Shown one piece after another: positions 1-64,000 of a DNA stretch of 64,000 nt. The notes beneath the pieces were generated by a model. That model was not told where the DNA came from and searched no databases. It saw only the letters and a list, made by a program, of their open reading frames with translations. The stretch covers positions 22,785 through 86,784 of the forward strand of contig WRCX01000002.1 in the NCBI GenBank assembly GCA_009783705.1. Reading direction: 5' to 3'. Within the stretch, counting starts at the first letter, position 1. Each line of letters begins with the position of its first letter. The DNA comes from Candidatus Bathycorpusculum hydrogenotrophicum (GTDB lineage Archaea; Thermoproteota; Bathyarchaeia; Bathyarchaeales; Bathycorpusculaceae). Both the position numbers and the translations under genes were made by a program.

Positions 1-651
1 AGTCTCTGCATAATTGATGATAAGGCATCGGCAAACTGTGAACTTATCTATCGCCTCTATGCAGAAGCGCAAGTTAAACCCAATTTAAATGAAGCAAAGG
101 CATTGTTTGTGGGCATAGCCTTTGATACGCGCCATTTTGCACTGGCAAACTCACCCACATTTGGTATTCTTGCAGCTCTGGTAGAAGAGGGTATAGATGC
201 TCAGCAAACGCTTGCTCAATTTGCCCTGCCCATCGAAACCTCTGAGCGTATTGCTAAACTCAAAGCGTGTAAACGAGCAAAAATAGTTCAGGTGGATAAT
301 TGGATAATTGCACTCTCCCATGTGAGCGCCTTTCAGGCTCCAGCAGCAAAAGCCCTGATAGATTTGGGTGCACACGTATCAGCGGTTGCAGGCAAAAAGA
401 GCGGCAAAATTGAAATCAGCCTCCGAAGCGTCCGTCAATTTAACGAGGGCGCAGGCGTCCATCTTGGAACCGACATCGCAGCCCCCCTTGGAGAGTACTT
501 ACAAGGCATAGGCGGCGGCCATGCCATGGCATCAGGTGTGAGCGGCAAAGGAGAAATCCAAGACGCACTCAAACAATGCCTAACACTCCTAAAACAAAAA
601 ATAACCAAACCCGAGCAACCACCAACGGATAAAACTGTTGAAGATACCTAA
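1..651 (+). CDS. DHH-family phosphoesterase (RecJ/NrnA-like), C-terminal part, truncated by window start
   Basis: Frame 1 is open from base 1 (SLCIIDDKASANCELIYRLYAEAQ...ALFVGIAFDTRHF) and ends with a DHHA1-like GGGHAMASG motif. Confidence 0.8.
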   Translation, partial: SLCIIDDKASANCELIYRLYAEAQVKPNLNEAKALFVGIAFDTRHFALANSPTFGILAALVEEGIDAQQTLAQFALPIETSERIAKLKACKRAKIVQVDNWIIALSHVSAFQAPAAKALIDLGAHVSAVAGKKSGKIEISLRSVRQFNEGAGVHLGTDIAAPLGEYLQGIGGGHAMASGVSGKGEIQDALKQCLTLLKQKITKPEQPPTDKTVEDT

Positions 652-1059
652 AGAACTTTAAGGGTTAGCTTTTTTTAAATCGCTTGTTTGTTTTTACCGT
701 TTTTTGAGCAGATTTGATTCCAGAAATATAGTACATATTGGCTCACAATTTCACACGTCCACATAATCTATCACCACATTTGATTTATTATAACCCGCCA
801 AAAAAAGGTCAAGCGATTGCATCCACAACCCCGCGCCCATCAAAAACCGCAAACAGATAAACCTCACAGCCACACCATAGAAGCCAAACACAGACCACCC
901 CCATAAGGTAAAGACCGACTTGTTGGTAACATGCAAACATATCGGCAGTAAGAAGTTTAGGGAATTTTTAATTATATCGAAGCATTTGTGTATAAAATCA
1001 GAAATGGGTAGCTACGCTTAAATGAGCAAACTTACGCTTAGAGGGGGCAGGCACGAAAT

Positions 1060-1908
1060 ATGGCATTAATCGAAACTAGAAATCTCACCTATACCTATCC
1101 GGGCATATCCAAGCCGTCCATTGAGGATGTGTCTATCCAGATAGAGAAGGGAGAATTTGTCTTAATCACAGGGCCTAGTGGTTGTGGTAAGACGACTTTG
1201 TGTCGGTGTTTTAATGGGTTGGTGCCGCATTTTTATCAGGGTGAGATTAAAGGGGACATAACGGTTGCGGGTATAAATACGCTGGATCATCACACCTATG
1301 AGTTGGCTAAACATGTGGGTTTGGTCTTTCAGAATCCGGAGAATCAGTTATTTGCGCTCTCAATTGAGAAAGATGTGGCGTTTGGTTTAGAAAATGTGGG
1401 TGCTTCTCGAGAGGCGATGCGCCAAAAAGTGGATTGGGCGCTTCATCAGACAGGTATTTATGATATTAGGGATCGGTCTCCGCATGAGATTAGCGGGGGA
1501 CAACAGCAACGAGTGGCGATTGCATCAGTTTTGGCAATGGAACCTGAGATTATTGTTTTGGATGAGCCGACCTCTTTTTTGGATCCACTGAGTGCAGAGA
1601 AGATTTTTGAGGTTATCTACAAACTCAACAAAGAGCAGGGCATTACGGTTGTGCTAATTGAGCATCGGTTGGATTTAACGGCGAAATATACCAATCATCT
1701 TATCGTTATGGATCAGGGCAGAGTATGTTTGGAGGGAGATCCACGTGATATTCTCAGCAAGGAAGAAACACAACGTATTGGTGTGGGCATACCCAAAGCA
1801 ACTTTGCTCTATCAAATGTTAAAAAAAGAAGGATGCAGTTTGGGCAATAGAACACCTCTGTGTTCGGAGGAGCTGGCAGATCAAATTTTGGAGGCTCTTA
1901 GTAGATGA
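1060..1908 (+). CDS. ECF transporter ATPase (EcfA/CbiO-like) 1
   Basis: Walker A GPSGCGKTT, signature SGGQQQR, Walker B IIVLDEPTS; overlaps the next ABC ORF. Confidence 0.9.
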   Translation: MALIETRNLTYTYPGISKPSIEDVSIQIEKGEFVLITGPSGCGKTTLCRCFNGLVPHFYQGEIKGDITVAGINTLDHHTYELAKHVGLVFQNPENQLFALSIEKDVAFGLENVGASREAMRQKVDWALHQTGIYDIRDRSPHEISGGQQQRVAIASVLAMEPEIIVLDEPTSFLDPLSAEKIFEVIYKLNKEQGITVVLIEHRLDLTAKYTNHLIVMDQGRVCLEGDPRDILSKEETQRIGVGIPKATLLYQMLKKEGCSLGNRTPLCSEELADQILEALSR

Positions 1909-2729
1909 TTGAGATTTTAGATATTCACTATAGCTATCCCAGCAAGATAGAGGCTCTGAGGGGGGTTTCGCTTACTATCAAAGATGGGGAATTTGTTGCC
2001 ATCATGGGACAAAACGGGGCAGGCAAGTCCACCTTTGTTAAGCATTTTAATGGACTACTCAAACCCTCTGTGGGCAGCGTTAAAGTCGATGGAGTGGAGA
2101 CGACTAAGTCTAGTGTTGCGGCTTTGGCACGTAGTGTTGGGTTTGTGTTCCAAAATCCTGATCATCAGCTATTTAGTGAAACCGTTGAGGCTGAAGTGGG
2201 GTTCGCACTTAAAAATTTTGGATTTGACGCAAAAATAATTGAGGAGCGCATTACCGCGATGTTAGAGTTGCTTTCGCTTTCGCAGTACCGTAAAACCTCT
2301 CCGTTTCTGTTAAGCGGGGGAGAGCGTAAGCGGGTGGCTTTGGCATCGGTTTTAGCGTGTGATCCCAAGATGTTGGTCTTAGATGAACCTACCATTGGGC
2401 AGGATCATGAGCAGAAAGAAAAGCTTCAACAGTTCATCTTAAAGTTGCAGGAACAGGGAAAAACCGTTGTTGCGGTCACTCATGATGTAGAGTTTGTGGC
2501 TGAGTGTAATCCGCGTGTGGTTTTGATGCGGGAGGGTAAAATTGTGGCCGATGGCGAGGGGCATCAAATTCTAACTGATCCTGCGATGCTTGAGGCGGCC
2601 TCGATTGTTCTGCCTCAAATCGCGCAAGTATTTACTAAACTTTCAGCCGCAGGATTGCCTAAAGATATTATTGATATCTCAGAGGCTAAATCGGTTCTTC
2701 TAAAAGCCCTGGAGAAACGTAAACAATGA
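1905..2729 (+). CDS. ECF transporter ATPase (EcfA/CbiO-like) 2
   Basis: Walker A GQNGAGKST, LSGGERKRVALA, LVLDEPT; 4-bp overlaps with both neighbours. Confidence 0.9.
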   Translation: MIEILDIHYSYPSKIEALRGVSLTIKDGEFVAIMGQNGAGKSTFVKHFNGLLKPSVGSVKVDGVETTKSSVAALARSVGFVFQNPDHQLFSETVEAEVGFALKNFGFDAKIIEERITAMLELLSLSQYRKTSPFLLSGGERKRVALASVLACDPKMLVLDEPTIGQDHEQKEKLQQFILKLQEQGKTVVAVTHDVEFVAECNPRVVLMREGKIVADGEGHQILTDPAMLEAASIVLPQIAQVFTKLSAAGLPKDIIDISEAKSVLLKALEKRKQ

Positions 2730-3496
2730 GTATTTTTGATGGTTTAAAGTTTCGCAGAGTTAACTCTATTATTCATAATCTGGATCCGCGTATCAAATTT
2801 ATCTATGTTATTGGGGTCTTCATTGCGGCGCTTTTGTTTCTTCAGATAATTCCGCTTGTGGCGCTGTTTTTGTTACAGTTACCGTTTGTGTTTTTGGCGC
2901 GTGTTCAGCGGCAGTGGATGCGTTCTTTGCGCGGTGCAGCGTTTTTGGCGGGGTTTATCTTTTTTATAAACATCGTTACAATCTTTTTGGGAAACAACTA
3001 CACGGTAACGCCTAGCAATATTGAGGGTGCCTTATCTATGACTCTGCGCTTTGTGGTGTTAGTGGAGTCATTTTCGGTGTTTTTCTTAACCACCTCTCCG
3101 GATCATCTGGGGTTGGCTTTGGAGCAGTCTCGGGTGCCCTATGAGTTTGCATTTGCATTTACTACTGCGGTACGTTTTGTGCCGGTATTGGCTGAGGAGG
3201 CTCAAACCATCATGGATGCTCAAAAAGCAAGGGGATTAGAATTGGAGAAGGGCAATCTGCTAAAACGCATCCGCAACTACATACCCATTTTGATTCCTTT
3301 GATTGTGAGTGCTATTCGGCGAAGTCTTGAACTCGCTGAAGCTATGGAATCACGCGCTTGGGGAGCATGCAAAAAACGCACCAACCTATATACACTACGG
3401 CTACACAAAGGAGACTATGTGCTACTGGGAATCACGGCAATAATTGTGATCGGTGCAATCTATGCATACTTCTATGTGTCAATTCCCACATTGTAA
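2726..3496 (+). CDS. ECF transporter transmembrane component EcfT
   Basis: Hydrophobic, with EcfT-like ARGLE and ESRAWGA coupling motifs; follows two EcfA ORFs. Confidence 0.9.
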   Translation: MSIFDGLKFRRVNSIIHNLDPRIKFIYVIGVFIAALLFLQIIPLVALFLLQLPFVFLARVQRQWMRSLRGAAFLAGFIFFINIVTIFLGNNYTVTPSNIEGALSMTLRFVVLVESFSVFFLTTSPDHLGLALEQSRVPYEFAFAFTTAVRFVPVLAEEAQTIMDAQKARGLELEKGNLLKRIRNYIPILIPLIVSAIRRSLELAEAMESRAWGACKKRTNLYTLRLHKGDYVLLGITAIIVIGAIYAYFYVSIPTL

Positions 3497-3685
3497 GCTT
3501 GCTACTACTATAATCAAACAAACAACAAAAAGAAGATGCATAGAACCCACAAAAAGCAGATAGCCAAACAGATATTTGTGCAGGAACCAAAGGCTAAATG
3601 GCAGGGAAGTAGCGGTAAAGGAAAGGGCAAGCTAATATTCCTTAACATTTGATTAATAGAAGTATTAGTAGCATGATGTGATGTT

Positions 3686-4561
3686 ATGGCTGAGCGTACT
3701 CGTTTTGGACCTGCAGGTGTGCCGCCTATGTTTCGGCTGTTAGGGGCGTCTACGTTTGATACTCCGCGTTTGCTTTGTGAGGAAGGTTTAGATGCGTTTG
3801 AATATCAAGCGGTAAGGTGGGGTCCCAAACCGCAGATAAAAGAGGCTGATGCTCGTCGGCTAGGGGAGGAGGCAAAGCGCAATGATGTTAAGCTCAGTAT
3901 GCATGGCAGCTACTTTATCAATCTCTCAGGCAAACCTGAAGTGGTAAAAGCCAGCAAACAGCGCATTATAGCCTGTGCAACGGGCGCTGAGTGGATGGGC
4001 GCAGGGGTTATGGTGTTTCATATGGGGTTCTATGGGATGTTTGAAAAAGACTATGCGCTTAAATGTTCTATTACAGCACTCAAAGAAATCCACTCTGAGA
4101 TGCAAAGTTTGGGGTTGAAGGTCAAGTTGGGGCCCGAAACCATGGGACGTAAATCCCAAGTGGGCACTTTGGATGAAATCATAGCCATTAATCGTGAAGT
4201 TGAGGGTACGCAACTAGTCGTTGACTGGGGACATCTCCATGCCCTACATCATGGGGCCTTCAAAACTGTAGATGACATGCGACACATAGCTGAAAAAATC
4301 GAGCAAGAACTCGGTACTCAAACCCTGCGCAACATGCATTGCCATTTCTCAAAAATAGAATTCACAAGCCAAGGAGAAAAAAAGCATCACCCCCTTGATG
4401 AAGAGCAGTTTGGACCTGATTTTGGGATGCTATCAGAGGTAATTTTAGATTTTGGGATGCATCCTACATTTATCTGCGAGACACCAATTCTAGATGTTGA
4501 TGCCCGAAAAATGAAGGAAATTCTTCAACAAGCCCAAAAACAAAGACAAGAACAAAAATAA
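3686..4561 (+). CDS. Deoxyribonuclease IV / AP endonuclease family TIM-barrel protein
   Basis: Motifs LSMHGSYFINLSG, VFHMGFYG, KLGPETMGRKSQVGTLDE, VVDWGHLHA typical of endonuclease IV-like proteins. Confidence 0.85.
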   Translation: MAERTRFGPAGVPPMFRLLGASTFDTPRLLCEEGLDAFEYQAVRWGPKPQIKEADARRLGEEAKRNDVKLSMHGSYFINLSGKPEVVKASKQRIIACATGAEWMGAGVMVFHMGFYGMFEKDYALKCSITALKEIHSEMQSLGLKVKLGPETMGRKSQVGTLDEIIAINREVEGTQLVVDWGHLHALHHGAFKTVDDMRHIAEKIEQELGTQTLRNMHCHFSKIEFTSQGEKKHHPLDEEQFGPDFGMLSEVILDFGMHPTFICETPILDVDARKMKEILQQAQKQRQEQK

Positions 4562-4615
4562 GGTAAAATGTTAGCGGACAGAGACCCCCCGCTACTTTCT
4601 ACAATAACCAAGCAT

Positions 4616-4822
4616 CTATGTCTCAGCGGGGTTCTTTGCGCTTAGTTTGCGGCTCAACACTAAGCCTTCTTTTAGAAAGAGAAGCATTGCCACCAAAGTT
4701 AGGCCTGTTAAAACTAAGAAACGTACTTCAATTACTAAAAAGCCCTCAACAACCAAGCTGAGCAATATTAGACTTATTTCTGCTACAAAAGCGCCTATAA
4801 AAAAGAAAGAATAAAACATCAA
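4616..4822 (-). CDS. Small putative membrane protein
   Basis: 68-aa ORF with hydrophobic segments; no family recognised. Confidence 0.3.
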   Translation of the reverse strand: MMFYSFFFIGAFVAEISLILLSLVVEGFLVIEVRFLVLTGLTLVAMLLFLKEGLVLSRKLSAKNPAET

Positions 4823-5234
4823 TGGGGCACAAGACTCTTACCAACCATATATGGCAAAAAAAATAAACAACCTGTTAGTTGCTATGGAAAACACCAAAAA
4901 TATTACACCGCTAAGGATAATATAGAAAGAAAAAGCATCCAGTAATTTTATGCTCAATTTAGCAGATTATTTTGGTCCAAAAATCACAAACAACGCCGAC
5001 ATACACAAGCTATACCACCATTTTAGCGTTTTAAAATCTCAACTATCACTTTCACACCTTTGTTGAAAGGAGCACATATAATCAAATTGTCAACCAATTT
5101 AGAATATCAACAATTTAGCCAAATCCATGCATCATATATAAAATGACTTAAAACATAATTATTTTGAATTAGGGATAATGTTTTTATAATTTCGTGACCT
5201 CCAAATAAAAAAATCACAACCGAGCGAAAGGTAG

Positions 5235-6134
5235 ATGGCTGTAAATGTTTGCATTATGGGTTTAGGTAACATAGGATTACCAGTTGCCCAACACATCTCA
5301 AAAATATACAAACAAACCCAAGGATACGACATATCCCAACAAGCCATAAAAACAGCCAAACAAAACGGAATCAACACCACAACCAAACTCCCATATGCAG
5401 ACATCTATGTAATCACAGTCAACACCTGGTTCCGCAATAACCAACCCGACATGAGTGCCATCGAAGACTGCACAAAAAAAGCAGCCAAACTCAACCCCGA
5501 CGCGCTCATATGCTATGAATCAACCCTAACCATAGGCACCGCACGAAAACTCGCCGCAAAATACAAACTAACCAACATAGCCGTCTGCCCTCACAGATGG
5601 TGGAAACAAGAAGAAGACAAACACGGCGTCGTACAAATAAGAGCCTTGGGTTCACTAAACCAACAAAGCCACACAAAAGCCCTTGAATTCTACAACACCC
5701 TAGGCATACCCACCCACCCCGTTAACTCCCTAGAAATCGCCGAACTAACCAAACTAGCCGAAAACACCTACTACTATCTCCGTATCGCATATGGCCAAGA
5801 ACTAAAACTCCTCTGTGACGAAAACAATCTAAACTATGACGAACTACGCGACGCCGCCAACACAAAATGGAATGTAGATCTGCCTGAAGCACGCAACGGC
5901 ATAGGCGGAGAATGCCTCCCAAAAGACATACAATTCCTCATAAACACCTACCCAACAACCGCCCTGCTCCAAGCCGCCATAATAGCAGACAAAAACTACC
6001 AAACAAAACAACAACACAACAACAAAACCCCCAAACAGACAACAACAAAATCCCCACGTAAAACAACAAAAACTACGCGCACACAATCAAACTTACAAAC
6101 CGAAATCAGCACATCACAAGATAGATCGAGTTAA
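5235..6134 (+). CDS. UDP-glucose/GDP-mannose dehydrogenase-like NAD-binding protein
   Basis: Rossmann motif VCIMGLGNIGLPVA, YESTLTIGTARKLA, AELTKLAENTYYYLRIAYGQEL, GIGGECLPKD. Confidence 0.8.
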   Translation: MAVNVCIMGLGNIGLPVAQHISKIYKQTQGYDISQQAIKTAKQNGINTTTKLPYADIYVITVNTWFRNNQPDMSAIEDCTKKAAKLNPDALICYESTLTIGTARKLAAKYKLTNIAVCPHRWWKQEEDKHGVVQIRALGSLNQQSHTKALEFYNTLGIPTHPVNSLEIAELTKLAENTYYYLRIAYGQELKLLCDENNLNYDELRDAANTKWNVDLPEARNGIGGECLPKDIQFLINTYPTTALLQAAIIADKNYQTKQQHNNKTPKQTTTKSPRKTTKTTRTQSNLQTEISTSQDRSS

Positions 6135-6171
6135 TGCATTAACCAGTGCATTTCGTCAGTTTATTTCAAGG

Positions 6172-6669
6172 TTAGACACTACGAGTAAGCTTCTTTCGGT
6201 TATATAGAAGTATGATAGTTAACGCCGCTATTATGATGTATAATGCCGTCACAATACCAATCAGGCAAACTAAACCCCACTATTACGGCGCCAGTTTGAT
6301 CTGATGAAGTTTGATTGGGAGTTAAATCAGGTTGATTTGGCGCTTCATCAGAATATGTGGGCATAGTTAGAGTTTTTGTGCTACTCCAGCCGCTTTTTTC
6401 ACCTGTCCAGACATAGTCGGTAGGGGATTTGAGATTATTTGTGTAACATCCCCATTCATTGCTTCAACTTGAAAATCTATCTTTGATCCAGGAAAAGCTT
6501 GAAAGCCAGATCCGGAAATTCCCGCATCAAACCAGTCACCACTGCCTCCTCGAAAAGCTATCACGGTGTATTGAGAGTCGGTTTGATCTGGAAATCCCTG
6601 TGAAGACCGAAAACATTCAGTCCAGCTGTCTTCTGAGGCAAAATATCCTTTAGTTCTAATGTTATACGC
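6172..6669 (-). pseudogene. Remnant of membrane-anchored surface protein, truncated at an IS630 insertion
   Basis: Reading across frames: FASEDSWTECFRSSQGFPDQTDSQYTVIAFRGGSGDWFDAG...TQIISN / KSPTDYVWTGEKSGWSSTKTLTMPTYSDEAPNQPDLTPNQTSSDQTGAVIVGF / VCLIGIVTALYIIIAALTIILLYNRKKLTRSV* (C-terminal TM plus basic tail). Confidence 0.5.
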
Positions 6670-6685
6670 TAGTGCTTTGTAACAT

Positions 6686-7363
6686 CTAAAAGTTTATAGT
6701 TTGACCGGGTAGTTTTTTCAGTTTTATGCGTGCATCTTTGGTGGTGAATTGCCAGTCAACACCTTTCTGAGTTTGATTACGCTCAATATGCCAAGCGGTC
6801 AACTCAACATTGAGCGATTCAATATTTGAAATACGTCTTTTTCCAAGACATTGCACCCCAAGAACCGACAACTCTACCTCAGCAACATTTAACCAGCCGC
6901 CATGCTTAGGAGTAAAATGAATCTCTAAGCACTGTGCCAAACCAAACGCCCTCTCCGCAACAAACGCCCCATACAACGCAGACAACCCATGCGTATTCAA
7001 ATTATCCAAAACTAACACCACCCGCTCAGCATCAGGATATTGTTCCTCAAGCAGCCAACGCAGCTTATGCGCCCAATCTACTTTTGTTCGATACACCAAA
7101 GCCTCCACATGACGCCACCCAACCAAAGGCTCACAAAACACAAAAATGCTGCACACACCCATACGCACATACTCATTATCAACCCAAAGGACCAAACCCG
7201 AACGCGTTGACAACAGCTCACATACATCTAATAGAAGCTGATATAATTTCTCATCCATACAAACAACCGATTTCTTAGCATCATAGGGGCAAGCATAAAC
7301 AGCTAAAACATCCTCCAGGGCAGCGACAAAGGCACTATTTTGATGCGGAAGTATGCACCACAT
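6686..7363 (-). CDS. IS630-family transposase, DDE catalytic part
   Basis: [23 protein letters not shown]...VVCMDEK...LVLDNLNTH...[21 protein letters not shown]...[23 protein letters not shown]. Confidence 0.92.
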
Positions 7364-7368
7364 TTTCT

Positions 7369-7836
7369 TTAAATGAGGTTTAAATTGTGTTTTTTTAAAA
7401 GCCGCTTCACACTCATATGGGATAATGTGTTAACGTATCCCAGCTTGATGCTTTTATCGGCTAGGAGGCGCAGGGTCCATTTTGCGTAGCCGTCAGGGGG
7501 TTTGCTGCATGCTAGGGCGATGATGTGAGCTTGTGTTTCGTCTGTTATTTTTGGTGCTATGGGGGGTGTGGTTCTCTTTTTGCGCTGCAAAAAACGGGTT
7601 ACTGTTTGGGCAGCGAAAAAAGCGTTTTTTACGTTACTGATTGTTTGATTGCTTACGCCTATTCTTTTTGCGATTTTGGTTTGTTTTTCTTTTTTTCTCC
7701 CCTCAGACTCATCTAGGGCTAAAATTATTTTTGCACGATTAACCAGCCTCACACTGTGTTTGTCTTTGGCACTAAACCGCTCAAGCTCAGCTCTATCAGA
7801 CGAACTTAACACAACACCAACATACTTACCTTTCAT
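7369..7836 (-). CDS. IS630-family transposase, N-terminal HTH part
   Basis: RVGVSNQT-type HTH ([20 protein letters not shown]) and [31 protein letters not shown]; one base short of joining the DDE ORF. Confidence 0.9.
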
Positions 7837-7969
7837 AACATCACACTACCAATAGAGAACAACACAACAAACAAAACTATAAACTTTTAGATGTTACAAA
7901 GCACTAGATTTAAAAATAGGGTCTCAAGCAGGCGGTAGCTTAGTTGCTGTTTGAGGTTCTGATTGTGGG

Positions 7970-8881
7970 TTATTCTATGAACTGGGTTAGATATTGAGTA
8001 ATTAGCTCATAAGCTTCCAAGTCCTCAGGACCTTTTTTGTTACCGTTTTCGTCTGTTCCAATCAACTGTTCACCATCACTTTCAGAAACCGGTTCGTTGT
8101 ACTCTATACGAAACACGCATTGCACAACTGTGCCGTTGCGGGCTTCAAATGTTAAGAGGGGATACTTTACGCCGGGTAGAATCAGATCATATTTTCCTTC
8201 TGTTCGGGGTTCAACAAGAAAAGTTTTGGTTTCTGCCAGTGAGAGCAGGCTCAGTAGAAGGGAGCCTTGATAGGGTTGGAAGCTGATTTTGGGATTGTCG
8301 TAGGTTAGTTTATCTTTTGCTTCCTCGATTTTTGTGGTTAAGGCAGTGTTGTTCCACAGTTCTACTCTGCATCTTTGCGCCTCTTGGGTAGCTTGTTCGG
8401 TAAAGGATGTGGTCGCTATGATAAGGGCACGGTCGCATTTCTGGGTGCTTTGGGCTTGTTGGGCGGCCAAAATTATGACATCGCTAAGGGTATAGCTGGG
8501 AGGATATTTCCGTGCTAAAACCGCAATCTTTTCAGCGTTTTTGATGGTGACTAAATCAGCGCCGTGGTTAACTACACAGCTACTTTGTATTTCATAGCCC
8601 AATGTTTCAAAGAGCCACTGGATAAATAGTCTAAACTCTTTATCTGAGAGAACTCCGATCGAATAATTCGCGGTTTGCGGTTCGGGTTTGGAGTGTTTCT
8701 CCACAAGAGTTTTTATGCTGGGTTTTTGGGGGGTTAGATTAGGAGTTTTTTTTATTCGATTTGCTAGTATTTCGGCTTTATCCAGGGGGAGCTGTAGTTC
8801 ATCTGCTAGTAACTCGATTAGGTCATTGTTTTTTGGTTGTTCGGCGATTTTTTTTAAGGTGTTGTTTTTTTGGTGGCTCAT
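7970..8881 (-). CDS. Mrr-like restriction-endonuclease-fold protein with non-canonical active-site residues
   Basis: FRLFIQWLFETLGYEIQSSCVVNHGADLVTIKNAEKIAVLARKY...CDRALIIATTSFTEQATQEAQ resembles Mrr_cat; ATG at 8881 lies directly after the preceding stop (8883-8885), favouring this start over 9094. Confidence 0.7.
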   Translation of the reverse strand: MSHQKNNTLKKIAEQPKNNDLIELLADELQLPLDKAEILANRIKKTPNLTPQKPSIKTLVEKHSKPEPQTANYSIGVLSDKEFRLFIQWLFETLGYEIQSSCVVNHGADLVTIKNAEKIAVLARKYPPSYTLSDVIILAAQQAQSTQKCDRALIIATTSFTEQATQEAQRCRVELWNNTALTTKIEEAKDKLTYDNPKISFQPYQGSLLLSLLSLAETKTFLVEPRTEGKYDLILPGVKYPLLTFEARNGTVVQCVFRIEYNEPVSESDGEQLIGTDENGNKKGPEDLEAYELITQYLTQFIE

Positions 8882-8882
8882 C

Positions 8883-10232
8883 TTAGGGCTCCTTTTTTGC
8901 ATGTTGAGGGCAGAGTTTTTTTCTGAATTCGTCAGTGTGGGTGAGGTTGAGTTTGGAGAAGGGTTTGTTGCAGACATCGCAGATATCGTAGTGGTGGATG
9001 CATACACTTGTGTTGTCGTGAGTGCATTTGAATTCGAGGAGACGGCTGTGGCGTTTGCCGCAGACTGTGCAGATAAAGCCTTTGTCGCGTTCAAAGTATT
9101 CGTTTAGGGTTTCGTCGTGGGTTAGGGTTGCTTTTTTGGAGTATATTTTTGCTGTATCTATGGATTGTCGGGTGCAGTCTTTGCAGACATAGAAGCCGTC
9201 TTCGGTTGGGTAGCCTTCGGGGTGGGTTTTTTTGCACATAGGGCAGATGACTTCGGGGTTCTGGATGCCTATGATGAGGGTGGATTGGATGGTTGCTTTG
9301 TTGTTGAGGGTGATTTCGAATTTGATTTTTAAGGTGTTGATTATGAGAAGATTATGGAGTTTTACGGTTATGTTTGTTTGGCAGGATTCCTCTTCGCGCT
9401 GTAGCAACGCTTCATAGGTGGATTGCCATTTTTGGAAGTCGAAATCATGTTTTTTGGAGATAACTTGTTCGCGTCGTTCTCGTTTTAGTCGGCGCTCAAA
9501 ACTTTGTAATCTCATTTTTTTCTCTTTGACCAAGGGGAGGTCAAAGAGTGTGACTTTGTTTTTGAGAAAGGCTATTAGTTTTTGGTCTGCCGTTGCTTTT
9601 AGTTCGTCGTAGAGTTCGGGTTTTATTTTTGATTTCGAGTTCTCGATTTGTATTGTTTTGTTCTCCAGCACAGATGCTAAATTGAAGGTGTCATCGATGC
9701 AGTGGCATTCTTCGTTGAGTAGAATGGTTAGGGTTTCTTCGCTTTTTGTTCTGAGTTTGTTTTGAAAGTTTAGTGCATAGTAGAACTGGAAGAAACGTAA
9801 GGTTTCTTTTTTAGTAATTTTTATCGAGGTGATTTGGCCGTTGTTTATTTGGTGAAAACAAGGTTCGAGTTTGGTACAGACTTGGGTGTCTTGTATGGTT
9901 TGGGTTTTTTGGCAACTCAAACATGCATCGGTGTTGTTAAAGTGGGATTCTATTAGGGTTTCTATGGGGCCGTTGTTTGTGAGGTTGATTTGGCAAAGAG
10001 CTCCGTTGTCTATGGATTCTTTGAGGAGCTGTTGAAATAGGGGGCTTCCGGGGGCAAGCAGAGGGATTTTTTTTTCTTTTGCGGTGTTGGGTTGGTAGGT
10101 AAATTCTTGGGTGTTGCCGTCGGGATAGGCGACTGTTAGGGTGTCGTTTGTTTGGTGGGTAATTATGCCGCCTTTGATTTGGACGTAGGTTTCAAAGAAT
10201 TTGCAGAGATCTGCTTCGGCTTGGGTGCTCAA
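8883..10232 (-). CDS. Uncharacterised multi-zinc-ribbon protein, partner of SNF2 helicase
   Basis: CxxC clusters DACLSCQKT, VICPMCKKTH...FYVCKDC, FICTVCGKRH...ICDVCNKPF...LCPQH; 4-bp overlap with the helicase ORF. Confidence 0.75.
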   Translation of the reverse strand: MSTQAEADLCKFFETYVQIKGGIITHQTNDTLTVAYPDGNTQEFTYQPNTAKEKKIPLLAPGSPLFQQLLKESIDNGALCQINLTNNGPIETLIESHFNNTDACLSCQKTQTIQDTQVCTKLEPCFHQINNGQITSIKITKKETLRFFQFYYALNFQNKLRTKSEETLTILLNEECHCIDDTFNLASVLENKTIQIENSKSKIKPELYDELKATADQKLIAFLKNKVTLFDLPLVKEKKMRLQSFERRLKRERREQVISKKHDFDFQKWQSTYEALLQREEESCQTNITVKLHNLLIINTLKIKFEITLNNKATIQSTLIIGIQNPEVICPMCKKTHPEGYPTEDGFYVCKDCTRQSIDTAKIYSKKATLTHDETLNEYFERDKGFICTVCGKRHSRLLEFKCTHDNTSVCIHHYDICDVCNKPFSKLNLTHTDEFRKKLCPQHAKKEP

Positions 10233-12196
10233 TCCAAGACTCCCTGTGTGAATTGTTCGGATAATTCTTGGTTTTCCTTTACTATGTTTAGGTTCTCGGC
10301 TAGTTTTTCTAGTTCTTTTTGGATGTCGAGTCGGGAGTTGCTACGCAGGAGAATGTCGCCTATGGTTTTTTGTATGTCTTGTGCACCCTCTTTGAGGTCA
10401 GCTAGCACGGTCTCCATTTTGCCCACAGTCATGGTGAACAGATCGATTTTTTGATAGAGCACATGCAAAACGTAGTCGTCGATAGTGTCTTTGACGGCTA
10501 AGTTGAAAATTGTTACATCGCGGTCTTGTTTGTAGCGATGTATTCTGCCGATGCGTTGTTCGATTTTCATGGGGTTCCAGTGCAAGTCATAGTTAAACAG
10601 CACACAGCAATTCTGTAGGTTGAGACCTTCTGCTGCGGCGTCGGTGGCGATGAGGTATTTGGTTTGGCCGCTCTTAAAGCTGGCAATCACTTGATCACGT
10701 TCAGCTTGGTTCATATCGCCCACATAGATAGCAGCTGGTCCAAATTGGTCGTTTAGCATTTCGTTGATTTTGCGGGCGGTTGTTTTGCGTAGACAGAAAA
10801 TAACTGCTTGTTCGTTTGGAACTTCTCTTAGAACATTTTTTAGCAACTCCATTTTTGCGCTTTTTACTTTTTGGGCCATCTCGATTAGTTTGTTGGTCGC
10901 ATCAGTTTCCATGGGGAAGCGTTGCTGGCGTTTTTTGAGTGATTCTATGGATGCGTAGGGTGAACTTGAGAAGGATTGTTGGAGAGTGATGGCTTGGAAG
11001 ACTAAAATGGCGTTGCTCTGGGAAGCTGTCATTTTTCTTGAGGGGTTTTCGGCAATTAGGGTTTCGATGGTTTTGAAGTGGTTGTCGCTGACTTTGCGCA
11101 GGTATTGGGTTGCTTCTTCGATGAATTCGCGTTCGTAATCGTTGGGTTCAAGGGTTCGGGATTCTACGCATCGTTTTGTGAAGGGGATGCCTGTTTGTTC
11201 TCGGAGGGTGCGACACATAACGTCTTGGAGAGTGTGTTTGAGATAGTTTGCTTCTTGGGGTCGAACTACTCGGCTTCTAACATCTTCTGCGAATCGGGAG
11301 ATAAATGCGCGTTCGCTGTCTAGGAGGCCGGGTTGGATCAGATCGACAATGCTGTAGAGATCGGTTAGTCGGTTGCATAGGGGGGTTGCGGTTAGCAGGA
11401 GCAGGTGGTTTTTGCGCAGATCGGAGAGTGCGGTTCGGCTTTTGCTGTGGGTGTTGCGAAATGCGTGGGCTTCATCGACCATGACTAGGTCCCAGGTTCG
11501 GTTTGTGAGTGCGGGGTAGTTTTTTAGGAGCATGTTGTGGGAGCAGATTAGGCGGGTGTTGGTTGTTAGTTTGGCGCGTTTTCCTGCGCCGTTGGCGATG
11601 GTGAAGGTTTCGCCGAATTTTTCAGCCATCTCGCTTTTCCATTGCGAGAGGAGGCTTTTGGGTGCAATAATTAGCACTGAGTTGATTTCTTCTCTTAGCA
11701 CCAACTCTTTCATAATTAGGCCGGCTTCGATGGTTTTGCCCAAACCCACCTCGTCGGCTAATATGGCATTTGAGTTCATTTCGTTTATAACTTGCAGTGC
11801 GGTGTGCAGCTGAAAGTTGTAGGGGATTAGTTTTGTGCGTATGGCATCCACTGAGATGAGATGATCGATTTTGTCGGTTTGTTTGAGTTGGGAGGCTTGG
11901 ATGCTTAGCTGGAAGCTGTTTAGGGATGTATAATTGGTTTTTTGAATTTGTTTTTTTATGTTAAGAGGGTCGGTATAGGTGATGGTGTATTTGTGTTTGG
12001 TTTTTTTGTTATTTTCGGGGTCGTCGAGTTCGCATACAATTGTTGTTTGTTCAGGGTTGGGTTCTTTATTTTTTTTTGGTTTGGGTTTGGGGTTTGGGTA
12101 TAGGTCAACAATTGCAGGTGCGGAGTCGAGTGTGATTTCGGGTTGGGGGGGTTGGCTGGTTTGTTTTTTTGGGCTTTGAGACAAGAGTATCGACAT
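10229..12196 (-). CDS. SNF2/RapA-like DEAH superfamily 2 helicase
   Basis: NAILADEVGLGKTIEAGLIMKEL, VMVDEAHAFRN, LLLTATPLCNRLTDLYSI, TDAAAEGLNLQNC, RIGRIHRYKQ. Confidence 0.93.
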   Translation of the reverse strand: MSILLSQSPKKQTSQPPQPEITLDSAPAIVDLYPNPKPKPKKNKEPNPEQTTIVCELDDPENNKKTKHKYTITYTDPLNIKKQIQKTNYTSLNSFQLSIQASQLKQTDKIDHLISVDAIRTKLIPYNFQLHTALQVINEMNSNAILADEVGLGKTIEAGLIMKELVLREEINSVLIIAPKSLLSQWKSEMAEKFGETFTIANGAGKRAKLTTNTRLICSHNMLLKNYPALTNRTWDLVMVDEAHAFRNTHSKSRTALSDLRKNHLLLLTATPLCNRLTDLYSIVDLIQPGLLDSERAFISRFAEDVRSRVVRPQEANYLKHTLQDVMCRTLREQTGIPFTKRCVESRTLEPNDYEREFIEEATQYLRKVSDNHFKTIETLIAENPSRKMTASQSNAILVFQAITLQQSFSSSPYASIESLKKRQQRFPMETDATNKLIEMAQKVKSAKMELLKNVLREVPNEQAVIFCLRKTTARKINEMLNDQFGPAAIYVGDMNQAERDQVIASFKSGQTKYLIATDAAAEGLNLQNCCVLFNYDLHWNPMKIEQRIGRIHRYKQDRDVTIFNLAVKDTIDDYVLHVLYQKIDLFTMTVGKMETVLADLKEGAQDIQKTIGDILLRSNSRLDIQKELEKLAENLNIVKENQELSEQFTQGVLD

Positions 12197-12609
12197 TTAC
12201 TGACTGTTTGGATATAAAAACCTGAAATGCAACTCTTGGGTGGTTGTGTGTTCTTCGGATAGTGCATATGCTGATTTCATATACAAAGGGTCATTAATTT
12301 GGAAATTTTTTTCATTTGAGTTTGAGGGTTTGGGGGTTATATTAACGGGTTTGGTGGGTATGGCGGGTTATTGTTGAGGCAACACCCATTTTTGAGGATT
12401 GTTTTGGGTTGGGTTGTTTTTGACATATTTGTGTTAAAAGTGTACAGGTAAAAAAAAGGCCAAAAATCAGCCAATTAAGCGGTTGTTTTTAGGGTTGTTT
12501 TGGCTATAGCTCAAGAATTTAAGCGATTTCGTTAGTTAAGGCAGCCTCGTTAGCGTTTAGTAATTTTTAAATATAAATTGAAGCTTTCTGTCCTTTTGAG
12601 GTTATTAAC

Positions 12610-12660
12610 GTGGCTAAGGCGGCAAAAAAAGATACAAAAAAGGCTAAAAAGAAGAAATAA
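12610..12660 (+). CDS. Putative 16-aa Lys/Ala-rich microprotein (M/V)AKAAKKDTKKAKKKK
   Basis: GTG start preceded by gaggt, A/T-rich promoter-like tttttaaatataaatt about 35 bp upstream, T-rich tract downstream; below the ORF-track size limit. Confidence 0.35.
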   Translation: MAKAAKKDTKKAKKKK

Positions 12661-12837
12661 AGCCTCAACAGTTCTGCATCCACCCTCATTTTTCTTTCTA
12701 ACTCTCAAACAACCAACAAACAATAACTAAGTCAAAGTAGACATAAAAACGCCAACACCCAACATAGCACAGAATTTAGTTAAAAAAAGCTTTATCTTAT
12801 CATCCGCCTAGACTATAATAATGAACGGTGAATTTAT

Positions 12838-13755
12838 GTGCAAACCAGTCCGTTAAGCATAACCCTTGCCGGCTTAGAGTTAACCAACCCCACCATGCTA
12901 GCATCAGGCATCATGGGATACACAGCAGAATCCTTTCTCCAAGTAGCCAAAGGCGGCGCAGGAGCTATCGTTACCAAATCCATAGGCACCCAGCCCCGAG
13001 CAGGCTATGCAAACCCCATTGTTGTACAAACAAAAGCCGGACTGCTAAACGCTGTAGGACTCCCCAACCCCGGCATCGACATATTTGCTGAAGAAATCAA
13101 ATACACCAAAACCCTGCTGCACATACCCCTAATTGTCAGCATCTTTGGTTACTCAGCCGAAGACTATGCAACAGCCGCCAAAAAAGCCACAGAAGCAGGC
13201 GCAGACGCAGTGGAACTCAACGTTTCATGCCCCCATGTAAAACAAACAGGCGCTGAAATCGGACAGAGCCCCAAACTACTTGCTGAAGTCGTCCAGCAAG
13301 TTAAAGCCGTCATCAACAAACCCCTCATCGTTAAACTCTCACCCAACGTCACCGACATAGGAGTGCTTGCACAAACCGCCGTGGAAGCAGGCGCAGACGC
13401 ACTAACAGCAGTCAACACCCTAAGAGCACTGGCCATTGATAGTGAAACCCAGCTACCAATCTTAAGCAACATAAAAGGCGGCATGTCAGGCCCAGCAATC
13501 AAACCCGTGGCCCTGCGCTGTGTCTATGATTTGGCACAAATTGTTGAGGTGCCCATAATTGGCTGCGGAGGAATCACAAACTGGCAAGATGCAGTCGAGT
13601 TCTTCTTAGCAGGCGCCTCAGCAGTACAAATTGGAACCGCCGTTGCTGATAACATGGAGGTTTTCAGCAGCATAACTAAGGGCGTGGAGACCTACTTGAG
13701 ACAAAAACATTATGGAAGTATAAAGGAGATTATCGGGCTTGCTCACCGGAAATAA
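12838..13755 (+). CDS. pyrD: Dihydroorotate dehydrogenase catalytic subunit
   Basis: TNPTMLASGIMGYTAES, AVELNVSCPHVK, PLIVKLSPNVTDI, NTLRALAID, IIGCGGI. Confidence 0.93.
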   Translation: MQTSPLSITLAGLELTNPTMLASGIMGYTAESFLQVAKGGAGAIVTKSIGTQPRAGYANPIVVQTKAGLLNAVGLPNPGIDIFAEEIKYTKTLLHIPLIVSIFGYSAEDYATAAKKATEAGADAVELNVSCPHVKQTGAEIGQSPKLLAEVVQQVKAVINKPLIVKLSPNVTDIGVLAQTAVEAGADALTAVNTLRALAIDSETQLPILSNIKGGMSGPAIKPVALRCVYDLAQIVEVPIIGCGGITNWQDAVEFFLAGASAVQIGTAVADNMEVFSSITKGVETYLRQKHYGSIKEIIGLAHRK

Positions 13756-13759
13756 CACA

Positions 13760-14548
13760 ATGCGAATCACCCAAATAGTAAACATACGCACCGAGAGCCC
13801 CTCAGTTAAAACCTACACATTTGTAGATAAACTCTGCAGTGAGGCTCGTCCAGGACAATTTTTGATGCTCTGGATTCCAGGTATAGACGAGATTCCGCTA
13901 AGTATCATGGACACATCCAATGATCTAGTTTCGGTTGCAGTTAAAGCTGTAGGAGACGCCACACGACACCTCCACAGCCTTGAAGCAGGCGCAACCATAG
14001 GCATACGGGGACCCTTTGGCACCAGCTTCAGTGAGAACACAGGCAGAGTGCTTCTAATTGGCGGCGGAACCGGAATCGCCCCCCTGCTGTTTTTAGCAAA
14101 ACAACTCCAAACAAAAACCGCACATCTGGCCTTTGTAGAGGGCGCTAAAACTAAGGCAGAGTTGCTTTTTGTCAGAGAACTCGGCGGAGTATGTCAAGAG
14201 CAGAATCTAATAACCACCACCGACGATGGAACAGCTGGACTTCAATGCCTCGTCACCCAACCACTGGCAACCCTGCTTGATAAGGAACACTTTGATATGA
14301 TCTATACCTGTGGACCCGAAATTATGGTTAAAAAAATCTTTGAACTAACCGAGCAACACAAACTGCCCCTAGAGGCAAGCTTGGAGAGACTGATGCGATG
14401 CGGCATCGGCTTGTGCGGAAGTTGCATGCTTGGCAAATACCGCGTTTGTCGAGACGGCCCAGTATTTACATCAACTCAGCTACGAGAAGTTAGAGATGAA
14501 CTAGGAATTTCAAAAATAGGCTTTGACGGATCACGCATACCCATCTAA
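13760..14548 (+). CDS. pyrK: Dihydroorotate dehydrogenase electron-transfer subunit
   Basis: Flavoprotein reductase motifs GQFLMLWIPG, LIGGGTGIAPLLFLA, YTCGPEIM; C-terminal CGIGLCGSCMLGKYRVCRDGPVF [2Fe-2S] motif. Confidence 0.92.
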   Translation: MRITQIVNIRTESPSVKTYTFVDKLCSEARPGQFLMLWIPGIDEIPLSIMDTSNDLVSVAVKAVGDATRHLHSLEAGATIGIRGPFGTSFSENTGRVLLIGGGTGIAPLLFLAKQLQTKTAHLAFVEGAKTKAELLFVRELGGVCQEQNLITTTDDGTAGLQCLVTQPLATLLDKEHFDMIYTCGPEIMVKKIFELTEQHKLPLEASLERLMRCGIGLCGSCMLGKYRVCRDGPVFTSTQLREVRDELGISKIGFDGSRIPI

Positions 14549-14662
14549 GAGAACAAATAACAAACAGGCACAAAAGCAAGAACATAAAAGCAAGTTAAGG
14601 GCCGATTTTTAGGCCCTTTAAATATATACCAAAAATAAGCAGAAAGCTCAACCATTTTTTGG

Positions 14663-15316
14663 TTATATGTATTTACTTGCTTCTTTAAGGGACAGGTTTG
14701 CCAGTTTATCGCTATGTGTTGCTATAAATGAACGTACCCAGGTTGGGTTTGTCTTGCTATACTCACGTAAACTCCAGCCGATAGCTTTGTTGATGAAAAA
14801 TTCGGTTTGTCCAAAATTGTTAATGATTATTTGTTCTAGGAGGGCAGTGTTGGTTTTTTCTTTTCGCATCAGTTGATGGTCGATGGCAATACGCCTTAAC
14901 CAAAAGTTGGAATCAGTGCTCCATTCAAGCAAAACAGAGTTAACTTCGGGAAAATTGAGGGCTATTCCGCCTATAATTCGATCTAGACAATCAATCGTGT
15001 CCCACCATGATTTGGTAGTGGCAATTTTTTTTAAGTGAGAAATATCGGCAGGCACAAGCAACTTTGCAAGCATTGTTAGATAGTCTAGGGCTAAATATTG
15101 AAATTCACGCTCTTTTACCCAACATTGATCAATAAATGCCCAGTTTATGTCAGTTTCTTTTTTAGCGAATTGCAAAAAATTTTTTGAAATTGCTCTACGC
15201 TTAGGTGTGGGAATGCCTAAAAAAGGGAACATATCACGCATGTATTTACTCATCTTAGCCGCAGATTGAGAGTCAGCAGCAACAGTGTACTCTTCAAATA
15301 TTGTTTGGTAGTCCAC
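14663..15316 (-). CDS. DNA alkylation repair protein, AlkD-like HEAT-repeat
   Basis: MRDMFPFLGIPTPKRRAISK, SWWDTIDCLDRIIGG, FFINKAIGWSLREYSKTNPTWVR. Confidence 0.88.
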   Translation of the reverse strand: MDYQTIFEEYTVAADSQSAAKMSKYMRDMFPFLGIPTPKRRAISKNFLQFAKKETDINWAFIDQCWVKEREFQYLALDYLTMLAKLLVPADISHLKKIATTKSWWDTIDCLDRIIGGIALNFPEVNSVLLEWSTDSNFWLRRIAIDHQLMRKEKTNTALLEQIIINNFGQTEFFINKAIGWSLREYSKTNPTWVRSFIATHSDKLANLSLKEASKYI

Positions 15317-15686
15317 AGTTAGGCCTCCAATATTTAGGTGAATGCGTGCATATAACTTTATTATTCTACTGGTTGCAACTCTTTAGCCTATCTACGAAGG
15401 TACGATTATAAGAGTAAACACCACGCGTATAGATTTTTGACTTGCAGGGGGTTTGTTAAGAGGGATAACAAGGGTTGTTGGCATATTTTTGCGGAATTTT
15501 TATATTTGTATATAAAAAAATACATAACGATGAAAAAATTTACAAGCAGATAGGGAGAGAGGCCGTCAACAGCAGTAAAAAGGCAAACTCGCATCTATTG
15601 CTTGTTAAATCACATATCTGCGGTTAAGTCGCGTCCCAGTAAAAATATTTAACGCAGAGATAAAAACAGATAGGCAAGGTAAGCGG

Positions 15687-16240
15687 ATGATCGATAAAAA
15701 GAGAATCGAAAACGCAGTAAAAGAAATCTTGTTTGCGATCGGCGAGGATCCTAACCGAGAAGGGCTGGTTGAAACACCTGCAAGAGTAGCAGATATGTAT
15801 GCAGAGATATTTGCTGGACTGCACACTAACCCAAAAGGTTGCACCAAGATTTTCCATGAACACGAAAACAGCGGCCTTGTGGTGGTAAAAGATATTGCAT
15901 TTCAATCGGTATGTGAACACCACCTAATACCGTTCATAGGCAAAGCATGTATAGCCTACAGCCCAATGGCGGCCGCATACTGGGCCTCAGTAAAGCAGCC
16001 CGCATACTTGACATATTATCAGCAAGACCCCAAGTGCAAGAGAGACTTACTGCACAGGTGGCTCAGACCATAATGGAAATCGTTGAACCCAAAGGCGTGT
16101 ATGTCTACATTGAAGCCGAACACTTGTGCATGACCATGCGAGGGGTAAAAAAGCCAGGAGCAAAAACCGCCACCACATGCATAAAAGGCGAAATCAGCGA
16201 GAGCGATATCGCCACCGTTAGAGGCGGTAATTATAGCTAA
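15687..16240 (+). CDS. folE: GTP cyclohydrolase I, split by an apparent single-base deletion near 15965
   Basis: [28 protein letters not shown] and [18 protein letters not shown] in one frame; [33 protein letters not shown]...EHLCMTMRG in the next. Confidence 0.85.
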
Positions 16241-16247
16241 TATAAGA

Positions 16248-17498
16248 ATGGTCTATCCAAAAAATATAGCTGAAGCAGAAAAAGAAATACACAAAATAGA
16301 AACCGATAACAACAACCTCACAGAGCGGATAGCCAACAAAGCAGTTCAGTTATGCATGGTTATCGAGGATCTCACACCCTTTGTTGCAGACACAATTAAA
16401 CAAGAAATAGCTAATGCCGGTGGAGAGGCACTTATTCAAAGAGGTGAGGATGATGGCGTGCTGGGAAATACAACTGCTTTTATTGTGGGCAATTTGGACC
16501 AAGTAAAAAAGTTGATTAGAAAACTGGAGCCACAACCAGAAACATTGGCCGACATAGGTTCTAAAATACAATTAGTCACACAAAGTGTGGAGAAGAAAGA
16601 ACCTAGCTATTATTGCTGCAAAGAACACAGACTTGAAATCGGTAAAAAAACATACACCGTGGGCATCTTAAACATCACTACAGATTCATTTTCAGGCGAT
16701 GGCCTGCTGCTAACAGAGACAGCAAATCAGGCACTCAGAGAAACCCCCAATAATTCATCGGGTAGATTGCAGATCAAAGATAGGGACTTACTTATTGAGG
16801 CGGCTTGTTGTAGAGCAGAAAAAATGGTTGCCGAGGGAGCTGATATAATTGATGTGGGAGGCGAATCCACAAGACCAGGCTATACCGTGGTGGATGATAG
16901 AGAAGAATTAGATAGAATCATAGGTGTTGTGGAGCAGTTGGTCAAAACGCTCAAGGTGCCCATTTCGGTTGATACCTCAAAATTATATGTTGCTGAAAAT
17001 GTTCTCAAAGCAGGCGCACATATCATAAATGATGTTAATGGATTGATAAAAGAACCTAAAATTGCGGAGCGGGCAGCCGCATATGGGGCAGGGGTTATTG
17101 CCATGCACAACCCCGACGGTCCCATTAGCGGAGATATTTTTAGTCACATCACCCATTCTTTGAGAAAAAGTGCAGATATAGCAAGAAGAGCAGGGTTAAA
17201 ACCAGAAAACATCATGTTGGATCCAGGGATAGGGTTTGGTAAAACCTTGGAACAAAATTTAGAAGTCATGCGACGACTCGAGGAACTCAAATGCTTAGGC
17301 TATCCGGTTTTGCTGGGTACTTCAAGAAAATCCATGATAGGCAGAGTTTTGGATCTGCCAGTAAATGAGCGCCTAGAGGGCACAGCCGCTACAGTTACCC
17401 TTGGGATTGCAAAAGGGGTTGATTTCATAAGGGTACATGATATAAAAGAGATGCATCGAGTCGCAGAGATGAGCGATGCAATGATCAGAGGAATATAA
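16248..17498 (+). CDS. folP: Dihydropteroate synthase with N-terminal extension
   Basis: GILNITTDSFS, GADIIDVGGESTRPGY, PISVDTSK, HIINDVNG, DPGIGFGKTLEQNLEVMRRL, GTSRKSMIG. Confidence 0.92.
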   Translation: MVYPKNIAEAEKEIHKIETDNNNLTERIANKAVQLCMVIEDLTPFVADTIKQEIANAGGEALIQRGEDDGVLGNTTAFIVGNLDQVKKLIRKLEPQPETLADIGSKIQLVTQSVEKKEPSYYCCKEHRLEIGKKTYTVGILNITTDSFSGDGLLLTETANQALRETPNNSSGRLQIKDRDLLIEAACCRAEKMVAEGADIIDVGGESTRPGYTVVDDREELDRIIGVVEQLVKTLKVPISVDTSKLYVAENVLKAGAHIINDVNGLIKEPKIAERAAAYGAGVIAMHNPDGPISGDIFSHITHSLRKSADIARRAGLKPENIMLDPGIGFGKTLEQNLEVMRRLEELKCLGYPVLLGTSRKSMIGRVLDLPVNERLEGTAATVTLGIAKGVDFIRVHDIKEMHRVAEMSDAMIRGI

Positions 17499-18458
17499 AT
17501 GTCAACACCGATACAACAACATTGCGATAAGATACTAATTGAGGGCCTAAAAGCCTGGGGAAAACATGGGGTTTTAGATTTTGAGAAACAATACCCTCAA
17601 GCATTTACAGTTGATATGGAAATATATGCAGATCTATCAAAGGCCTACGCAAGTGATAATTTAGAGGACACCGTAAATTACGCCAGTATTTATGAAGCAA
17701 TAAAGTCAGTTATTGAAACGCAGAGTTTTAGGCTTGTTGAGCGGCTGGCTTTTGTGATTTTAGAAACAGTTTTTCATCATGATGTGCGAATACAGAGAAT
17801 TAAGATTCGGTTGATAAAAAATAAAGCCCCCCTAGACGGACAAGTTGATAGTATTGGGGTGGAGATTGAAAAGAACAGAACCCAAGTTTTGCTACAAGAT
17901 ACGTGTGAGAGCACAGAGACAAATGTTAACGCAAAGACAAGTGCAAAAACAGAGACTGATGAGGGATATAGAGCAGTACTAGCATTGGGGTCAAACGTCG
18001 GCGAGAGACATCAAAATATGCAGAAAGCACTAGAAATGTTGTCTGATTGTGGCGGCATCGTTATTTTAAATAAGTCCAAATTGTATGAAACCGAACCGGT
18101 GGGTTATGTTAATCAAGAAAAATTCTACAATGCCGCAATCCTTGTTCAAACCACATTAAATCCGTTTGATTTGTACAGTAAAATAAAGGATATTGAAAAT
18201 AATTTAGGACGACAAAAAACGTTCAGATGGGGTCCAAGACTCATAGATATTGACATAATAGCATATGAACGATGCGTAATCAACACCAAAGGGTTGACTT
18301 TGCCACACAAAGAATACATGCAAAGAGCATTTGTTCTAAAGCCCATCTCAGATATGCCCGATGCAGTCGAAGTTACAGGCTTAAATACGACCCTTATAGA
18401 AAAAATGACCACATGCGCAAACGATTACCAAGGCCTAAAATACATTGGCTCGCTATGA
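17499..18458 (+). CDS. Dihydroneopterin aldolase - HPPK fusion (FolB-FolK)
   Basis: N-terminus ILIEGLKAWGKHGVLDFEK (FolB); C-terminus AVLALGSNVGERHQNMQKALEML...RWGPRLIDIDIIAYE...LPHKEYMQRAFVLKPISD (FolK). Confidence 0.92.
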   Translation: MSTPIQQHCDKILIEGLKAWGKHGVLDFEKQYPQAFTVDMEIYADLSKAYASDNLEDTVNYASIYEAIKSVIETQSFRLVERLAFVILETVFHHDVRIQRIKIRLIKNKAPLDGQVDSIGVEIEKNRTQVLLQDTCESTETNVNAKTSAKTETDEGYRAVLALGSNVGERHQNMQKALEMLSDCGGIVILNKSKLYETEPVGYVNQEKFYNAAILVQTTLNPFDLYSKIKDIENNLGRQKTFRWGPRLIDIDIIAYERCVINTKGLTLPHKEYMQRAFVLKPISDMPDAVEVTGLNTTLIEKMTTCANDYQGLKYIGSL

Positions 18459-18548
18459 GCACTACAAAACACAAATTTTTCATATTCCCATGGTTAATAT
18501 AAAAAGCGACAGTTATAAAAAGCGAGAAAACAAAAGTCGTCTCTCAAA

Positions 18549-19718
18549 CTAAGCGTTTTTGCGCAGTTTAAAGACAAAGAATAAACCACCAGCAACAACA
18601 CCGATTGTTAGAACTATTATGGCTACAACAGATCCTGTTAAGAAATCCCAGGTACCATCAGAAGATGGAGAAGACACTGAAGGCAGAGCACTACCATAAC
18701 CAGCGGGTACATATTGCATGTTTACTTCATGATTGTCAATACGACCAAATATGTATAAAACATCATCAACCACGGCTACATCACAAACGGAAAAGTCAGG
18801 CATATCTTTGGCAGTTGACCAAGCATCTTTTACAAGATCATATACCCAAATGATGGACTGTCCCGTTTTAAAGCCTAAGACATAGATATTTTTAGGTGTA
18901 TAAACACCAGTCGTTGCTCCAGTAGCCATAATGTTACCGTGAACACCTATTTCTTGTGTTTTCCCTTCACTCCATATATCAGTTTTTGGATCATAAATCA
19001 GAACATGCACATTATTGGGACGATCATAGGGATAGGCTGATTCGACTACATAAAAGATCAGCAATTTATCATCCATCACAGCTGAAACTATACCATGCCG
19101 GGGCTCTATGTAGGGTATTTGGGTTTTTTCAATAAATGAATCCTCAGCGGGATCATACACAAACAACGCATAAAGATCTATAAGAAAAATTTTTCCATCC
19201 ACAACATATGCTTGCATATTACGCGAATATAGTCGAAACGGTAGGTTATAGTTTTTAGTACTCCAGCTATCAGTAGCTGGATCATAAACCTCAACCACAC
19301 AGCTAAACAAAGGTGAATTGTCTATACAGTAAATTTTGTCGTGATACACTGTAATGGCAAAAGAAGCTTTAGGTGTTGGCATAGGTTCCAAAGTGACCCA
19401 TGTATCAGTCAAAAGATCATATCGTTCAGTAGTGTCAAGAAAATGTTCAGTGATATAACCCAAGGGGGGCTCACCTACTGTTTCGTAATAGAAACCGCCA
19501 ATAGCATAAATTTTCCCATCAAAAGCAACAACCCTAAACCATTTCCGTTCCTGATTAGGGGGCGTTTTTGTATTCCAAGAATCCTCAACTAACTCTGATG
19601 CAGAAACCGGATTGAGTGCTGTTACAAATGATCCACTTATAAACAAAAAAATCAACACAATCGAAATGAGTTTATTCATGCTTCCACGAAATATATTTTG
19701 ATTTTTTCGATATAACAT
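18549..19718 (-). CDS. Secreted/membrane-anchored kelch-repeat protein
   Basis: N-terminal signal segment ...VSASELVEDSWNTKTP, repeated kelch-type YDPATDSWSTK/YDLLTDTWVTL motifs, C-terminal TM segment plus FKLRKNA. Confidence 0.85.
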   Translation of the reverse strand: MLYRKNQNIFRGSMNKLISIVLIFLFISGSFVTALNPVSASELVEDSWNTKTPPNQERKWFRVVAFDGKIYAIGGFYYETVGEPPLGYITEHFLDTTERYDLLTDTWVTLEPMPTPKASFAITVYHDKIYCIDNSPLFSCVVEVYDPATDSWSTKNYNLPFRLYSRNMQAYVVDGKIFLIDLYALFVYDPAEDSFIEKTQIPYIEPRHGIVSAVMDDKLLIFYVVESAYPYDRPNNVHVLIYDPKTDIWSEGKTQEIGVHGNIMATGATTGVYTPKNIYVLGFKTGQSIIWVYDLVKDAWSTAKDMPDFSVCDVAVVDDVLYIFGRIDNHEVNMQYVPAGYGSALPSVSSPSSDGTWDFLTGSVVAIIVLTIGVVAGGLFFVFKLRKNA

Positions 19719-19904
19719 TTACTGCAAATCGCTTTTGAGATAAAAAAACACTAAGCGGCCTAATCTTACAGAGTAGTTTAGGGTTTCAAACGGAGAGGGT
19801 TTAGAATATAGCGGTATCTTGCAGGTAGTTCTTATCAGTTCTTAGGGCTATCTCGGCTTTTGTTAACTCGTTACCAAGATATGCAGAATGATCCAATTTT
19901 GAAA

Positions 19905-21362
19905 CTATGCCCATTTCCAAAATTTTTGCATACACTGCCTGAGCTGTTTTGCCTTTGATAACATTGAGAGGTTCATTGGATTGTTCATAGAGTAATGTAT
20001 GGCAACTATCAGATGGTCAATGTGGTCTATAAAAATTCTAAAAGTACCCAAGTGATCAAGGAGTGCAGGTTCGACTTTTTCAGGGGCAATAATAACGCAC
20101 TTGGCGAGAGTTTCTATGTTTCTATTGTAGGGTTCTTCGTGGGCGCGTTTGTCTTTGAGAATCAAAAGGTCGATACCTAGGTCTTTTGGGATGGAGTTAC
20201 GTTTTTTAGCTAGAAACATCATTTTTGCGGCAATAACTTCCTCAGCTACAGTCCCTTTAGCTTTGTTGCTTTTCTCGGTTGCTAAGAGGATACCCCCGCT
20301 TATTTCTGCTGAGAGACGGGTCAAAACTGCATTTAGGCCCACAGAGTCTGCGTCAAAGAGCTCAGTTACATTGGAAATACCCACAAACAGGGGTACCGCA
20401 GGATTTTTTTGGGCGAACTCTTTGAAAGCAAGAAAGGAGTTGAGAATTTCTTGGGGATCTAAAATCAAGTCCGCTAGGATGTTATTTACGCCTAGGCTTT
20501 GGGCTTTGGTTATAATTTGTTCAAGGAATTGGACGCGTTCAGAGACATTTTTTGGAATGTAGCCTATGTTTTGGTTAGTGGGGATAACAACCAGGGGGAT
20601 ATCTTTGATGAAGGGGGCTATGGCGTCGAGATTGCCTGCATCAGCACTCAAAACTAGTTGTGCACCGGCTTTCACTGCAGCGTTAATTTCCTCTGGATCA
20701 AGCGAATCTATACTTACAGGTAAATTGGTAACTTCTCTAACCCAGTGGATCAGCTGTGCGGCTTTTTGGGGTTGGGATTCACCTGCAGCCATACCCACAT
20801 CGATAAAATCCGCACCTGCCAAAGCAAAACGGCGGGCGATTTGTTGAACAGTTTCTTTGTCCATCAGGGCGGCGTCTACGATTTCGGCAAGCACTCGCAG
20901 GGGGAAATCTTTGCCGACCGCCACACCGCCTACCAGCATGTTACCGGGGTTTTTGAGCAGGATGGTGCGTTGGTTTTCAACTTTTTCTATTTCTGCCAGA
21001 GCTTTGGCAGTCAGTTGCTGCTGGAGCAACTCATCAGCGGGGGTGGTTGTTGAGAGTTTCACTTCACCGAGTAGATCTAGCACTACTGAGAGATCTGCGG
21101 CATATTTGGGGCCCTTATAGGCTGGGATACCTAGGGCGTGGGTGATTGCGGCGGTGTCGCCTCTTAGTAATCCAGGGGTTAGGATCAGGTTGAAGCTGGT
21201 GAGGTTTTTTTTGTTTTTTAAGCTCTCAATGATGGCTTTGGGGGTTAAAAAGGCGGCAACTGCTGTTTTTAGGGTAACAACTTCGGTTTCGATTGGACTT
21301 TGTTTAGCGTATGTACTAACGACTTCTGTTGCTAGTTGTCCTGTGACAAGAAGCACCTTCAT
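19905..21362 (-). CDS. Dihydropteroate synthase-like protein of archaeal pterin biosynthesis type
   Basis: KVLLVTGQLATEVVSTYAKQS, ALAGADFIDVGMAAGESQPQKAAQLIHWVREVTNLPVSIDSLDPEEINAAVKAGAQLVLSADAGN. Confidence 0.85.
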   Translation of the reverse strand: MKVLLVTGQLATEVVSTYAKQSPIETEVVTLKTAVAAFLTPKAIIESLKNKKNLTSFNLILTPGLLRGDTAAITHALGIPAYKGPKYAADLSVVLDLLGEVKLSTTTPADELLQQQLTAKALAEIEKVENQRTILLKNPGNMLVGGVAVGKDFPLRVLAEIVDAALMDKETVQQIARRFALAGADFIDVGMAAGESQPQKAAQLIHWVREVTNLPVSIDSLDPEEINAAVKAGAQLVLSADAGNLDAIAPFIKDIPLVVIPTNQNIGYIPKNVSERVQFLEQIITKAQSLGVNNILADLILDPQEILNSFLAFKEFAQKNPAVPLFVGISNVTELFDADSVGLNAVLTRLSAEISGGILLATEKSNKAKGTVAEEVIAAKMMFLAKKRNSIPKDLGIDLLILKDKRAHEEPYNRNIETLAKCVIIAPEKVEPALLDHLGTFRIFIDHIDHLIVAIHYSMNNPMNLSMLSKAKQLRQCMQKFWKWA

Positions 21363-21364
21363 GG

Positions 21365-22330
21365 TTAATCCTCGATTTGGATGGTTGCACCTTTGTTATT
21401 GGCTTGGGCGATGAATGCTTCTCCGCCGGTATTGGCTTTGAGGTGGTCTTGGACTTTAGTTAGAAAGGTGGTTGCTTGTTGTCGTTTTACGATTGCATAG
21501 AGGGCGGGTCCCCAAGAGCTCTGGCCAACGCCGTAGGCGCCTTGTTGTTGCATAAATTCGATGCATTTTGTGGCTTGGGGTTTGGCGTAGGTTCCACCTT
21601 GGGCCTGGGCAAAGTGATTGCCGGTTAGAACTTGGATTTCTGTGAGTGCAACTCCAAAGGTTTCGATGTCTTGCTCGGCTATGGCGGGTAACAGTTTGAG
21701 CATAATTAAACGGCAGATCTGGCCCACGTCTTGGGCGGGCATGGTTGTGAGTTTGTTAAAGGCTTGTTTTTCTTCAGAGCTTGCTAAGCCTTTGGGCTGG
21801 TTGGGGGAGGCCACAATAAAGCACCAATCCTCAGGGAAAGGTTGATGATAAATTAGTGGAGGAGCTTGGTTGGTTTTTGGGTTTTTGCCGCCATCTACTA
21901 CAAATCCGCCATACTCAAAGATGCTGGTGCCAACACTTGTGCGCTTGGCACGACCAACACTTGCTGCAAGCTCGGGTACAGATGCTTTAAGATTTGAGAT
22001 TTTTGCGAGTGCAACAGCTATGGCTAGGGCAAGTTGGGTGCCTGAGCCTAATCCGCTATGGCAGGGGATGGTTTGGGCGATGTGTAGATGTACTTTGGGT
22101 GATAGGTGATATTTTGTTGAGAAATGGTTAGTTATTTCTTGGGCGAGATCGGTTTTTTCTCCAGTAATTTTGAGGTCGGCTGCGCTTTGGGCGTTGATTA
22201 TGACGTTTGGATGGTCTATACCAACGCCTAAACCGCCAAACATTCGGCCTAAGTCTCCGTTCATATCAATCAGGCCTAGGTGGAGTCTTGCGGGGGTTTT
22301 GAGATATATTTTTATGGGGTTTGCCTCCAT
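21365..22330 (-). CDS. Beta-ribofuranosylaminobenzene 5'-phosphate synthase (GHMP-like)
   Basis: TPARLHLGLIDMNGDLGRMFGGLGVGID, IPCHSGLGSGTQLALAIA, RTSVGTSIFEYGGFVVDGG. Confidence 0.9.
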   Translation of the reverse strand: MEANPIKIYLKTPARLHLGLIDMNGDLGRMFGGLGVGIDHPNVIINAQSAADLKITGEKTDLAQEITNHFSTKYHLSPKVHLHIAQTIPCHSGLGSGTQLALAIAVALAKISNLKASVPELAASVGRAKRTSVGTSIFEYGGFVVDGGKNPKTNQAPPLIYHQPFPEDWCFIVASPNQPKGLASSEEKQAFNKLTTMPAQDVGQICRLIMLKLLPAIAEQDIETFGVALTEIQVLTGNHFAQAQGGTYAKPQATKCIEFMQQQGAYGVGQSSWGPALYAIVKRQQATTFLTKVQDHLKANTGGEAFIAQANNKGATIQIED

Positions 22331-22995
22331 AGCAGGATTTGTTTTTGCAGATTTGCCATCACAGTTGTGTAGGTGCTGTTGGGTGCCACACGTTCTACAA
22401 TTTGTGCGTAGTCAAAGATTTGCTCGGTTAACTTGATGATTTCGGTTTGTTTTTGGGAGTTTGTGAGATAGGTTTCTATGCGGGTGGCATGTATAAGTGC
22501 CTCAAGCGTCAATGCCAAAGCACGGCTATATAGTTGAGGCGTTCCAACCAGGGAAGTGGTTTGGTGTTTGATGCTACAGGTAACTATGGTTTTTTCATTG
22601 TTGAGAGGTTTAAAGTCAACCACAGAGACTTCAAGGGCAACCTCGGCGGCTCGTAGTTTTTTTGCGGTCACAACCTCTGAGGGGACAAACCACTCCAAGG
22701 GAACGCTTCCGGGGGGATTTGTTTTTTTGAATACCGTTTTGTAGAAGAGTTCTATGTCGTGGGTAAAGTTTATGACGGCACATCGGGTGGTCTTTAGGTT
22801 CTGCAGGGTTTTTGAGGTGTTAAAAATTGTTAGAGACAGGTGTTGTTCGTCCTGTATGGTTATACCCATGGGTGCCGCGTTGGATGTGGAATCGGAATTT
22901 AGGGTAGAGACAATGGATTCATAGATGACATCTTTTTGGAATCCAAATGTGGACAATTGCCCTAAATCAGCTTGGAATCGCACAGACATGAGCAT
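22312..22995 (-). CDS. DUF447-family flavoprotein-like protein
   Basis: YESIVSTLNSDSTSNAAPMGI, TRCAVINFTHDIELFYKT; overlaps RFAP synthase by 19 bp. Confidence 0.75.
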   Translation of the reverse strand: MLMSVRFQADLGQLSTFGFQKDVIYESIVSTLNSDSTSNAAPMGITIQDEQHLSLTIFNTSKTLQNLKTTRCAVINFTHDIELFYKTVFKKTNPPGSVPLEWFVPSEVVTAKKLRAAEVALEVSVVDFKPLNNEKTIVTCSIKHQTTSLVGTPQLYSRALALTLEALIHATRIETYLTNSQKQTEIIKLTEQIFDYAQIVERVAPNSTYTTVMANLQKQILLWRQTP

Positions 22996-23156
22996 TCCCG
23001 TTCAATCGAATGTAAAATTTTACAGTTAGTTAAATAATAAAAGTTTTGCCGCCAAACCACCAAGTTATCCGCCTAAAATAAAATACCAACCCACCAACAA
23101 ACTTGAGCTTAGCACAACAACCAGGTTGGAGGGGTTAAGAGGTGGTGGTTGTTTTA

Positions 23157-25958
23157 TCATTGTTTTTTGTTGCGGCGTTTGTCGGCTTTTTCTTGTCTTA
23201 CGCGGCGTTGTTCTTTGATGAGGGGTATGTTGTCAAAAAGGCGACCGATTTCGCGTACTGCAGTGGGCAACAAAGTTAGGCCCAGCACGACTATCCAATG
23301 GAAGCCGCTGATGGTGGTGAGGCCAAAGATTTGACCGATGGGCAGAGCAACCATTAATGCGAAGGTGATCAGCATAGCGACTGCACCGATAAGCAGGGGC
23401 TTGTTGTTTCTAACGGGGGTCTTAAAGACAGAGTTGGAGCTACGAACATGGAACACATGCACTATTGAGGTCAAGCCGGTAATTAGAAACGCCATAGTCT
23501 GACCCAACAACGCTGAGGGAGCAACTGCGCCGGGCAAGACAACAAAGGCGCCTATGTAGTAGCCTATCAAGACAGTAACCGAGCAGGCAATGGTCTGACG
23601 AAGAATCAGATGCAGCAACTCGTCGCTAAAGAAACTTTCATTACGCTTTATGGGCTTTTTATCCATCAATTTAGGATCAAAGGCTTCACGGGAAAGATTA
23701 ATCCCCGGAATACCATCACCCACCAAGTTAATCAACAACAACATAACTGGAGTTAACAAAATACCCCAGCCAGCCATCTGCGCAAAAATCATGATGATAA
23801 TCTCACTCATGTTGCAGACTAGGAGGAAATTGATGGTCTTTTTGATGTTAGCATAGACATTTCGGCCCTCACCCACAGCCTCAACAATAGTCGCAAAATT
23901 ATCATCAACTAGGATCATATCTGAAGCACTCTTAGCAACCTCAGTCCCGGTCTTGCCCATCGCAATCCCAATATCAGCCGCCTTTAGCGCAGGCGCATCA
24001 TTTACGCCATCGCCTGTCATGGCTACAACTTCACCATTTGCCTGCCAAGCCTTTACAATACGAATCTTATCCTCAGGCGTCACGCGGGCATAGACAGAAT
24101 AGTTTCTAACGGTGTCATTTAATTCGGTATCAGACATTTCTGCAAGATGCGCACCAGTCATGACATGGCGACCTTCTTGGAGAATGCCCAAGTTGGTGGC
24201 AATTGCACCTGCCGTTGTGGCATGATCACCCGTAATCATTACGGTGCGAATACCTGCGGCTTTGGCCTTTGCTATAGCAACAGCGGCTTCGGGACGTGGC
24301 GGATCAATTAGACCAATAAGACCCACCAAGTTGGAATCCGGCTCCACTTCCTCTAAATGATCCTGATCGGGTAGTTGGTCAATTTTTTTAGAAGATAAGC
24401 CTATGACGCGTAAGGCGTGTTCAGCAAAGCCGTCATGTACAGCTCGTGCGATGGGCAGATCATTAGCAACAGATTCTGCGGAGAAGGTCAGGTAGTCTAG
24501 TGCGCCTTTGGTTAGTACAAGGTACCCTCCGGTTTTGACCTTGAAGATAACTGACATGCGTTTGCGATCTGAGGAGAAGGGGATTTCTGCGACTCTTTGA
24601 TAGGTTTCCTCATCTATGTGGTAGCCTTTTTCGTTAAAAAGCCGAAGTATACCCACATCAGTGGCGTTACCCAGATATTTCTTCTCGCCGCTTGGGGTGG
24701 TCTCATAGGTGGCGTTGCTTGCCATTACCAAATATTTGAGGAACCGGCTTTGCTCTTCAGAGAAGGTGGTATCGTCTGCGAAGGGTTCACCGCCGCATAC
24801 CCAGAGCTGTTTAACTGCCATACGGTTTTGGGTAAGGGTTCCGGTTTTATCAGAGGAAATAACCGAAGTATTACCTAAGGTCTCTACAGCTGGAAGTTTT
24901 CGGATCAAAGCATTCTTTTTAACCATTTTTTGAACGCCGTTTGTCAGAGTCAGCGTAACAATCAAAGCCAGCATCTCAGGAACCGCCGCCACAGCCAAAG
25001 AGATAGCAACCAACAACATGGTGGGTAGATCAGTACCGCTTCGCAGACCCACCGCCATTAAGAAAAACGCAGATATGATGGCAATCCAGCAGATAGTTTT
25101 GCCGAGCTGATCTAGGCGTATTTGCAGAGGGGTTTTCATGCGTTTGCTACCGCTTAGAAAACCAGCGATTTTACCCATCTGAGTTTTCATACCGGTAGTG
25201 GTAACTACGGCAGTGCCGCGGCCTGCGGTGACCACACAACCCGTAAAGACCATGTTGTGTTGATCACCCAACGAAGCATTACCAGAAGTGGTAAACAGTG
25301 CATCTTTTTCTGCGGGTTCGCTCTCACCTGTTAGGGCGGATTCGTCAGAGAAAAACCCGGTGGATTCAATTAATCTAGCATCTGCAGGAACAACGTTTCC
25401 AGTTTCCAAAATGACGATGTCACCGGGTACCAATTCGGTAGCGTCAATGCTTTTCTTAACCCCCTCACGTATAACAACACAAGAGGGTGCGCTTAGTTTT
25501 TCTAAGGCTTCCAGAGCTTTCTCAGCTTTACCCTCATGAGTAATTGCCAAAATTAGATTCAAAATCACAACTGATAGGATGACGATGGGTTCAACAAACC
25601 CCGAGTCCTCAAAGATAGCCATAGCAAAGGAGAGCACTACTGCAATCAGCAAAACAATGATGGAGACATCTTTTAGCTGGTGGAGAATTTTTTGAGGTAA
25701 ACCTTCCTTTTTTGGGGGCTGCAAAACATTTTTTCCATGCCTTTCTTGGCGCTTACCAACTTGAGCTTCAGATAACCCCTGCTCAGGAGTCACATCCAAC
25801 GTTTCTAACACTGAGGAAACATCTGATTCGTACCAGTTGGTGTGATCCTGATTTCTATTTTCTATGATTAACTCAACCTTTAACAATATGCCACTATAAG
25901 AACATATTAGAAACAACAACCCGTAAGCGTAGTATATATCAGCTTGCCATGTGTGCAC
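23157..25958 (-). CDS. P-type cation-transporting ATPase (Ca2+-ATPase-like); exact start uncertain
   Basis: ALTGESEP, VISSDKTGTLTQNRM, MITGDHATTAGAIA, VAMTGDGVNDAPALKAADIGIAMG. Confidence 0.93.
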   Translation of the reverse strand: MHTWQADIYYAYGLLFLICSYSGILLKVELIIENRNQDHTNWYESDVSSVLETLDVTPEQGLSEAQVGKRQERHGKNVLQPPKKEGLPQKILHQLKDVSIIVLLIAVVLSFAMAIFEDSGFVEPIVILSVVILNLILAITHEGKAEKALEALEKLSAPSCVVIREGVKKSIDATELVPGDIVILETGNVVPADARLIESTGFFSDESALTGESEPAEKDALFTTSGNASLGDQHNMVFTGCVVTAGRGTAVVTTTGMKTQMGKIAGFLSGSKRMKTPLQIRLDQLGKTICWIAIISAFFLMAVGLRSGTDLPTMLLVAISLAVAAVPEMLALIVTLTLTNGVQKMVKKNALIRKLPAVETLGNTSVISSDKTGTLTQNRMAVKQLWVCGGEPFADDTTFSEEQSRFLKYLVMASNATYETTPSGEKKYLGNATDVGILRLFNEKGYHIDEETYQRVAEIPFSSDRKRMSVIFKVKTGGYLVLTKGALDYLTFSAESVANDLPIARAVHDGFAEHALRVIGLSSKKIDQLPDQDHLEEVEPDSNLVGLIGLIDPPRPEAAVAIAKAKAAGIRTVMITGDHATTAGAIATNLGILQEGRHVMTGAHLAEMSDTELNDTVRNYSVYARVTPEDKIRIVKAWQANGEVVAMTGDGVNDAPALKAADIGIAMGKTGTEVAKSASDMILVDDNFATIVEAVGEGRNVYANIKKTINFLLVCNMSEIIIMIFAQMAGWGILLTPVMLLLINLVGDGIPGINLSREAFDPKLMDKKPIKRNESFFSDELLHLILRQTIACSVTVLIGYYIGAFVVLPGAVAPSALLGQTMAFLITGLTSIVHVFHVRSSNSVFKTPVRNNKPLLIGAVAMLITFALMVALPIGQIFGLTTISGFHWIVVLGLTLLPTAVREIGRLFDNIPLIKEQRRVRQEKADKRRNKKQ

Positions 25959-26051
25959 ACCATTTCCATGATACTACGCAAAACCTTGGTTACAACACTT
26001 TTCAGAAACAAAGATCACCTACTGAACAACAGAAAAGATTGAAAAAAGAGA

Positions 26052-27122
26052 CTAGGCTTGTTGCTCAGCTAGATGGGTTAGCTGCATTAGGGCTTTGCCT
26101 GAACTGAGTGCTTGGCGTGCTTGCTCCATGCCATCTTTGTAGGAAGTGCTTGTGCCAGAAGCATACAGAGCCGCGGCAGCATTCATACAAAACAAATCGG
26201 CTAGAGGATCATTATAATCGCCTGAGAGGACGCGTTTGATAGCGGCGGCATTGTCGTAGGCTTTGTTGTAGGAAGCGATGTCAAAAGTGGCATGGGTTTT
26301 TATGCCAAAATCTTCGGGGTGGACAGTATAGGTTTGGATTTTATTGTTTTTTAATTCAACGACTCGTGTTGGACCGCAGGGTGAGAACTCATCAATGCCA
26401 AGCGCAGGATCGTGGCCGGTAACCATGCCATAGGGAGCTATCGCACTGTTAAGACCGATTTCTTTCAAGATGGCAATTAGTTGATCACATACTTGAGGGG
26501 CATAGGCCCCAATTACTATACAACTGGTGTTCTCACAGGGCATGGTTAGGGGTCCGACAATGTTGAATGCGGAGGTAAAGCGCATGGATTGGATTAGACG
26601 GGCCCAGCCGGATTTTAAGAAGGCCTCCCCGGGCATGTAGCAGATGTTGTGTTTTTCTAAACTTTGTTTTGCTTTACTCATCGGACTTGAGAGATTGACC
26701 CCTAAGATCTCAAAGATTTCTGAGGCTCCAGAGACACCGGTTACTTTTTTGGCGCCTTTTTTAGCAATCGGAACCCCACAAGCTGAGGCAATAAGTGCAG
26801 CAGGAGAGGAGGCATTAACAGTTTTCATAGCATCGGAGCCTGTGCCAACAATATCGCAGATAGGACCCGTAACGTTGGCTGTGAATTTTTCTGTGTCAAA
26901 CTTGTCTAGGGCATCCCAAACGCCGGATAATTCTTCAGTGGTGGGTTTACGAGTAATATGGGCTATCAAAAAAGCACCCTGCTGGAGCTCGGGTTGCTCA
27001 TTTAGAATGATTTGTCGATAGGCCTCACAGGATTCTTCTCGAGTCAGAATTTTACCCGCAACAATTTTACAGATTAGTTGACCAAAGGCTCTTAATTTTT
27101 CTTCAGTTACCAAATTTATCAC
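26052..27122 (-). CDS. TrpD-like phosphoribosyltransferase, divergent
   Basis: ICDIVGTGSDAMKTVNASSPAALIASACGVPIAKKGAKKVTGVSGASEIFEILGV. Confidence 0.8.
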   Translation of the reverse strand: MINLVTEEKLRAFGQLICKIVAGKILTREESCEAYRQIILNEQPELQQGAFLIAHITRKPTTEELSGVWDALDKFDTEKFTANVTGPICDIVGTGSDAMKTVNASSPAALIASACGVPIAKKGAKKVTGVSGASEIFEILGVNLSSPMSKAKQSLEKHNICYMPGEAFLKSGWARLIQSMRFTSAFNIVGPLTMPCENTSCIVIGAYAPQVCDQLIAILKEIGLNSAIAPYGMVTGHDPALGIDEFSPCGPTRVVELKNNKIQTYTVHPEDFGIKTHATFDIASYNKAYDNAAAIKRVLSGDYNDPLADLFCMNAAAALYASGTSTSYKDGMEQARQALSSGKALMQLTHLAEQQA

Positions 27123-28126
27123 TCCGTTAGGTCTACAACATACTTTAGGGATTGACCAAGCAAAATTTTAGGCAACACCAAAGGAACATTTTCCAGACGG
27201 ATTATTTTATCAATGAGAAGCCGTAGGGTTTGAGTGTTTGTTTCTATTATTTTTAGGGCTAGCTTCATTTGGCGTTTTGTGCTACCATAGGCACCAATTA
27301 GGGTTAACTGCCGATAATGGACTTCATTTAACAATTCGCTTGGGATGGGCGTGTTTTTTGTAAATCCGCTAAATAGGCAATATTTGCCTCCTGGATTTAA
27401 TTTTGAAATCCCCTCAATCAGAGCAGAGGGGTCAGGGGCAGCATTTATAGCAACATCAAAATTGCCAGCGGGGGTATCAGAGAGATAGATGTTTGCTTTT
27501 TTGCAGAAGGGGGTTACTTGGTTTAGTTTGGCAGAGTTTTTTTCGACAATAAAGGGGTGGGCACCAAAATATTTGCAGGCTAAGCCAAGCATAAGCCCTG
27601 CAGGACCGCCGCCAAAAATGAGAACGGTTTGGTTTTTTTGCAAGTTTACTTGTTCAGTTGCATTTATCGCAGAGGACAGCAATTCGGTCATGCAGGCAAT
27701 TTCAGGGGGAACGGTTGGAGGGATTTTTATGAGACTGCGTTTGGGTACTTTTATGTATTGGGCAAATCCGCCATCGATATGAAAACCTATAACTTGGATG
27801 TTACTGCAGAGGTTTTCGGCACCACTTTTGCAGTAGTGGCATTGATTGCAGGTTTTGGCAGGCCAAACCACAAAATTTTCCGCCGGATTGTTGGGTTTAT
27901 GGCCGCAGATTTCATGGCCCAATACTCTGGGCAACACTAGATCGCGTTGACCTTGAGACCACATTTTTGCATCCGTTCGACAGACAGAACAATAGGTGAC
28001 TTTTAGCAGTGTTTCAGTGCTATCGCAGACGGGGGGTTGGATGTCGATTAGTTGAATTTTTTCTATACCTTCAAGGCGAAGCGCTTTCATATGACTGCCT
28101 GTAACACGGTAGAGCAGAAACCGCAT
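27119..28126 (-). CDS. Zinc-dependent MDR alcohol/polyol dehydrogenase-like protein
   Basis: YCSVCRTDAKMW, LGHEICG, CNQCHYCKSGAENLCSN, LIFGGGPAGLMLGLACKYFGA; 4-bp overlap with the TrpD-like ORF. Confidence 0.88.
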   Translation of the reverse strand: MRFLLYRVTGSHMKALRLEGIEKIQLIDIQPPVCDSTETLLKVTYCSVCRTDAKMWSQGQRDLVLPRVLGHEICGHKPNNPAENFVVWPAKTCNQCHYCKSGAENLCSNIQVIGFHIDGGFAQYIKVPKRSLIKIPPTVPPEIACMTELLSSAINATEQVNLQKNQTVLIFGGGPAGLMLGLACKYFGAHPFIVEKNSAKLNQVTPFCKKANIYLSDTPAGNFDVAINAAPDPSALIEGISKLNPGGKYCLFSGFTKNTPIPSELLNEVHYRQLTLIGAYGSTKRQMKLALKIIETNTQTLRLLIDKIIRLENVPLVLPKILLGQSLKYVVDLTE

Positions 28127-28296
28127 TTAAAACTATCCACCCGTATTACATTTGTAATACAAAAAAAGTAAAGGAACCAAATTTTTGGAGTACACCACAG
28201 ACACAATTAAAGCAGATCAGTACGGCGAGGTGAGTGATGAGAGAGGTACAGAGCGAGGAGTTAATACAGTACAAGAGTATAACATAGAGGAAGTCT

Positions 28297-28962
28297 ATGC
28301 AAGGAGTAGAGGTTATTGTCGGCGGTTTCATGAGTATTGATGGGAAAATAGCTCCTGCCAATCGGAACGGCCAAGAATTCACTCAACTCATGACCCCACT
28401 GCACAAAAAAATGCTACACAGCATCCGAGCGTCTGTTGATGCGGTTGTGGTAGGGGTGGGCACGGTTTTAGCAGATGATCCCACGCTTACTGTGCGAGAT
28501 GTTGAGGGAAAAAATCCGCTCCGAGTAGTGCTAGACAGCAAAGCACAAACACCCCTAACAGCAAAAATCGCAAACACCAACCAAGCATCCACCCTAATAG
28601 CAACAACTACACAGGCCTCAAAAGAAAAGATCAAAGCATTAAAAAACAAAAATATTGAGGTATTTATTTCAAACTCGGAAAAAACGGTTAATTTGCAGGA
28701 ATTAGTCGAAGCACTCAAGAGTCGTGGTGTTAGAAAAGTTCTTGTGGAGGGCGGCGCTGAGGTGCGGTGGAGTTTTTTTGAAGCAAACCTTGTGGATGAA
28801 TTATTTGTTTGGATTATGCCCTATGTTTGGGGCGGCAAAGAGGCCCCAACATTAGTGGATGGACAGGGTTTCCTTGGAGCACAAGAAGCGAAAAAACTAA
28901 AACTAAAAAGCACCGAACATATTGAGGGATTAACAGTTCTTTGGTTCACAGTTCAACATTAA
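28297..28962 (+). CDS. 2,5-diamino-6-ribosylaminopyrimidinone 5'-phosphate reductase / RibD C-terminal-like
   Basis: VIVGGFMSIDGKIAPANR, VDAVVVGVGTVLADDPTLTVR, NPLRVVLDSKAQTPL, KVLVEGGAEVRWSFFEANLVDEL. Confidence 0.88.
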   Translation: MQGVEVIVGGFMSIDGKIAPANRNGQEFTQLMTPLHKKMLHSIRASVDAVVVGVGTVLADDPTLTVRDVEGKNPLRVVLDSKAQTPLTAKIANTNQASTLIATTTQASKEKIKALKNKNIEVFISNSEKTVNLQELVEALKSRGVRKVLVEGGAEVRWSFFEANLVDELFVWIMPYVWGGKEAPTLVDGQGFLGAQEAKKLKLKSTEHIEGLTVLWFTVQH

Positions 28963-29187
28963 TAACGGCAATACTAAAAGCGCATCTAACTGTTATTTTC
29001 ATAAAGAAAAAGGTCATGTTAGAAATTGTAATCAGCTAATGATGATACTATAGAACTTCATCAGGATGAACTTGTCTAATCCAAGTATGTCGCCTTAGTA
29101 CAATTAAAATCATCTAAATTTGACTCAGCGTTAAGATCGTCCTCTGTCAATGCTCAGCCATATCCAGTAAACCCTGACGTATGCAAG

Positions 29188-29334
29188 TTACTCTTTTCGT
29201 TCAATTTTATTATAAATAGCGAGACCTTTTTCCATCATTTCACTCTGTAATGACGTAGGACCCTTCTTAATTTGGCGCTCAAACTCTTCGAAGGTTTCAC
29301 GGTCTAAAACTGGAATTGGACATGGTTTCGCCAT
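29188..29334 (-). CDS. Small charged protein, 48 aa
   Basis: MAKPCPIPVLDRETFEEFERQIKKGPTSLQSEMMEKGLAIYNKIERKE*; found by hand, below the ORF-track size limit. Confidence 0.45.
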   Translation of the reverse strand: MAKPCPIPVLDRETFEEFERQIKKGPTSLQSEMMEKGLAIYNKIERKE

Positions 29335-29370
29335 TTTTAATCACCACAAACTTTGGAACACAAACCATAA

Positions 29371-30543
29371 CTAAACTTCAGCTAAAATAGTGTTGTCTTG
29401 GTTTTGTTTAAGGATTGATTGGAAGTGTTTGGTGTTGCCGCCGCTTAGGGTAACTAGTTGGTTTAGTTTTTCGATTGCAAGGCCAGCATCTAGGGCTTGT
29501 TTGGCTAATTCATAGCCGTCTTTTAGATCTGAGACGCTTTCTGCTATGTAGAGGATGGATGCGGCATTTAGTAAAATGAGGTCTTGGCGGGTGCTTTGAT
29601 CTTTGCCTAAGAGTATTTTGAGGATGGTTTGGGTGTTTAGTTCGGGGCTTCCGGGGTAGGCGATCTCTTTTGGGTTTCCGCGTTTGAGTCCAATGTCTTC
29701 GGGGTAGAAACTGTAGGTGTCTATTGAGCCGTTGGGTTTTACTTCAGAGATTATGTTGCGTCCTAGGTTGGAGAATTCATCTATACGTATGGTTTCATCT
29801 GCGCCATATCCCAGTACGACTAGGGCTCGTTCGTAGCCGTTTTTTGAGAGAACGGATGCGATTGTTTCTGTGTAGGGTTGGCTGACTCCTCTGACTTGTC
29901 GTTTGAGGCCAAAGGGGTTGAGGCCCGCGGCGATCATGAGTCTCATTGCGTAGAGCATGGGCATAACGGTGTGGGTGGCTTTGTCGGCGGTTAAATCGAT
30001 CAGGGGTTTCATCCATGGGTATATGCCTGCTGAGGCCCAAACAGATGTTTGGATGGTGTGTATGCATTGTTCGACTATTTGGGGGGTTGTGTATACGTTG
30101 ATGCCTAGGTTTTGGGCTAAGTCGATGCATCCGGTTTTGGATGAGAAAGATTTGGATCCGCTTTTTATGGCATAGGCGCCGGCGGCGGCGGCAATTATCA
30201 ATGCGGGGGTTGTGATGTTTATAGTTGGGAAGGTGTCTCCGCCTGTGCCTCCGGCGGTTACAAGGGGTTTATCGGTGTTGAATTGGAAGGTGGAGGTTCT
30301 TGTGGCATCCATTGCTTTGACCATACCGCTTAATTCGTCTACGGTGGGTTTTTTTATAGTTAAGCCGCCAAAAAAGGCGACCATTAGGGGGAGGATATCG
30401 GTTGGGTGTTTGTTTTGGGTGAGTTGGGTAAATAGGGTTTGGGCGACCGATTGGGTTTGAAGATTGGTCAGGTTTTCTCCATGGGAGAGTTGGGTTATTA
30501 TTTCGTTGAGGTTGGGGTTTGTTTGGGGGTTGTTGGGTGTCAT
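29371..30543 (-). CDS. TrpD-like phosphoribosyltransferase, divergent, paralog 2
   Basis: LVTAGGTGGDTFPTINITTPALIIAAAAGAYAIKSGSKSFSSKTGCIDLAQNLGI; 10 bp after the S-component-like ORF. Confidence 0.8.
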   Translation of the reverse strand: MTPNNPQTNPNLNEIITQLSHGENLTNLQTQSVAQTLFTQLTQNKHPTDILPLMVAFFGGLTIKKPTVDELSGMVKAMDATRTSTFQFNTDKPLVTAGGTGGDTFPTINITTPALIIAAAAGAYAIKSGSKSFSSKTGCIDLAQNLGINVYTTPQIVEQCIHTIQTSVWASAGIYPWMKPLIDLTADKATHTVMPMLYAMRLMIAAGLNPFGLKRQVRGVSQPYTETIASVLSKNGYERALVVLGYGADETIRIDEFSNLGRNIISEVKPNGSIDTYSFYPEDIGLKRGNPKEIAYPGSPELNTQTILKILLGKDQSTRQDLILLNAASILYIAESVSDLKDGYELAKQALDAGLAIEKLNQLVTLSGGNTKHFQSILKQNQDNTILAEV

Positions 30544-30553
30544 TGTTGGTGCC

Positions 30554-31138
30554 TTAGGGGATGACTTTGGAACGTTTTAGGGTTCTGACAAGGAGGTAGG
30601 CTAGAATTGTTGAGGGGATAAGTTGTAACACGATGTAGATGGGAAGGGCTCCGAGGTAGACTATGTAGGGTAGTCCTAGGGCCATGACCATTACTACATA
30701 GACTAGGGGGATGTCTAGGATTGCGCAGATGGTGCTCATGGTTAAGAGTTTGGTGCTGAGTTTTGCTTGGGGACGGAAACGTGTGAAGGCAAAGGCGGCT
30801 GCGCCTACGCCTAGGGCAAAGAGGAGGTTTATGATGGGCCACAGCGGGGAGAGGGGGCTTGATGCGGTGATGAGTCCGATTAGGGCTTGGATCTCGGTTG
30901 TTATGATAGCTCCTATAAATCCAAACAGGACGGCTGAAACAAGAATCCAGGTGTAGGTGTTTATGTATCCTAGTGTGTTGAAATTGCCTCCTGTGAAGAG
31001 TGTGTCGGCTCTTTCGGCAAAGATGGCTATTACGCCTGCAACGACGCCTATCATTAGGGCGGCCATGGCTTTTTTGAGGTTTTGGGATTTGAGGTCAATA
31101 GACACATAGGTCACTCTCAGATTTGAGTAATAACTCAA
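30554..31138 (-). CDS. Putative ECF transporter S component (substrate unknown); start probably 31105 or 31114
   Basis: Small, about six hydrophobic segments (KKAMAALMIGVVAGVIAIFAERADTLFTGG...IVLQLIPSTILAYLLVRTLKRS), operonic with a TrpD-like ORF. Confidence 0.6.
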   Translation of the reverse strand: MSYYSNLRVTYVSIDLKSQNLKKAMAALMIGVVAGVIAIFAERADTLFTGGNFNTLGYINTYTWILVSAVLFGFIGAIITTEIQALIGLITASSPLSPLWPIINLLFALGVGAAAFAFTRFRPQAKLSTKLLTMSTICAILDIPLVYVVMVMALGLPYIVYLGALPIYIVLQLIPSTILAYLLVRTLKRSKVIP

Positions 31139-31181
31139 AAATGAGTATTATCATATAAAGGTTTTTTACCAAAAATGAGTA
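31120..31181 (-). promoter_or_regulatory. Promoter with repeated operator-like elements upstream of S-component/TrpD-like operon
   Basis: Identical 12-mers caaaaatgagta at 31136-31147 and 31170-31181 flank a TATA-like tcatataaag; ttgagt-aata-actcaa dyad adjoins. Confidence 0.45.
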
Positions 31182-31193
31182 GCAAATAGCCGG

Positions 31194-32066
31194 TTATAGG
31201 ACCAGCTTTTTTAGCCGCAACATCAACGCTTCACGCTCATCAGGTTGGCGCACCCACAAATCCCGACTCTCTCTAAACTCTTCGCCTGAGAGAACCCCCT
31301 GCTTTTGCAGCTCACCTAAAAGCTTCATAAACCCCTGCAAATCCAGTTGCTCCTCAGTCACCACCATACCGCTCCCCCTACTACGCTCAGAGCTCGTTTG
31401 GGGTTCGCTATCTGGCGGCGGAAACTCGGCATAAAGAAAACGCGCAAAATATAGCGTATCCCAACCCTTGGTAGGCAAAAAGTTGTTTTTTAGGTTCAAC
31501 AACTCGGAGGTGTAGTGCTCATATTCTTGGCCCAGTGAGAGATACTTGGGTTTCAAAGTAGCCGTACCTACCGTTCGGTTAACAAAATGACGCAGATGCT
31601 GATTGCCAAACACCGGCAACACAGTACCCTTTTCATAGTTAAAGCAGTAAATGATTTTTTTAGCAACCACCTTATCCTGCCCAAACCCGCCGATTCGCTC
31701 CCAAGGTGCATCGATCTTTTGTGCCAAAGATTTACGATCATCTACTGATATGCGAAGCAGATTTTTGAGATCTTTTATTTGCAAACGAGCATTACGGTAA
31801 GCATTAGAACTGTTTTGAGTTGAAGTACCCGACAGATTGAGGTTTTTTTCAAGAAACCCAAAGAACTCACCGACTTGGTCGGGATTAACTTTGAAGAGAC
31901 GATCCGGATCAAGCCACTCTATAGAAGCCAAGTTCTCAGCGAAGGGAAATTTTTGACGAAAACCCTTGAGAGCCCCCAATACAAGATTGACCTCACATTT
32001 TATTGCAGTAGCTTTATCGAAAGCTTCAATTTTTTGTTGCAGTAAGCTACTCTTAGACATGGACAC
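31194..32066 (-). CDS. Uncharacterised protein
   Basis: 290-aa ORF; QGFMKLLGELQKQGVLSGEEFRESRDLW tail resembles a short C-terminal SHOCT-like helix pair; no family recognised. Confidence 0.6.
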   Translation of the reverse strand: MSMSKSSLLQQKIEAFDKATAIKCEVNLVLGALKGFRQKFPFAENLASIEWLDPDRLFKVNPDQVGEFFGFLEKNLNLSGTSTQNSSNAYRNARLQIKDLKNLLRISVDDRKSLAQKIDAPWERIGGFGQDKVVAKKIIYCFNYEKGTVLPVFGNQHLRHFVNRTVGTATLKPKYLSLGQEYEHYTSELLNLKNNFLPTKGWDTLYFARFLYAEFPPPDSEPQTSSERSRGSGMVVTEEQLDLQGFMKLLGELQKQGVLSGEEFRESRDLWVRQPDEREALMLRLKKLVL

Positions 32067-32347
32067 CGAAGCACTAAATGTGAACTGAGCTAATAAGATT
32101 TACAGCAACCCACCGATCGGCTTACCTTCGCAGGTCACAATTACAAACAACCACCGTTAAACAGCCAAAATATTTATTGTAAAATCGCACGGTAACCAAA
32201 TTTCTCAAGGCTTACCAAGAAATCAGGATATATTAATATATTCTTAAATAAAGTAAACAGAAGCAGACACATTTCTGCCGTTACTGCGGAGTTCTTTGTT
32301 ACAGATGATATATGGAATATCGCTATAGTTAACTACAGATTGGTTAC

Positions 32348-32965
32348 ATGTCGATTGAGCACTTCACTGTACAACCAGTACTGCCGGCTGTTTTGAAAAT
32401 AGTTGTAGTAATTTTGGTAGTAAGCGGTATTGTTCTGTTGACAGTGAATTTGTTATTACGTAACCGGCTAAAAACGTTGCCAGTTTATGGAATGGTAGGT
32501 ATAGCGGCAGGTTTACGTAGCAAATATATCAGGGCAATCATAGGGATAATGCTGATAATCTTTGGCGGTATTTTTGTGTACGTTATAGCGGGTCAACAAA
32601 CGACATCAGTAGTGACTGTTGGCGATGGATACATAAATGTTGAATCGCCTTGTTTTGTTTCTTTGGGAACCCTTCTGGGTGTCAAAGGCAACAAAAATGT
32701 TACTTCTGAGGAAATTGATACGGCGTCTGTTAGGCAAATAGGTTCAGGTAACTTTAACTTACAGAAACAAAGCGGAACCAACTTTGACGACACAAATGTA
32801 GGCAGGTTCACTTTGGGAAATGGAGCAACTGCTTATGTAGCAACAACTAACACCACCAGCCTTATAATAAGGTTGAATAATGGCGAATATCTCATCTTAG
32901 GAACCGCAGACACACAAGCACTTGCAGATAGTTTCGCACAAAACGTTCACCCCCTAACCTCATAA
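32348..32965 (+). CDS. Membrane protein with PH-like extracytoplasmic domain (inferred)
   Basis: Two N-terminal TM segments followed by beta-rich SFAQNVHPL tail. Confidence 0.55.
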   Translation: MSIEHFTVQPVLPAVLKIVVVILVVSGIVLLTVNLLLRNRLKTLPVYGMVGIAAGLRSKYIRAIIGIMLIIFGGIFVYVIAGQQTTSVVTVGDGYINVESPCFVSLGTLLGVKGNKNVTSEEIDTASVRQIGSGNFNLQKQSGTNFDDTNVGRFTLGNGATAYVATTNTTSLIIRLNNGEYLILGTADTQALADSFAQNVHPLTS

Positions 32966-33328
32966 CAATATCAATAAATGCATGTCAAGAGGTCTCAGCA
33001 ATAGATGCAACATCAACTATTACAGTTAGTTAGCTGGTTAAACAATTGTTATTGTGTCTGTTAATGTGGAGACACAGGTTGGTTAAGCTTGTTTGACGAC
33101 TGGTTCAGGCGGTGAAACAAAAACAATCGCCAGCATTAACACAAGCTCCAAAACCAAAAGTCTTCACGCCACGGTGATTTTAAGCATGTCCTAATAAGAG
33201 GCTACAACTGCGATCTGTTTGTCGTCATAGCTTACAATTAGGAAATCCAAGGTACGATCACGAAATCAATAACTGAGTTGCTTGGGAAGGCATATTAGGT
33301 GTGAGAACTGCACCTTAGCGGGGATGTT

Positions 33329-33739
33329 GTGGTAAAGCAGGTTTTCATTTCAGGTCCCATACTGGGTATGGAAAACAACCAAAGCTATCGCCAAACCATA
33401 AAAGACATATGCACTCCGCTGGGACTAGAAGTTATTGATCCTTGGAATCGTGAAAAAGTTCTCTACAAAGGCACCGAGGAATGTTGGTGGAATACCTACA
33501 CCACCTTTGATTTTGTAGAACGCGATCTGGCCGATGCTGATCGGTGCGATATTATGGTTGTGTATTTGCCAGTTCTCTCGGCGGGCGCTTGCATGGAGAT
33601 GTTTTATGCAAAACGCAGAGGCAAACATGTTATTGTTGTAACAGAGCTACCCTGTGTCAGCCCTTGGATAGTTGTGCACACAGATAAAATCCTCAAAACT
33701 TTCAACGAGCTTGGAGAAACCCTAAAACAATTTCTCTAA
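33329..33739 (+). CDS. Nucleoside 2-deoxyribosyltransferase-like protein
   Basis: VFISGPILGMENNQSYRQTIKDI, DLADADRCDIMVVYLPVLSAGACMEMFYAKRRGKHVIVV. Confidence 0.7.
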   Translation: MVKQVFISGPILGMENNQSYRQTIKDICTPLGLEVIDPWNREKVLYKGTEECWWNTYTTFDFVERDLADADRCDIMVVYLPVLSAGACMEMFYAKRRGKHVIVVTELPCVSPWIVVHTDKILKTFNELGETLKQFL

Positions 33740-33808
33740 CCTGACTTTACTTAACAGCCAGCGTAAGGCCTATATCATCCAATCTAAAAAATGGTGACGG
33801 GATAAGCC

Positions 33809-34369
33809 GTGGATGCCATAACCATCGTCTTGATTGCTGTGGGTTTAGCTATGGATGCTTTTGCAGTCTCGATTGCAAACGGCATGAGCACCCCGAACAG
33901 TAAACGACGTAAAGCAACCCTTTTAACGGCGGTATTTTTTGGTGGTTTTCAAATGCTTATGCCCATAATTGGCTGGCTCATTGGACTTAGTTTCCAAGAC
34001 ATTATTATGACGGTGGATCACTGGATAGCCTTTGGTTTACTTGCATTCATTGGTGCCAAGATGGTTTATGATGGGACAAAAAAAGAAACCGAACAAAAAA
34101 CCGCAAACCTCAAACTCTACACATTGCTTGTTTTAGCGGTTGCTACAAGCATCGATGCTCTGATGGTGGGGTTGAGTTTTGCGTTTCTCCAAACAGAGAT
34201 TTTGATGCCTATTTTAGTAATTGGTATAGTTACGTTTGGGTTGTCGTTTGTTGGCGTCTACTTTGGCTGTAGTCTGGGCAGGTTCTTTGGTAACAAAATA
34301 AAAATCGTGGGGGGTATAGTGTTAATTCTCATCGGTTTGCGGATCTTGCTTGAGCACCTTTTTGGTTGA
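33809..34369 (+). CDS. mntP: Manganese efflux pump MntP family
   Basis: AVGLAMDAFAVSIANGM, GGFQMLMPIIGW, VATSIDALMVGLSFAF; six hydrophobic helices. Confidence 0.88.
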   Translation: MDAITIVLIAVGLAMDAFAVSIANGMSTPNSKRRKATLLTAVFFGGFQMLMPIIGWLIGLSFQDIIMTVDHWIAFGLLAFIGAKMVYDGTKKETEQKTANLKLYTLLVLAVATSIDALMVGLSFAFLQTEILMPILVIGIVTFGLSFVGVYFGCSLGRFFGNKIKIVGGIVLILIGLRILLEHLFG

Positions 34370-35980
34370 ACGCTTAGAGGGTTGTTTGAACTCTTCGCGG
34401 ATCTGCATCTGGCGTCGTTTGCGATTGTAACCCAGTGAGAAATCATGGGTGGCGTCACGGATTTTTCGGAGCAGAAGCATCATGGTACTGTTTTTATCAA
34501 ACACTCTGGGGACAGGATCGTTGGGGAGATAGATTTCTTCACGTTCTTTAGCCAACCCAAACATGGGAGTTTGAAGTCCCAGGGTTTGAAGGGCCGCTTT
34601 GGCGGCGCTAACCTGTCCGGGTCCACCGTCAATAACAATCAGATCGGGCAGGGGATTGTTTTCTTCAATTTGACGCTTATAGCGGCGCAACACCACCTCA
34701 TGTATACTGGCAAAGTCATCTTGTCCAGTAACAGTTTTAATTTTAAATTTACGATAGTTCTTTTTGTCGGGTTTGGCGTCTTTGAAGGCCACCATACCCG
34801 AGACAACATGCTCAGTACCCAAGTTGGATATGTCAAAACACTCAATCACCCTCGGCAAAACAGGCAAATGGAGGTTGTTTTGTAAATCTACCAAAGCAGA
34901 GTCAAACTCGAGGCCAGACTCAAGGTTTTTTTCGGCCAATTTTATCAGAGCCAACTTGTCTGCTTTGTGAGGAATCGTCAAAGATACAGGTGCCAAGCGT
35001 TTTTTTGCGAGAAACTCTTCAAGAGCAACCTTTTCGTCGGGTTCTATCCAAACGGGTTTGTTGAGTAGAATCTCGCGAGGAATCTGATTAGCCGTGTAGA
35101 AGGCTTTTAAAAATTCCTGCTCGATTTGGGGCTGCAAATCCACACTAAACTCTTTTTTACCCAAAAGTACCCCTTTGCGCACCCCCATTTGTAGCGCCAT
35201 CATCTTTTCTCCAACACGCCTAAACACCATCACATCCTGATCAAAACGCCGCTCATTATCTACAATTTGACGCTCAGTGAGCAGACGTATGGAGGCGATT
35301 TGTTTACGTAACTCAAGTGCCTCCTCAAAATGTTGAGTTTGGGAGGCTTCTTGCATCTGAGTGTTGAGTTGTTCGATGGTTTGTTGATAGTTGCCGTTTA
35401 GAAAGGCACGGGCATCTTTGACTTGTTTGTCGTATTGTTCGGGGATTATGTTGCCGGTACAGGGGGCGGTGCACATATTGATGTGATAGTTTAGACAGGC
35501 ACGTTTGTGCATATTTTTGCAGGTGCGTAACTTGAACACCCGAACAACGGTGCGTTGGAGGTCTTGGCGGGTAAATCCATCGGTGTAGGGTCCAAAGGAT
35601 TCGAGTTTGCGGTGGACTTTGCGGCTGGTTAAAACCCTTGGGTAGGTTTCTCGGGTTAGTGAGATGTAGGCGTAGCTTTTGGCGTCTTTGAGATCAATGT
35701 TGTATTTTGGTGTGTGTTGTTTGATGAGCTTATTTTCTAGTAGCAGGGCTTCTACTTCGGTGTTGACAACAATCCAGTCGATGCTTCGGATATGCAAAAG
35801 CAGCTGACGTGTTTTGGGTGGTTGATCGATGCTTGAGAAGTAACTTTTTACTCGGCTACGAAGATTTTTGGCCTTACCCACATAGAGAATAGTCTCTTGT
35901 TCGTCACGATAGAGATACACGCCAGGATCAGTGGGTATATCGGAGCTTTTGAAATCCGAGGGACTGGATAGTTTAATCAT
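34322..35980 (-). CDS. uvrC: Excinuclease ABC subunit C
   Basis: PGVYLYRDEQETILYVGKAKNLRSRVKSYF (GIY-YIG), UVR motif, ECFDISNLGTEHVVSGMVAFKDAKPDKKNYRKFKI, PDLIVIDGGPGQ. Confidence 0.95.
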   Translation of the reverse strand: MIKLSSPSDFKSSDIPTDPGVYLYRDEQETILYVGKAKNLRSRVKSYFSSIDQPPKTRQLLLHIRSIDWIVVNTEVEALLLENKLIKQHTPKYNIDLKDAKSYAYISLTRETYPRVLTSRKVHRKLESFGPYTDGFTRQDLQRTVVRVFKLRTCKNMHKRACLNYHINMCTAPCTGNIIPEQYDKQVKDARAFLNGNYQQTIEQLNTQMQEASQTQHFEEALELRKQIASIRLLTERQIVDNERRFDQDVMVFRRVGEKMMALQMGVRKGVLLGKKEFSVDLQPQIEQEFLKAFYTANQIPREILLNKPVWIEPDEKVALEEFLAKKRLAPVSLTIPHKADKLALIKLAEKNLESGLEFDSALVDLQNNLHLPVLPRVIECFDISNLGTEHVVSGMVAFKDAKPDKKNYRKFKIKTVTGQDDFASIHEVVLRRYKRQIEENNPLPDLIVIDGGPGQVSAAKAALQTLGLQTPMFGLAKEREEIYLPNDPVPRVFDKNSTMMLLLRKIRDATHDFSLGYNRKRRQMQIREEFKQPSKRSTKKVLKQDPQTDEN

Positions 35981-36201
35981 GTTTTGCCGCTGTAATTTGA
36001 CTAATCAAGGCATGCATTAAGCATTTCCATCACCCCATCTATGAGAATTGCCGATTTATGCTGGTGATAACCTTTCGATTCAATATTTGAGACGGGCAGA
36101 TTTAGAATATTGTGGAACGTAAATGTTGATGCGGTTATTGGGCGTAAACTAGACAGGTTTTGGAATAAAGTCTCTAAAAGTGAATAGACAAAGATTGTTG
36201 G

Positions 36202-39089
36202 TTATTGTTGGTTATTGGGTGTTTGTTGTTGTGATAGTAGTTTTTTTAAGAATATACCTGTGTATGATGTTGGGTTTTGGGCTACTTCTTCGGGTGTCCC
36301 TTGGGCTAAGAGTTGTCCGCCTGCGGCGCCGCCTTCGGGGCCTAGGTCGATGAGTTGGTCGCAGCTTTTTATGACGTCGAGGTTGTGTTCGATGATGTAG
36401 ACTGTGTTGCCGTTGTCGACGAGGCGGTTGAGGACGCGGATAAGGCGTTTGGTGTCGTCGAAGTGTAGACCGGTTGTGGGTTCGTCGAGCATATAGATGA
36501 CGTGACCTGTTTTGTGTTTGCTGAGTTCTCGGGTGATTTTTATGCGTTGGCTCTCTCCGCCGCTTAGTTGGGTGCTGCTTTGGCCTAGTTTGATGTAGCC
36601 TAAGCCGACATCAAGGAGGGTTTGGAGTTTGCGGTGAACTTGTGGGGTGTTTTCGAAGAATTTTGCGGCTTCCTCAACGGTCATGTCTAGGACTTCGGCG
36701 ATGTTTTTGCCTTTGTATTGTACGGCGAGTGTTTCTTTGTTGTAGCGTTTACCTTTGCATTCGCTACACTGTACATAGACATCAGGTAGGAAGTTCATCT
36801 CGATGCGCAAAACGCCGTCGCCTTGGCAGGTTTCGCATCTGCCGCCCTTAACGTTGAAGCTAAAGCGGCCTTCTACGTAACCGCGTGCTTTGGCTTCTTT
36901 GGTAGCGGCAAATATGCGTCGGATTTCATCGAAGAGTTTGGTGTAGGTGGCGGGGTTGCTTCGGGGGGTTCGGCCGATGGGGTCTTGGTCGATGACGATA
37001 ACGTTGCGTATGGCTTTGGGGACGTGGAGGCTTTGGTGGCGTCCGATTTTGTCGACTTGCTCGCCGAAGAGTTGTTTGAGTGCTGGGATGACGGTTAGGT
37101 TCATAAGGGTGCTTTTGCCTGAGCCAGAGACACCGGTGACTCCGCAGAGGACACCTATGGGCAGGTTTACGGTGAGTTGTTTGAGGTTGTTCTCAGATGC
37201 GTTTTTTATGGTGAGGCAATCGGTGGGTTGGCGGCGTTGTTGGGGAACTTCGATTTGTAGTTCGCCTGAGAGGTATTTGCCGGTTAGGCTGCGGGGGTTT
37301 TGCATGACAGCTGTTGGGGGGCCTTCGGCGACGATGTGGCCTCCGTGTACGCCTGCGCCGGGGCCCATGTCTACGATGTAGTCGGCATGGCGCATGGTGT
37401 CTTCGTCGTGTTCTACTACGATCAGGGTGTTACCCAGATCGCGGAGTCGGGCTAGGGTGGTTATGAGTTTGGCGTTGTCTCGTTGATGTAGCCCAATGCT
37501 GGGCTCATCTAGGATGTAGAGAACGCCCATGAGGTTGCTGCCGATTTGGGTGGCGAGGCGGATGCGTTGGGCTTCGCCGCCGGATAGGGTTTTTGCGGCG
37601 CGTGAGAGGGTGAGATAGCCTAGGCCGACGTTTTTGAGAAAGCCTAAGCGTTCATTGATTTCTTTTAGGACTTATTTGGCTATGGAGAGGTCTTTTTGGT
37701 TTAGTTTAGGGGGTAGGTTTTGGAAGAAATCCACCGAGTCTTCAATGGAGAGATCCGTGACATCGATTATGCTCTTGTCTTGGATCTGAACGGCTAATAC
37801 GACGGGTTGGAGTTTTTTGCCGTGACATGCGTTGCAGGGACGGCTGGTCATGAATTTTTCGATGTCGGATTTGCGCCATTCGCTTTCGGTTTGGCGGTAG
37901 AGGCGCATGGTTTGGGGGATGATACCTTCCCAGCCGTCTTTCATGGACATGTGGGCGCCGTTGGACCAGTTGGCGTTAATGGGTTCGCTGTCGCCGTAGA
38001 GCAGGATTTGGAGTTGTTGTTCGGTGAAGTCTTTTATTGGGGTAAATATGTCAAAGCCGTATTTTTTGCCCACTGCGGTTAGTTGTTGGGCTCGCCAGCT
38101 AAGATCCATGGTGCTTTTGTAGACCGCTAGGCGCCGTTTATGATGGAGAGGTTTTTATCGGGGAGCACTTTGTCTGCTGTGACCTCGGTGATTTCACCTA
38201 ATCCGTGGCAGACTGAGCAGGCACCAAAGGGTGAGTTAAAGCTAAACATGCGGGGCTCAAGGCTTTCAAACACGATTTCGGGGTGGTTGGGACAGGCACC
38301 AAAGGTGCTATACATGATTTCTCCCTCGAAACGTTCGAGTTCTTTTTTCTTGCCGGCATCGGTGTTTGTGGCATCTATGATTATCATGGTGCCTTTGCCG
38401 GTTTTAAGTGCGCCCTCAACTGCTTCAGCGATTCGGCTACGTTCGTCGTCTTGGATGGTGACAGTATCTATCACGGCCTCGATCCAGTGCTTCTCATAGC
38501 GCACCAGTTTGATTTCTTCTTTTATGTGGTCGGTTTCGTAGATTTTTTGGTCTACGCGGATTTTGGTGTAGCCTTCTTTTTTGAGGTCATCAAAGATTGA
38601 TTCGTGGGTGCCTTTCATGCCGCGTATGATGGGGGCTAGAAACACAAGGGTTTTGTCTTTTTCGGCCATGATTAGGCTTGTGATGTTTTCGGGGCTTTGC
38701 GGGTGAATTGAGCTACCGCATTTTGGGCAGTGATGGGTGCCTATGCGGGCAAACAGCAATCGGAGATAATCATAGATTTCGGTGACGGTCCCCACGGTAC
38801 TACGGGGGTTTTTGCTGGTGCTTTTCTGCTCGATACTTATCGCAGGAGATAACCCCTCGATGCTATCCACATCAGGTTTATCCATCAGCCCCAGAAATTG
38901 GCGTGCATATGCTGAGAGGCTCTCGACATAGCGTCGTTGGCCCTCAGCATAGATGGTATCAAAGGCCAAGGTGGACTCGCCTGAACCGGAAAGTCCAGTT
39001 ATGACTATGAGTTTGTTGCGGGGCAACTCTAAATCTATGTTTTTGAGATTGTGCTCTCGTGCACCTTTAACTGAAATATTATCACGCAT
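36202..39089 (-). pseudogene. uvrA: Excinuclease ABC subunit A, interrupted by a frameshift, an in-frame TAA and a Walker A substitution
   Basis: Three collinear UvrA ORFs (38127-39089, 37672-38109, 36202-37530); INGA*/AVYKSTMDLSW frame change; [45 protein letters not shown] in-frame stop; [13 protein letters not shown] instead of GxxGSGKS. Confidence 0.85.
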
Positions 39090-39158
39090 TGCCTTTCGCC
39101 TAATGTAGAGTTTATCTTGTTTTAGCTCGCAACATTAGAACCTTATTGCACTAAACAG

Positions 39159-41117
39159 CTAAATTTCTGGGTTAGACACAGCTTTTTCTATTTTGTAGGC
39201 AAGGGCTTTTTGTAATTCGGCAATGGCGTCGCGGAGTTCGATGGCTTTTTCGAATTCTAATTTTTCGGCGGCTTCACGCATTTTAGCATCTAATTCAGCG
39301 ATTTGGCGTTGGATATCGGATTTGGCGAGATGCTTGGTGCCTTTTATGGTGCTTTCTTTTAGGGTGACGGCTTTGATGATGGTTTGGGGTGTGATACCGT
39401 ATTGTTGGTTGTAGCGTTTTTGGAAGTTACGGCGGTAGTAGGTGAGTTCCATGGCGCGTTTGATGCTCTGGGTTTGGGTATCGGCATAGAGAATGACTTT
39501 GCCATTGACGTTTCGGGCGGCGCGGCCTATGGTCTGTATGAGACTGCGCTCGTCGCGCAGAAAGCCTTCTTTGTCAGCATCAAGGATAAATATGGTCGCG
39601 ACCTCGGGGATGTCTAATCCTTCGCGGAGCAGATTTATGCCAACCAGTATGTCAAACTCGCCGATGCGGAGTTGACGCACCAGCTCAATACGATCAAGGC
39701 TCTCAATTTCGCTGTGCATATATCGTACGCGAAAACCTTCTTTGACAAGATAATCAGTCAGATCTTCTGCCATTCGTTTGGTCAGTGTGGTTATTAGGAC
39801 GCGGTCGCCTCGTTCGATGGTTTGTTTTGCTTGGGCCATCAGATGCTGCATTTGACCCTCGATGGGATGCATTTCTATCTCGGGGTCTAGAAGTCCGGTG
39901 GGTCGAGTGATTAACTCAACTGGCGATCCGCTTTTTTCTAGTTCATATTCGGCAGGCGTTGCTGACACAAAAAGAACACGCCCCATTTTGTGTTCAAACT
40001 CACTGAATTGCAGGGGACGATTATCTAGTGCGCTTGGGAGGCGGAAGCCAAAGTCAACGAGATTTTTTTTGCGGCTATAATCCCCGTTGTACATACCGCG
40101 TGCTTGGGGGATGGTTTGGTGACTCTCATCAATAATGAGCAGGTAATCTTTGGGGAAGTAGTCGATTAGTGTGAATGGGGGTGCACCGGGGTTACGGCCA
40201 TCGAAGTGGCGGCTATAGTTTTCCATACCCGAGCAGAAGCCGATTTCACGAATCATCTCTAGGTCATAGTTTGTTCGTTGTTTTAGCCGTTGGGCTTCAA
40301 GAGGCGGCAGGCCTTTTAGCTGTGCTTCGAGTTCTTGTTCGATGTGCTCGATGGCTTGGGCGTGTTTTTCTTCGGGAACCACGTATTGTCTTGCGGGGTA
40401 GAGGGTAAGTTGGTCAAGGGTGTTTTTCACATCACCCGTTATGGCATGCACTTCTTTTATTTTCGAGATGGTGTTTGCGCTTATTTCGACGCGTATGATA
40501 TCGTTTTCATAGGAGGGTACGATATCAACGGTGTCGCCTCGAACACGGAATTTGCCGGGTTCAAGCGCCTGATCGTTGCGTTCATACTGCATATCTACCA
40601 AGGAGTGGATAAGCTTAATTCGACTCAGAGGCAAGCCCGTTTTTAGCTCAATAGCCATAGTGCGAAAGTCATCAGGGTTACCCAAGCTGTAGATGCAGCT
40701 AATCGAGGCCACAATTATGGTGTCGTTTCTGCTAACAATACTTGAGACAGCATGCATACGCATTTTTTCGATTTCATCGTTAACAGTGCTGTCCTTCTCA
40801 ATGTACATATCCTGGGCCGGCAGATACGACTCAGGCTGATAGTAATCATAGAAGGATATGAAAAATTCTACCCGATTATGAGGAAAGAGCTCTTTAAGTT
40901 CACCATAGAGTTGAGCGGCTAAAATTTTGTTGTGTGCCAGGATTAATGTGGGTTTCTGTAACCTGTTGATGACATTTGCCATAACAAAAGTTTTACCACT
41001 ACCCGTTATACCCAGAAGCGTCTGTTTATCTTTGGTTTTAAAACTCGCCTCTAACTGGTCAATAGCGGTCTGCTGGCCTGGAGAAATCTTGTACGGTGAA
41101 ACAAGCTCAAACTGCAA
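39159..41117 (-). CDS. uvrB: Excinuclease ABC subunit B
   Basis: LLGITGSGKTFVMANVI, EFFISFYDYYQPESYLPAQDMYIEKDS, GINLLREGLDIPEVATIFILDADKEGFLR, C-terminal UVR motif. Confidence 0.96.
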   Translation of the reverse strand: MQFELVSPYKISPGQQTAIDQLEASFKTKDKQTLLGITGSGKTFVMANVINRLQKPTLILAHNKILAAQLYGELKELFPHNRVEFFISFYDYYQPESYLPAQDMYIEKDSTVNDEIEKMRMHAVSSIVSRNDTIIVASISCIYSLGNPDDFRTMAIELKTGLPLSRIKLIHSLVDMQYERNDQALEPGKFRVRGDTVDIVPSYENDIIRVEISANTISKIKEVHAITGDVKNTLDQLTLYPARQYVVPEEKHAQAIEHIEQELEAQLKGLPPLEAQRLKQRTNYDLEMIREIGFCSGMENYSRHFDGRNPGAPPFTLIDYFPKDYLLIIDESHQTIPQARGMYNGDYSRKKNLVDFGFRLPSALDNRPLQFSEFEHKMGRVLFVSATPAEYELEKSGSPVELITRPTGLLDPEIEMHPIEGQMQHLMAQAKQTIERGDRVLITTLTKRMAEDLTDYLVKEGFRVRYMHSEIESLDRIELVRQLRIGEFDILVGINLLREGLDIPEVATIFILDADKEGFLRDERSLIQTIGRAARNVNGKVILYADTQTQSIKRAMELTYYRRNFQKRYNQQYGITPQTIIKAVTLKESTIKGTKHLAKSDIQRQIAELDAKMREAAEKLEFEKAIELRDAIAELQKALAYKIEKAVSNPEI

Positions 41118-41171
41118 TTTCTCTTCCCTGTAAACGACAATGACCCCACCGTTTGAATTAATAAGTTTTGT

Positions 41172-41342
41172 CTATAAACTAGGCAATTTCAAGCGCAGAC
41201 AAATATACAAAATTAACAAACCAACACACGCAATATCTGCAGAATAAGCTAAAAAATTAAAGACGCCCGTTACCAAATCAGTAATACCGCTAACCAACAA
41301 CACAATAGCTATAGAAAGACCGCGAGATAATTTTTGCCACAT
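41172..41342 (-). CDS. Small membrane protein, 56 aa
   Basis: MWQKLSRGLSIAIVLLVSGITDLVTGVFNFLAYSADIACVGLLILYICLRLKLPSL*; hand-translated, below the ORF-track limit. Confidence 0.45.
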   Translation of the reverse strand: MWQKLSRGLSIAIVLLVSGITDLVTGVFNFLAYSADIACVGLLILYICLRLKLPSL

Positions 41343-41402
41343 ATATAACAGGAATAGTTGTGTTTAGGATAGAAAATAAATTGTGCTCTAAAAAGTGAGC
41401 GT

Positions 41403-41696
41403 TTAGGAAACGGTGAGTTTGCCGAATTTACCGACGTTTAGCTGGGTTTCGCCTTTGAAGCTGGTTACGTAGCCATTTTCAATCTTTATGTTGTCGCCCA
41501 CGTTTACCTGCTCGATTTGCTCGTTCCACAGCGTCAATTTTATGCTACCGGTTTCGTCTGCAAGAACGGCGTCAACTATCCGATAAGATTCATCTTTAAA
41601 TCGGGATTTGACTTCTCGCGGGTCGCCTTTTTCGACGATTTTGCCTTCTACGTCAACCCGTTTCATTCCATCGACTAAGTCTTTTATATCAACCAA
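41403..41696 (-). CDS. OB-fold nucleic-acid-binding protein (RPA/SSB-like)
   Basis: VEGKIVEKGDPREVKSRFKDESYRIVDAVLADETGSIKLTLWNEQIEQVNVGDNIKIENGYV. Confidence 0.85.
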   Translation of the reverse strand: MVDIKDLVDGMKRVDVEGKIVEKGDPREVKSRFKDESYRIVDAVLADETGSIKLTLWNEQIEQVNVGDNIKIENGYVTSFKGETQLNVGKFGKLTVS

Positions 41697-41802
41697 TTTA
41701 CTTCACTTCTAGCTGTTCGCTTAACGCTTTTTCTTCTTTGTATGATATAAATCTTGCCCAATAATTAACGGATACAAAAAGAAGAGAAGAAAGGTATAGC
41801 GT

Positions 41803-43158
41803 TTAGACAACGCCTAGGATAAACCATAGAACCAAGAGCGTTATGCCTACGCTAATAGCAGAAATGATTAGGCATTTTATGGTGGATAAGTCCTGGTTTA
41901 GCCCTTTAGAGTCATTTACTACTATGGGGGTTTGCGATGGTTCAGTTGGTTGGATGATTACGGGTTGTGCTTTGATTGCTTTTATAACAAAAGCGCCCAG
42001 TGCTATCAGCCAAACATAGGATGCAACGAACATAACGGTGATAATACCGCGAAAGACACCCAGTGATGCATCTATGGCGGCAAGGCTTGCCTGTGACTGT
42101 GGAAGAAGCGCGGAAACGGCATTTGCTGGATAGTACAGTGCGCCAAGAGGATCAAAGAGAGTGCCAAATGATACATCGAAGGGATAGTAGACTGTGGGCA
42201 TAGTTGCAGTTGCAATTACACCTATGGCCGCCCGTATTACCATAACCATCATAGCAATCCCTAGTCCAATAAAGAGCGGTTTCCAAAGAACTGTACTTTT
42301 TAGGGCTCTGCAGAATAGATAGATAATCCCGCTTAGAACTATCCAAGTGAAGAGAAACTGGAGAGAATACACCTGGAGGAACTGTACAAGTAAACCAACA
42401 CTGTTGTACTCCAGCGGTGTTAGGTATAGGCCGCGGAAGAATAAGGCGCCTATGCGAACGGTTATGTTTTGGCTATCGGGATAGTCTAATTGCAAAGACA
42501 AAGAGGTTATGTTGCCCCACAGGGGATTGCCGGTTTCGCTCCAGCCTTTTGCGTTGGGTCCTACGGGGATAGTTAAATTACCCCATTGATTAACAGCTGA
42601 AGCACCAGCTAAATCGCTGGTCAGATCGTAAGTATAGTAATTGCTATCGGAAAGTGAGTAGAGAGTTAAGGTTGCGTTTTTGGGAACAGTTATGGGTTGA
42701 ACTAGCTTTATGTTTAAGGTGAGATTTTGGAAACCATTTTCACTACAATCTACATTATCTGTGTCAACCAGTGCTGCTGAGAGGGTATTGGTATTTGCAG
42801 CATCCATCTGAAGACTAAAGTTTCCAAAAAGAGGATAATAAGCCAAAGGATCAGTTGGAGGACGCAACAGATTAGCTATGAAAACAGTATTGTTGTAGTA
42901 ATCAGCAAAGTTGTTGGTTAAATTCACATTTGGAGCCGTTGCCCAGCTGGTGGCGTTTGTAAATGTTTGGATTAAACCACTAACAGGCTGGGTCTGTTCC
43001 AACTCGATTTTGCTGAATTGACCAAAAGCATAACCAACTTGCAGACCTATAAAGAGAAGAAATATTATAATTGCACCAAGATACTTGGGATTTGCGACAA
43101 CACGCTTGAATACTTTACGTGGTGCATAAAGGACTTCTACGATATCATTGAGAATCAA
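41803..43158 (-). CDS. Yip1-like multi-pass membrane protein with large extracytoplasmic insertion
   Basis: N-terminal EVLYAPRKVFKRVVANPKYLGAIIIFLLFIG, four to five C-terminal TM segments. Confidence 0.65.
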   Translation of the reverse strand: MILNDIVEVLYAPRKVFKRVVANPKYLGAIIIFLLFIGLQVGYAFGQFSKIELEQTQPVSGLIQTFTNATSWATAPNVNLTNNFADYYNNTVFIANLLRPPTDPLAYYPLFGNFSLQMDAANTNTLSAALVDTDNVDCSENGFQNLTLNIKLVQPITVPKNATLTLYSLSDSNYYTYDLTSDLAGASAVNQWGNLTIPVGPNAKGWSETGNPLWGNITSLSLQLDYPDSQNITVRIGALFFRGLYLTPLEYNSVGLLVQFLQVYSLQFLFTWIVLSGIIYLFCRALKSTVLWKPLFIGLGIAMMVMVIRAAIGVIATATMPTVYYPFDVSFGTLFDPLGALYYPANAVSALLPQSQASLAAIDASLGVFRGIITVMFVASYVWLIALGAFVIKAIKAQPVIIQPTEPSQTPIVVNDSKGLNQDLSTIKCLIISAISVGITLLVLWFILGVV

Positions 43159-43347
43159 GCTTTCGTTTCCTCACTATCTGAAAACAACAGGGCATTATTA
43201 AGTGTTATTCACATCACACTAAACCAACGCAACAACTACAAACCAAATAGAACACAAACAAACCCGGAATTATAACACAAAAATACCAGAGAAATATGAG
43301 AAACCGCCTATTGCAAACACGCCCTTGACACCACGAGGCGGCTATTG

Positions 43348-44376
43348 TTAGCTGTTAGATTTTTTGAGGCTTGCCTCGAGTTCTTTTCTTGTCATAGAAC
43401 CTAGTTTTATGGGTGCATCAGATAGCCAGGGGATGTATTCCCATTTCCAGAGGCGGTTGTTTGTGTCATGTTCGGCCATTGCATGATTGGATGTGTTAAC
43501 AAATACTACAGGATGATTTTGGTTCATAAAGTAGTATTTTATGGGATGTTTGGGTGGAGGCGGAGGAGCTTTGTCTCCGTGGATGGAGTCAGCGTTAATT
43601 TCGTTGTTACCGCTATAGATACCCTCGAAAACGAAGGTATTATTTTGGGGGTTTTTAGCTATGTTGATTTTGAAGGTTTCTAGATCCATTGTTCTGCCGT
43701 ATATGAGGCGGCGGATACACTCATAGATTGAATTTAAGATACCGTGCTGGCGGAGGCGTTCATTTTCAAAGAGAACAGAGACTTCTATGGTGTAGGAACC
43801 ATCAGGGTTTTGGGGTTCTTTGGCACAGTGGACTTCGCGTACAAAGTTCTTTAGGGCATCAATACTTGGTTGATATATAATTGGAATCAGCTCTACCGAT
43901 TGTGGTTCAACTTGAGCCTTTATGATATTGTCTGGGTTTATGGAAGGATGCACTAACTCATGGACTATTTCGTGGTATAGTTGGTAGATTGTAGAGTTTG
44001 TGATGTCTTTGTCTTTTTGGGCCCACTCCCAGATCCAATGTTTATCGTCGAGTTGTAAAACCCAGCGTTCTTTTGGGCCGGTTCTTTTTTCGGGGATGTT
44101 ATTTCGAGCGGTATAGGTTTCTGTTTGGGGTTCGTGGGGTACCTTGTAGATCTCAAATCCCAGCATGTAGCGGAGCACTACATCTTTTTGCATGTAGTGG
44201 CTGTATTTGGTTTGGTTGCTTCGAACCACAATTAAGCATTGGTCTTTTAGGGTTCTTGCAATGCTTATGGTGCAGTTGTCTGAATCCCAAAGTTCTTCGT
44301 TTCCGGTCCATGAAAACTTACCGAATAACCCAATTTTCCACCGCTGCTCTTTAACGGTAAACCAGACAGCCTCCAA
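43348..44376 (-). CDS. Uncharacterised protein
   Basis: 342-aa ORF; no family recognised. Confidence 0.55.
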   Translation of the reverse strand: MEAVWFTVKEQRWKIGLFGKFSWTGNEELWDSDNCTISIARTLKDQCLIVVRSNQTKYSHYMQKDVVLRYMLGFEIYKVPHEPQTETYTARNNIPEKRTGPKERWVLQLDDKHWIWEWAQKDKDITNSTIYQLYHEIVHELVHPSINPDNIIKAQVEPQSVELIPIIYQPSIDALKNFVREVHCAKEPQNPDGSYTIEVSVLFENERLRQHGILNSIYECIRRLIYGRTMDLETFKINIAKNPQNNTFVFEGIYSGNNEINADSIHGDKAPPPPPKHPIKYYFMNQNHPVVFVNTSNHAMAEHDTNNRLWKWEYIPWLSDAPIKLGSMTRKELEASLKKSNS

Positions 44377-44708
44377 ATCATGAACCCCAATCGTTAAACG
44401 GCTATCTCTATTGTTGAGGGTTAATAAAAACCCTTGCTGTAAAAACGGCTAAAGAAATAGTTTACATAAATAATTTGAAGTGGACTCGGTAGCGGAAAAA
44501 GCACTCACAGACCTCCAGCTTAAATTTCCCCGCCTTTAGCCTCAGCGTACCTCGATATCCTCATTGTCCAAACTCTATAGGAAAGAGACCGACTTATTTG
44601 GGTTTAGTTTTCAAACTGCTTTTGAATCAGTTTTTCTCGTCAAACTTGCTTGTGTTACATAATGTTCATATCGTATCGGTTCTAATTTTTGGGTTATGAG
44701 GGCAAGGC

Positions 44709-45401
44709 ATGAGCCGGGTTTGGATAATCTGCAAAAAGATCTTTAGTTTAACTCTGATTTTTAACGCACTCTTGACTATAGCCTGTGCAGTGAGTATTCT
44801 CTCAAGTGTCTACTGGATTTATCCGGGTTGGAAACCTTTTAGTCCCTACCTTGTTGATGGCTATGTGTTTTGGGTCGTTATCGTTGCAGCAGTTCTAAAT
44901 GTTTTTCCAAGTGCACTCTTGGGACGAAAATTGCACACGGGCAGGTTTCTTTTCCATCACTATGTATATGGTTTTCTTGTTTTAGCAGTTGGCACCATTT
45001 ATGTCACTTTTTTTACGCCTGTATCGGTAGCAACTATTTTTTTGGTCAACAACACCGTTGCCTCGGTGAATGCGGGTCGGTTTCTGTTGCTGGGCGGATT
45101 AACATTGCTCCTTGATGATTTGCCCGATGTCTCCAAACACATAGAGACAGCCCTTAATCATATGAAAGCAGGAGCGTTTCGTATTAGAAAATTAATCATT
45201 GCCGCCCAACTCGGAACAGGAGTTATCTCGTTGTATTTGTTTGTTGCAGTATGTGTTGCCATGATTCAGGTGCCAGAATGGGTAACATTAGCCAACTTTA
45301 TCCTAATCCTTACTACTTTTATCACATCAGTATGCTCATTTATCTTTGTAAAGAGAAAAGTTTGGGATAGTATTATGATCAAACAAGAAAATACGCATTA
45401 G
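44709..45401 (+). CDS. Uncharacterised multi-pass membrane protein
   Basis: 230-aa ORF with several hydrophobic segments. Confidence 0.6.
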   Translation: MSRVWIICKKIFSLTLIFNALLTIACAVSILSSVYWIYPGWKPFSPYLVDGYVFWVVIVAAVLNVFPSALLGRKLHTGRFLFHHYVYGFLVLAVGTIYVTFFTPVSVATIFLVNNTVASVNAGRFLLLGGLTLLLDDLPDVSKHIETALNHMKAGAFRIRKLIIAAQLGTGVISLYLFVAVCVAMIQVPEWVTLANFILILTTFITSVCSFIFVKRKVWDSIMIKQENTH

Positions 45402-45429
45402 AGCGTCTTGGATCTGGGGTAAAAGGGGT

Positions 45430-45650
45430 TTATGGGGGGATGACGCCCATGCGGCTACATTCTTCTTTTAGGCTGTCGCGGAGTTGTTTGAGGCTTAGCC
45501 GTTTATGTGCGTATTCGTCGCCATCGATTTTGTCTGTGCGTAAATCGGTGTCAAGTTGAGCTATCTGTGAGTTAATTTCTATGATGCGTGCTTTAATCTG
45601 ATCTACATACGAAGCGGCGGCTTTTTCTTGTCCAATAACCTCTGAGGGGG
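45430..45650 (-). pseudogene. Frameshifted C-terminal coiled-coil extension of the ABC ATPase at 45651-46331
   Basis: Adjacent frame reads NCLAPSEVIGQEKAAASYVDQIKARIIEINSQIAQLDTDLRTDKIDGDEYAHKRLSLKQLRDSLKEECSRMGVIPP*; joins if one base is added to the T5 run at 45659-45663. Confidence 0.6.
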
Positions 45651-46331
45651 CTAGGCAGTTTTTATGACGCCGTCTTCGATACGCAGAATTCTACTAGAAA
45701 CGCGGGCAACGCTTGGGTCATGGGTAACCATGATGATGGTTTTTCCTAGTTCTTGGTTGATCTTGACCAGATGCTCTGCGATGATTCGTGCATTAGCGGT
45801 GTCTAATTCACCGGTAGGTTCGTCTGCTAAAAGAATTGGGGCATCGTTTGCTAGTGCGGAGGCTATGGCGATTCTTTGTTGTTCACCACCACTGAGGTCC
45901 TCTGGCTTATGGTCAGCTCGGGCGTCTAAACCAACAATATTTAGGAGTTCCTGTACACGTTTTTTGCGTTTATCGCGTTTGACACCTGAGGCTACCATGG
46001 AGAATTCAATGTTTTCCTGTGCGGTAAGCGTGGGGATTAGGTTGAGGTTTTGGAAGATGTGCCCGACCATTTTTCTGCGGAAATCAACCAGTTGTCGTAC
46101 AGAGAGGTTTGTAACGACTTTGTCTCCTACGGTAACTGTGCCAGCAGTGGCCTTGTCAAGTCCTCCGATTATATTTAGCAGGGTCGATTTGCCGCTACCG
46201 CTAGGACCAATGATGGAAATGAGTTCACCGGAGGATATTTCAAGGTTTAAACCTCTTAACGCCTGGACTTCGATGTGTCCAGTGTGGTGAATTTTAACCA
46301 AATCTTTTACTTTTATGTTTAATCCGCTCAT
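45651..46331 (-). CDS. ABC transporter ATPase (LolD/MacB-like)
   Basis: [55 protein letters not shown]. Confidence 0.93.
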   Translation of the reverse strand: MSGLNIKVKDLVKIHHTGHIEVQALRGLNLEISSGELISIIGPSGSGKSTLLNIIGGLDKATAGTVTVGDKVVTNLSVRQLVDFRRKMVGHIFQNLNLIPTLTAQENIEFSMVASGVKRDKRKKRVQELLNIVGLDARADHKPEDLSGGEQQRIAIASALANDAPILLADEPTGELDTANARIIAEHLVKINQELGKTIIMVTHDPSVARVSSRILRIEDGVIKTA

Positions 46332-49155
46332 CTTGTTCTAACCATCTTTTCTAGTTTAGTAACATACTGACTAGTCATAACTAAAATTGCACCTATTGTG
46401 GACGCATATATGAGAGCAGCGTAGGTTCCTATGACAACAAAAGCGTTAGATGGGAAAACTAGGCGCTGAGTTACTAGATTGTAGGAGTTGATGTATACGT
46501 TGCTCGCAGTTATATTGCCATATATGACAATTACGCCAACCACTATTCCCAAGATTACTGCAAAGGTAATGATTGCCAAACTCTCAGAGAGAAACATCCA
46601 TACAAGTTGTCTAAAAGATAAGCCGCGTACACTCATCAAAGTAGCTTCGCGACTACGTTCTTTTAAGCTAACTATAGCTATCAAGGCGGTACCAACTGAA
46701 GCTGAGAGAACAGCAAAGATAAGACCAAAATTCTGCAACTCTAGAATTTGGAGATCGTTGTAAGTGTTAAGATTATCCATTTCAACTGAACGCCGCCACT
46801 GCTCATCAAAGGATTGAACGCCATATACATCTAAGTATAGAGCGCGAATTTGATTTGCGACATCGGTGCCATTGACACCTGGTTCTATGCTGATTAAGAT
46901 TTTGGAAGACCAATATTCTAAGACATAGATATCACTGCCCTCAGTCATGTTAAACAGATCTCGAGGTACATAAGAACAAAATGGCGAATAGAGAGTTTGA
47001 ACCCCGTTGATGTAAGAGTAGGAATTGCTGTTGTCTTGAGGTTCAGGGCCAAAGAATCCCACAACCCGTAGTTGTCGTGCACAGGAAGAGAAATCCACAG
47101 CTATCTCATCGTAGAGCTTGAGATCAAGCTGTTTGGCAACAGTCCGATCTAAAATGATAGTATTGTTGTTTGATTTTAACTCAGCAAGCATCTGATTCAT
47201 GCTTGGGCCACCGCTAAACCAACCATCTTCATAGTAAGCACACTCAGCCCACGCATCTGGTTCTATGGTTCGCACACTCATATAACTAGTCCTATCTCCC
47301 ACTGAAAAGGCAGTAAGAGAGCGCTCTATGGTTGCATTGCGTATACCAGATACGTTCTGGGTTATATTACTAAGAATTTCTTGACTCCTAGTCACATTAG
47401 CCACCGACACGCTTATGTCAGCGCCAACATTGTTGTGGACATTACGCTCAATATAGTCCTCTTGACTGGCTATTTGTCCGGTAACTTGGACACTAAGACC
47501 AATAATTAGAGCGATCAAAAAGGCTATGGCTGCCAAGCGTGCGGGATTTCGCCTAACGTTCTTTGCGGCCAAAGCACCCAAGTCACCCATAGCTGAGGAA
47601 ATCTTTGTTGTTACCGCTTGGAATTTAGTTGAATCAAGAATGACAAGTTTTGTGAAGCCCCAGAAGAACAGCAAAGGACCGATGTAGGTCATAGCCTGAT
47701 CAAATATAACCACTGGAACTGAGAGCACAGAAACAAACATGTTCCCCTGGAAGCTCATTTGATTAAACAGATACTGAACGTTCACACCTAATAGAAATAT
47801 GACAATCTTGTAGCTACCCAATATTAGAGCAACTAGTGGAAATATTTTTCGTGAGGGTTTGCTTGGAGGCATATAATTACGAAGAGCATCAACTGCAGCT
47901 ATCTTTGAGGCTTTACGAGCCGATAAAAATACTGCCGCAACAGCCAAAACAACGGCAAAAATAATGGTAGTTACTGCGACTATAGGATTTAACAGAGTTG
48001 AACTGAAAATATGAGCCACATTAACTGTACCGAGATAATATTGGTTTAAGAGTAAACCGCCAAAGGTACCCAATAAACCGCCGATTAGACCAATCACTAA
48101 TGCTTCTGTTAAAAACATCCGTTGAATTTGTCCGCTTGAGAGACCTTTTGTTGAGAGTAAACCAATCTCCCGTCTGCGAATGTTAAAGGACACATCAGAA
48201 ACGGTATAGCCCAAATACCAAGCAACAAAGAAGATGGGTATAGAAACCATAATAAAACCATTGAGCATATTTTGAGAATCATAGTTATATGACCATAGAG
48301 CACTGCGGAGCATATTGTCGACCCAGCCCCAAGAGAGATAGTTACCAAGAACACGATTTTGGATGTTAGTAGCTACTCGGTCAACGTTATTTATTGATTC
48401 TTGGATATTGAAAGGACTGATGAGATCTTCTCGGTCCACATCGATGATAAATCCTATTTGAGTAGTGCCACAACCATCCAATGTGGAAGTCCACATCTTT
48501 GTAAGTGTGCTCTCCCAGCCAATAATCAATAAATCACTCCGATAACCGCTAAAGTCAATAGAATTACCCCGGAGGTTATCTGTACAGTATGCATAACCGT
48601 CATCGGTTAATTCTGCAAATCCAGCCACTGTCAAGTTAACGGCGAAAGTTGAGGCGTTGTCGTATTTTGGCTGGTAGAAAGTCATCTGAGTGGTAATGAC
48701 ATCACCAATGGCGGTTCGATTTGCAAGCTGTGTGCCAGTTATGATGTAGGTATAATTTTCAGGTATACCGTCACTGGGTTTGTTTAGCCATTCATCATAA
48801 ATTCGAGAGTTATTGGGAAAACTTATCATCGGCACAGAAAGAAGACAATTGGTATAGTTATCAGCTGGGAACCCTAAATCTTGCCAAGACCGAGACACTA
48901 TCTCAACATCTGTGACACCTTGACATTAAGTATATCTTGCACTACTAAGGGCACGTTTGTGTAGTTGAACTGGTTCTGGAACGTCATATCAGCTTTGAGG
49001 GAGCCAAGATGCTTGTTAAACGACTGATCAGATGCTATATCTGATTTTACCCATATGCCAGCGAAAAATGTTGCTGCCAAGGTTATACCGATTAACAGAG
49101 CGGTGAAAAGTTTCCAGTTGCGAAACACATGCCTAATGGGATACATTAGCGACAT
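46328..49155 (-). CDS. FtsX/MacB-like ABC permease, split by an apparent single-base deletion near 48918
   Basis: N-terminal piece 48898-49155 (MSLMYPIRHVFRNWKLFTALLIGITLAATFFAGIWV...DILNV) and main piece 46328-48898 with two FtsX-like modules; inserting one base gives NV-x-GVTDVEIVSRSWQDLG. Confidence 0.82.
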
Positions 49156-49379
49156 TGCAATTCTCTTTCTACCTTACTCTGTGTAGTGATATTAAGTTTA
49201 CGCACAGATCGTATAGAGCTATCAAACAGCACTCAACAAAGTAGCCATCCGAAATTTAGACTCAAAAATCCGATTCCCAAAAAAAGATGACACGAACGCA
49301 ACAAAAAGAAATACACACCACAGATAAACTGCATCAACTACATTTTTCATATTCTTAACTGTGCCAATACAACAATACA

Positions 49380-50012
49380 TCAGATTTCAAGGGGTTGTGT
49401 TTGTTTAAGTGAGTGAAAAGTGACTGCCAGAAGTATAAAGGCCACATATACCATAAGGGAACCGGAAAACATCACTGTTGTTACCGCAAGTGACCCATTG
49501 AACGATGTGTTTAGAACAATTAGCAAAATTTGATTCACTACAATGACCACAGCTGTACATACCAATGGAACTATTGAACCAATAAACAACATTATGCCTG
49601 CGGAGCGAAAGAGGCGCTTGCCAGAGCAGGCCGCCAATGTGTTAAGTGTACGTCGATAGAACAAAGCCATCAACAAGATAAAGCTGAATGCTACAACGCC
49701 ATTAAAACCTATCAGCGGAGTGATTTGTCGGGTTATTATGGTTCCTGAGTCAGTGGTTGATATAACAACTGAGGGGAAATATAAGCTAAGAAGAAAACTA
49801 ATCAGAGTGACAGTTAGCACATAGAGACCAACTATACCAAAAATCGTGCCTACGGCGGCGTTACGGTAAATACTACGGTCTTTGTATTGTTCGACGAAAA
49901 CTCTCATGCCCCAGAGAACAAGAACAAGCCCAAAGATGTTTAATATTGGAATTAACAACAGAACCGAGCCTATTTTAGCTAAAAGATTATTTGAGGTACT
50001 AACGCCACTCAT
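49380..50012 (-). CDS. DUF996-like multi-pass membrane protein
   Basis: LAKIGSVLLLIPILNIFGLVLVLWGMRVFVEQYKDRSIYRNAAVGTIFGIVG; several TM segments. Confidence 0.7.
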   Translation of the reverse strand: MSGVSTSNNLLAKIGSVLLLIPILNIFGLVLVLWGMRVFVEQYKDRSIYRNAAVGTIFGIVGLYVLTVTLISFLLSLYFPSVVISTTDSGTIITRQITPLIGFNGVVAFSFILLMALFYRRTLNTLAACSGKRLFRSAGIMLFIGSIVPLVCTAVVIVVNQILLIVLNTSFNGSLAVTTVMFSGSLMVYVAFILLAVTFHSLKQTQPLEI

Positions 50013-50070
50013 AAATGCCCATCATCAAGTAAGCCATATCTTTCATCAGGATAAACTTTTATGATACCCA

Positions 50071-51519
50071 GTGCAGAATTCCACCGAAACTCGGGCAGAA
50101 AGTATTAAATCAATGCGACACCTCAACTTAGCCATGAGTGCTTTTCTGGGATACTTAAATGAGAAGAACATGAGTCTTTTCACTGATTATTATGAGCTCA
50201 CCATGTGTGCAGCTTATTATGATAATCAAAATTTTGAGCCGGCAACCTTTGATCTTTTTATTCGACGTCTCCCTCAAAATAGAAATTATTTTCTCTTTGC
50301 AGGCCTAGAAGAAGTACTAAATTATCTGCAAAACATCAAATTTACTGATGAACAGCTGGGTTACTTAGAAAAGCAGGGGTTTAAAGCAGACTTTTTAGAG
50401 CATATGAGGAATTTTAGGTTTACAGGTGAGGTTTGGGCGGTTCCTGAGGGGACGGTTGCTTTTCCCAATGAGCCGCTTTTGCGTATAACTGCACCTATTA
50501 TTGAGGCTCAGCTTGTTGAGACTTTTTTGTTGAATTCGATTAATCTGCAGACAATGATTGCCACCAAGGCTAGTCGGGTCGTGGAAGCGGCTCAGGGCAG
50601 ATCTGTTATTGAATTTGGTCTGCGAAGAGAGCCCGGTGTCGATGCGGGTATGAAAGTAGCCCGCTCCAGCTACATCGCGGGTTGTCGGGGAACCAGCAAT
50701 GTCTTGGCAGGTATGGTTTATGGTATTCCTGTGTTTGGTACCATGGCACATAGTTTTATCATGTCTTATCCCAGAGAAATTGATGCTTTTCGGGCTTTTT
50801 TGAAAACTTTTCCCAATAAAACAACTCTGCTCATCGATACCTATGATGATATAGCAGGGGCAGAAAAAGCAGCCATGGTTGCCAAAGAATTAGCGGCAAA
50901 GGGGATTTGTTTGGGCGGAGTACGGCTGGATAGCGGCGATTTGACGGAATCGAGCCGAAAAATTCGGGAAATATTGGATAATCAGGGGTTGCAGTACGTC
51001 AAAGTTTTTGCCAGTGGAGATCTTGATGAATACAAAATCACAGAGTTGCTCGAGAAAGCTGCACCGATTGATTCGTTTGGTGTAGGTACTAAAATGGGAA
51101 CCAGCGCGGATCGGCCCTATCTTGATGTTATTTATAAACTCTGTGAAACACAAAACACCGATAAGAGTTTCTCCCCTATTATGAAACTTAGTAAGGATAA
51201 AAATACTCTGCCGGGGCGCAAACAGGTTTATCGCTTTCGAAACAATGATGGGACTTTCAAAAAAGATGTAATTACCCTCGCAGATGAGTCCTCAGAGGGT
51301 GAGGCGATGCTTATTAAAGTTATGGATAAGGGAAAATTAATGTCTAGTTTGCCATCGCTTGAGGAGATTCGGGGGTTTGCAACCAAAAATATAGCACAAC
51401 TGCCGCAGAAATACAAAACAGTGATTGATGCCCCGCTCTATCCGGTTGAGTTGAGTGAAAAGTTACAAAAGTTAGTCGAAGTGCTAAAACAACAAATAGC
51501 AGAAAAAGAGCATCTATAG
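50071..51519 (+). CDS. pncB: Nicotinate phosphoribosyltransferase; start may lie downstream near the MSLFTDYYELTM segment
   Basis: SLFTDYYELTMCAAYYDNQ, EFGLRREPGVDAGMKVARSSYIAGCRGTSNVLAG, GVRLDSGDL, FASGDLDEYKI, FGVGTKMGTS. Confidence 0.92.
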   Translation: MQNSTETRAESIKSMRHLNLAMSAFLGYLNEKNMSLFTDYYELTMCAAYYDNQNFEPATFDLFIRRLPQNRNYFLFAGLEEVLNYLQNIKFTDEQLGYLEKQGFKADFLEHMRNFRFTGEVWAVPEGTVAFPNEPLLRITAPIIEAQLVETFLLNSINLQTMIATKASRVVEAAQGRSVIEFGLRREPGVDAGMKVARSSYIAGCRGTSNVLAGMVYGIPVFGTMAHSFIMSYPREIDAFRAFLKTFPNKTTLLIDTYDDIAGAEKAAMVAKELAAKGICLGGVRLDSGDLTESSRKIREILDNQGLQYVKVFASGDLDEYKITELLEKAAPIDSFGVGTKMGTSADRPYLDVIYKLCETQNTDKSFSPIMKLSKDKNTLPGRKQVYRFRNNDGTFKKDVITLADESSEGEAMLIKVMDKGKLMSSLPSLEEIRGFATKNIAQLPQKYKTVIDAPLYPVELSEKLQKLVEVLKQQIAEKEHL

Positions 51520-51643
51520 CCAGATCAACAGGTTGTTCTATAGAAATCATTGAATGGCACAGCAAAGTAGCACAAATGTCGCTTTAGTTTGCTTGAAGGA
51601 CTTTTGCGTTTATCAGTAACTCGGTAACTTTTCAGATTTTAGT

Positions 51644-53357
51644 TTAGTTTAGTTTTAATGCTCTTTTGTTTGGTTGTGCCTTTTTGAGATAAAAAAATAT
51701 ACTGACGGCCGCAATGGCAAAGCTAATTGTTAGAATTATTGCCGCTAGGATAGTGCTTTGACCAGATTATATTTAATGTTGGTGTTTTATAGCGGAATAG
51801 GTTAACTTTTGCGTTGTGCTGTAGTGTTTGTTCTGATGGTAGTGTAGTGTTTTTGAGGAACAGCTCTGTTTATGTGCAAAAAAGATGTATGGTTGGTGTC
51901 TAAATGTGAAACTCGGCAAAAAATTATGCACACCTATTTTGCAAGGTGCAGATTTTAAACTATTCCACTATAGTTTGCTTTTTATGAGTTCTATTGCATA
52001 ATGTTTGAGGGCTTTTTGGTTAATTTAACCGTTTTTTGCTTTGTTACATGATCATTCAACATTTACTTGTATACAACACTAAATTATAATGCGGTCGGAG
52101 CAATAGTGGTGTTTAGAGAAGAGTTTGGGTTAGATGGTTGTGGTTTAGAAGTAAGTGTTTCTAAGGGGGAGGGTTCAGGTGAAATTTGTTCATGATATGA
52201 GTAGCCTATTGGAACATATTGCACACCTATTGGGAGATATTGCATGCCTAGGTTGGGGTCATATTGTGCGTTGTAAAAGGTTCCCATGTAGAAAGTGTCC
52301 TCAACAACAGCAATCAAGTGGCCAAAAGAGGGTCTATATGAGTCAGGTATAGTTTTTGAAGTTGACCAAGTGTTATCTTCTGGATTATAGGCCCAAGTAA
52401 ATGTTTGAAATGTGTTTAGGTCAAGTTGTTCTTGACCAAAAACATAGAGCCGTTTGGGTGCATAAATGCCTGAGGTTACGCCAACAGATTGAGAGTGGTG
52501 GAAACGTCTAACTGGAGGGCTGGGGTTGGCTTCACTCCAGATATCGGTTGTTGAATCATAAATGCTAAGACCTAACTCAGGCCAGTTCGTGTGTGGATTT
52601 GATTGCGAATGACCACCAAGTATCTTGTCGTCCACCACAATAACAAAGGAATAAACAGTTAGTGGTGGGTTGGCTTTTTTTGTCCATGTATTTAGAACTG
52701 GATTGTACATATGCATCTCTGTTATTTCCCCATTTTTGGTTATAACAAAAAGTTGGTTATTTAGCGCATAAACTTGCATATAGGTTGCTTCAACGGATAG
52801 GGAGGCTTTACTGCTCCATTTATCAGCAGATGGGCTATATACTGATATAATTCGCCATTTAGGCCTATAGCGAAAAGTTGGTCATCTACCACACCAATCT
52901 GTATGGGCGGGATGACTGATTCGACCTCAACGGGTACTGCAACTTTTTTGCTCCAACTGTCATTAATGGGATCGTAGGCCTCAACTGTATTGACATAGCG
53001 ATACACTATTACTGAGTTATAGTTCTCAACATGACCGCTTATGCAATAAATTTTGCCTTGATAAACAGCAACAAGAGGACTAGTTCTTGGTGTGGGTATA
53101 GAAGCTAAGGTGGTCCAGACATCAGTTTTCGGGTCATAAACTAGGGTAGGGTCACCACCGATAATGTAGATTTTATTATCCAAAACAACAGTTTCACCCG
53201 AAGGCATCGAGGGGGTATTAACGGGTCTGGGAGTTTTTGTATTCCAGGAGTACTCAACTAACTCAGAAGCTGAGACAGGACTAAAGACCAGCAGAAATGA
53301 GGCGCTTATGAGAAAAATTAATGTTAATGATAACGCTTTATTCACAGTTACCACCAA
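51644..53357 (-). pseudogene. Kelch-repeat surface protein interrupted by a MITE and by a single-base frameshift near 52849
   Basis: Pieces 52761-53357 (signal plus kelch), 52084-52779 (kelch) and orphan TM anchor 51644-51750 (LAAIILTISFAIAAVSIFFYLKKAQPNKRALKLN*); removal of 51753-52103 plus one TA restores ...SSLNTTILAAIILTISFAIAAV. Confidence 0.8.
51753..52103. mobile_element. MITE, IS630/Tc1-type, 351 bp between TA dinucleotides
   Basis: Left end GTGCTTTGACCAGATTATATTTAATGTTG and right end (reverse complement) TTGCTCCGACCGCATTATAATTTAGTGTTG form imperfect TIRs; TA at 51751-51752 and 52104-52105; right end nearly matches the IS630 end at 63882. Confidence 0.85.
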
Positions 53358-53535
53358 TAACTCAGTTGCTTGTTAATTTTTAAACATTATGTTCACACAC
53401 AAAACATGGTTTCTTTGCATATTTTTGGGTAGGCGATATTTTGTTTAGGCTTTTGGGGGTTAGTCAACTGGTTGAATATGGCAAACACTTAATATTCTTC
53501 TTAGACGAACTTTAGGCAATTAAGAGGAAGAGCTC

Positions 53536-54741
53536 ATGATGCAAAACCGTCCAGCTATTGTTGCTGTCGGCAGAACCAAGTTTGGAGAGCACTATGGCAA
53601 AGAGCCTGAAAAGCTCATTGAGGAAGCTTGGCTTGCCGCATCTATGGAGTGTAACATAGAACGTAAAGATCTTGAAGCATGTTACATGTCTGATTGTTTT
53701 TTACCCATAACCAACAAATTAGGGCTCCAAGAGGGCTTTCTCTCCGAGCTCACAGAGCTACATGTACCTATGGAGGGCACGCGTAGTTTTAGTGCGGCCT
53801 TGTCGGCGGCTTGTCATGCAATTCAAGCAGGTGTCTACAATACGGTGCTTGTTGGGGGTCTTGAAAAGATGTCTGATCGCTGGGATAAAATCCGCGATGA
53901 CCTTATGTTGCTTGATGATCCGTGGAGTTACTTTGCAGGTGGAACCCCGGAGTCCAATCATGAACTGATGCTTCGAGCCTACATCAAAAAGCATGGTCTA
54001 ACAGGTAAAGATCAGGAACAATTAGAGGTCGCTCTAGCTCAGGTGGCCGTTAAAAATCATGCGAATGGGGCCAAAAACAAGTATGCCCAGTTTCAGCGCA
54101 AAATCACCATCGACCAAGTGCTAAGTGCCCGCAAGGCAGCTCGCAAACCATTGGGGCTCTATGATTTTGCACCCATCTCAGATGGTGCCACTGCACTAAT
54201 TCTCACAAGCGAGACCGTAGCTAAGCAAATGACTGATCGACCGGTCTTTGTTTTATCTATTGGTGCAGCAACGGATTATCTTAACTATCCTGCCCGAGAA
54301 GATCTCACCCATTTTGTGGCCGCAGAACTTGCAGTGAAACAGGCCTGTCAAACTGCCAAACTCTCAGTAGCAGATTTACAGCTTGTTCAAGTTAACGATC
54401 AATCCACTGCGATGGAGATGATCAGTCTCGAAGACTTAGGCTATGCCAAAGCGGGCTCTGCATGGAGAAGCCTCTACGAGAGCAACCAAACAGGGCAACT
54501 CAGCTACGAGTTTAACGGTAAACCAGTTCATGTGAACACTAATGGCGGGTTGAAAGCGGATGGAAATCCCTTGGGCGCAACTGGTGGGGCACAGTTCTTT
54601 GAGCTTTATCGCCAACTCCGAGGCGAAGCAGGCGAAAGACAAATCACCACACCAGAGGGTCTTAGACACGCTGCAACACTAGAGTTTGAGGGATTTGGAA
54701 CTAAGGCATATATGACAATTTTAGGAGAGAAAACACAATGA
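53536..54741 (+). CDS. Thiolase-family protein (acetyl-CoA C-acetyltransferase, archaeal type)
   Basis: SAALSAACHAIQAGVYNTVLVGGLEKMSD, VNTNGGLKADGNPLGATGGAQFFELYRQLRGEAG; overlaps the downstream HMG-CoA synthase ORF. Confidence 0.88.
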   Translation: MMQNRPAIVAVGRTKFGEHYGKEPEKLIEEAWLAASMECNIERKDLEACYMSDCFLPITNKLGLQEGFLSELTELHVPMEGTRSFSAALSAACHAIQAGVYNTVLVGGLEKMSDRWDKIRDDLMLLDDPWSYFAGGTPESNHELMLRAYIKKHGLTGKDQEQLEVALAQVAVKNHANGAKNKYAQFQRKITIDQVLSARKAARKPLGLYDFAPISDGATALILTSETVAKQMTDRPVFVLSIGAATDYLNYPAREDLTHFVAAELAVKQACQTAKLSVADLQLVQVNDQSTAMEMISLEDLGYAKAGSAWRSLYESNQTGQLSYEFNGKPVHVNTNGGLKADGNPLGATGGAQFFELYRQLRGEAGERQITTPEGLRHAATLEFEGFGTKAYMTILGEKTQ

Positions 54742-56246
54742 CAAGCGAACCCATAGAAAGACGTGTATCATATCTAGGCGATAGACTAAGAGCATGTCGG
54801 TGTCAGTGTTGTGGTAAGGAATACTTTGAAGTCCGCGATTACTGTAGCAACTGTGGCCGTAAAAGCTACAACAAACTAGACAATATTGATCTCTTCTACG
54901 ATAAAGGCACCCTTGAACTCTGCACCTACATAAATGAACCCACCAACAAATTCACCAAACTCTCCAGCTACATCTATGGCATTGTGTCATTTCACGACGG
55001 CAAAATCCGAGTTCCAGCCCGACTAACCGATCAACTAATAGCCGATAACAAAACCATAGACCTATCAAGCCTAGAGGGCAGAGAAGTCACACCGCGTTTT
55101 CGCAGACGCCACTCTGTTGGCAAAGGCGATATTGTACCCACCATCTCTTTGGCATTTACCCTAGCTGATGAGTACTATCCCCACCAAGAATACAAAATAA
55201 GCCAACCCAAAAAAGACTACGATCTGCCAGGAATTGTGGGCTATGGAATGTATTCATCACGCTTTCGCATAAAAGAAGAAGGCATCGAGCGTGCAGTGCC
55301 CTTCTTTGATGAAGACTCAGTTACCGCCGCAGTTGAAGCCGGCAAACTAGCCCTTATCCACTCAAGTCTAGATAGCGCACTGATTGGAAAAATCTATGCA
55401 GGCTCAGAATCAAATCCTTATGCAGTCAAACCAATTGCCGCCAAAGTCGCACAAGTACTCAAACTAGGCAAAGAAGACGGAGACATACAAGCAGTAGATG
55501 CAGTAGATACAGAGTTTGCCTGCAAAGCCGCCTCAAGCATGTTCAAAGACGCCTGCGCACTTGTCAGCTACCCCAAATCAAACATTGATTATGCCATGGT
55601 TATTGGCGCAGACAATAGCCAAGCAGCTCCCCGCGGATGGCCCGGAGGAGAACTCGATGCGTTTGTCGGCTATGGCGGCGCCGCATTCATATTTGGCAAA
55701 AAAGACGTTATTGCAGAGGTCGAAGCTTGGTATAGCTGCACCTCAGATACCCCAGACTTTTGGCGCCGTGACGGTGAACCCTACCCCATGCACGGCGGCA
55801 GATTCACAGGCGACCCCGCATATCATAAACACGTCCGCAACGCCGCCTCCAAACTCATGGAGCAATGTAACCTCAAAGCCTCAGACCTCAACTACTTTGT
55901 ACCCCACCAACCCAATCCCAGCTTCCCAGTGCGCATCGCCAAAGAATTAGGCTTCAAAGAAGAACAATTTATGCCCGCCATTCAGATGACTAAATTCGGC
56001 AACACCTACAGCGGCGCTTCTCTGGTCGGATTAGCCGCAATATTGGACATAGCAAAACCCGACGACCGCATACTAGTCACCAGCTACGGTTCAGGAGCAG
56101 GCAGCGACAGCTACCTTCTACGCACCACCAGTCAACTACTTGATAAACGTAACCGCCAAAAAATCAATGTCAAATTCCTCGCTGAAAATCCATTTGCAGA
56201 ATTCATAGACTACACAACCTATCGCCGCCTAAAATCAGGCATGTAA
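54738..56246 (+). CDS. DUF35 (Zn ribbon/OB) - HMG-CoA synthase fusion
   Basis: N-terminus CRCQCCGKEYFEVRDYCSNCGRK plus OB-like region; C-terminus IVGYGMYSSRFRI...AVDAVDTEFACKAASSMFKDACALV...FVPHQPNPSFPVRIAKELG. Confidence 0.88.
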   Translation: MTSEPIERRVSYLGDRLRACRCQCCGKEYFEVRDYCSNCGRKSYNKLDNIDLFYDKGTLELCTYINEPTNKFTKLSSYIYGIVSFHDGKIRVPARLTDQLIADNKTIDLSSLEGREVTPRFRRRHSVGKGDIVPTISLAFTLADEYYPHQEYKISQPKKDYDLPGIVGYGMYSSRFRIKEEGIERAVPFFDEDSVTAAVEAGKLALIHSSLDSALIGKIYAGSESNPYAVKPIAAKVAQVLKLGKEDGDIQAVDAVDTEFACKAASSMFKDACALVSYPKSNIDYAMVIGADNSQAAPRGWPGGELDAFVGYGGAAFIFGKKDVIAEVEAWYSCTSDTPDFWRRDGEPYPMHGGRFTGDPAYHKHVRNAASKLMEQCNLKASDLNYFVPHQPNPSFPVRIAKELGFKEEQFMPAIQMTKFGNTYSGASLVGLAAILDIAKPDDRILVTSYGSGAGSDSYLLRTTSQLLDKRNRQKINVKFLAENPFAEFIDYTTYRRLKSGM

Positions 56247-56457
56247 CATCAGCAAATACACCACCACTCTTTTATCTCCTCAGATAAGCAACAACAGCAA
56301 ACATCCAATATAGCACAAACATACACACCTCCACAGACAGAACAACGACCCAAATGGTTAAAAAGGCAATTCAAGCCCAATTTTATACTGAATTGAACAC
56401 ATCAATTTTTATATGACCCTAACATATTGACTGAAGAAAAGAGAGTGAAGTTTCCAG

Positions 56458-57138
56458 TTGACTCTTATCGTTGATGACGCCGGCAGCGGTGACTTGCTTT
56501 TCGGTGTTGTAGTCGGCGCCTATCGGGAAGAAACAAAAGAATTCAAATATGATATAATCGACGTAAGATTCTACCAAGACATATTTCGTGAAAAAGAATA
56601 CCTTCAAGAAGCCTCGCGGGTTGTGTCAAAGCTTGTGGCCAAATTTAATCTAAACCCCGAGGAAGCCATTCACATCTGCCAGGGATGCATCTTTGATGTT
56701 GCCGCAGAGGAACTCAAAAAGGTCTACGGCGAAGACCACGTCAAACGCATCCACGTCGAAGGCGAAACTCAGCGCCTAGTTGAAATCGCATATCTCGATG
56801 AAATCCGCAATCTAGGCTACGAACCCCTTGCTGAGCGAGATGAAAAAAGAGGCAAAAGCTTTTTCCATATGATGCGCTGGCTCAAAGATAACCCCAAAAT
56901 GCTCCGCTATGCCAAAACCGGCTGGCCACGACTCAAAAACTATCAGCTTTTCAAATCGTTCCATGCAAAACCAACCTTTAATGCAGTTTGCAGTGAGTGC
57001 GGCAGTGAATGTGAAGTCCCATTCCAACCCAAAACTGACAAAACCGTTTTCTGTAAAAAATGCTGGAGTAACCACAAACCCGCTCGACCCCCACACTCCC
57101 GCAAACCCCACAACAAACGAAAAACAAACAAACGCTAA
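56458..57138 (+). CDS. Uncharacterised archaeal protein with C-terminal CxxC...CxxC zinc motif
   Basis: VDDAGSGDLLFGVVVGAYR...; CSECGSECEVPFQPKTDKTVFCKKCW; basic tail. Confidence 0.7.
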   Translation: MTLIVDDAGSGDLLFGVVVGAYREETKEFKYDIIDVRFYQDIFREKEYLQEASRVVSKLVAKFNLNPEEAIHICQGCIFDVAAEELKKVYGEDHVKRIHVEGETQRLVEIAYLDEIRNLGYEPLAERDEKRGKSFFHMMRWLKDNPKMLRYAKTGWPRLKNYQLFKSFHAKPTFNAVCSECGSECEVPFQPKTDKTVFCKKCWSNHKPARPPHSRKPHNKRKTNKR

Positions 57139-57366
57139 AGCAAGAAATAGGCAAGTTTTATATTTTTAATTCATACCAATTCATAAAGTTTGTTTAGCTA
57201 AAGAGACATATAATTTTTTGGCAAACATGAAAACAAAGACAAACGCCCAAACAGTACCGCTTGCTCCCGCTAACAGAGGTAACATGCTGTGGATATACAT
57301 ACGCATATTACATATCCTTATTAGTAATTGACACACGCAAAGAACACCAATAGGAGACAAAAAACA

Positions 57367-57492
57367 GTGTTAAACAAAGAGTGCGATGGATGCGAAATGT
57401 TTCACATGTGCAGTGAAAGATTCCGAAAAGCTGGTAAAGACGAAAAAGTTTACTGCCCCGACGGTACAGCACATCTAGCCGACCAAAACTAG
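57367..57492 (+). CDS. Zinc microprotein, 41 aa, paralog of 61845-61985
   Basis: MLNKECDGCEMFHMCSERFRKAGKDEKVYCPDGTAHLADQN*; GTG start; shares CDGCxxxxxCxxRxR...D-KVYCPDGTAHL with the second copy. Confidence 0.75.
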   Translation: MLNKECDGCEMFHMCSERFRKAGKDEKVYCPDGTAHLADQN

Positions 57493-57621
57493 CACCAATT
57501 TAGCTCATTATTTTGGGTATATGTTAGCTAAATTGATCAATTCGTCAATAGTGATTAACGAGCTCATTATTTTAAGAGCAAAACAAAAATGCTTCTGTAC
57601 ACACTACAGACCAGATAACTT

Positions 57622-58155
57622 ATGGATAAAGCTGACTATCTCATGTGGAGCCGCAAATATGACAAAGCCTACGGCTGGCAGGCACAACGGGAACGCGAAT
57701 TAAGTGCAAAATTCCAAAAAAACAAGGCTCTAAGCGTGAAGGATCTCATGGCGGTGGCAGAATGGAAATTCAAAGACGAACCCGAAAAACTACAACGCGC
57801 CCAAGAGCTGGTCACACGCAATACCGATGAAAAAGTTCAACGTATAACCAGCCAAAGTCTAAGTCTCCCAAATGCTGATGATCTCTACCGTATCAATTGT
57901 CTAACCACATTAGAAGGCATCTCACCCATACTGGCCAGCATCATCTTGACCTTCTTTGACCCAACGAGTTATGGCATATTTGACCAAACAGTCTGGAAGG
58001 GATTGTTGGGCAACACCCCTCCAGGAGGACTCTACACACCCCAAAATTACCTGCGTCTCATCTCAGCTCTGCGTAAAACCGCTACCAAACACAACCTCAG
58101 CGCTCGAACCATCGATAAAGCACTCTACAAAAAAGCTCAAGATCAAACAACTTAA
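57622..58155 (+). CDS. Uncharacterised protein, possibly helix-hairpin-helix-containing
   Basis: 177-aa ORF; INCLTTLEGISPILASIILTFFDPTSYGIFDQTVWKGL. Confidence 0.6.
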   Translation: MDKADYLMWSRKYDKAYGWQAQRERELSAKFQKNKALSVKDLMAVAEWKFKDEPEKLQRAQELVTRNTDEKVQRITSQSLSLPNADDLYRINCLTTLEGISPILASIILTFFDPTSYGIFDQTVWKGLLGNTPPGGLYTPQNYLRLISALRKTATKHNLSARTIDKALYKKAQDQTT

Positions 58156-58288
58156 CAACTAGTCTAAACTGAATGGTATACCCACCAAAAACGAGGCCAA
58201 CAACAATACAGACACTACAGATCAGCCAATCAGATCACAAAAACCCTTCTCAAGGGTCAATACGAACTATTAAGGTAAATATAGATAA

Positions 58289-58798
58289 TTATTCTGAGAT
58301 CAATTTAATGTAATCCCAAACTTTATCGCCGACATAATGTAACACCTTAACAGCTGGACCCTTCTTAGTCTGGCGTACAGTATTCGCATCCATCAAACTC
58401 TCGCCTACCGCTAACGCTTTCCCATACTTTACATCAGTAACCAAAACTAGTGACCCAGCCGCAAATTCACCCTCCACACGAACAATACCCGGAGCCATAA
58501 CTGTTGCGCCCTTACACACATATGGAACTGCACCCATATCAACAACAATTTTAGGTGCAGTAGTGATGAACTCAGAGAAGAGTAAAGTAGGCAAAATGCG
58601 ATCATTAATTTTATAGATTACAGGTTTGCCAGAGAATATATAAATTAAGGCCACATCTGATTCAACAACTTCCACACTCGCTCTAACATCAAATAGCTCC
58701 TCAAGATTGAGGCCGAGTGTATGCTGAGCCTCTTCTAGAATCTGTTTAATATCTTTGTTTTTGATGGGATATCGACGTTGTTTTGTGGGCATAAGCAA
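58289..58798 (-). CDS. PUA-domain RNA-binding protein (MCTS1/Tma20-like)
   Basis: KIVVDMGAVPYVCKGATVMAPGIVRVEGEFAAGSLVLVTDVKYGKALAVGESLMDA is a PUA signature. Confidence 0.85.
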   Translation of the reverse strand: MLMPTKQRRYPIKNKDIKQILEEAQHTLGLNLEELFDVRASVEVVESDVALIYIFSGKPVIYKINDRILPTLLFSEFITTAPKIVVDMGAVPYVCKGATVMAPGIVRVEGEFAAGSLVLVTDVKYGKALAVGESLMDANTVRQTKKGPAVKVLHYVGDKVWDYIKLISE

Positions 58799-58822
58799 CT
58801 ATCTATGTGCATAGATACAGAG

Positions 58823-59416
58823 TTATTTAGGTTCCTGATCTGCTGGGGGTTTTCGGTGCAGGTATTTCTCGAATAGTTTACCAAGATCGACTTTAAGCAA
58901 GATAATAGTGAGAGCAATGGTCATCGCAATGGACAGAACAACCATAACTTCTGAGCTGATAAAATCTCCAAAGATTTCTATAGAAAAACCGGCCAAGAAG
59001 GCGCCCATAACACCGATTCCAAATTTTCCCAAGAAGTAAGCGCCAAAAAATTTTGATGGACTGTACTTCATAAGTCCCAGGGCTATAATTATGGGTTCAT
59101 CAGGAATTGGTGTCGCTGCCGCAAAGAAAAGTAAAGGGAAGGCCCAGCGTTTGATTTTTGAGGCGTCGAGTTTTTGGCGGCTTTTTTTGATATATCTTCC
59201 ACTGATAAAGAAGGTGACCATATAGTAGATACCTTTGGCTAAAGCGGAGCCCAAGGCCATGGCGGCTCCAATTAATGCAAAAGAGAGAAAATCAGTGCTG
59301 TTCAGTCGTAGGGCAAATGTGTATGCGATGAGCATATTTGAGGGGCCAGCAAACGGGATCAGGTTAAGAACAAAAGATACCACAAAAATTATGACAAAAC
59401 TTATCAGCGTCACCAT
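58823..59416 (-). CDS. VTT/DedA-like membrane protein
   Basis: Multi-pass; IPFAGPSNMLIAYTFAL, FPLLFFAAATPIPDEPIIIALGLMKYSPSKFFGAYFLGKFG. Confidence 0.7.
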   Translation of the reverse strand: MVTLISFVIIFVVSFVLNLIPFAGPSNMLIAYTFALRLNSTDFLSFALIGAAMALGSALAKGIYYMVTFFISGRYIKKSRQKLDASKIKRWAFPLLFFAAATPIPDEPIIIALGLMKYSPSKFFGAYFLGKFGIGVMGAFLAGFSIEIFGDFISSEVMVVLSIAMTIALTIILLKVDLGKLFEKYLHRKPPADQEPK

Positions 59417-59760
59417 GGACTGTTCCGTTCAAGGCAGATAAACCATAAACCCTCTTATAAGTACAAGCAACACATAGTCAAAATCAGCCATTAACATGCA
59501 AATAACACATGTCTTCAGATACTAATAAGACTATTGACCGTTAGCATGAAAGCGTCACCAAAAAGTAACCAAGCAGATTTATCACACCAAACACAATCAA
59601 ACAATCTGCCATCAACAGCGCAAGGGCAAAGTTGAGGCTAGAACGATTTGTTTTGCCGCAACATATAGCATCCAAATAGTTAACGCCTCCAGAGTATGAG
59701 ATAGGTTTAAATGTTGAGAGATAAAGTATAGAACAGATAAAGTTACAAGAGGATCTCAAA

Positions 59761-59988
59761 ATGAGCGAAATGACAACCGAAATCCTTGAACAGAACCTCA
59801 GCAAAATTGTGCTGGTTCGCCTAAAAGGCGGCAAAAGCCTCAGAGGCAGACTCAAGGGGTTCGATCAACATCTAAATCTGGTTTTAGAAGAGACCGAAGA
59901 CACCACCGTCGTTGAAGACCAAAAGAAGTTAGGACTCATAATCGTCCGTGGAGACAACGTAGTCCTTATTTCACCCCCGCCCAGGTGA
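59761..59988 (+). CDS. LSm (Sm-like) protein
   Basis: VRLKGGKSLRGRLKGFDQHLNLVLEETEDT...LGLIIVRGDNVVLISPP: Sm1 and Sm2 motifs. Confidence 0.95.
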   Translation: MSEMTTEILEQNLSKIVLVRLKGGKSLRGRLKGFDQHLNLVLEETEDTTVVEDQKKLGLIIVRGDNVVLISPPPR

Positions 59989-59993
59989 GTTAG

Positions 59994-60191
59994 ATGGGAA
60001 AGGGCACTCCTTCAATGGGCAAGCGCATGGGGCGCGTTGTCCATATAAAATGTCGTCGATGCGGCAGACGTGCATACCACGTACGCAACAAGCGATGTAG
60101 CGCATGCGGCTACGGCGCACAAGCTACTCTAAGACGTTATAACTGGCGGACCAAGACTCTGCAAAGAGCACGAGTCGCAACCATCCGCTAA
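59994..60191 (+). CDS. rpl37e: 50S ribosomal protein L37e
   Basis: MGKGTPSMGKRMGRVVHIKCRRCGRRAYHVRNKRCSACGYG...RYNWRTKTLQ. Confidence 0.95.
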   Translation: MGKGTPSMGKRMGRVVHIKCRRCGRRAYHVRNKRCSACGYGAQATLRRYNWRTKTLQRARVATIR

Positions 60192-60297
60192 ACCCAACTT
60201 TTAATTTTACAAATTACGTTCTACTCACAAATATTAGTAATGTTACATTTTACAGGCAGGTTTTCTACAAACTGCTGAAGTATAAAGCAAAAAAGGG

Positions 60298-60909
60298 TTA
60301 TTCGGGTGTGTTGTAGTAACCCTTATCGACCTTTACGAAAATCAAAGGGCCTCGACTGTGCGCCATCGCGCGTGCTTTACGCAAGGTGTTGTTGAGAGCA
60401 ACAAAGATACGGTCTGTTTCAGGGATACTTTGGAGGTATTTTTCGCTCAACTCCATTTTGAGCAGATTTTCTGCTAGTATATCTGTTCCGCAGATTTCAC
60501 CGTTTTTAATAAGAGTTGCAACAATCAACTCTTGGAGGTCTTGTTTGCACTCGATTTTTCGCCAAATGGGTTCAGCATCAGCAAGGGGTTTGTTCATTTT
60601 ATTCCATTTATTTGCGCCCTGATTACCGATCAGCAGTTTAACACGCTCTTTCCATTTTTTAAACCACATGTTGCACCAAACTGCCAAAAACGCATCTAAT
60701 TCGTCAAGATCTTTTTGACTAAGCGTGTTTATACGCTCAAGAATTTCAGGTTGTTTTACTTCTTGGCCCACCAAATCCCAGCGAAACTTGAGATAATTTG
60801 TAAAATCTTGGAAAGCTACCTGTAATACCGTATGATCAGAGCCCATTATATCTAGGGCTGGATCGGCTTCTCTAAGTTTCTCCCCTATCATGAATTCGAC
60901 AAAGTCCAT
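60298..60909 (-). CDS. Uncharacterised protein
   Basis: 203-aa ORF; no family recognised. Confidence 0.55.
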   Translation of the reverse strand: MDFVEFMIGEKLREADPALDIMGSDHTVLQVAFQDFTNYLKFRWDLVGQEVKQPEILERINTLSQKDLDELDAFLAVWCNMWFKKWKERVKLLIGNQGANKWNKMNKPLADAEPIWRKIECKQDLQELIVATLIKNGEICGTDILAENLLKMELSEKYLQSIPETDRIFVALNNTLRKARAMAHSRGPLIFVKVDKGYYNTPE

Positions 60910-61039
60910 TAGGATTCCCGCTGAAACCCGTTCTATAACCAGTTAGTTGAGGTTTTAATTAAACTTTATTTAAAAACGCCTATAACTACCTTAGGCTAAA
61001 AATCGAAATATATCGAATTTGACATATCCTTAAAGCAAC

Positions 61040-61696
61040 CTATTCTATGTTATCGGGTAACGCGGTAATGTCGGGTAATATTAAATCAGGTTGTTCTTTA
61101 GCCAGTTCTTCAGATCCAAAGAGACCTGAGAGCAAAGCTACGGTGCAAGATCCAGCAGCTTTTCCTGCTCGCATATCACTAACTGAGTCACCCGCGATAA
61201 TGCAGTCACACATTTTTAAATCCAAAGTTTCGACACATCGAATTAAGGCCTCTGGGGAAGGCTTAGGCTTTGATGTGTCCAGCCCTGTCACAACCAAGTG
61301 GAAATATTGTGAGATACCCAGATAGTCGAGTTCTTTTTGGATAACTTGATTGGGAACATGGCGCATAGTGATTAAGGCCAGTTTAGCTTTTTCTGCAAGA
61401 CACTCAAGCGTCAGTACCACATTAGGCAAAAGTTTAGCATGTTTCTCAGTGGCAGAATGGAAGGCTTTTATGTATATGGGCATGAACTGTTCTGCACAGC
61501 CATAGGTGAGGTCGTTTATGCTTTGGTGCTGTTCGAGGCGGCGGGGGATTTCCAGCATGATTTGGGCAGAGGGCATTTCTTTGCCGATGGCTTGGAAACC
61601 GATTTTGGTAGCTTCGAGGTAGGCTGTTTTGGAGTCAACAAGGGTACCGTCTAGGTCTAGAAATATTCCGTTGGCCTTCAGCTTGTTTGATTGCAT
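61040..61696 (-). CDS. HAD-superfamily phosphatase (phosphoglycolate phosphatase-like)
   Basis: IFLDLDGTLVDSKTAYLEA, LALITMRHVPNQVIQKELDYLGI, CIIAGDSVSDMRAGKAAG. Confidence 0.88.
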   Translation of the reverse strand: MQSNKLKANGIFLDLDGTLVDSKTAYLEATKIGFQAIGKEMPSAQIMLEIPRRLEQHQSINDLTYGCAEQFMPIYIKAFHSATEKHAKLLPNVVLTLECLAEKAKLALITMRHVPNQVIQKELDYLGISQYFHLVVTGLDTSKPKPSPEALIRCVETLDLKMCDCIIAGDSVSDMRAGKAAGSCTVALLSGLFGSEELAKEQPDLILPDITALPDNIE

Positions 61697-61844
61697 TGGG
61701 TTGTTTGGGGGTTCTTGTTTTTTAAAGGTTCTTCTTGTTTTGGAAGTTATAACCCCGCTTAAATATATAATCTATATATTTTATTGGGAACATATCTATA
61801 GGTGCCGGTAAGGATATTGTTTTGAATAAGTGGAGATGAGATAG

Positions 61845-61985
61845 ATGATTTCAAGAGATTGTGATGGATGCTCCAAACTAAAAGAGTGCAACACACGTTA
61901 CCGTAGAGCCATAATAGGTGACAAAGTCTACTGTCCAGATGGTACCGCCCATCTAATTGATAGTTCAAGCATTGCTCGCAACTGA
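61845..61985 (+). CDS. Zinc microprotein, 46 aa, paralog of 57367-57492
   Basis: MISRDCDGCSKLKECNTRYRRAIIGDKVYCPDGTAHLIDSSSIARN*; ATG start; hand-translated. Confidence 0.75.
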   Translation: MISRDCDGCSKLKECNTRYRRAIIGDKVYCPDGTAHLIDSSSIARN

Positions 61986-62092
61986 GACACCACCATCATC
62001 AATAAAGCTATAATCAACCAACCCGCGTTTGCGGGAGCAAATTTTATTTGATGTATGTTGATAGTTTGTTTGTACTATAAGGGTTGAGATGA

Positions 62093-62344
62093 ATGGATCC
62101 GCGTGATTGTAAATATTTTGATTTTGAGTGTACAACTTGTGAGGGATGTGAGCATTTTGAAAGTCAAATGTCAAAGTATCAAAAGTGTAATAATTGTGGT
62201 GAGCAATTTAGACCAACTGAAAATAGCAGGATTGAACTAGAGAATAATGAATTTAAAGAATATCATAAATGTCCAACCTGTGCGGGTGTTAACATCAAAA
62301 TAGATGACAAACGTATTGCTCACAAGACAGGCTCTTTTTATTGA
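62093..62344 (+). CDS. Small multi-CxxC zinc protein, 83 aa
   Basis: CKYFDFECTTCEGCEHF...CNNCGEQF...CPTCAG. Confidence 0.65.
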   Translation: MDPRDCKYFDFECTTCEGCEHFESQMSKYQKCNNCGEQFRPTENSRIELENNEFKEYHKCPTCAGVNIKIDDKRIAHKTGSFY

Positions 62345-63816
62345 ACAAATGGGATGGCACGATAAATTTGGCAATATGGTTCGCGTATTTTACCGTTTCC
62401 TAGCAAACGCTGAATTGAGTGTCTCAACTCAATTTCGCGCGAAGATTCTAGTGCAAATTTTTCTGAGAGAAGGTGATAACTGACCCCGATGTCATTTGTT
62501 TCTTTTTCAGTGATGAATTTGAGTACCTGTCGGTCAAATTCACTTAGCGATACCATCTCGACTCCTTTGGAGGTAAATAGATCCTCCCAGGCTTCGAATA
62601 CGTTTTCGATATTTTTGACATAAAAGTCTTCGATGGCTTTTAGGACCAAGGTGTCATCAACTGTTGGTATTTGTTGGGAACGTGCTGAAGAGAGGGCTAG
62701 TCGTAGTGATGATTGGGGTTTACCATAATAGTTAGCATCAAATAGGCCGTGGCGCTGGACTTCTTGGGGGAGGTCATATTTTTCGGCGATAGCTATGATT
62801 TTTTGGCTAGCCTGGTCAAGGGTGCTGTTTAGATCGTCTTGGGTTTTGCCTACAGTTGGAAACAGCATTTGCATAGTTACAATATATTTGGTAACGTCTA
62901 GGGGGGGATCAAAGTGCATTGCGCGCATCTCTGCACTTCGCTCCAATATAGCGGGTTGATCTACCAATCGAAAGGGGTGATCATAAATTGATCGCGGCTG
63001 ATTATGTCTGCTACCTAAACCTACGGAGATCTCGGGAAATCTGGAGAATCTTTTCGAGGTTCTTCGGTCAAGAAAAGTTACTAGGTTTTGGTTGAGCGGT
63101 TTATCAGCGTTAAAGCTACGAAACTGAAAAGTGAAGGGCGATAGGGGTTGTTCAGCAGCTAATTCGGGAATTGTGAGGTTTCCAGCTTTTCCCTGAGCGA
63201 AATCGGGCGGCATAAGATCATGAAAATATTTTAGTAATTTGCTGGTTTGGTGATGTTTGGTTTCGTCATAGAGTGTGATGCTTAATCCGCCAGCTTGTCC
63301 AAGATTTACCAGAGGGGGTGAACTGACGAATTCAAAAGCAAGTAAATCTTTTTGGGGTGAAAATATTCCGCTCCATTGTAAGAAGAGCTGTTGCTGAAAT
63401 TCTTTAAAATCAATTTCGGGTTTAATTGGTTGGTTGATCTTGGCAGGGGTTAGGTCATCAACCATTATTTCCCAGTAATCGTAGAAAGGTTGCTTTTGTC
63501 CTGTGACGGTTATGTAGGAGAGATTTGATGGAACCGCTACACCGGTGGGGCATTCGCATATAATGTAGTCTTGGGGTAGATGGGCTGCAGGGATTAGGAG
63601 AAACCGATTTCTGCCGAGTTTACCATCGTAGACAACGGTACCTGAAACGGAGGGATTGGTTGATTTTTTTGCATAAGCAAACTCTTTTAGAATAGAGAGC
63701 TCCCAAGCATTAAATTCGCTACCGTATTGTCTATTTCTAAAAGCAGGTTTTAGGGGTGTGAATTTATCCGTGCCTTTTAATCTGACATCAGATGGGGGCT
63801 TTGGAATAAATGTCAC
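62338..63816 (-). CDS. Uncharacterised archaeal protein with possible C-terminal winged-helix region
   Basis: 492-aa intact ORF; C-terminal SEFDRQVLKFITEKETNDIGVSYHLLSEKFALESSREIELRHSIQRLLGNGKIRE looks winged-helix-like (inference). Confidence 0.6.
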   Translation of the reverse strand: MTFIPKPPSDVRLKGTDKFTPLKPAFRNRQYGSEFNAWELSILKEFAYAKKSTNPSVSGTVVYDGKLGRNRFLLIPAAHLPQDYIICECPTGVAVPSNLSYITVTGQKQPFYDYWEIMVDDLTPAKINQPIKPEIDFKEFQQQLFLQWSGIFSPQKDLLAFEFVSSPPLVNLGQAGGLSITLYDETKHHQTSKLLKYFHDLMPPDFAQGKAGNLTIPELAAEQPLSPFTFQFRSFNADKPLNQNLVTFLDRRTSKRFSRFPEISVGLGSRHNQPRSIYDHPFRLVDQPAILERSAEMRAMHFDPPLDVTKYIVTMQMLFPTVGKTQDDLNSTLDQASQKIIAIAEKYDLPQEVQRHGLFDANYYGKPQSSLRLALSSARSQQIPTVDDTLVLKAIEDFYVKNIENVFEAWEDLFTSKGVEMVSLSEFDRQVLKFITEKETNDIGVSYHLLSEKFALESSREIELRHSIQRLLGNGKIREPYCQIYRAIPFVQ

Positions 63817-63881
63817 CTACTATCGCTTCCTAGAGCACTACTAATTTTATACCGCAATATAAGAATACGCAAAAACAAATA

Positions 63882-64000
63882 TTGCTTTGACCGCATTATA
63901 AGTTAGGATATAGATGTTTTAGTTTACCTCTTGCTTGTTTTGTGGTAAAATGCCAATCTATCTGCTTACCCGAACCATTTCGATCTGCCGCCCAAACCGA
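63882..64000 (-). mobile_element. Second IS630-family element, left end, truncated by window edge
   Basis: TA (63880-63881) then ttgctttgaccgcattataagttag, matching the MITE end, directly followed by a transposase C-terminus. Confidence 0.75.
63896..64000 (-). CDS. IS630-family transposase, C-terminal fragment, truncated by window edge
   Basis: Minus-strand translation ...SVWAADRNGSGKQIDWHFTTKQARGKLKHLYPNL*, collinear with ...[31 protein letters not shown] of the first IS630. Confidence 0.85.
   Translation of the reverse strand, partial: SVWAADRNGSGKQIDWHFTTKQARGKLKHLYPNL

Follow-up and report, generated by a model that had tools for sequence, protein, structure and literature searches.

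A split SNF2 helicase module with a degenerate Mrr-fold subunit in Bathycorpusculum, a candidate non-cleaving remodeller of defence ancestry

Type-1 BR systems (BREX-related and centred on DUF499) encode a helicase-nuclease in which a Snf2 core is followed by an inactive REase, a C-terminal alpha+beta domain and a terminal PD-(D/E)XK domain (PMC12839542). Here, we analyzed a window of 64,000 nucleotides from Candidatus Bathycorpusculum hydrogenotrophicum, which contains a module of three genes (Table 1) whose order equals the N-to-C domain order of this protein. The Snf2-iREase-CTD helicase plan of the DUF499 systems is found in genes 1 and 2, on two chains; the module is unlike these systems in being divided into three genes, in its additional zinc fingers and in a terminal nuclease that is of the Mrr type and apparently dead. 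An active PD-(D/E)XK nuclease, which is typical but not universal in DUF499 systems, is not present, since the D-(Q/E)-K residues are complete in none of the 27 gene 3 members. The source genome encodes neither the DUF499 ATPase nor the DUF1156 methylase, which occur in 2 and 3 of the 33 genomes examined, respectively.

Other known systems resemble parts of the module. The two halves of BrxHII, the helicase of BREX type 3/5, are homologous to gene 1 and gene 2, and form a single chain in BREX whereas they are split here. BREX membership was rejected because PglZ, the BrxC-type ATPase and the PglX-type methylase are all missing from the window. Judging from the structural match of gene 2 and the SNF2 core of gene 1, the RNA polymerase recycling ATPase RapA has its motor and Spacer/CTD plan in common with genes 1 and 2, but RapA is one bacterial chain and the module distributes this plan over two archaeal chains. 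Zorya ZorD, which consists of SNF2 plus a Mrr-like nuclease, pairs a motor with a Mrr domain as the module does; no match to ZorA, ZorB or ZorC was found in the window, and membership of Zorya type I was rejected because the ZorA/ZorB motor is missing. As for DISARM, DrmD is the best PADLOC/NCBIfam model for gene 1, but its score (245 bits) lies far under the cut-off (950 bits). No DrmA, DrmB (DUF1998), DrmC or methylase was matched among the 45 window proteins, in agreement with the preliminary description, and the one DUF1998/MZB match in the genome is on a different contig; DISARM membership was therefore rejected as well. PADLOC matches to mad3 and mad8 in the window include ABC-transporter ATPases by Pfam and were not taken as defence.

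Table 1. Positions of the module genes, their predicted parts and adjacent elements in the window.
Feature	Position	Strand	Remarks
Gene 1, SNF2/RapA-type ATPase motor	10229..12196	-	655 aa; helicase core at about residues 113-600
Gene 2, predicted RapA/BrxHII-type helicase C-terminal half with zinc fingers	8883..10232	-	449 aa; TTG start
Gene 3, predicted Mrr-fold pseudo-nuclease	7970..8881	-	303 aa; ATG start; N-terminal helical segment and module-specific C-terminal domain
Stop/start overlap of genes 1 and 2	10229..10232	-	TTGA (start TTG, stop TGA)
TATA-box-like element	12212..12220	-	TTTTTATAT; 16-24 nt ahead of gene 1 ATG
Gene 2 residues 1-100, alpha/beta domain	9933..10232	-	taken as degenerate REase domain of RapA/BrxHII, from AF2 secondary structure, hhalign to BrxHII C-half and the description in PMC12839542
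Gene 2 residues 134-320, beta sheet and two long helices (205-258, 266-283)	9273..9833	-	AF2 model
Putative zinc site 1	9852..9923	-	C104, C107, C119, C125, H127; invariant or almost invariant among 26 sequences
Putative zinc site 2	9174..9245	-	C330, C333, C350, C353; invariant
Putative zinc sites 3/4	8901..9071	-	C388, C391, C403, C411, H414, C418, C421, C441, H444; invariant; AF2 confidence low here
Gene 3 degenerate catalytic site	8510..8557	-	D109 retained; L122 and R124 in place of Q/E and K
Gene 3 C-terminal domain	7970..8284	-	motif kyD...gv..PLLTF...Ri..nepv.E; best-conserved part of gene 3
IS630-family element	6672..7904	.	TA insertion outside the module; inverted repeats, DDE_3

The tight coupling of three minus-strand genes reported earlier was confirmed in all its coordinates, including the 4-bp overlap and the second junction, at which the gene 2 stop occupies 8885-8883 and the gene 3 ATG begins at 8881. 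A 4-nt YTGA overlap of genes 1 and 2 is kept in all 27 module-bearing genomes, and a TTTTATA element 5' of gene 1 is retained in most relatives. The IS630 element directly downstream was likewise verified by the inverted repeats at its ends (near 6672-6702 and 7874-7904), with TA on both flanks. The nearest relative (G063) has no such element here; there, a UDP-glucose-dehydrogenase-like gene lies about 110 bp past the module.

Gene 1 matches the Pfam families SNF2-rel_dom (E 4e-35) and Helicase_C (E 5e-27) and the PADLOC models of DrmD/BrxH (E 1e-72 to 1e-61), although only part of these longer models is covered. As first described, its set of SNF2 motifs is complete, and it is also conserved among relatives. 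The omega values of the motor (0.04-0.12) are similar to those of adjacent metabolic genes. A single ZorD model spans both gene 1 (profile positions 387-888) and Mrr proteins (941-1067), which suggests a Rosetta stone link between the two parts. Apart from RapA, the characterised proteins closest to the motor are defence helicases; in a deep SNF2 tree with long branches, the root of the Bathycorpusculum motor among split versus one-chain helicases was not settled.

Profile comparison and structure models assign gene 2 to the C-terminal half of an SNF2 helicase of the RapA/BrxHII type, separated from its motor and equipped with additional zinc fingers. The pooled partner family aligned by hhalign with the C-terminal half of long helicases at E 1.4e-12 (negative controls 0.27 and 0.011). 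In a Foldseek search with the AF2 model, the only matches with E < 0.001 were four E. coli RapA structures (E 4.6e-6); their low TM-score (~0.25) is in line with the flexibility of a multi-domain model, but on its own the match would not be compelling. Similarity between gene 2 and RapA is undetectable at the sequence level, and PDB sequence searches with gene 2 returned RING-type zinc matches and noise. Residues 134-320 of the model agree with the C-terminal domain of RapA/BrxHII as described, and an alignment of 26 sequences contains 17 conserved Cys/His residues, 16 of which are invariant. The preliminary description was thus right about the CxxC clusters, but the protein appears to be a known helicase half and not a free-standing zinc protein. 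The accompanying idea of three unrelated parts has to be given up, because gene 2 is most readily read as the motor's C-terminal half, split off into a separate gene.

The Mrr-type endonuclease fold proposed for gene 3 was borne out (Mrr_cat, E 2.2e-12), but its catalytic site is degenerate. Mrr_cat was matched in 23 of 23 gene 3 members and the inactive-REase model NA-iREase1 in 21 of them, and Foldseek matches include AspBHI, AF1548 and MspJI. The Asp is retained in 22 of the 27 members, and the Lys position is occupied by R, V, L, I or Q in 26. Because no member has the complete set of catalytic residues, DNA cutting by gene 3 is very unlikely, and its product is predicted to be a catalytically dead Mrr-fold protein. 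It shares the fold of the Mrr restriction endonuclease but not the D-(Q/E)-K active site, the loss of which led us to reject type IV restriction by gene 3. Omega values of 0.18-0.31 indicate purifying selection, and gene 3 is the fastest-evolving of the three genes. In a class-wide profile search, its C-terminal domain was matched outside the module by fragments alone. Loss of the nuclease would be compatible with recruiting one in trans. A second group of Foldseek matches for gene 3 is RPB5 (E 0.005-0.05), with a poor superposition (rmsd ~14), and no RPB5 chain was returned when the gene 3 profile was searched against PDB sequences. The jaw of RPB5 has a nuclease-like fold, which may be all that the match reflects; we treat this likeness simply as a lead.

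Each of the three genes was found in the identical 27 of 257 genomes of the class Bathyarchaeia, always in the same order. The co-occurrence check suggested at the outset thus revealed strict co-conservation, which, with order and overlap kept in every carrier, is well beyond chance. The genus Bathycorpusculum (32 genomes) accounts for 26 carriers. Occurrence in a sister genus is doubtful because, of the two RpoB genes in the MAG concerned (G091), one groups with Bathycorpusculum, so that this MAG is probably a mixed bin. Six genomes of the genus, some of them incomplete, are without the module, which has been lost in several lineages (one remnant was found). The module is therefore dispensable, which fits defence and an accessory role alike. 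Trees of the three genes have 12, 11 and 7 of 20 splits in common with that of RpoB (shuffled mean 0.14), demonstrating vertical descent within the genus. No copies were found in plasmids, phages or viral contigs, and on this basis, together with the RpoB-congruent trees, a mobile or plasmid module in Bathycorpusculum was rejected. Neighbouring genes are mostly housekeeping ones, with defence-like genes (AbiE, Hachiman-like) close by at a few loci. Since such neighbours are accompanied by vertical inheritance within one genus, the expected enrichment in defence islands fails in Bathycorpusculum; of the suggested defence or DNA-surveillance role, the defence-related ancestry stands but the island setting does not. 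The opposite expectation, a core and syntenic feature with a known role, holds only in the near-core status of the module within a single genus; its role is not a known one and its position is not the same across the genus.

Distant relatives have a sporadic distribution, on plasmids of haloarchaea and among scattered archaea, with a complete SNF2-partner-Mrr set in three and a disrupted set in one more. The split loci of Halocatena, Halorhabdus and the Nitrososphaeria-type genome G414 have three parts in an order identical to that of the module, but their partner carries tandem zinc fingers, their SNF2 proteins are only ~30-34% identical to the module motor and, in G414 and Halocatena, the D-Q-K site of the Mrr protein is intact. 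On plasmids, haloarchaeal split-form relatives adjoin DUF499/DUF1156 genes. Partners of short SNF2 proteins in cyanobacteria (Nostoc, Oscillatoria, Chondrocystis) were not counted because direct homology to gene 2 was undetectable; they show weak links to the G311 and tandem-zinc partners only.

While the anatomy of the module is well supported, its function is read from this anatomy. The active site has been lost yet most genus members keep the module, and a defence machine has therefore probably been repurposed for a non-cutting use. To the more specific proposal that a defence helicase-nuclease was domesticated into an ATP-driven remodeller of nucleoprotein that does not cleave DNA, we give an even chance. 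The operon would then encode a single machine in three pieces: gene 1 would supply the SNF2 motor powered by ATP, and gene 2 the C-terminal half, which in RapA and BrxHII belongs to the motor chain, together with zinc fingers for DNA or protein contact; gene 3 would add a dead subunit standing where BREX-related helicase-nucleases have their terminal nuclease. The ancestral helicase-nuclease would have parted with its ATPase and methylase partners, if it ever had them, would have lost its cutting activity, and would have been retained in Bathycorpusculum. Most likely, the complex would bind duplex DNA via its zinc and Mrr-fold parts, and ATP-driven translocation would serve to strip or remodel nucleoprotein, for example RNA polymerase that has stalled, without degrading the DNA.

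Possible, if somewhat doubtful, is a non-cleaving defence that is still active, in which the dead Mrr protein acts as sensor and the motor, tracking along invader DNA, either brings in a host nuclease or halts replication or transcription of that DNA. The ancestry among BREX, BREX-related, DISARM and Zorya-type helicases, the haloarchaeal plasmid relatives next to DUF499/DUF1156 genes, the fast evolution of gene 3 and the repeated losses within the genus are consistent with such a system, but vertical inheritance in most of the genus, the mostly housekeeping neighbourhood, the lack of mobile copies and the metabolic-like omega of the motor argue against it. We consider it unlikely that the remodeller is, as a special case, the archaeal counterpart of RapA, a housekeeping factor in transcription that would recycle RNA polymerase, with gene 3 docking on the polymerase. 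This analogy draws on the RapA domain plan, the RPB5 matches and the conservation over most of the genus, whereas the poorly superposed RPB5 match, possibly one of fold only and without a counterpart in the profile search, and a lineage-restricted, dispensable module speak against it. A conventional restriction effector degrading DNA by its Mrr-like subunit is highly improbable, since the Mrr fold, the mostly kept Asp and the intact sites of the G414 and Halocatena loci are outweighed by the incomplete catalytic residues in every member, the Lys replaced in 26 of 27 and the absence from the window of a methylase protecting self DNA.

In the module, the Snf2/iREase/CTD/nuclease effector of BREX-related immunity stands alone as an operon of three subunits that lacks both ATPase and methylase. 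'Hypothetical' archaeal partners of short SNF2 proteins can now be assigned to the helicase C-terminal half. It is a bolder and rather improbable suggestion that one archaeal genus captured a defence helicase-nuclease which, its nuclease lost, became a housekeeping three-subunit remodeller clearing RNA polymerase or other roadblocks, and so an archaeal equivalent in function to RapA, assembled from components of immunity. That most of a genus keeps a dead nuclease under purifying selection constitutes a natural experiment in the domestication of an immune motor. The corresponding prediction is a binding or sensing role of the Mrr domain, independent of catalysis, which may bear on active systems too.

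The window carries a three-gene operon encoding an SNF2/RapA-type motor (gene 1), a zinc protein (gene 2) and an Mrr-fold protein (gene 3), and the anatomy as described here is very probably correct. The nearest named records to this Bathyarchaeia genome are Candidatus Bathycorpusculum and related MAGs; Bathycorpusculum MAGs derive from termite gut, peat soils, sediments and digesters (PMC10684969).

Coordinates of the operon and of other features in the window
Feature	Position	Strand	Remarks
Gene 1, SNF2 ATPase, 655 aa	12196-10229	minus	
Gene 2, 449 aa	10232-8883	minus	
Gene 3, 303 aa	8881-7970	minus	Mrr_cat match, E 2.2e-12
IS630-family element	6672-7904		TA-flanked; the nearest relative has no insertion here
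IS630 transposase, two ORFs	7836-7369 and 7363-6686		5 nt apart
folE-like GTP cyclohydrolase I	15687-16237	plus	Frameshifted: codons 1 to about 91 in one frame, remainder in another

An intact GTP cyclohydrolase I gene (184-228 aa) is present in four relatives, and the frameshifted copy is either a real pseudogene or an assembly error.

A class-wide search of 257 genomes detected gene 2 in 27 of them. Full-length gene 3 and a close orthologue of gene 1 were found in the identical 27 genomes, gene 1 having one additional, distant match in genome G198. The SNF2-zinc-Mrr order is unchanged in all carriers, and comparison of the 27 neighbourhoods revealed no further gene common to all. Genes 1 and 2 overlap by 4 nt (YTGA) in every carrier; the sequence is CTGA in four genomes, for which a CTG start is inferred, and TTGA in the rest. 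Most carriers have a TATA-like element upstream of gene 1. All but one belong to a single genus (26/32 genomes). The other, G091, is a composite MAG whose two different RpoB genes, one grouping with Bathycorpusculum, indicate that the bin is probably mixed; they lie on separate contigs (C4 and C24). Since most genomes are MAGs, absence of the operon can be due to incompleteness.

Short SNF2 genes followed by a partner gene also occur in G198, G311, the Nitrososphaeria-type genome G414 and haloarchaeal plasmids. The full SNF2-partner-Mrr order was observed in G414, Halocatena, Halorhabdus and Haloferax lucentense, the partner of the last being disrupted or misannotated. Haloarchaeal partners at L178:5815-9102 (+) and L176:5935-7965 (+) contain very long arrays of CxxC/CxxH zinc fingers in tandem, for which Pfam gave no match at E 0.001. 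In three cyanobacterial plasmids (L180, L182 and L187), a short SNF2 gene lies directly before a gene for a hypothetical protein of 333-346 aa that has no evident zinc sites; the pair may represent a further type of split helicase.

Family and domain model searches assigned gene 2 to no confident family. In its AF2 model (mean pLDDT 70), the N-terminal domain is alpha/beta; long strands in antiparallel arrangement and a pair of long helices follow, and then the zinc sites. Only four PDB matches had E <0.001, all to E. coli RapA (4.6e-6 to 2.1e-5; 315-320 columns), with low TM-scores, probably because domain placement is uncertain. In sequence alignments, the Bathycorpusculum family matched the tandem-zinc partners of Halocatena, Halorhabdus and G414 (E 1.6e-7, 326 columns) and the G311 partner (E about 7e-5). 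By hhalign, whose E-values refer to single comparisons, the pooled partner family matched long haloarchaeal helicases, BREX-5 ones among them, in their C-terminal half at E 1.4e-12 (controls: N-terminal half, 0.27; reversed C-terminal half, 0.011), and the Bathycorpusculum family alone did so at E 2.6e-4 (83 columns). Gene 2 is thus the other half of the helicase motor, and genes 1, 2 and 3 in succession match the domain order of the helicase-nuclease of BREX-related (DUF499) systems: Snf2 core, inactive REase, alpha+beta C-terminal domain and terminal PD-(D/E)XK domain (PMC12839542).

Gene 3 is a predicted pseudo-nuclease. Foldseek matches to AspBHI, AF1548 and MspJI place it in the Mrr fold. 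Among 27 members, the catalytic Asp is kept in 22, Gln/Glu in seven and Lys in one, and all three together in none. The active site is intact in the G414 and Halocatena relatives and also degenerate in Halorhabdus and Haloferax lucentense. NA-iREase1, an inactive-REase model, matches 21/23 members and, weakly, the intact G414 protein. The best-conserved portion of gene 3 is its C-terminal domain, for which a class-wide profile search outside the module returned fragments only. Gene 3 had dN/dS values of 0.18-0.31, compared with about 0.13-0.15 for gene 2 and 0.04-0.12 for gene 1; metabolic genes nearby span a range that includes these values. Gene 3, dead yet constrained, is thus retained for a non-cutting role. 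A stop-containing fragment of a second gene 3 copy (profile positions 190-235) was observed apart from the intact operon at G053:C19:3698-3835.

The trees of genes 1, 2 and 3 share 12, 11 and 7 of 20 splits, respectively, with the RpoB tree (shuffled control: mean 0.14, maximum 2). Five closely related genomes share a pyrD/folate flank and four other related genomes share two downstream genes; across the genus as a whole the flanks vary. Absence is scattered on the tree, requiring about five changes. In G044, a remnant at L166:1146-1420 (-) fuses residues 97-151 of gene 1 to residues 244-303 of gene 3, implying loss by internal deletion. In another genome, G049, gene 2 is broken into pieces of aa 1-150 and 155-445 (L058:8610-9972, +), with genes 1 and 3 open. 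The operon was not found in the plasmid, phage and IMG/VR collections searched, which are not exhaustive.

The main rival to a remodelling role is non-cleaving defence, which we consider rather unlikely. None of the 200 further genomes sampled from the order of G414 carries the form seen there, a sporadic distribution typical of defence, and DUF499/DUF1156 genes adjoin several haloarchaeal SNF2-partner pairs. Neither DUF499 nor DUF1156 was found in the window's own genome, and both are rare across Bathycorpusculum. Among 76 neighbouring proteins scanned, transport and metabolic families predominate; the few defence-like ones (AbiE, Hachiman-like) were matched in single proteins.

With motor and accessory halves intact and under selection, the nuclease dead, the usual partners absent, descent vertical and loss tolerated, the reading we adopt, at an even chance, is that the operon is a domesticated, non-cleaving ATP-driven remodeller. 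Within this remodeller reading, the RapA-type architecture and weak structural matches to RPB5 raise RNA polymerase as a target, albeit an improbable one; the likelihoods of the remodeller, defence and RNA polymerase readings overlap, and their total is not one.
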